The notes under the pieces are model-generated. The model was not told the DNA's origin. It worked only from the letters and a program-made list of their open reading frames with translations, and did not search any database. The position numbers and the translations under genes are program-made. Below are positions 1 through 20,149 of a DNA stretch of 20,149 bases, piece after piece (position 1 is the first letter of the stretch; each line of letters begins with the position of its first letter). This DNA comes from a virus. Location of the stretch: positions 1-20,149 of the IMG/VR virus record IMGVR_UViG_3300025771_000263. One strand, given 5' to 3'.

Positions 1-180
1 GCCAGGTAAGTTGCCAACCCCGTAAGATTACGCCGCTAGACGTAGATCTTCAGATGCAAAGTTTTCGTTTGCGTTTATAGTTTTTGGACAAGTAGCGTGA
101 GTCTCCCCACATATGCTCGGTCGTTCCTTACCGGTAATCTCTTTCACCCTTAACAAGCCAGTCGATCCTATTTCAGGCCC
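1..180 (-). ncRNA. ssrA: tmRNA coding piece (permuted two-piece tmRNA), 3' end outside window
   Basis: This is the tag-coding half of a transfer-messenger RNA, which rescues stalled ribosomes and tags the product for proteolysis. Read on the minus strand it begins GGGCCTG at 180 and continues with a D-arm-like GGATCGACTGG, as at the 5' end of bacterial tmRNA. A tag reading frame runs from the resume codon GCA (72-70) to TAA (30-28) and encodes ANENFASEDLRLAA, a typical proteobacterial tag (A-N-x-N-F start, L-A-A end). GGGCCTG pairs over 7 bp with CAGGTCC of the acceptor piece at 350-356, including the G3-U70 wobble that is the alanine identity element. CTTGT (157-153) can pair with ACAAG (386-382) to start helix P2. 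The acceptor piece is encoded upstream, so the gene is circularly permuted, as in alphaproteobacteria. The RNA continues left of position 1. Confidence 0.93.
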
Positions 181-195
181 ATCATAAACACACGA

Positions 196-324
196 TTATT
201 TGAATTTATTGTTAATCCACTTGTATACAAAGTAAGCGCCAAGTAAAACAACAATAGTTCCAATACCATCGAACCACGATGTCTCGTTCATTGCATTTAT
301 TAAATCTGCTGTAAACCAATCCAT
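196..324 (-). CDS. 42-aa single-span membrane protein encoded inside the split tmRNA
   Basis: This complete 42-codon ORF fills the intervening segment (181-345) between the acceptor and coding pieces of the tmRNA and has the same orientation. It starts at ATG 324 with a Shine-Dalgarno AAGGA (335-331) seven bases upstream and stops at TAA (198-196), 15 bases before the coding RNA begins. The product starts MDWFTADLINAMNETSWFDG, followed by a hydrophobic segment of about 15-18 residues (IGTIVVLLGAYFVYKW) and a basic tail NNKFK. That suggests one membrane span with a cytoplasmic C-terminus, although a short holin- or antiholin-like topology cannot be excluded. It must be transcribed with the tmRNA precursor, and RNA processing that frees the two pieces would also separate this message. 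I recognise no family. The start and SD make translation likely, and function is unknown. Confidence 0.72.
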   Translation of the reverse strand: MDWFTADLINAMNETSWFDGIGTIVVLLGAYFVYKWINNKFK

Positions 325-345
325 TGTTTTTCCTTCATGTGTTTA

Positions 346-405
346 TGGTGGACCTGGCCGGCACTGCCCCGGCGTCCTGCTCTTGTGACATACGATGCTG
401 TCAAC
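346..405 (-). ncRNA. ssrA: tmRNA acceptor piece (T-arm, acceptor strand, CCA)
   Basis: This is the 3'-half RNA of the same tmRNA. On the minus strand it ends CAGGTCC-A-CCA at 346, with the CCA encoded in the DNA. The 7-nt acceptor strand (356-350) pairs with the 5' end of the coding piece at 180-174 with one G-U wobble at the G3-U70 position. The T-stem GCCGG/CCGGC (373-369 with 361-357) closes a 7-nt loop, GGCAGTG, that is not the TTCGA-type loop. I recall split alphaproteobacterial tmRNAs having such deviant loops, but this should be verified. The 5' boundary is uncertain; about 400-411 is suggested by the promoter and by the P2 pairing bases at 386-382. Confidence 0.88.
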
Positions 406-415
406 AATTACTCTA

Positions 416-446
416 TATTTATAGCACCTTTTTTATGAGTTGTCAA
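416..446 (-). promoter_or_regulatory. Promoter of the tmRNA locus (sigma-70, also a perfect late motif)
   Basis: On the minus strand TTGACA (446-441) is followed after exactly 17 bases by TATAAA (423-418), close to the sigma-70 consensus. The same bases read TATAAATA (423-416), the exact T4 late-promoter octamer. Either reading puts the transcript start at about 410-411, just before the acceptor RNA. The gene may therefore be transcribed by unmodified host polymerase and again late in infection. Confidence 0.8.
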
Positions 447-523
447 GTATAAAGTGCGTATTTTTCGATTAATTTGATAACTAATGCTCAAGAAAATAGC
501 CAAACAACTAACCAAGGAGGGTT

Positions 524-772
524 ATGGCAAAGATGAGAACTTTTACCTTCACGGACGGTGATAAGGTAGAAACTAAAGAAGCAGTAAGTTATAAAAAAGC
601 AGTACTATCATTCCAGGGCGGAACAAAGAGCACATCTGTAAAAGTAGAGTGGGAAGCCAAAAAAGGCGGCATCTACGAAATAGTACAACAATTACCAATT
701 GGTAGAAAAATAAGACAAGCCATGGCGGCAGAAAAGAAAAGAGCGGCATTAAAGGCTAAAGCAGGAGCGTAA
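524..772 (+). CDS. Small basic phage protein, 82 aa
   Basis: This is the first gene of a four-gene plus-strand cassette (524-1307). The Shine-Dalgarno AAGGAGG ends 5-6 bases before the ATG. The N-terminal half is beta-rich and hydrophilic (TFTFTDGDKVETKEAVSYKK, then a second strand-like part). The C-terminus from about residue 60 is a lysine/arginine/alanine-rich helix (GRKIRQAMAAEKKRAALKAK) that could bind nucleic acid. No signal peptide or membrane span is seen, and I recognise no family. It is divergent from the tmRNA locus. I could not identify a convincing plus-strand promoter in 447-510. Confidence 0.8.
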   Translation: MAKMRTFTFTDGDKVETKEAVSYKKAVLSFQGGTKSTSVKVEWEAKKGGIYEIVQQLPIGRKIRQAMAAEKKRAALKAKAGA

Positions 773-775
773 TCT

Positions 776-919
776 ATGAAACTACATAAAGGATATGAAC
801 GTCATATTTCAACGCCTAAGAAAACAAGTCAATCAGGTAAGAAGCGTTCGTGCAAGATGAGTTCAATGAACAAGTCTAAAAAACGCAGTCTTAAATTTTA
901 CAAAGGACAAGGAAAATAA
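776..919 (+). CDS. Small highly basic protein, 47 aa
   Basis: The ORF begins MKLHKGYERHISTPKKTSQS and ends LKFYKGQGK. About a third of its residues are Lys or Arg, and it contains a Cys (RSCKMSSMNKS). The start is supported by GGAG at 763-766, inside the end of the previous gene, and by tight packing: three bases after that gene's stop, with its own TAA overlapping the next ATG (TAATG at 917-921). The composition suggests binding to RNA or DNA, which is inference only. I do not recognise a family. Confidence 0.72.
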   Translation: MKLHKGYERHISTPKKTSQSGKKRSCKMSSMNKSKKRSLKFYKGQGK

Positions 920-1119
920 TGATTAGAAATTTTAAAGATATAGTGATTTTATTAATAACAAGTGGTGTATTATTACTTCTTGGAGTTATCATTATAGGTG
1001 ACTATGTGGTAGCACTAGAAGAAAACAGACCAGTAGATGAATCCGTAATAACATTGATGAAGATGTCTGTTACAGGACTAATTGGTGTCATTGGCGGATA
1101 CATTGGTGGAAGTAAATAA
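919..1119 (+). CDS. Small two-span membrane protein, holin-like
   Basis: This 66-aa protein has two predicted membrane segments: residues about 8-28 (IVILLITSGVLLLLGVIII) and about 46-64 (MKMSVTGLIGVIGGYIGG). They are joined by an acidic loop containing EENRPVDES. The size and two-hairpin topology fit a small phage holin or another inner-membrane protein, but no diagnostic motif separates these. The start overlaps the previous stop (TAATG) and the stop overlaps the next start in the same way, so translation is coupled along the cassette. The call rests on hydrophobicity and context only. Confidence 0.78.
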   Translation: MIRNFKDIVILLITSGVLLLLGVIIIGDYVVALEENRPVDESVITLMKMSVTGLIGVIGGYIGGSK

Positions 1120-1307
1120 TGGCCGGCGTAAAAGCAAGAGGTATTATTACCCACCACCTAGCAAGATATCACAATGAAAGAGAAATTAAACCTTGTAGAT
1201 GGATTGCAGATGGTAAGGGTAAAGGTATAATGGTTGCTCAATATAAAGATACTAGTGATTTAGTTGTTGATGATAAAGGTAATCCAATACCTTGGAGCAG
1301 AGCCTAA
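1119..1307 (+). CDS. Conserved-looking small protein of unknown function, 62 aa
   Basis: This is the last gene of the plus-strand cassette, coupled to the previous gene through TAATG. The protein MAGVKARGIITHHLARYHNE... is soluble and basic at the N-terminus, with one Cys (KPCRWIADGKG) and a D/K-rich C-terminus (TSDLVVDDKGNPIPWSRA). Its TAA lies within a four-base overlap with the TAG of the minus-strand PAAR gene, so the two transcription units converge with no room for a separate terminator. No family is recognised. Confidence 0.72.
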   Translation: MAGVKARGIITHHLARYHNEREIKPCRWIADGKGKGIMVAQYKDTSDLVVDDKGNPIPWSRA

Positions 1308-1594
1308 CCGCCTGCAAAACAATTAGAACTTCCAGCGGCAACACTTGTGCATCCGCTGATTCCATCACCTATTCTACCACAGCCTAGACCGTTTACAAAA
1401 ACAGTGGTAGAACCCACAGCAATTGGAGCCGCGTGTGCTGGACAAGGAACACCAGGTAATAGATGTGTTGTGTTTACATCGCCCTGTCTAGAAATAGCAA
1501 TACCATTAGCAAATACTGTTGGTGAACCAACGGCTCTGGTCATTCCCGAACAGTGTGCTACGTCTGCATCACCTATTCTTGTTATTGCTGGCAT
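1304..1594 (-). CDS. PAAR-motif tail-spike tip protein
   Basis: A 96-aa PAAR-repeat protein of the type that caps the membrane-piercing spike of contractile tails (T4 gp5.4). The N-terminus MPAITRIGDADVAHC begins the first strand. The GSPTVFANGIAISRQGD and GSTTVFVNGLGCGRIGD repeats (about residues 23-39 and 61-77) show the family's hallmark spacing of glycine-rich turns and V-F-x-N-G. Cys and His residues (C15, H44, C51, H54) could supply the metal-binding tip. The ATG lies inside the end of the upstream 71-aa gene, so it is co-transcribed. The length matches gp5.4 (about 97 aa). Its placement behind nucleotide-metabolism genes rather than in a baseplate cluster is unusual relative to T4. Confidence 0.9.
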   Translation of the reverse strand: MPAITRIGDADVAHCSGMTRAVGSPTVFANGIAISRQGDVNTTHLLPGVPCPAHAAPIAVGSTTVFVNGLGCGRIGDGISGCTSVAAGSSNCFAGG

Positions 1595-1784
1595 TTCTTT
1601 CTCGCTCCATTAAAAATTGTAATCTATCATTCCATTTACTTATTTCCTCATGCTGTTCTTCAGTATGTGGAGGTTCTGGAATTTCAGGCACAAATTTAAT
1701 AACATGGTCAAAGTGTTCAGGAATATTTTCCCAAGCGTTAACAGTTACTTCTTTACCTTCAACTAGAAATACAAACTCGTGCAT
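1569..1784 (-). CDS. Conserved small phage protein, 71 aa, predicted leaderless
   Basis: This acidic, soluble protein (MHEFVFLVEGKEVTVNAWEN..., then a proline/glutamate-rich PEIPEPPHTEEQHEE) is of unknown function. Its C-terminus overlaps the PAAR start by 26 bases. There is no Shine-Dalgarno sequence before the ATG. Instead AATAAATA (1797-1790) ends five bases upstream, which in a T4-type late promoter places +1 on the A of ATG. The pairing with PAAR suggests a virion or tail-assembly role, but this is inference. Confidence 0.75.
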   Translation of the reverse strand: MHEFVFLVEGKEVTVNAWENIPEHFDHVIKFVPEIPEPPHTEEQHEEISKWNDRLQFLMERERNASNNKNR

Positions 1785-1789
1785 ACGAG

Positions 1790-1797
1790 TATTTATT
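1790..1797 (-). promoter_or_regulatory. Late promoter AATAAATA, +1 on start codon
   Basis: Seven of eight bases match T4 TATAAATA. It lies five bases before the ATG at 1784, so the predicted transcript begins with the start codon. Confidence 0.6.
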
Positions 1798-2116
1798 TTG
1801 TTTTGAGAGCGTCGCCTAGTCCTGCAGGAGCAGTAACTATTCCAGATGTTTGTTTTTGATATGCATCAGAGAACTGTTTCATTGTTTTTGTGATAATTGT
1901 TACACTTGACTTCTTAAATGAATGTGTTTTATCTGATTCTGCTGTAAAAAGATATTGTTGTAATCCTACACCCTGTTGACTCATTACAAGTGTAAGTGGT
2001 GTTTTAATTCTATAAACATCATCCTTTTCTTCAATGAGTTTTCCTATTAGTTCTTCTCCGGAGTTTAATTTAAGTGTAACTACATCTCCGGTTTTATATG
2101 GTGCTTCGATTAGCAT
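1793..2116 (-). CDS. Phage protein with Sm-like (LSm) barrel signature, 107 aa
   Basis: The N-terminal half (residues about 8-45, GDVVTLKLNSGEELIGKLIE...YRIKTPLTLVM) has the alternating strand pattern and the conserved G-E-x-x-x-G turn of Sm/LSm-like or other small beta-barrels. The C-terminal part is a polar helix followed by a flexible tail. An Sm-like fold suggests RNA binding or a ring-forming structural role. The similarity is at pattern level and I cannot verify it. Its ATG overlaps the glutaredoxin stop by one base (TAATG), placing it in the nrd operon. Its 3' end overlaps the late promoter of the 71-aa gene. Confidence 0.8.
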   Translation of the reverse strand: MLIEAPYKTGDVVTLKLNSGEELIGKLIEEKDDVYRIKTPLTLVMSQQGVGLQQYLFTAESDKTHSFKKSSVTIITKTMKQFSDAYQKQTSGIVTAPAGLGDALKTK

Positions 2117-2367
2117 TATAGTGTGTATCCTGTTCCGTTGTAGCCTGTGTCATCTACGTATTTTGTAAAAGCATCATAGCCGCCGATTTTCTTTCCGTTA
2201 ATTACAATCTGTGGTACAGTTCTTGCGTTTGGAAACTGTTCCATTAGTTCTTCTCTTGTGTAATCTGTTCCAAGAGATTTGTATGTGTAATTAAACCCTC
2301 GAGTCTCGCAAAAATTCTTTGCCTTATCGCAGAATGGACACATTGGCTTGCCGTAAATTTCTATCAT
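2116..2367 (-). CDS. Glutaredoxin (electron donor for ribonucleotide reductase)
   Basis: An 83-aa glutaredoxin. It begins MIEIYGKPMCPFCDKAKNF, with the dithiol active site C-P-F-C at residues 10-13. The cis-proline motif T-V-P-Q-I is at 50-54, and the G-G of the glutathione-binding part is at 62-63 (KIGGYDAF). It reduces the swinging-tail disulphide of NrdA so that the reductase can turn over, the role of T4 NrdC. Its start overlaps the end of nrdB by four bases (ATGA), so it is translated with the enzyme it serves. The length is normal for the family. Confidence 0.95.
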   Translation of the reverse strand: MIEIYGKPMCPFCDKAKNFCETRGFNYTYKSLGTDYTREELMEQFPNARTVPQIVINGKKIGGYDAFTKYVDDTGYNGTGYTL

Positions 2368-3500
2368 AGTTTAAATCCTTTAAATGTATCCTTACTTATG
2401 TCTTGCTTCACACCGCCAATTAAATATGACTCAACTTCTGTTTCCTGTGGAGCAACCTGTAATCCTGCACTTGATAACCAATGCTGTGTCCAAGGTAGTG
2501 GGTTAGTGTTTAGTGGACGATCATAAATTGTGTTTAGACCTAAGGCCTTTAATCGCTTGTTAGCAATAAATTCAACGTATGCGTGTAGTAAGTTGCTATT
2601 AAGACCAATCATAGATCCGTCTTTAAAAAGGTAATCCGCCCAACGTTTCTCTTCTTCAACACATTCTTTCCAAAGTTCATAAACTTCAGGTTCAAGTTCT
2701 TTTGCAATCTTTTTGAAGTCTGGATCATCATCACCTTTCATCCAGTGCTTAATAATATGCGTGGACAAGTTTAGGTGTGTTGCTTCGTCTCTAGCAATAA
2801 GACTAATAATCTTAGCACTACCTTCCATTAGTTTCAGTTCGCCGAACGCAAAGGTACAAGCGAACGAAACATAAAATCTAAGTCCTTCAAGAATATTAAC
2901 GGTCATCATGGCTTTATACAATGCTTTCTTCACATCATATAAATCGCCTTTACCTTTATTAAAATAGTTGTTAGCAATGTCATTAAATTCATCATAGTAT
3001 TTTGTTACACTAACCGCACGTTCAATAATCTTTTCGTCATCTAGGATAGTGTCAAACACTTCGCTTGGATTTGCATATACATTTTTAACAATGTGTGTAT
3101 ATGAACGACTGTGAATTGTTTCAAAGAAATCCCAAGCAATAATACAACCTTCTAATTCTGGATTAGAACAATATGGTAAGAATGATAAACAAGGACCGCG
3201 ACCTTGTACACTATCAAGCAGTGTTTGATATTTTAGATTGCTTGTAAAGATATGCTTTTGTTCTGGGCGTAGTTCCTGATAATCACCCCTATCCTTTTGA
3301 AGAGAAACTTCTTCAGGTCGCCAAAAATATCCAAGCATGGTTTGATTAAGTTTATCATACTCCGGATACTTGAATACGTCATATCGTTGTGTGTTCTGAT
3401 CCGCACCAAAGAACATATACTCTTTGGTGAAATCGACCTTGTCTCGGTTGAATACTGTTTTTGTCATTCTTGTCTGTGTGTCCTTTTTCCTTCTCGGCAT
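2364..3500 (-). CDS. nrdB: Ribonucleotide reductase class Ia, small (radical) subunit
   Basis: NrdB carries the diiron-tyrosyl radical that NrdA uses to make deoxynucleotides. All expected residues can be located: iron ligands D96, E127, H130, E205, E239 and H242, and the radical tyrosine Y134 in the IHSRSYTHI motif. The length of 378 aa is close to T4 NrdB (about 388). The C-terminal tail (DTFKGFKL) would dock on NrdA. The ATG at 3500 has AGGA as Shine-Dalgarno sequence, six bases after the nrdA stop. An internal Met at residue 12 is a less likely start. The gene overlaps glutaredoxin by four bases. Nothing is truncated, so the enzyme should be active. Confidence 0.98.
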   Translation of the reverse strand: MPRRKKDTQTRMTKTVFNRDKVDFTKEYMFFGADQNTQRYDVFKYPEYDKLNQTMLGYFWRPEEVSLQKDRGDYQELRPEQKHIFTSNLKYQTLLDSVQGRGPCLSFLPYCSNPELEGCIIAWDFFETIHSRSYTHIVKNVYANPSEVFDTILDDEKIIERAVSVTKYYDEFNDIANNYFNKGKGDLYDVKKALYKAMMTVNILEGLRFYVSFACTFAFGELKLMEGSAKIISLIARDEATHLNLSTHIIKHWMKGDDDPDFKKIAKELEPEVYELWKECVEEEKRWADYLFKDGSMIGLNSNLLHAYVEFIANKRLKALGLNTIYDRPLNTNPLPWTQHWLSSAGLQVAPQETEVESYLIGGVKQDISKDTFKGFKL

Positions 3501-3506
3501 AAAATC

Positions 3507-5909
3507 CTATATAGCACAGGCGTCACAATGTTCTGAGTCGTCTGCGACTTTTTCGGTCTCACCGTTTGAATGTCCATTTGTGTGACCATTTGTGTGACCA
3601 TTAGTTCCATTTACCATTGTAACATCGTTTTTGTTTGTGTCAACAATCGTTTCTTCCAATCCTGCAGGTTGTACATTATCTTCTTCACCTTTAAAGTCGT
3701 ATGTGTTTTGATAGTACGAAGTCTTCCAACCTAACTTATAGGTTGTCAACATATCTTTCATCATAACACTCATAGGCACTTCGTTGTTTTCGTACTGCAA
3801 AGGATTGTATGACCAGTTGCCTGAAATAGCCTGATCAAAAAACTTCTGCATGACCGCAACAATATTAATATATCCTTCGTTGCCTTTCATATCCCAAAGC
3901 AATGTATAGAAATTCTTTAATTGCTGATAGCCTGGAACAATCTGCTTAAGAGGCCCTTTTTTGCTTTTCTTAACGGACAAGTATCCTCTAGGCGGTTCGA
4001 TACCGTTTGTTGCGTTCGACACAACGGAACTGCTCTCCGATGGCATTTGTGCGGACAGTGTTGAGTGTCTAAGACCGTGTGACTTAATGTCCTTTCTAAG
4101 ACTAGTCCAATCATGATTTAATTTCTTTCCGACAATGTCATCAATATCTGCTTTGTAAGTATCAATAGGTAAAATTCCATCACTGTACTTAGTTCTATTA
4201 AAGTATTCACACGCACCTCGTTCTTGTGCTAGTTTATTACTTGCTTTTAACAGATAATACTGGAAACTTTCTGTTAGATCATGTACAAGTTTCCATGCTT
4301 CTTTATCGGCATACTTGACTTTGTGTTTGGCTAGGTAATGTGCTAAGCCGATATAGCCAATACCTAATGAGCGTCGAGCCTTGGTAGATAGTTCTGCCGC
4401 TTTTACAGGATAACCTTGATATTCAATAATTTCCTCTAATGCTCTAACGGACAAATCACACAGTTCTTCAAGTTCTGAATTTTCTTTGTTAAGTGTTAAT
4501 GCACCCACGTTAATTGCGGAAAGAATACATAATGCAATTTCACCATTCTCGTCATCAATGTGTTGAATAGGTTTAGTTGGTAGTGTAATTTCCTGACATA
4601 GGTTACTCATATAGACAGTATCTTTAAATGAACTGTGGGTATTACAATGATCCACATTCATAATATAGATACGTCCTGTTTCAGCACGTTCTTTTAATAC
4701 TGCTGAAAATAATTCTTGTGCATCAATTTTCTTTTTACGGATAGATGTTTTACGTTCATACTGTTCGTACAACTCTTTAAATTTGTCTTGATCACTATAG
4801 AATGCTTCGTACAAGCCTGGCACATCGTGAGGCGAGAAAAGAGTAATTTCTCCACCGCTTAACAGCCTTTCGTACATTAGTTTGTTAAGTTGAATTGAAT
4901 AGTCTAATTTACGCACACGGTTGTCGTCTGTGCCTTTGTTATTTTTAAGAACTAAAATGTCTTCAATTTCATAATGCCATAATGGGAAGTGTGTAGTAGC
5001 ACTACCCCCACGTACACCGTTTTGTGTACAACTTCTTACTGTTGCTTCGTAAACTTTTAGAAATGGGATAACACCTGTGTGTGCTACTTCTCCACCTCTG
5101 ATTTTAGAATTGATTGCTCGTACTCGTCCCGCATTGATTCCAATTCCTGCCCTTTGAGCAATGTAGTAACCGATCGCACTATTACTGCTAAAGATTGAAG
5201 GAAGAGTATCATCAATATCAACAAGAACACAAGAGGCAAACTGACGAATAGGAGTACGTACTCCGGCCATGACGGGGGTTGGGATATTGATTTTAAAAAG
5301 TGAGGTCGCATCATAATATCTTTTTACGTATTGTAAACGTGTCTCCTTTGGGTATTCAGCAAACAATGTTGCCGCAATCATCATATACATGAACTGCGGT
5401 GTTTCATAAATTTGTCCGCTTGATCGATCCTGACAAAGATACTTGTCAACAACTTGACGTAAACCTGCATAGGTAAAATCTTCGTTACGATCGTGTTTAA
5501 TAAATGTGTTTAGTTTTTTTAATTCTGTTTCAGAATATTTTTCTCGAATAGCAGGATCATAAACCCCACGTTTGATGTTTAGGTCAATAATCTCGGAAAG
5601 AGTGAGATGATCGTATTTTCCATAAACTTGTTTGTGTAATCCGTATAGTAACAATCTTGCCGCGGCAAATTGATAGTTAGGTGATTCTAATGAGATAAGA
5701 TCGTTAGCACTGCGAATTAAAATGTTTTGAATTTCGTCAGTTGTCATTCCGTCGTAGAACTGCAAATCCGCATTCATTTCAATTTGTGATGCTGATACTC
5801 CTGTTAGGTCGTCACAGGCTTCCTCTACAACAAAATGAATCTTATCTAAATTAAGTTTTTCTTTTCGTCCGTCGCGTTTGGTAATAAGAATTTCTTTAGA
5901 TGCGTTCAT
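3507..5909 (-). CDS. nrdA: Ribonucleotide reductase class Ia, large (catalytic) subunit
   Basis: The catalytic alpha subunit reduces ribonucleoside diphosphates. An ATP-cone-like allosteric domain occupies residues about 5-95 (ITKRDGRKEKLNLDKI). The redox pair is C227 and C461, the thiyl-radical cysteine is C438 within N436-L-C-Q-E440, and the radical-transfer pair is Y732-Y733. The C-terminal swinging cysteines C795 and C798 end the protein (HCDACAI). At 800 aa it is somewhat longer than T4 NrdA, partly because of a low-complexity linker with T-N-G-H repeats at about 767-783. It is the first gene of nrdA-nrdB-grx and follows a late-type promoter (5955-5961). The Shine-Dalgarno sequence is AAGGAAAGAG, a little distant from the ATG. 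All catalytic residues are present. Confidence 0.98.
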   Translation of the reverse strand: MNASKEILITKRDGRKEKLNLDKIHFVVEEACDDLTGVSASQIEMNADLQFYDGMTTDEIQNILIRSANDLISLESPNYQFAAARLLLYGLHKQVYGKYDHLTLSEIIDLNIKRGVYDPAIREKYSETELKKLNTFIKHDRNEDFTYAGLRQVVDKYLCQDRSSGQIYETPQFMYMMIAATLFAEYPKETRLQYVKRYYDATSLFKINIPTPVMAGVRTPIRQFASCVLVDIDDTLPSIFSSNSAIGYYIAQRAGIGINAGRVRAINSKIRGGEVAHTGVIPFLKVYEATVRSCTQNGVRGGSATTHFPLWHYEIEDILVLKNNKGTDDNRVRKLDYSIQLNKLMYERLLSGGEITLFSPHDVPGLYEAFYSDQDKFKELYEQYERKTSIRKKKIDAQELFSAVLKERAETGRIYIMNVDHCNTHSSFKDTVYMSNLCQEITLPTKPIQHIDDENGEIALCILSAINVGALTLNKENSELEELCDLSVRALEEIIEYQGYPVKAAELSTKARRSLGIGYIGLAHYLAKHKVKYADKEAWKLVHDLTESFQYYLLKASNKLAQERGACEYFNRTKYSDGILPIDTYKADIDDIVGKKLNHDWTSLRKDIKSHGLRHSTLSAQMPSESSSVVSNATNGIEPPRGYLSVKKSKKGPLKQIVPGYQQLKNFYTLLWDMKGNEGYINIVAVMQKFFDQAISGNWSYNPLQYENNEVPMSVMMKDMLTTYKLGWKTSYYQNTYDFKGEEDNVQPAGLEETIVDTNKNDVTMVNGTNGHTNGHTNGHSNGETEKVADDSEHCDACAI

Positions 5910-5945
5910 AGTGTTTCTCTTTCCTTATAATATCTTTAATCTTGT

Positions 5946-5984
5946 GTAGTTGAGTATTTACTATCTTTAAGATAATTCAACTAC
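5946..5984 (-). promoter_or_regulatory. Inverted repeat around the nrdA late promoter
   Basis: The 8-bp arms GTAGTTGA (5946-5953) and TCAACTAC (5977-5984) flank a second inverted repeat, TATCTTTAAGATA (5961-5973). The late motif GTAAATA (minus, 5961-5955) lies between them. The element overlaps the stop of the 139-aa gene. It may act as an operator for nrdA or as an RNA hairpin ending the upstream message. No U-tract follows on the minus strand. Confidence 0.5.
5955..5961 (-). promoter_or_regulatory. Late promoter GTAAATA for the nrd operon
   Basis: It matches the nTAAATA motif seen before most minus-strand units. The predicted +1 is at 5949, about 40 bases before nrdA. Confidence 0.5.
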
Positions 5985-6386
5985 TTCTTGGCAAATTACC
6001 GTATCCGGCAACTCACTACTTATCACAATTATATTATTTGTGTAGTCGATGATAGTATTTTCAACTTCAACTAAATTATAATATCTTTGTGACGTTATGT
6101 CTATACTAATTTTTATCAAAACCGGCGCTTTGGTAAACCTAGTAGTTAACTTCAAGGTCCAACCTATCATAAGGGGTATTGCTACGGGACAAAACCGGTT
6201 TTCTTTTAATAGTTCCCAAGGTGTTGGCCACTGTTGAGAATTGTATTGATTTAAATACTTTTCAGTTGTCGGTGCTTGTTGCCAAAACTCTAAAGTTTTT
6301 TTGTAAGGATCTGTACAACTTTCAAGTGTATTTCTAAATTCTCGCCATAAGGTGATACGTTCGTCAACATTTGTATCTAGAAACAT
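5967..6386 (-). CDS. Conserved phage protein of unknown function, 139 aa
   Basis: A soluble protein with an N-terminal helical, charged part (MFLDTNVDERITLWREFRNT), a central aromatic motif NSQQWPTPWELLKENRFCP (about 49-67) and a C-terminal beta-rich part. From memory the W-P-T-P-W-E motif resembles hypothetical proteins of T4-like cyanophages, but I have no search to confirm this. It lies three bases after the tail-spike gene and is probably transcribed with it, then is separated from nrdA by the inverted repeat at 5946-5984. The neighbour suggests tail-fibre assembly or virion association, which is only context. Confidence 0.82.
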   Translation of the reverse strand: MFLDTNVDERITLWREFRNTLESCTDPYKKTLEFWQQAPTTEKYLNQYNSQQWPTPWELLKENRFCPVAIPLMIGWTLKLTTRFTKAPVLIKISIDITSQRYYNLVEVENTIIDYTNNIIVISSELPDTVICQEVVELS

Positions 6387-6389
6387 GTA

Positions 6390-8045
6390 TTACGCAAAGT
6401 AACTTAATGAATATGTTAATGATCCAACGCCGTTACCAATTGGGTTTCTATATTTTATGCTAACAGTTTCACTACCTACTGTTGAATCGAGATCGTCTAA
6501 AACAGCAGTCCATTCAATAGCACCATCACTGTTTCCTGTGTGACTGTAACTGTCAGTAACATTGATGCTTGAATCATTTCTAATTGTTATTGTTAAGCGA
6601 CCTTGTCTTGTTGTATCTGAAGATGTTCCATCTTTAACAACAAGATAATCAACATAAGCAATTTTATCTTTTCTAAATGGTAGTTTTATAATTTGTGTAG
6701 GTGAGTCAACTTCTGCTAGTGTTTCAGTTTTGATGCGTGATTTTGTAAAATGATAGCCATCAACATTTGGTTTAAATGGAACAGTGCTTAATGATGTTTC
6801 ATTAATATATGCATCTCTTTCAAAAAAGTCTCCAATGCTATCACAAAGATCACTTTCAAATTTTATAACACTTTCTTGTGGACTATTTTGTCCATTGCCG
6901 TTATTAGAAACATCAATAAAGATATTTCCTGTTGATGTATGTCCCCATGGGGTTGTACCATTTGGTGCGTGTACTGCAATACCAAAGTCGTCAATCTTAT
7001 CAAACTTATTGTTTCTAATTAGATATTGTCTAGGACCTTGTGACTGTGATCCACTTCCTGAACTTGTTCTTCCAAGATCAATACCAACATGACCAAATGT
7101 AAACAAACTATCACTTATTGTAATTGTATGTGTATCATAAATGCTGTAAACACCTATGCTTAATTGTGTAAATTGACAGTTTGATATTTTAACGTTTTCA
7201 CTTGTAAGAGCACCTAGTCCTCTAAATTCAATTCCACACTGAGCAACATCTAATCCATCCAATGAACTCCAGTGTCCTTTAAATTTTATGTTATCGAAAA
7301 TACTTTCAGTTGTATTGTCCAAATACATTATTGGAGCGTGTGCTGATACTGTTTGATCAACTTCAAGCGTTAATCCACTTACTAAAATGTTTACTGGTCT
7401 ATATAGGTTTTGCATACTTGCAAATTGAATATATGATCCTGGGGTACTATCACCTCCTACTGTTTGAAAAATAGGTTTAGCAGTTGGAGTTAGTTCTGAT
7501 GGATCAGGATACATTTTAATAATTGTTTTGTCCGGACCGTCACCTATGATGTTTGCATATGGCGGAATATAAAGAGTACCTATAACTTTATATTCACCTG
7601 CTTCAAACTTTAATGTGCGTCTTGAATTGGCATTAAACTTATCGCTTGAATTTAAAAAGATTTGGTCAATAGCACGTTGTAATGCTTCTGTGTCATCTGT
7701 TGATCCGTCACCTACTGCACCAAAAGATTTAATGCTTACAATATCATCTAATCTTTTTTGTATTGTTCTTTTGATAGGGTCGTTAGCAAATTCGCCCGTT
7801 TGTACAGTAGCACCAGTATTTCCTTTATATTCATACTGATCTAACAAATCAAATATATTTGTTTTTTCTGTTAGGATTTCTGTATTGCCAACAGCAGGAG
7901 CACCTTCGTCTACGCTACCGTTACCAATGTATAGTTTTTGTGTATCAATTGCCCAACCCAATTCTGCAGAGGCAAGTTGCGGTAAACCCGTAATTGTTTC
8001 TTTACCTCTTCGGTGTTGAATTTTTGAAATTTGAACTACTGCCAC
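6390..8045 (-). CDS. Tail spike/fibre protein with pectate-lyase-type beta-helix
   Basis: A 551-aa receptor-binding or surface-degrading protein. Residues about 1-60 (ISKIQHRRG..., SAELGWAIDTQKLYIGNG) match the short attachment module found at the start of many phage tail-fibre proteins. From about 104 the sequence KSFGAVGDGSTDDTEALQRA is the signature of the pectate-lyase-3/GH28-like right-handed beta-helix. It is followed by repeating V/I-x-I-x-N-x-x-F rungs up to about 400. The C-terminal 150 residues are a separate beta-rich domain. A single late-type promoter and an SD (AGGAG) precede the ATG. No catalytic residues can be assigned from sequence alone, so enzymatic versus purely adhesive function is open. 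Confidence 0.9.
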   Translation of the reverse strand: MAVVQISKIQHRRGKETITGLPQLASAELGWAIDTQKLYIGNGSVDEGAPAVGNTEILTEKTNIFDLLDQYEYKGNTGATVQTGEFANDPIKRTIQKRLDDIVSIKSFGAVGDGSTDDTEALQRAIDQIFLNSSDKFNANSRRTLKFEAGEYKVIGTLYIPPYANIIGDGPDKTIIKMYPDPSELTPTAKPIFQTVGGDSTPGSYIQFASMQNLYRPVNILVSGLTLEVDQTVSAHAPIMYLDNTTESIFDNIKFKGHWSSLDGLDVAQCGIEFRGLGALTSENVKISNCQFTQLSIGVYSIYDTHTITISDSLFTFGHVGIDLGRTSSGSGSQSQGPRQYLIRNNKFDKIDDFGIAVHAPNGTTPWGHTSTGNIFIDVSNNGNGQNSPQESVIKFESDLCDSIGDFFERDAYINETSLSTVPFKPNVDGYHFTKSRIKTETLAEVDSPTQIIKLPFRKDKIAYVDYLVVKDGTSSDTTRQGRLTITIRNDSSINVTDSYSHTGNSDGAIEWTAVLDDLDSTVGSETVSIKYRNPIGNGVGSLTYSLSYFA

Positions 8046-8068
8046 GTTACTCTCCTAATCATTTACAG

Positions 8069-8075
8069 TATTTAC
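8069..8075 (-). promoter_or_regulatory. Late promoter GTAAATA for the tail-spike gene
   Basis: It lies 23 bases upstream of the ATG at 8045, with an AGGAG Shine-Dalgarno sequence between. Confidence 0.6.
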
Positions 8076-8078
8076 CAT

Positions 8079-8774
8079 TTAGAAGTGATGATTAGCGTAG
8101 TAGTCTTCAACACGTTTTAACCATTCGTTTGACCAGTGTTCAAACTCGTCTGGCCATAGGTCAAACTGCTGATATTGTAGATCTCGTGAACACATAAACA
8201 CATGTCCTTCACGTATATCTGTGCCGTATACAGCGTTGTGTGCCATAGCGTATGCGGCCATTTGCAAGTAGTAGTCTTCTACCCACTCTTTTTTCTTGGG
8301 TTTATTGGTTTGTTTAAAGTCACAAATGCTAGGTTGTCCTTTATACATACCAACTAAGTCTGTTGTTCCTGAATACATTTCAGGATAGTATAATGCTTGT
8401 TCAATGCCCCAAATTTCATCCATATCTACTAGAGCATTTTCTATAATAACATCTGCCATTTTATTGGCTTGTACGTGTACTAGGTTGTTTCCAGGCTTGC
8501 GTTCTTCTCCAATAAGAAAACGTTCTAGATTGTTGTGCATTGCTGTACCAACACCTGCGGCTTCTGTTGTAATTCTTTTTGCGTTTTCTTCACCGACACG
8601 TTTTTTCCATTCGTTCAAATGGGTCATGTCTTTGGTCTTAGAAAGAATTGTTGTGACGCTTGGTGTTTTGGACCCGTCGGGTGCTTCGTATAATCTTTTA
8701 CCTTCTAGATTAATCTGTTTTACTGTGTGGTATTGGTAACGTTCCACATATGGTGGTGGGGTTGGGTTTTCCAT
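8079..8774 (-). CDS. PD-(D/E)XK exonuclease, RecB/Cas4/MGME1-like
   Basis: A 231-aa nuclease. The RecB-type motifs occur in order: G-T-A-M-H-N-N-L-E (about 76-84), supplying the conserved His; the acidic motif Y-S-G-T-T-D (D138); S-I-C-D-F-K (D151 and K153, the D...E/DxK core); and the Q-M-A-A-Y motif (about 171-175). Such enzymes process DNA ends in phage recombination or degrade host DNA. It stands apart from the neighbouring late genes under a sigma-70 promoter (8804-8833), so it is likely expressed early. The ribosome site AGGATTTTATTTTAATG lies in a 16-base block identical to the nrdB start region. Confidence 0.92.
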   Translation of the reverse strand: MENPTPPPYVERYQYHTVKQINLEGKRLYEAPDGSKTPSVTTILSKTKDMTHLNEWKKRVGEENAKRITTEAAGVGTAMHNNLERFLIGEERKPGNNLVHVQANKMADVIIENALVDMDEIWGIEQALYYPEMYSGTTDLVGMYKGQPSICDFKQTNKPKKKEWVEDYYLQMAAYAMAHNAVYGTDIREGHVFMCSRDLQYQQFDLWPDEFEHWSNEWLKRVEDYYANHHF

Positions 8775-8803
8775 TAAAATAAAATCCTATATAGTTAACA
8801 GTA

Positions 8804-8833
8804 ATTATAACTTATTAAGGTGGTAGAAGTCAA
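8804..8833 (-). promoter_or_regulatory. Sigma-70 (early) promoter of the exonuclease gene
   Basis: Minus-strand TTGACT (8833-8828), an 18-base spacer and a perfect TATAAT (8809-8804). Start is predicted near 8797, about 22 bases before the gene. It lacks the late motif. Confidence 0.72.
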
Positions 8834-8834
8834 G

Positions 8835-9185
8835 TTATGAACGACGTTTTGTTGCTCGTTTTGCCATCTTCTCAATGTTGTTTGTTGGACTTGAGTCAAC
8901 GTTATCTACTGTGCCATCGGCATCTTGTTGCATTTTGGTGTTTAGAACAACACCTTCTTCGTTGAAGTTTTGTACGACTGCTTGTATTTTGGGTGAACTA
9001 TCATAAAGACTTTTGAACACACCATAATCAAAAGAACCGTGCCCGGAAGATTTCATTATGTTTGTTATTGCTTCGTAAGAAAGTTGAGCAGGTGTACCTT
9101 CTGCGTTTGCACGTTGAATTTGATTTCTAAATAAAAGTACTAGATCTTGTTCTAGTTCATTACCTGCAACTTCGAAAAGTCTCAT
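8835..9185 (-). CDS. Small virion-block protein of unknown function, 116 aa
   Basis: The protein is helical at the N-terminus (MRLFEVAGNELEQDLVLLFR) and polar to basic at the C-terminus, ending KRATKRRS. It starts ten bases after the end of the 369-aa structural protein with SD AAGGAG, so it is co-transcribed with it. A possible L-F-E cleavage triplet occurs at residues 3-5, but this is too short to count as a capsid-targeting peptide. No family is recognised, and a virion role is suggested only by context. Confidence 0.8.
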   Translation of the reverse strand: MRLFEVAGNELEQDLVLLFRNQIQRANAEGTPAQLSYEAITNIMKSSGHGSFDYGVFKSLYDSSPKIQAVVQNFNEEGVVLNTKMQQDADGTVDNVDSSPTNNIEKMAKRATKRRS

Positions 9186-9194
9186 TATGACTCC

Positions 9195-10304
9195 TTACTG
9201 AGCCAACTTGTTCATTATGCGAGTTGATTCTGCAATAGACTTTTTCTTTGGTATATAACTTTCACGCTTTTCTCTACCTTCTGGCTCTTCACCTCCAGTA
9301 GCAGGTTCGCTTGCACCAAACTCATCATCTGCCGGCATTGGACCTTCAGCATCAAGTTCTGAGTCTGCTGGTTCTTCAATATCACCTTCTGGTTCTGCGC
9401 CAATAGTATCTGCTGGTGCATTTTCTCCTGTGATAATGCTTACGCCTGCATTAAGTGCTTCACGTGATGATGTTAAAACTTCTTGTGTATTTGTTAGTGC
9501 AGGTTTAACTGTGTTTACAAAGTTATCTGCTTGTTCTTGTCCTAGTTCATCTCTAATTGAGTCTGCTAGTTCAAGCATACCTTCCGCACCCATTTCAGCA
9601 ACGTCTTCTAAGAATGCAGTAAATCTATCTACCATGTCCTTAGCGGCCATTACTAGTTCTGCTTGTTCTTCTGCGCCTTCTTTAATAACGCTTTCTCCCA
9701 TGCCACGTTTCAATGCTTTAATTCTTTGAACGCCCATTGGGTTTAAGAATGGTTCCATCATTGCCATCATAGCATCTTTGAATGCTTCAATCTGTTGTCT
9801 GTTAAGTTGTTCACCACCCATGATTTTCTTGATAGCCATTCTAGCCATGTTGGCTTTGTTTTTGTCTGTCATGATCATTTTTAATGCTGTCATTATTCTT
9901 GAATCAGCACCTGAGTCTTGTGGCTCTTCTTGTGGCTCTTCTTGTGGAACTTCTGCTTCAGCAAAATCTCTTGCAACATCTGCATCATCTGCTTCAACAC
10001 TAATAACGTCTTCACCAAGATCTTCTTCATCAGCAACTTCTAGGGGATTATCAAGATATTGATTAATTGCTGACTCTACTATTTTACCAATAAGTAGTGT
10101 CTTTTGATATTCTTCGTTTTTTAGTGATTCGTTAAATTTATTTTTAACTTCAAATTCTTTTAGTTTACCTTGAATCTTTTTGCTATAGGATTCTAATTGA
10201 TCCTTGCTATATTTGGCGATATCTACAGACACGCCGTATTTGCTACGTAGGTCTTTTTGTAGTGACTCTACTGTAACTGTGTTCATAAAATCAGATGTTT
10301 TCAT
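9195..10304 (-). CDS. Large acidic helical virion protein, 369 aa
   Basis: A highly charged, almost entirely helical protein. Residues about 86-133 are very acidic and include a short E-E-P-Q-E-E-P-Q repeat. A Met- and Ala-rich core at about 135-290 contains MVDRFTAFLEDVAEMGAEGM and ELADSIRDELGQEQADNF. A second acidic, proline-rich region lies at 290-345, and the tail is basic. From memory the core resembles a conserved virion protein of T4-like cyanophages, perhaps internal or scaffold-like. I AE|S near the C-terminus (KKSIAESTRIM) would fit a prohead-protease site. It has a late-type promoter (10336-10342) and the SD GGGGA. Confidence 0.85.
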   Translation of the reverse strand: MKTSDFMNTVTVESLQKDLRSKYGVSVDIAKYSKDQLESYSKKIQGKLKEFEVKNKFNESLKNEEYQKTLLIGKIVESAINQYLDNPLEVADEEDLGEDVISVEADDADVARDFAEAEVPQEEPQEEPQDSGADSRIMTALKMIMTDKNKANMARMAIKKIMGGEQLNRQQIEAFKDAMMAMMEPFLNPMGVQRIKALKRGMGESVIKEGAEEQAELVMAAKDMVDRFTAFLEDVAEMGAEGMLELADSIRDELGQEQADNFVNTVKPALTNTQEVLTSSREALNAGVSIITGENAPADTIGAEPEGDIEEPADSELDAEGPMPADDEFGASEPATGGEEPEGREKRESYIPKKKSIAESTRIMNKLAQ

Positions 10305-10334
10305 CTTTATAATTCCCCTAACGTTATTATAGTG

Positions 10335-10823
10335 TTATTTAGTTTCAAACAATAAACTTTCTGCCTTATTAAGGATTAGGCTTACCTCGTGTTTAGCACG
10401 TTTATAGCGTGGCATATACTCCTCTATACGTGCTGTATATATGTCCATTTTGACTATATCATTGTTTTTTATGGCTACAGCAAGCAAATGCTTGAATATT
10501 CGTATTTCATTAAACCAATGCATATAATCGTGATCTTGTTTGAGTATTTCGCTTTCTTTGAACCTTACTTGTTGTCCTAGATATATTGCTATTGCGATTG
10601 CTATCTTATGACTAGCAATATCTGTATAGTATTTTATCTTTGGATTGTGTAAATTGGTAATGTTATACCAGCCATTATTGTTTTTCTTTATGAAACAGTG
10701 TTTAAACTTGATTCCACCATTATGGGCAACAGGCAAAACAAACCCGCTTTTCTTTAAGCGAAGTTTTACTGCTTGTGCTGTTTCCGCAAAAGTGGATACT
10801 AGTTTTTTGACTTCGGGTTTCAT
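10335..10823 (-). CDS. Unknown phage protein, 162 aa, possibly leaderless
   Basis: A basic, soluble, mostly helical protein (MKPEVKKLVSTFAETAQAVK...). It has a central aromatic/His segment (DYMHWFNEIRIFKHLLAVAI) and a basic C-terminal helix. There is no Shine-Dalgarno sequence; TATAAT (10834-10829) ends five bases before the ATG, so the message would begin at or next to the start codon. Its stop TAA is embedded in the next gene's late promoter CTAAATA. No family is recognised. Confidence 0.78.
   Translation of the reverse strand: MKPEVKKLVSTFAETAQAVKLRLKKSGFVLPVAHNGGIKFKHCFIKKNNNGWYNITNLHNPKIKYYTDIASHKIAIAIAIYLGQQVRFKESEILKQDHDYMHWFNEIRIFKHLLAVAIKNNDIVKMDIYTARIEEYMPRYKRAKHEVSLILNKAESLLFETK
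10336..10342 (-). promoter_or_regulatory. Late promoter CTAAATA for the 369-aa virion protein
   Basis: It overlaps the TAA stop of the upstream 162-aa gene and lies 31 bases before the ATG at 10304. Confidence 0.6.
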
Positions 10824-10846
10824 AGTGTATTATAACACTTAGTTAA

Positions 10847-11431
10847 CTAAAACGCAAGGTCTTTTTTATCGAATTTGATACTTTGAGGTTGGCCCGCAAC
10901 TTTTTTCTTCGGCTCGATTTCAACTTCTCGGCCTGTTACATTTTTTACTTTCATGCTAGTAGGAACTACTTTATTTGGATTCCTAGGATCTGGCAAAGGA
11001 AGTTCTAATTCTTGTCCACGTTGTAAATCTACTTGTTGGCCTTGAGCCTGATCTGTACCGATAGTTCCTTGTGTTCCCTGTGCTTGTCCAAATGTTCCAG
11101 ACGTATTACCACTACCGGAGTTACCTGTACCGATGCTATTAATTTTATTTTTTACATAATTTGTTGCTGTCTTTTTAATTCCTCTACCAATGCCACGTGC
11201 CGCGGATCCTACTCCACGACCAACTGCTTGAACACCTTTTGCTAGTCCACGACCAACTGCCGCCGCTCCCCTTAGTGCCGCACCGCCAGCCATTGCTCCT
11301 ACTCTTGCTAGACCGCCAACTGCCATACCAATTGCAGGAAGTATTTCGTCAAGTTGTTCTTCGGTTAAATCATGGTTGAGTATAACCTCTTTGAACTCTT
11401 TGTGTTTTGGATCTAATTCATCTATACGCAT
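10847..11431 (-). CDS. Gly/Ala/Arg-rich predicted internal virion protein, 194 aa
   Basis: The N-terminal 32 residues are acidic and contain the possible prohead-protease sites L22-T-E24 and L27-D-E29. Next comes a long small-residue segment (about 33-88, AIGMAVGGLARVGAMAGGAA... then repeating VGRG) with regularly spaced Arg/Lys, like an amphipathic or membrane-active stretch. A Gly/Ser/Thr/Gln-rich linker at about 98-135 leads to a C-terminal beta-rich domain (ELPLPDPRNPNKVVPTSMKV...). The ATG overlaps the stop of the upstream basic protein (TAATG), making it the third gene of the 12029-10847 operon. I infer a packaged virion protein that may act on membranes during DNA entry. No family is recognised. 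Confidence 0.82.
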   Translation of the reverse strand: MRIDELDPKHKEFKEVILNHDLTEEQLDEILPAIGMAVGGLARVGAMAGGAALRGAAAVGRGLAKGVQAVGRGVGSAARGIGRGIKKTATNYVKNKINSIGTGNSGSGNTSGTFGQAQGTQGTIGTDQAQGQQVDLQRGQELELPLPDPRNPNKVVPTSMKVKNVTGREVEIEPKKKVAGQPQSIKFDKKDLAF

Positions 11432-11757
11432 TAGTTTTTAAACTTCGCTTTCTTGGGTGTTTTTGCTTTGTTCTTTTGTGCAACTGCTCTTGTAATTCCT
11501 GAACCTTTTTTAGTAAACATTGCCTTTTTTGCGGTCATCTTTGGTTTTCTTGCACGGGTAACTGTCATAGTCTTTTTCTTTTGTGCATCGATCGGAGCAT
11601 GACAAGTAGACATTTTAGCAACAATTCGTCCTTTGCGTGGACCACTTACACATCTAAATTTACGTGTTACTTTACCTTTATGAGAGCCGCCTGGCTTACC
11701 TCCTCTACCAAAGATAAATTTTCCACCTGCTTCTGTTATAAATTCTATTGCTTTCAT
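11431..11757 (-). CDS. Basic predicted internal (packaged) protein, paralog 1, 108 aa
   Basis: It begins MKAIEFITE|AGGK, which closely resembles the T4 internal-protein capsid-targeting sequence that prohead protease cuts after I/L-x-E. The rest is extremely basic. It shares with its upstream neighbour the block R-K-F-R-C-V-x-G-x-R-K-G-R-I-V-A-x4-C (residues about 31-52), so the two genes are tandem paralogs with two conserved cysteines. A Lys/Ala/Thr-rich tail follows (KKTMTVTRARKPKMTAKKAM). I expect a small DNA-associated protein packed in the head and possibly injected with the genome. The ATG overlaps the previous stop (ATGA). Confidence 0.85.
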   Translation of the reverse strand: MKAIEFITEAGGKFIFGRGGKPGGSHKGKVTRKFRCVSGPRKGRIVAKMSTCHAPIDAQKKKTMTVTRARKPKMTAKKAMFTKKGSGITRAVAQKNKAKTPKKAKFKN

Positions 11758-12029
11758 CGTCTATTCAAAAACTTCAATGCTCTGCTTGCTGGATTAGTAC
11801 GCTTGGTTCTTCTTGATCTCATAGCCATACGTTTGCCTAACTTTTTGCGTGTAATACGCATACGCATTTTTGCTTGTATGTTCGGAGCGGCAAAACACTG
11901 TTGAGGTTCAGCAACAATACGTCCATGACGCTTGCCTCCCACGCAACGATATTTGCGAACCAGTTTCTTTCCGGTTCTGCCCCAGATTTGCTTCTCCGTG
12001 AGATTATTAAAAAGTTCTACTAACAACAT
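11754..12029 (-). CDS. Basic predicted internal (packaged) protein, paralog 2, 91 aa
   Basis: First gene of the three-gene operon. The N-terminus MLLVELFNNLTE|KQ fits a capsid-targeting peptide with an L-T-E cleavage site at residues 10-12. The shared block is R-K-Y-R-C-V-G-G-K-R-H-G-R-I-V-A-x4-C (about 25-46). It is followed by an Arg/Lys-rich tail (RMRITRKKLGKRMAMRSRRT), giving a very high predicted pI. No Shine-Dalgarno sequence precedes the ATG. CTAAATA ends five bases upstream, predicting a leaderless late mRNA. The role as packaged DNA-binding protein is inferred from composition and N-terminus. Confidence 0.85.
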   Translation of the reverse strand: MLLVELFNNLTEKQIWGRTGKKLVRKYRCVGGKRHGRIVAEPQQCFAAPNIQAKMRMRITRKKLGKRMAMRSRRTKRTNPASRALKFLNRR

Positions 12030-12034
12030 GCTAG

Positions 12035-12041
12035 TATTTAG
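12035..12041 (-). promoter_or_regulatory. Late promoter CTAAATA, +1 on start codon
   Basis: It ends exactly five bases before the ATG at 12029. T4 late start sites lie five bases after TATAAATA, so a leaderless mRNA is predicted. Confidence 0.62.
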
Positions 12042-12043
12042 TG

Positions 12044-12280
12044 TTATTTGAAGTTAATGAGAATGACTACGATTGTAGATAGTAGTCCTGCAACGATAGT
12101 GCCTGATGTACCAATTATAACTTTAATTAAAGATGAATGTGATTTAGCCATATCATCATGCATTGCTGACACTTTGGTCTCTACATTGCCGAGGCGTTTT
12201 TCTAGCACTTCGTAACGCTGTTGACACAGGTCTACGTGTGCTTCTAAATTTTCTTTTTCTAAGTCTGTGGCACGTGCCAT
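12044..12280 (-). CDS. Coiled-coil protein with C-terminal membrane anchor (XhlA-like)
   Basis: A 78-aa protein. Residues 1-50 form a charged coiled coil (ATDLEKENLEAHVDLCQQRY, then LEKRLGNVETKVSAMHDDMA). Residues about 53-76 form one membrane span (VIIGTSGTIVAGLLSTIVVILI) ending in NFK. This layout is that of the XhlA/holin-associated family, which works with holins or anchors at the inner membrane. It has its own late-type promoter overlapping the preceding gene's stop and a leader of about 98 bases containing a small hairpin (ACCCT-AGAGTA-AGGGT). SD GGAG is ten bases from the ATG. A lysis role is plausible, not proven. Confidence 0.8.
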   Translation of the reverse strand: MARATDLEKENLEAHVDLCQQRYEVLEKRLGNVETKVSAMHDDMAKSHSSLIKVIIGTSGTIVAGLLSTIVVILINFK

Positions 12281-12382
12281 ATATTTTATTCTCCGTAAAC
12301 ACCCTTACTCTAGGGTAATTAAGTAAACTCGTTAGTTGGCCTTAATGTGTTTTTATGGTGTGCCTGAAAGTTGCCTTCAAAG

Positions 12383-12790
12383 TTATTTAGCAACTTCAAC
12401 GGTAATATTGGATTTACCTTTGTCATTAACTACAAACATTTTAGGTGCAGGAACCGTCTCTGTTAGGCCTCCTAGCACTGGTACTTGCTCTAAATCATCT
12501 TTTAGGAACCCTACGGGGTCTCCATCGCTCATATACGCATCAGCATGGTCAACTTCAAACTCGTATGTCCATACTTTATGTTCGCCCTTGTAATTTGCTC
12601 CAAATTCTCCTGTAACATCGCGTGTTTCAACATAGGGGTCGTCATTGTTATCAATCAAGTTTCTTAAATTGATTGTTTGAAGAAGGGTTTGATAGTTGTG
12701 CTGTTGTAACAGTTTTTGTTCATCGCCCTGATCTTTACGTCTAACGTCAGTGCGTGTCACATCAACAAGTGTTTTTATACGTATTTTCAT
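12383..12790 (-). CDS. Conserved phage protein of unknown function, 135 aa, predicted leaderless
   Basis: A soluble acidic protein with an N-terminal strand-rich start (MKIRIKTLVDVTRTDVRRKD), a central motif KGEHKVWTYEFEVDHADAY (about 69-87) and a C-terminal hydrophobic-strand region (VPVLGGLTETVPAPKMFVVN). It recalls T4-like cyanophage hypothetical proteins, from memory only. The ATG has no Shine-Dalgarno sequence; GTAAATA ends five bases before it, so the transcript should start at the ATG. A strong terminator separates it from the upstream gene, so it has its own transcript. Function is unknown. Confidence 0.82.
   Translation of the reverse strand: MKIRIKTLVDVTRTDVRRKDQGDEQKLLQQHNYQTLLQTINLRNLIDNNDDPYVETRDVTGEFGANYKGEHKVWTYEFEVDHADAYMSDGDPVGFLKDDLEQVPVLGGLTETVPAPKMFVVNDKGKSNITVEVAK
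12384..12390 (-). promoter_or_regulatory. Late promoter CTAAATA for the coiled-coil membrane protein
   Basis: The TAA within the motif is the stop codon of the upstream 135-aa gene. Predicted +1 is at 12378. Confidence 0.55.
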
Positions 12791-12795
12791 AACAC

Positions 12796-12802
12796 TATTT
12801 AC
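12796..12802 (-). promoter_or_regulatory. Late promoter GTAAATA, +1 on start codon
   Basis: Five bases (GTGTT on the minus strand) separate the motif from the ATG at 12790. Confidence 0.62.
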
Positions 12803-12809
12803 CGGTCAT

Positions 12810-12842
12810 AAAAAAAGGGTGCCAATTTCTTGACACCCTTTT
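12810..12842 (-). terminator. Rho-independent terminator of the 110-aa gene
   Basis: On the minus strand the stem GGGTG...CACCC (12838-12834 with 12821-12817) is extended by AAAA/TTTT and an inner CAA/TTG. It is followed by seven Ts (12816-12810). It ends the 13204-12872 transcript just before the next late promoter. Confidence 0.85.
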
Positions 12843-12871
12843 GATTGTAGTTAAAACTACTGTTTGACCTA

Positions 12872-13204
12872 TTATGCTAAGCCTAAAAGTGTAGTTAACT
12901 GAGTAACTGTAGTGTTAGAAACACCAAGTACTTTGTCTACTCTTGCTTTAACATCATCAGCGTCAACTGCATGACCGTCCATAATTACGATCATAACGTC
13001 ACCGTCTGTTTTAGTTTCAAACATTAATGCGCCTAACTCGTCTGCTACTTGCTCAGCAGTTCCTTTAGTGATAGCAGAACCTGCTCCACCTGAAGATGCT
13101 GTTAATGCAGATGCAGGGTTAATTTCAAAACCCTTTAATTGATTTGTGCTGTACAAAGTCGCTAATGCGTGTACTGCTCCGTTTACTCTTGATACTTCAG
13201 CCAT
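12872..13204 (-). CDS. Probable abundant monocistronic phage protein, 110 aa
   Basis: The protein starts MAEVSRVNGAVHALATLYST and continues with a Ser/Gly/Ala-rich stretch (ALTASSGGAGSAITKGTAEQ). It then has a beta-rich centre (VMIVIMDGH) and a helical C-terminus ending TTLLGLA. The gene is isolated: late promoter at 13263-13269, a hairpin at the very 5' end of the mRNA, SD AAGGAG, and a strong terminator. This layout is typical of a highly expressed single protein such as a head decoration or other structural protein, although the sequence gives no diagnostic motif. From memory, similar short proteins starting SRVNG exist in cyanophages. Confidence 0.85.
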   Translation of the reverse strand: MAEVSRVNGAVHALATLYSTNQLKGFEINPASALTASSGGAGSAITKGTAEQVADELGALMFETKTDGDVMIVIMDGHAVDADDVKARVDKVLGVSNTTVTQLTTLLGLA

Positions 13205-13232
13205 TTTATTTCTCCTTTTTACTCGTTAATGG

Positions 13233-13256
13233 CGATCCCACTCTCAATGGGCATCG
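13233..13256 (-). promoter_or_regulatory. 5'-terminal mRNA hairpin
   Basis: On the minus strand CGATGCCCA pairs with TGGGATCG across a 7-nt loop with one bulged G. With the late promoter at 13269-13263, +1 falls at 13257, so the stem starts at +2, a position that protects mRNA from 5'-end-dependent decay. Confidence 0.6.
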
Positions 13257-13262
13257 TAGTAA

Positions 13263-13269
13263 TATTTAG
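13263..13269 (-). promoter_or_regulatory. Late promoter CTAAATA for the 110-aa gene
   Basis: It is 58 bases before the ATG and immediately upstream of the 5' hairpin. Confidence 0.6.
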
Positions 13270-13297
13270 TCTTTTTTGGAAAAACCGGCGTAAATGG

Positions 13298-14167
13298 CTA
13301 TCTTTTTACCATTTTGGCTCTATTATGTACCTGCTTTAATAGGTTTACATAACCAGGACCAGCCTTAACTATGTCATCTATTATACGCATAATAGGTGCA
13401 TATGCTTGTGCAAAGCGAGGAGGAATACCTAATCCTCTTGATGTTAAACTTAGTACTTTATAGGCAAAGGGTAAATCCTTATTAGGAACGCCTAACATTC
13501 TAAGCATCTGAATATCTTTTGTATCTGGTTGAACTGGATCCGGTATACTGATTCTTGGTTCTGTATCCTTAACCTGACTGCTTTCTAGATCATAGTCTTG
13601 AACAAACATGATATAATAATCAACTATGTCACTTGTTCTTCCTCTAGCCTTTAAAGCAATTTCTAATTCTGTAACTGCCTTGCGTCTTTCTTGTGGTGTG
13701 AGTCTAGTATAGTTGGCAATGCGTCTACGCAACCCACTGTATTTGCTGTTCTGTAAACTATTATCAATTCTAGTTAAATCACCTGCGTCGTTTGTGCTAG
13801 GACTGTTATTTGAAAAACTTCTTAATAAACGTTTTGCTGTTAGTGTTGGAAATGTAGAACGCTCACGCATTATCATGGCCGCTCTAGGATTACTTAATTT
13901 TTCAACAATCTTTTTATCACCATCAATAATGTTTAGTAATCCATACAAGTCATTAGCACTGCTTCTAAAGTGGTCCCAGTTCTGCCATTTTAAAACTTCA
14001 TCACTATAAGATTTTACAAATCGTTTGCTTGGGTAATGACGCATTACATGAAGTGCAAGAAAATATAGTAATACTAGATCAGAGGCGTCAGTAAAGGTCA
14101 TTCTACTAACGCCATCTGAGTTGCGTATCATTTTGCCTTCTGTTATATAATCTAAAAATTTATACAT
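13298..14167 (-). CDS. Predicted internal virion protein with capsid-targeting N-terminus, 289 aa
   Basis: The N-terminus MYKFLDYITE|GK matches the T4 internal-protein pattern: a short aromatic/hydrophobic peptide ending I-T-E, cut by prohead protease. The remainder is basic and mostly helical (DLVLLYFLALHVMRHYPSKR; SGLRRRIANYTRLTPQERRK) with a C-terminal region rich in Pro, Gly and hydrophobics (RGLGIPPRFAQAYAPIMRII). No enzyme motif is visible. Its ATG overlaps the stop of the ligase-like gene (TAATG), so both are made together. It may be co-packaged with that protein. Function is unknown. Confidence 0.83.
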   Translation of the reverse strand: MYKFLDYITEGKMIRNSDGVSRMTFTDASDLVLLYFLALHVMRHYPSKRFVKSYSDEVLKWQNWDHFRSSANDLYGLLNIIDGDKKIVEKLSNPRAAMIMRERSTFPTLTAKRLLRSFSNNSPSTNDAGDLTRIDNSLQNSKYSGLRRRIANYTRLTPQERRKAVTELEIALKARGRTSDIVDYYIMFVQDYDLESSQVKDTEPRISIPDPVQPDTKDIQMLRMLGVPNKDLPFAYKVLSLTSRGLGIPPRFAQAYAPIMRIIDDIVKAGPGYVNLLKQVHNRAKMVKR

Positions 14168-15402
14168 TAACCAAAGTCCTTAGGTGTTGTAAAGTTTCTG
14201 CGACTGAACTCTAGTCTATCAACAATCTTAACCGCACCGCCTACATGGTCGATGGCTACATAGCCTTCTGGTGATCCTGCTTCATAGCCATCTGCTGTTT
14301 TATAAAAATGTGCTATGCTTTCAATGTTGTTTAATTTTCTAATGAATAGATTTTTTAGGTTTGTAATTTCTTTCATAAACTCAATAATGCTTCCTAGACC
14401 TTTGCGGTTAGCATTAATAAAATTCATGTTGCTTTCAATTTTCGCTAATCTATTTTTTACTGCTGGCTTTTCTGGATCCTGATTTTTTAGTTTAGCAATC
14501 TCTGCCTGTACTCTTTCTCTATACCAATCAATAAATCCGTTTAGGAACTCTCCTGGATCGCCTGCTAGTTTACCTTGTCTAATGTTTGTGTTAATCCAAA
14601 TCTTAAAATTTTCAATAAAAGGTTCGTTGGATTTTAATGCTTGCCATACCACATTCGGCACTGCTTTATAAGCGGCCCATGCGTCTGCCAAATCTTGTTT
14701 CGCTTGTGCTGTTTCTTCTTTTGTCATTAGCACGGAGCCGGACACGTCTTTAAAAAACGCATCGTCAAACCATACATCTGGATTGCGTTTTAATTTTTTT
14801 ATATCTACATCATAGTTTGCTTTAGCATCTGCTAGAGTTGCGCCTTCGTAATTTGTGTGAAAAATAATTCCGAACTTTGCTTTACCAATTTTCTTACCTA
14901 TGTCACTGTTCACAGGAACAGCATAGGTAATAAGTTGAGGTTTAAATGTGTACATTGCCTCGCCGTCAATTTCTTCTTCACGTCTTGAACTTTCATCAAA
15001 CATGAAGTCACCTTGTAGTACGCCTGTGATGCCTAGTTTACTTAAATGATCAAATGCTAGATGCAATTTAGGCACCGCACCTGACTCACCGTAAATTCTA
15101 TCAATCTCTTCGTGGCTGGTTCCTAGTTTAGGTGTTTTAGCAAACACACCTTTTGTACCAACAAAGAACTTTCCACTCTCTGGATCAATACCAGCAACAA
15201 TAGCAGGAGCACCATCCCACTTAACTGATACTCTTAATTTTTTATTGGAGCGTCCTTTAAGCATATCAGCAAAAAGCATCATTTGGTTAAGGGCATATTC
15301 TGCTCCTTCTTTACCACGATTGAGTGCTTCTTCCTCAATGTGTTCCATGTGGGTATTTTTGCCTTCTGCTTCTTGTATTTTAATTATGTCTTCAATTAAC
15401 AT
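14167..15402 (-). CDS. Nucleotidyltransferase-like (ligase-fold) protein with capsid-targeting N-terminus
   Basis: A 411-aa protein. The first residues MLIEDIIKIQE|AEGK fit a capsid-targeting peptide ending I9-Q-E11. The motifs that follow match the order of covalent nucleotidyltransferases (DNA/RNA ligases): motif I K61-W-D-G64; a motif III-like segment GVLQGDFMFD at 127-136; a hydrophobic strand FGIIFHTNYEG at 177-187; motif IV E379-G-Y-V; and motif V V-K392-I-V. K61 would be the AMP-accepting lysine. A helical insertion fills about 225-370, so the spacing to motif IV is longer than in minimal ligases. I recall a conserved T4-like phage family of unknown function (DUF6267-like) with the K-W/F-D-G-A-P-A motif. 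Activity is unproven. It overlaps both neighbours within the 15664-13298 operon. Confidence 0.85.
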   Translation of the reverse strand: MLIEDIIKIQEAEGKNTHMEHIEEEALNRGKEGAEYALNQMMLFADMLKGRSNKKLRVSVKWDGAPAIVAGIDPESGKFFVGTKGVFAKTPKLGTSHEEIDRIYGESGAVPKLHLAFDHLSKLGITGVLQGDFMFDESSRREEEIDGEAMYTFKPQLITYAVPVNSDIGKKIGKAKFGIIFHTNYEGATLADAKANYDVDIKKLKRNPDVWFDDAFFKDVSGSVLMTKEETAQAKQDLADAWAAYKAVPNVVWQALKSNEPFIENFKIWINTNIRQGKLAGDPGEFLNGFIDWYRERVQAEIAKLKNQDPEKPAVKNRLAKIESNMNFINANRKGLGSIIEFMKEITNLKNLFIRKLNNIESIAHFYKTADGYEAGSPEGYVAIDHVGGAVKIVDRLEFSRRNFTTPKDFG

Positions 15403-15664
15403 CGTCTAGTTCGCTCTTATCATTTGCTTTGATCTTTCTAATGCCACGCATAAATTTGCTTGGATCGCCCGATCTGATGGAGTTGTAGAATCTCTTTTCT
15501 AGGTCTTGTGCTGTTTCGGTATCAAAGTTCGTACGAATCATCTCAACTATGTTAATAGCACTTTCAATTATGTGATTGGCCCTGCTTTCAACTACATTTT
15601 CTGCTCGTTTATTTACGGCAAAATCGTTAAGTTCTTCTAATAGGCTCTTTGTTCTACGTCTCAT
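15392..15664 (-). CDS. Small conserved phage protein, 90 aa
   Basis: A charged, helical protein (MRRRTKSLLEELNDFAVNKR..., ESRANHIIESAINIVEMIRT, DLEKRFYNSIRSGDPSKFMR). I chose ATG 15664 because AAGGAG lies just upstream. A longer GTG frame to 15682 would place that Shine-Dalgarno sequence inside the gene. It is the first gene of the four-gene operon under the late promoter at 15683-15689, and its 3' end overlaps the next gene by 11 bases. From memory it resembles hypothetical proteins of T4-like cyanophages. Function is unknown. Confidence 0.83.
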   Translation of the reverse strand: MRRRTKSLLEELNDFAVNKRAENVVESRANHIIESAINIVEMIRTNFDTETAQDLEKRFYNSIRSGDPSKFMRGIRKIKANDKSELDDVN

Positions 15665-15682
15665 ATAACAACTCCTTAACAC

Positions 15683-15689
15683 TATTTAG
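15683..15689 (-). promoter_or_regulatory. Late promoter CTAAATA for the 15664-13298 operon
   Basis: It is 18 bases before ATG 15664 and divergent from the plus-strand motif at 15702-15708. Confidence 0.6.
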
Positions 15690-15701
15690 TGGTGTCAAGC
15701 G

Positions 15702-15708
15702 GTAAATA
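15702..15708 (+). promoter_or_regulatory. Late promoter GTAAATA for the lipase gene
   Basis: Plus-strand copy 29 bases before the lipase ATG, with AAAGGAG between. It sits back-to-back with the minus-strand late motif. Confidence 0.55.
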
Positions 15709-15737
15709 CCATTGGTAAAGAAATAAAGGAGCGAGCA

Positions 15738-16544
15738 ATGGATTTACACACTCATAAACTACTAACACCTATTATAACATTAAATTTTAAAGAACGCAGT
15801 CTTTTGTTTGCCGAATTGGCATCAATTGCGTATTTAGACGAAAAAAATGCAACCAAATTAGCAAAACAGTTAGGATTTACAACTGTAGAATATTATGAAC
15901 TGGATGGTGCTCAAGCATATCGTTTCATGAATAAAACAGATTTTGTAATTGCCTGCAGAGGAACAGAACCAAAAGAATTTAATGATATAGGTGCTGACGC
16001 AAACGCTATACCAGTAATTGCTGAAACGGTAGGTAGAGTGCATGGTGGCTTTAAAGGCGAAGTTGATAAACTATGGCCACGCATTGAAGAAGATCTTGCT
16101 CGTGAGTCTAAGGACAGAGATGTATGGTTCTGTGGACATTCGCTAGGAGCCGCTATGGCAACTATTGTAAGTTCACGTTGCAGAGGCAGTAATATTTGTC
16201 CTAATCCAAAGGAACTTTATACATATGGTTCACCTAGAGTGGGTTGGGCAAACTATATTAATCATCATCCTTTTGCTCATCACCGTTGGGTAAACAACAA
16301 TGATATTGTTACCCGTGTACCGCTTTGGATCATGGGATATAAACATCATGGAGAAGAACACTATCTTAACACATGGGGTAATGTTCGTGCATCTACAGGA
16401 TGGCAACGTTTTAAGGATCGCATGAGAGGTATGTGGCGTGGAATAAAACAAGGTAAAATTGACAACTTTTCTGATCACTCAATTGGATTGTATGTTGAAT
16501 ATCTACGCAACTATAGAGACGGTGTGGAGACTCCACAGGTTTGA
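15738..16544 (+). CDS. Class 3 (alpha/beta-hydrolase) lipase
   Basis: A 268-aa Lipase_3 family enzyme that hydrolyses ester bonds of acylglycerols or phospholipids. The nucleophile elbow is G-H-S135-L-G. The oxyanion region is C-R-G-T (73-76), and the family motif Y-G-S-P-R-V-G is at 163-169. Candidate triad partners are D189 (NNNDIVTRVP) and H247 (FSDHSIGLYVEY). No signal peptide is seen, so it would act in the cytoplasm or be released at lysis. The start has a strong AAAGGAG Shine-Dalgarno sequence. The downstream secreted 74-aa gene overlaps the stop codon (TTGA). Host membrane turnover, lysis or progeny release are possible roles. Confidence 0.93.
   Translation: MDLHTHKLLTPIITLNFKERSLLFAELASIAYLDEKNATKLAKQLGFTTVEYYELDGAQAYRFMNKTDFVIACRGTEPKEFNDIGADANAIPVIAETVGRVHGGFKGEVDKLWPRIEEDLARESKDRDVWFCGHSLGAAMATIVSSRCRGSNICPNPKELYTYGSPRVGWANYINHHPFAHHRWVNNNDIVTRVPLWIMGYKHHGEEHYLNTWGNVRASTGWQRFKDRMRGMWRGIKQGKIDNFSDHSIGLYVEYLRNYRDGVETPQV
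16523..16537 (+). promoter_or_regulatory. Hairpin over the ribosome site of the TTG-start gene
   Basis: TGTGGAG-A-CTCCACA is a perfect inverted repeat ending three bases before the TTG start. It buries the only Shine-Dalgarno-like GGAG. Ribosomes finishing the lipase would open it, which suggests translational coupling. Confidence 0.5.
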
Positions 16545-16765
16545 AATATTTTTTAGTAGTTTTATTTTTAATGCAGAACGGCAGTTGGTTACCAGGAGAC
16601 CTAGTAGCACCTGATGGTTGGAGTAGCATGGAATATCAAAGCCTGCAAGAATGTGAAGAACGCAAAGAAGCATTCAACAAAAATATGGCAATGACCGACT
16701 ATGCTGGTTTTATTAAAAGTGTATGCCAAACAACTGATCCAAGCATACCTTCAGAAAGAATTTAA
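16541..16765 (+). CDS. Small secreted protein, TTG start, coupled to lipase
   Basis: The 74-aa product begins MKYFLVVLFLM, a short hydrophobic export signal that supports the TTG start at 16541 over the internal ATG at codon 11. The mature part (NGSWLPGDLVAPDGWSSMEY...) has two cysteines (LQECEER and SVCQTT) that could form a disulphide in the periplasm. The TTG overlaps the lipase stop (TTGA). Its stop overlaps the stop of the minus-strand 50-aa gene. It may assist or restrain the lipase or act in lysis, but no family is recognised. Confidence 0.68.
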   Translation: MKYFLVVLFLMQNGSWLPGDLVAPDGWSSMEYQSLQECEERKEAFNKNMAMTDYAGFIKSVCQTTDPSIPSERI

Positions 16766-16914
16766 TCTTTACTATCTTTGTGTCTAGTCTGATACCAATG
16801 ATGCAGTCTTTGAGATATCAATTCCTTTTCAATAGGATCTTGTGTTCTAGATAATTGCTTTTTTAACTCAGCAATCATCTGATTTACATTAACTGGTTTA
16901 CTTTTTCTTTTCAT
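16762..16914 (-). CDS. Small basic protein, 50 aa
   Basis: I use ATG 16914 (MKRKSKPVNVNQMIAELKKQ). The TTG frame to 16944 adds an unconvincing Thr-rich start. The protein is a basic N-terminus plus a helix (LSRTQDPIEKELISQRLHHW). That arrangement is faintly like alphaproteobacterial basic proteins of the DUF4167 type, too weak to name. A late-type promoter (17000-17006) overlaps the iscU stop upstream. Only a weak ribosome site is visible. Confidence 0.55.
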   Translation of the reverse strand: MKRKSKPVNVNQMIAELKKQLSRTQDPIEKELISQRLHHWYQTRHKDSKD

Positions 16915-16999
16915 TGTACTCGGGGTTGTTGTTTTGCTCGGCAAAACGATATCCGTAATTAGATTAATTCTATTTTTGTTTAACGGATTGTTGTAAAGA

Positions 17000-17006
17000 T
17001 ATTTAG
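17000..17006 (-). promoter_or_regulatory. Late promoter CTAAATA within the iscU stop
   Basis: The TAA inside the motif is the stop codon of iscU. It would serve the 50-aa gene starting at 16914. Confidence 0.5.
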
Positions 17007-17395
17007 TTCTTGCAACTACACTTTAACTCATAATCTTTTATGGCCGCTTTGATTGCATCTTCTGCTAGAACAGAGCAATGTATCTTTACGGGAGGTAAAG
17101 CGAGTTCTTTTGCAATATCAGTGTTCTTGATGTCTGTTGCCTCGTTAAGGGTCTTCCCTTTAAGTAATTCGGTGACCATACTAGAACTAGCGATAGCACT
17201 ACCGCAACCATATGTTTTAAACTTAGCATCTTCTATTATGCGTGTTTCTGGATTAACCTTTATCTGTAACTTCATTACATCACCGCAAGCCGGTGCCCCA
17301 ACCATACCAGTCCCAACGGATGGATCCGCTTTATCTAAACTACCGACATTTCTGGGATTCTCGTAGTGGTCAAGGACTTTATCTGAATAAGCCAT
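17003..17395 (-). CDS. iscU: Fe-S cluster assembly scaffold IscU
   Basis: A full-length (130 aa) IscU, the scaffold on which IscS-derived sulphur and iron are built into a [2Fe-2S] cluster. The start is ATG 17395, with AGGAG six bases upstream, giving MAYSDKVLDHYENPRNVGS as in bacterial IscU. Ligands are C37, D39, C64, H106 and C107. The L-P-P-V-K motif bound by the HscA chaperone is intact at 100-104. The C-terminus carries two extra cysteines (KCSCKN). No iscS, iscA or hscA lies in the window, so it would plug into the host Isc machinery. It has its own late-type promoter. A recent host origin is likely, since it is nearly canonical. Confidence 0.96.
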   Translation of the reverse strand: MAYSDKVLDHYENPRNVGSLDKADPSVGTGMVGAPACGDVMKLQIKVNPETRIIEDAKFKTYGCGSAIASSSMVTELLKGKTLNEATDIKNTDIAKELALPPVKIHCSVLAEDAIKAAIKDYELKCSCKN

Positions 17396-17420
17396 TGCCA
17401 ACTCCTAATATTATATAAAA

Positions 17421-17427
17421 TATTTAG
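17421..17427 (-). promoter_or_regulatory. Late promoter CTAAATA for iscU
   Basis: It ends 25 bases before ATG 17395 and lies just after the csp terminator. Confidence 0.6.
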
Positions 17428-17435
17428 TCAGAACA

Positions 17436-17455
17436 ATAGGCCCCGAAGGGCCTAT
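17436..17455 (-). terminator. Terminator hairpin of the cold-shock gene
   Basis: On the minus strand ATAGGCCC-TTCG-GGGCCTAT forms a perfect 8-bp stem with a UUCG tetraloop, ten bases after the csp stop. The following tract is only moderately T-rich. Confidence 0.75.
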
Positions 17456-17465
17456 AGATATTATA

Positions 17466-17666
17466 TTACTTGACTGATAGATTCACAGCACTTGGACCTT
17501 TTGGACCATCCTGTGTTTCAAACGTCACAGTATCACCTTCATTCAGCGAATGTAAGCCTGCGGCTTCTACTGCTGAAATGTGTACGAAAACATCTTTGTT
17601 TCCGCTAGAAATAAATCCAAAACCTTTAGAGGCGTTGAACCATTTTACTGTTCCTTGATTACTCAT
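17466..17666 (-). CDS. Cold-shock-domain protein (CspA family)
   Basis: A 66-aa single CSD protein that binds single-stranded RNA or DNA and acts as an RNA chaperone. RNP1 K-G-F-G-F-I (14-19) and RNP2 V-F-V-H-I (26-30) are intact, preceded by the family start G-T-V-K-W-F-N. The SD is AAGGAA. A late-type promoter (17772-17778) gives a leader of roughly 100 bases, recalling the long leaders of host csp genes, though I see no recognisable cold-box. The UUCG terminator follows directly, so it is monocistronic. Confidence 0.95.
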
Positions 17667-17771
17667 GTTTTTCCTTGTTAGTGTTTATATTTGAGGAAGT
17701 TTGTATCTAATATTAGGGCGGGAGGTTTGTTAATTCTACTGCGTCTTGTCTTATTACTCTTGTCTCAATAG

Positions 17772-17778
17772 TATTTAG
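17772..17778 (-). promoter_or_regulatory. Late promoter CTAAATA for csp
   Basis: It lies 105 bases upstream of the csp ATG, nine bases beyond the end of the 83-aa gene. Confidence 0.5.
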
Positions 17779-17786
17779 TTCGCAGA

Positions 17787-18038
17787 TTAGTCTTTAAGAT
17801 TATCTTTGGCTACACCATACCAATATTCGCCACTGTCTCGCAAACTTTCATTTGCTCTACGTAGTTTTTCTAGTGTCTTTACAATTTGCTTGTGTCTAAA
17901 TTGGGTATAGTTTCTTTTTGTTTCTAGGTGTTTTTCCAATTTAGTAATAATGCTGTCAATGTCCGGGCAGGTTATATCCGGTACCTTGGGTGCTTTCTTT
18001 TTCCACCTCTGCCAGGGAGTTAATCGCTTACGCTTCAT
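17787..18038 (-). CDS. Basic helical protein, 83 aa, predicted leaderless
   Basis: ATG 18038 gives MKRKRLTPWQRWKKKAPKVP, a strongly basic N-terminus. The rest is a long charged helix or coiled coil (IDSIITKLEKHLETKRNYTQ; QIVKTLEKLRRANESLRDSG). A GTG frame extending to 18077 has no ribosome site. TTAAATA ends exactly five bases before ATG 18038, the same geometry as at 1784, 12029 and 12790, which both fixes the start and predicts a leaderless mRNA. Function is unknown. Confidence 0.75.
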   Translation of the reverse strand: MKRKRLTPWQRWKKKAPKVPDITCPDIDSIITKLEKHLETKRNYTQFRHKQIVKTLEKLRRANESLRDSGEYWYGVAKDNLKD

Positions 18039-18043
18039 TGTAT

Positions 18044-18050
18044 TATTTAA
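18044..18050 (-). promoter_or_regulatory. Late promoter TTAAATA, +1 on start codon
   Basis: It is spaced five bases (ATACA) from ATG 18038. Confidence 0.55.
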
Positions 18051-18133
18051 GTGATTGCCAATTTTTAGTTGACACACTTATGCAAAAATAGCAACACAGT
18101 CTTGCACAAAAAACAGTTGATTTTTTATCATTA

Positions 18134-18155
18134 TTATATTAGTATATTATAAATA
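18134..18155 (+). promoter_or_regulatory. Plus-strand promoter region with TATAAATA
   Basis: An exact T4 late octamer, TATAAATA, lies at 18148-18155. It is directly preceded by TTATATTAGTATA (18134-18146), which recurs at 19813-19825. A -35-like TTGATT is at 18117-18122, but its spacing to a good -10 is poor. It would give a leader of about 168 bases before 18329. Confidence 0.5.
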
Positions 18156-18175
18156 AGAGAGTATTAGTAAAAACC

Positions 18176-18191
18176 ATTAATGATTTTCACT
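18176..18191 (+). repeat. 16-bp leader repeat, copy 1
   Basis: ATTAATGATTTTCACT is identical at 19530-19545. It sits 138 bases before the ATG at 18329, and the other copy sits 116 bases before pqqA. Confidence 0.75.
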
Positions 18192-18208
18192 GATATCACA
18201 CACAGACA

Positions 18209-18286
18209 CCAGGAAAGACTGGCGCATAATCCATGCGTTACAAGCGATTGACAGTAGCAAAGACTACTGACGCCGGAAAAGACCGG
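18209..18286 (+). promoter_or_regulatory. Structured mRNA leader with repeated NAAAGA-loop hairpins
   Basis: Three hairpins have different stems but the same kind of 6-nt loop: CCAG-GAAAGA-CTGG (18209-18222), CAGTAG-CAAAGA-CTACTG (18252-18269) and CCGG-AAAAGA-CCGG (18273-18286). A fourth, CGCAT-AATCC-ATGCG (18223-18237), lies between the first two. Stem sequences vary while the loop is constant, as expected for binding sites of a regulatory protein. It is not a riboswitch class I can name. Confidence 0.6.
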
Positions 18287-18328
18287 GGTATTGCTTTCCT
18301 CAAGCATCCATACATCAAAGGAGAAAAC

Positions 18329-18532
18329 ATGGCACACTTAATAAGTGGTCTGATGTCTTGGATGAAGAGCGGAATGTCGGACAGACACCGCAACGATCTA
18401 TTGACTTGGGCCAAAACCGAGTATAAAAAAGATTGGCGTTATGCCTATCAATTTATGCTAGACCATAATGGTCAAGCACCATCACTAAGAGAACTAAACG
18501 GACCTAACTATGGTCATAAGGAGGTGGCATAA
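18329..18532 (+). CDS. Small protein of unknown function, 67 aa
   Basis: First gene of a plus-strand operon (18329 to about 19122). ATG 18329 has an ideal AAGGAG five bases upstream. A longer in-frame ATG at 18233 lacks any ribosome site and lies in the hairpin leader. The protein starts MAHLISGLMSWMKSGMSDRH, then RNDLLTWAKTEYKKDWRYAY, and is helical and rich in Trp, Tyr and Lys. The small size and early-type context suggest a host-takeover protein, but no family is recognised. Confidence 0.78.
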   Translation: MAHLISGLMSWMKSGMSDRHRNDLLTWAKTEYKKDWRYAYQFMLDHNGQAPSLRELNGPNYGHKEVA

Positions 18533-18691
18533 ATGCTTAACTTCCTTAAAAAACTATTCACATATTCGCAACGTAATTGGGATGAAGACTATCTGTCTAA
18601 GTCTGTTGATCATGTTGACCTTGAACGTCGTATCAGGGAACTTGACAGGCGCCAGGTCGTTACCGGACCGTTCGGGTATAAAAGAACTTAA
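18533..18691 (+). CDS. Small DUF3563-like protein, 52 aa
   Basis: Starts immediately after the previous stop with AAGGAGG about eight bases upstream. The sequence is MLNFLKKLFTYSQRNWDED followed by Y-L-S-K-S-V-D-H-V-D-L-E-R-R-I-R-E-L-D-R-R (20-40). The pattern Y-L-x-x-S-x-D-x-x-D-L-E-R-R-x-R-E-L is that of the DUF3563 family of short proteobacterial proteins of unknown function. The length is also right. This points to acquisition from a proteobacterial host. Recognition is from memory. Confidence 0.72.
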   Translation: MLNFLKKLFTYSQRNWDEDYLSKSVDHVDLERRIRELDRRQVVTGPFGYKRT

Positions 18692-18717
18692 CATATACAC
18701 ACAGAGGAGAACTTAAA

Positions 18718-18972
18718 ATGTTAATTTGGGAAAAAATAAAAAACACTTGTGCGTCAATTGGCTATGCCAGAGCGGCGGCACAACTATCAGCACAGGGCAG
18801 ACACGAGTTTGCAAGACAATTAATGCTTGACGGCCTTAAGGAAGTTGCAATAAAAGATCGTGCAATCAAAAGACTTGAAAGAGTAAAAAAGATTAAAGCA
18901 ACATACGAACCGGGTGATCACTACATGAGAGGTCACAAAGTTGCATTTTGGAAAGGACACGCAGATGCTTAA
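18718..18972 (+). CDS. Small basic helical protein, 84 aa
   Basis: The SD GAGGAG is eight bases upstream of the ATG. The N-terminus is MLIWEKIKNTCASIGYARAA, followed by a basic helix (LKEVAIKDRAIKRLERVKKI) and a His/Gly-rich end (PGDHYMRGHKVAFWKGHADA). It is third in the plus-strand operon. Its stop overlaps the start of the next membrane ORF (ATGCTTAA). No family is recognised. Confidence 0.75.
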   Translation: MLIWEKIKNTCASIGYARAAAQLSAQGRHEFARQLMLDGLKEVAIKDRAIKRLERVKKIKATYEPGDHYMRGHKVAFWKGHADA

Positions 18973-19069
18973 AAACTTTTTTGACGTAGCAGTTCCTGTT
19001 ACAGTAATGTTAACTATTATGGTTGGAGTTATGGCAATCAATGCTATGTTCTGGGCGGGGTTACTATAA
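18965..19069 (+). CDS. Single-span membrane peptide, 34 aa
   Basis: MLKNFFDVAVPVTVMLTIM continues as VGVMAINAMFWAGLL: one hydrophobic span with a Lys near the N-terminus. The ATG is inside the end of the preceding gene (eight-base overlap) and the TAA overlaps the following ATG, which supports translation by coupling. It is too short for family assignment. Confidence 0.6.
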   Translation: MLKNFFDVAVPVTVMLTIMVGVMAINAMFWAGLL

Positions 19070-19122
19070 TGTGGCCATATACTGACGAAGAGTGGGAACA
19101 ACTTACATACCCTAAAAAATAA
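19069..19122 (+). CDS. Possible 17-aa micro-ORF
   Basis: The ORF MWPYTDEEWEQLTYPKK begins in TAATG overlap with the membrane peptide and ends just before the hairpin at 19131. It is plausible only because of the overlap and operon position. It may be untranslated. Confidence 0.4.
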   Translation: MWPYTDEEWEQLTYPKK

Positions 19123-19130
19123 AAAGGAAA

Positions 19131-19164
19131 GTGACGGAGCCGACAGTCAGAATGACTCCGTCAC
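19131..19164 (-). terminator. Hairpin between convergent operons
   Basis: GTGACGG/CCGTCAC plus inner AGTCA-GAA-TGACT with a 7-nt bulge (or a 9-bp GTGACGGAG/CTCCGTCAC). On the minus strand it is followed by a T-rich tract (complement of 19115-19130), so it terminates the 19428-19195 gene. On the plus strand the tail is weaker. Confidence 0.75.
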
Positions 19165-19194
19165 AATCCTATTTTAAGGGATTGCTATATTATT

Positions 19195-19428
19195 TTACTT
19201 GCGATTGTAGATTGAATATAGTACCCATACAGCAACAAGACCAACTAATCCTTGTGCAGAAAAACCTGCAACAATATTTTGGATATTACCGATAATGTTG
19301 ATGTTTGGCCAGAACGGAATGTTCTGTCCGTTGAACAAGACTTCAAGAACAATACCCAACGATAACAGGCTAACTCCTGCTTCTGTTAGGGCACCTGCCC
19401 AAGCCTTTACTTTGTTTAAGATTTCCAT
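19195..19428 (-). CDS. Small membrane protein with two spans, 77 aa
   Basis: ATG 19428 has AGGAG seven bases upstream; a TTG frame to 19464 would swallow that site. The N-terminal helix MEILNKVKAWAGALTEAG is followed by span 1 (about 19-33, VSLLSLGIVLEVLF), a loop FNGQNIPFWPNINIIGN and span 2 (about 57-73, GLVGLVAVWVLYSIYN). It is holin-sized, but no family is named. It has its own late-type promoter at 19474-19480 and ends at the hairpin at 19131-19164. Confidence 0.78.
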   Translation of the reverse strand: MEILNKVKAWAGALTEAGVSLLSLGIVLEVLFNGQNIPFWPNINIIGNIQNIVAGFSAQGLVGLVAVWVLYSIYNRK

Positions 19429-19473
19429 AATGGATCTCCTTTCTCTTAGTGCTGATTTATTCAACCAGCGTTT

Positions 19474-19480
19474 TATTTAG
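19474..19480 (-). promoter_or_regulatory. Late promoter CTAAATA for the 77-aa membrane protein
   Basis: The motif lies 45 bases upstream of ATG 19428. Confidence 0.5.
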
Positions 19481-19529
19481 GTAGGTATAAACCAAAGTTA
19501 AACTACCATAATTGCGATTTGGGTGTAAG

Positions 19530-19545
19530 ATTAATGATTTTCACT
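19530..19545 (+). repeat. 16-bp leader repeat, copy 2 (pqqA leader)
   Basis: It is identical to 18176-18191. Here it runs into CACTATAGA, which makes TAAT(N10)CACTATAG-like similarity to T7-class phage promoters. No such polymerase is seen in the window. Confidence 0.7.
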
Positions 19546-19569
19546 ATAGACTTTCTTTAATATGTGTGT

Positions 19570-19576
19570 TTAAATA
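19570..19576 (+). promoter_or_regulatory. Possible late-type promoter TTAAATA of pqqA
   Basis: The same heptamer as at 18044-18050. It predicts a start near 19582 and a leader of about 79 bases containing CAAGT-GGG-ACTTG. Confidence 0.35.
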
Positions 19577-19660
19577 GTAATGTAGACTCAAGTGGGACTT
19601 GTATTTTTACTCACCCATGAACTGGATACATTTTGTAAATCTAACTAAAGGAGAAACATT

Positions 19661-19732
19661 ATGTGGACAAAACCTACATTTACCGAAATGAGATTCGGAT
19701 TTGAAGTCACAATGTATGTGATGAACAAGTAA
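19661..19732 (+). CDS. pqqA: PqqA, peptide precursor of pyrroloquinoline quinone
   Basis: A complete 23-aa PqqA. It starts MWTKPTFTEMRFGFEVTMY and ends VMNK. E15 and Y19 form the E-x-x-x-Y motif that PqqE cross-links to build PQQ, the cofactor of methanol and glucose dehydrogenases. The conserved W-x-K-P and G-F-E-V-T-M-Y blocks match classical bacterial PqqA almost residue for residue, with normal length. AAAGGAG lies seven bases before the ATG, and a UUCG-loop terminator begins six bases after the stop, so it is a dedicated monocistronic gene. No pqqB, C, D or E is in the window; the host must supply them. I regard this as an auxiliary metabolic gene. Confidence 0.95.
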   Translation: MWTKPTFTEMRFGFEVTMYVMNK

Positions 19733-19737
19733 CAAAT

Positions 19738-19762
19738 AGGGCCTTCGGGCCCTTTCTTTTTG
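19738..19762 (+). terminator. Terminator of pqqA
   Basis: AGGGCC-TTCG-GGCCCT, a 6-bp stem with a UUCG tetraloop, followed by TTCTTTTT. Confidence 0.9.
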
Positions 19763-19776
19763 GCTCAAATACCCGG

Positions 19777-19805
19777 TTGACAAACATAAATAACTCTGTT
19801 ATATT
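19777..19805 (+). promoter_or_regulatory. Sigma-70 promoter of the 19860 gene
   Basis: TTGACA (19777-19782), 17-base spacer, TATATT (19800-19805). Two direct repeats of GTTATATTAGTA (19798-19809, 19812-19823) overlap the -10 and start region and may be an operator. Confidence 0.8.
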
Positions 19806-19859
19806 AGTAGAGTTATATTAGTATAACACGACACATTAACACACACAGAAGGAGAAAAC

Positions 19860-20149
19860 ATGATGTCAATGAAACAAATCGAAGAATCAGCAAAGCAAGG
19901 CGCTGAATACGTTCAAAGTAAAGTCAAAGAAGCATTGCCAAAAGTATCGTTCAACAAGAACGGTTATGAAATCCGTACACAAGTATTGGATATGGCAAAA
20001 CAATTCACTGAGTTCGAACATTCACAAAAATGGATGGGTTGGGAAATCACACAGAAGCGTGATGAAAAAACTGGTGAGATTGTTTCTAAAGTAGGTATGC
20101 CAGAAGTACCAGGTGTAGACCATGTACTTGAGTATGCTGAAAAGTTCTA
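19860..20149 (+). CDS. Conserved phage protein of unknown function, 3' end outside window
   Basis: At least 96 codons, open to the window end. The start is ATG 19860 with GAAGGAG upstream (a second ATG follows at once, giving MMSMKQIEESAKQGAEYVQ). The first 30 residues are an amphipathic helix. The next part contains QVLDMAKQFTEFEHSQKWMG and WEITQKRDEKTGEIVSKVGM. I recall similar aromatic/charged short proteins in T4-like marine phages without known function. The strong sigma-70 promoter suggests early, abundant expression. Confidence 0.82.
   Translation, partial: MMSMKQIEESAKQGAEYVQSKVKEALPKVSFNKNGYEIRTQVLDMAKQFTEFEHSQKWMGWEITQKRDEKTGEIVSKVGMPEVPGVDHVLEYAEKF

Follow-up and report, generated by a model that had tools for sequence, protein, structure and literature searches.

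The window analysed here, a stretch of 20,149 nt that makes up one entire IMG/VR virus record (IMGVR_UViG_3300025771_000263), probably carries a self-contained, host-derived pqqA cassette with which a T4-like phage supplies the PQQ pathway of its host under host-type control. Phage pqqA itself is already known; what is new is its extent and its control system. The unexpected result is that this putative control system is conserved between phage and host and includes an uncatalogued structured RNA. A preliminary description had placed the cassette at 19530-19762, which matches its edges almost exactly. The parts of the cassette and its neighbours, together with one related locus, are as follows.

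19195-19464, minus strand: left neighbour ORF, identified by synteny and conserved in relatives whether or not these carry pqqA
19531-19547, plus strand: operator-like near-palindrome TTAATGATTTTCACTAT, 130 bp 5' of the ATG (EM motif, 13.4 bits)
19569-19576, plus strand: TTTAAATA, directly 5' of the leader, recognized by eye as a possible -10 region or T4-like late promoter
19581-19628, plus strand: conserved structured leader RNA (model R1, 49.6 bits; family covariation)
19587-19592, plus strand: leader CUCAAG, part of the structured RNA
19593-19597 with 19613-19617, plus strand: leader helix P1, outer 4 bp paired, inner A-A
19601-19603 with 19608-19610, plus strand: leader helix P2, part of the structured RNA
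19619-19624, plus strand: leader GAACUG, part of the structured RNA
19647-19653, plus strand: Shine-Dalgarno sequence AAAGGAG, read from the sequence
19661-19732, plus strand: pqqA, 23 amino acids (E15 codon 19703-19705, Y19 codon 19715-19717)
19738-19762, plus strand: intrinsic terminator AGGGCC-TTCG-GGCCCT (hairpin 19738-19753) followed by a T-rich tail, from a terminator scan
19777-19805: the right neighbour's own promoter, TTGACA-17-TATATT, from a promoter scan
19860-20147, plus strand: right neighbour ORF, running off the contig end, identified by synteny and conserved in relatives
L437:12397-12720, plus strand: intron-split pqqA of a related phage contig, also found in L386, L390, L416 and L430

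The ORF at 19661-19732 translates to MWTKPTFTEMRFGFEVTMYVMNK. Pfam PF08042 scores it at 44.6 bits (cut-off 21.1) with all 19 positions covered, and the equivalog model NCBIfam TIGR02107 at 46.9 bits (cut-off 20), which confirms that the 23-codon ORF is PqqA with E15 and Y19, as the preliminary description had proposed. A search of the whole record returns this ORF as the single match (E 2.7e-12), and the same search of 14 control genomes returns none. The Glu and Tyr that are cross-linked in PqqA, three residues apart, are present as E15 and Y19. The peptide resembles bacterial PqqA in length, in these two residues, in its GFEVTMY core and in its membership of the curated-model families; unlike bacterial pqqA, the gene is phage-borne and stand-alone, with pqqBCDE absent nearby. 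The strong ribosome site and the UUCG terminator claimed earlier are found in the sequence, and the dedicated leader is not only real but a covarying RNA structure, which goes beyond the original claim.

Proteins encoded elsewhere in the window include NrdA, NrdB, glutaredoxin, IscU, a cold-shock protein, a class 3 lipase, a PD-(D/E)XK nuclease, a tail-fibre-like protein and a head protein. A further protein of 411 amino acids is common to phage Melnitz (41%) and T4-like cyanophages, and related contigs show 82-98% identity in it and the same gene order as the window. Most related contigs retain the lipase gene (15738-16544, plus strand), with 69-91% identity. The IscU/NifU scaffold gene (17003-17401, minus strand; 187 bits) adjoins the cold-shock protein gene and is a possible Fe-S supply gene; its nearest genuine phage match is in Phage C48C1 (76%).

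pqqA is flanked by homologues of ORFs 19195-19464 and 19860 in L252 and L272/L274, and adjoins whichever of these homologues is contained in L250, L266 and L328. Eight related T4-like contigs (L251, L279, L254, L255, L256, L258, L271 and L275) have the same two neighbours adjacent to each other without pqqA, and no PqqA was found elsewhere in these eight records, of which L251 spans 109 kb and most are fragments. Thus, pqqA is dispensable, and the cassette is a clean accessory element in phage DNA. Synteny and the empty sites place a host-like metabolic gene between phage genes, the arrangement expected of an auxiliary metabolic gene. A distance of 417 bp between the ORF and the contig end and a resemblance to host PqqA would be expected of host DNA at that end, a possibility noted in the preliminary description, or of an assembly chimera. 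Such an origin is nonetheless extremely improbable: related phage contigs have both flanking genes at the corresponding position, and pqqA is also present in complete isolate phage genomes. Host contamination is ruled out on these two grounds.

A scan of IMG/VR with a degenerate DNA pattern for GFEVTMY finds pqqA in at least 120 stretches, and among the matches listed all lie within PqqA-like ORFs. The GenBank phage collection adds nine isolate records of Methylophilales/Methylophilaceae phages (Venkman, P19250A, MEP301, MEP401, MEP402 and four of Melnitz), and a Manatee Spring podophage is the tenth genuine phage record with pqqA; other named Methylophilales phages in the taxonomy are absent from the matches, and universality is not claimed. 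None of these ten records annotates the gene as pqqA (no feature in five, 'hypothetical protein' in the other five), in line with the expectation that gene callers would miss so short a gene. Both 'hypothetical protein' features that were opened are antisense to pqqA. Melnitz gene 152 (MZ577097.1:76100-76195) and UOF77531 (MW202481.1:2067-2195), which overlap pqqA in antisense, are probably spurious. Matches labelled 'Acinetobacter phage MD-2021a' (CAKLQF020000010.1, CAKLQH020000055.1) were excluded as bacterial chromosome; the one such record opened contains a pqq operon, ppk and fur. Five viral contigs (L004, L013, L018, L024 and L028) carry PqqA variants of non-Methylophilaceae type and may represent other hosts or mis-sorted contigs.

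The preliminary description knew of no described phage pqqA, which proved incorrect: from Lake Baikal, Coutinho et al. 2020 (PMC7678222) described PqqA in a T4-like virus of Methylophilaceae whose population also has methanol dehydrogenase, and a 2026 paper (PMC13188868) lists viral pqqA. Isolate-phage papers in the literature searched do not mention the gene. PqqA and methanol dehydrogenase are described there for the Baikal Methylophilaceae viruses VP_266 and VP_139; the phage studied here shares with them a T4-like virus of methylotrophs that encodes PqqA, and contig L043 of the present set likewise pairs pqqA with a PQQ alcohol dehydrogenase. PMC7678222 gives no account of the operator, the leader RNA or the introns, nor of how far the gene extends among isolate phages.

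Phage pqqA is under purifying selection. In a sample of sequences found by the leader pattern, in which the coding sequence was unconstrained, E15 and Y19 are both retained in 55 of 56, so that the preliminary expectation of homologues keeping both residues holds; the single exception (MRAAW...) is most likely a non-PqqA reading caught by the leader pattern. The dN/dS ratio in this sample is about 0.12, a rough value with synonymous sites near saturation, and is 0.18 in another set when measured outside the search pattern. In five related phage contigs (L437, L386, L390, L416 and L430) the pqqA ORF is split by an insertion of 231-278 nt that follows GG(A/G)U. The group I intron model RF00028 scores 84.9 bits in L437, 65.5 in L386 and 65.3 in L416, against a gathering score of 50, and excision from the U to the terminal G rejoins the exons in frame to an exact PqqA at all five loci. 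Introns that would be removed in frame from within a 23-codon gene agree with a gene that is translated and functional. In L386, an HNH/NUMOD3 homing-endonuclease-like ORF lies directly downstream of the intron-bearing pqqA.

The best reading of its likely role is that phage PqqA would add to the substrate available to the PQQ pathway of the host, because PqqE is found in hosts and is absent from the phages, and because selection is purifying. PqqE scores above cut-off in 14 of 16 host genomes, which answers, for PqqE, the preliminary suggestion to check hosts for pqqBCDE, and in none of 28 phage records. Methylophilaceae have 3-12 pqqA copies and usually one pqqBCDE set (PMC4109929); M. mobilis 13 has 12 copies. 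Such an excess of pqqA over pqqBCDE points to an effect of peptide dose in these hosts. Extra copies had been proposed to sustain methanol or sugar oxidation; the Methylophilaceae signature MRFGFEVTMYVMNK in the window peptide points to methanol and does not favour sugar. A 72-kb phage contig (L043/G946) carries pqqA with its leader as well as a PQQ alcohol dehydrogenase gene (608 bits, G946:34049-35731), the only PQQ dehydrogenase found in 55 pqqA phage records; the other 54, the window included, are without one.

A phage peptide could also act as a decoy that occupies PqqD/PqqE, lowers host PQQ and redirects metabolism or hinders competing phages. In favour of this, positions 4, 6-8 and 20-21 vary more in phage PqqA than in its host counterpart, and the phages carry none of the other PQQ enzymes tested. 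However, E15 and Y19, the residues cross-linked by PqqE, are retained, although a decoy would be free to lose them, and in many cases the phage peptide and host PqqA have the same sequence. Because the reactive residues are retained, a decoy is unlikely, and less likely than the supply of extra substrate. Host-derived auxiliary metabolic genes are known in phages, for example psbA in cyanophages, and some of those in cyanophages contain introns. Phage pqqA is likewise a host-derived gene for a limiting metabolic part; it differs from cyanophage psbA in encoding a ribosomally made cofactor precursor of 23 amino acids and in bringing a host-type regulatory RNA along.

Upstream of pqqA, an EM motif trained on 50 host pqqA upstream regions, with the phage regions kept outside training, converges on a 17-bp near-palindrome, CTAATGAnnnTCATTAG. 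It reaches 10 bits or more in 124 of the 135 host pqqA upstream regions, training regions included (1.0 expected from shuffles), and in 78 of 171 phage regions (2.3 expected). The window copy is thus an instance of the same motif that lies 5' of host pqqA genes. Its shape and its sharing between phage and host suggest that the motif is an operator. Operator scores are low in L004, L018, L024 and L028. The TTTAAATA element is conserved in L035, L252 and L272, its promoter class being unsupported by scans. T4 late promoters were rejected as a class across the window, where WATAAATA shows no enrichment.

The stretch from promoter to ribosome-binding site (RBS) contains a common leader consensus, YUCAAR-P1-AYYU-P2-YUC-P1'-YGANCUG, in many phage pqqA genes and at one locus in OM43-type hosts; in this consensus, near-invariant unpaired nucleotides surround covarying helices. 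P1 is represented by 20 sequence versions among 68 distinct cores, with pairing in 270 of 272 cells, whereas shuffles give 180.7±5.2. In a 46-sequence alignment (A2) the P1 covariation score is 0.770, against 0.245±0.026 in shuffled alignments (0 of 500 reaching the observed value), and falls to 0.173 or less when the helix is slid by 1-3 columns. P2 is supported as well, a scripted test giving 181 versus 121.6±5.0 in shuffles; it was omitted from the covariance model because the U-run 5' of it varies in length. The window is among the 46 training sequences of model R1, and independent support for its leader therefore comes from covariation rather than from its R1 score.

A scan of viral sequences for the leader pattern, with no pairing requirement imposed, yields 93 matches with P1 fully paired, 90 of which are followed by pqqA; of the remaining three, one runs off a contig end and the others, both A-rich, look like chance matches. 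None of the 17 matches with two pairs or fewer lies 5' of pqqA. In 1.68 Mb of viral loci all 16 R1 matches of at least 38 bits lie 5' of pqqA. Among 187 Methylophilaceae genomes, 23 contain exactly one R1 copy each, all of them genomes of 0.7-1.4 Mb, and in the 12 checked this copy invariably lies 5' of a tandem pqqA pair. Searches of 399 genomes of the order, 369 of the class and 398 of the phylum, with strict filters under which weak matches are lost, return only the known Methylophilaceae carriers. The tandem copies of OM43-type genomes (G001-G009 and 14 more Methylophilaceae, L461-L482) are about 200 bp apart; the first is a distinct paralogue (MWTQP..CNK/R), and the leader RNA lies 5' of the pair. 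Among viral contigs sampled by pqqA coding sequence, about 10% have the leader and about 90% are without it; thus, viral pqqA in itself does not require the leader. Rfam gives no match over the window leader, and over the leaders of phage and host loci nothing near the gathering score even at relaxed E-values. A weak preQ1-II match (23.1 versus 47 bits) at 19795-19862, downstream of pqqA, was dismissed as chance.

As a covarying conserved structure in a 5' leader, this RNA is a riboswitch candidate. It is conceivable, though tentative, that it forms a new riboswitch class which responds to PQQ or to an intermediate of its synthesis and thereby regulates the translation of pqqA in streamlined methylotrophs, and that phages carry the same sensor on their own pqqA. 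An interpretation with a nearly even chance is that the leader is a protein-binding or stability element, whether the target of a translational regulator, part of a PqqA-PqqD feedback or a 5' protective structure. The leader is short (about 48 nt), has few pairs and one target gene and is not known to bind a ligand. Its 3' part also varies among the 68 cores, with a hairpin 5' of the RBS in 26, pairing of the start codon in 21 and neither in 21, the window belonging to the last group. However, near-invariant unpaired nucleotides around covarying helices resemble small translational riboswitches, as does, in several OM43 leaders, a strand able to pair either with an upstream partner or with the start codon, as an on/off switch would. 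The 5' CUC was rejected as an anti-Shine-Dalgarno sequence, as it shows no consistent covariation with the RBS (GGAG in 54 of 68), and a second core pairing, CAAG/CUUG, is not conserved across sequences.

No PQQ-sensing riboswitch was found in the literature searched. Phage Melnitz has a glutamine riboswitch at its tmRNA (PMC9004378), likewise a structured cis-RNA in an OM43 phage; it belongs to another RNA family and gene, and Rfam glnA gives no match to the pqqA leader. Similarly, a c-di-GMP riboswitch lies 5' of pqqA in the methylotroph Methylophaga nitratireducenticrescens GP59 (PMC12530212), a class for which the phage and host pqqA loci studied here give no match.

The host of the window phage is most likely a streamlined OM43-type member of the Methylophilaceae, to judge from the peptide signature and the relatives of the phage; the phage peptides frequently have exactly the sequence of PqqA from Methylophilaceae hosts. 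In the infected cell, expression of the cassette would supply extra PqqA, which host PqqD, PqqE and later enzymes would modify and convert to PQQ, one peptide per cofactor. The added PQQ would keep PQQ-dependent methanol dehydrogenase yielding energy and C1 units. Transcription may be controlled by binding at the operator common with host pqqA genes, and translation by the leader RNA adjacent to the RBS, in the simplest case through riboswitch-like sensing of a ligand. If that ligand is PQQ, viral PqqA would be made when the cofactor is short. The leader is supported by covariation, lies outside Rfam and has one target gene in phage and host, so that the PQQ-sensing idea can be tested on a transcript of about 100 nt. 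A 72-base gene skipped by gene callers is widespread in phages of a methylotroph group that is abundant in the sea and in fresh water, and would link infection by these viruses to the oxidation of methanol; its host-type operator and leader RNA suggest that these phages borrow regulation as well as metabolism.
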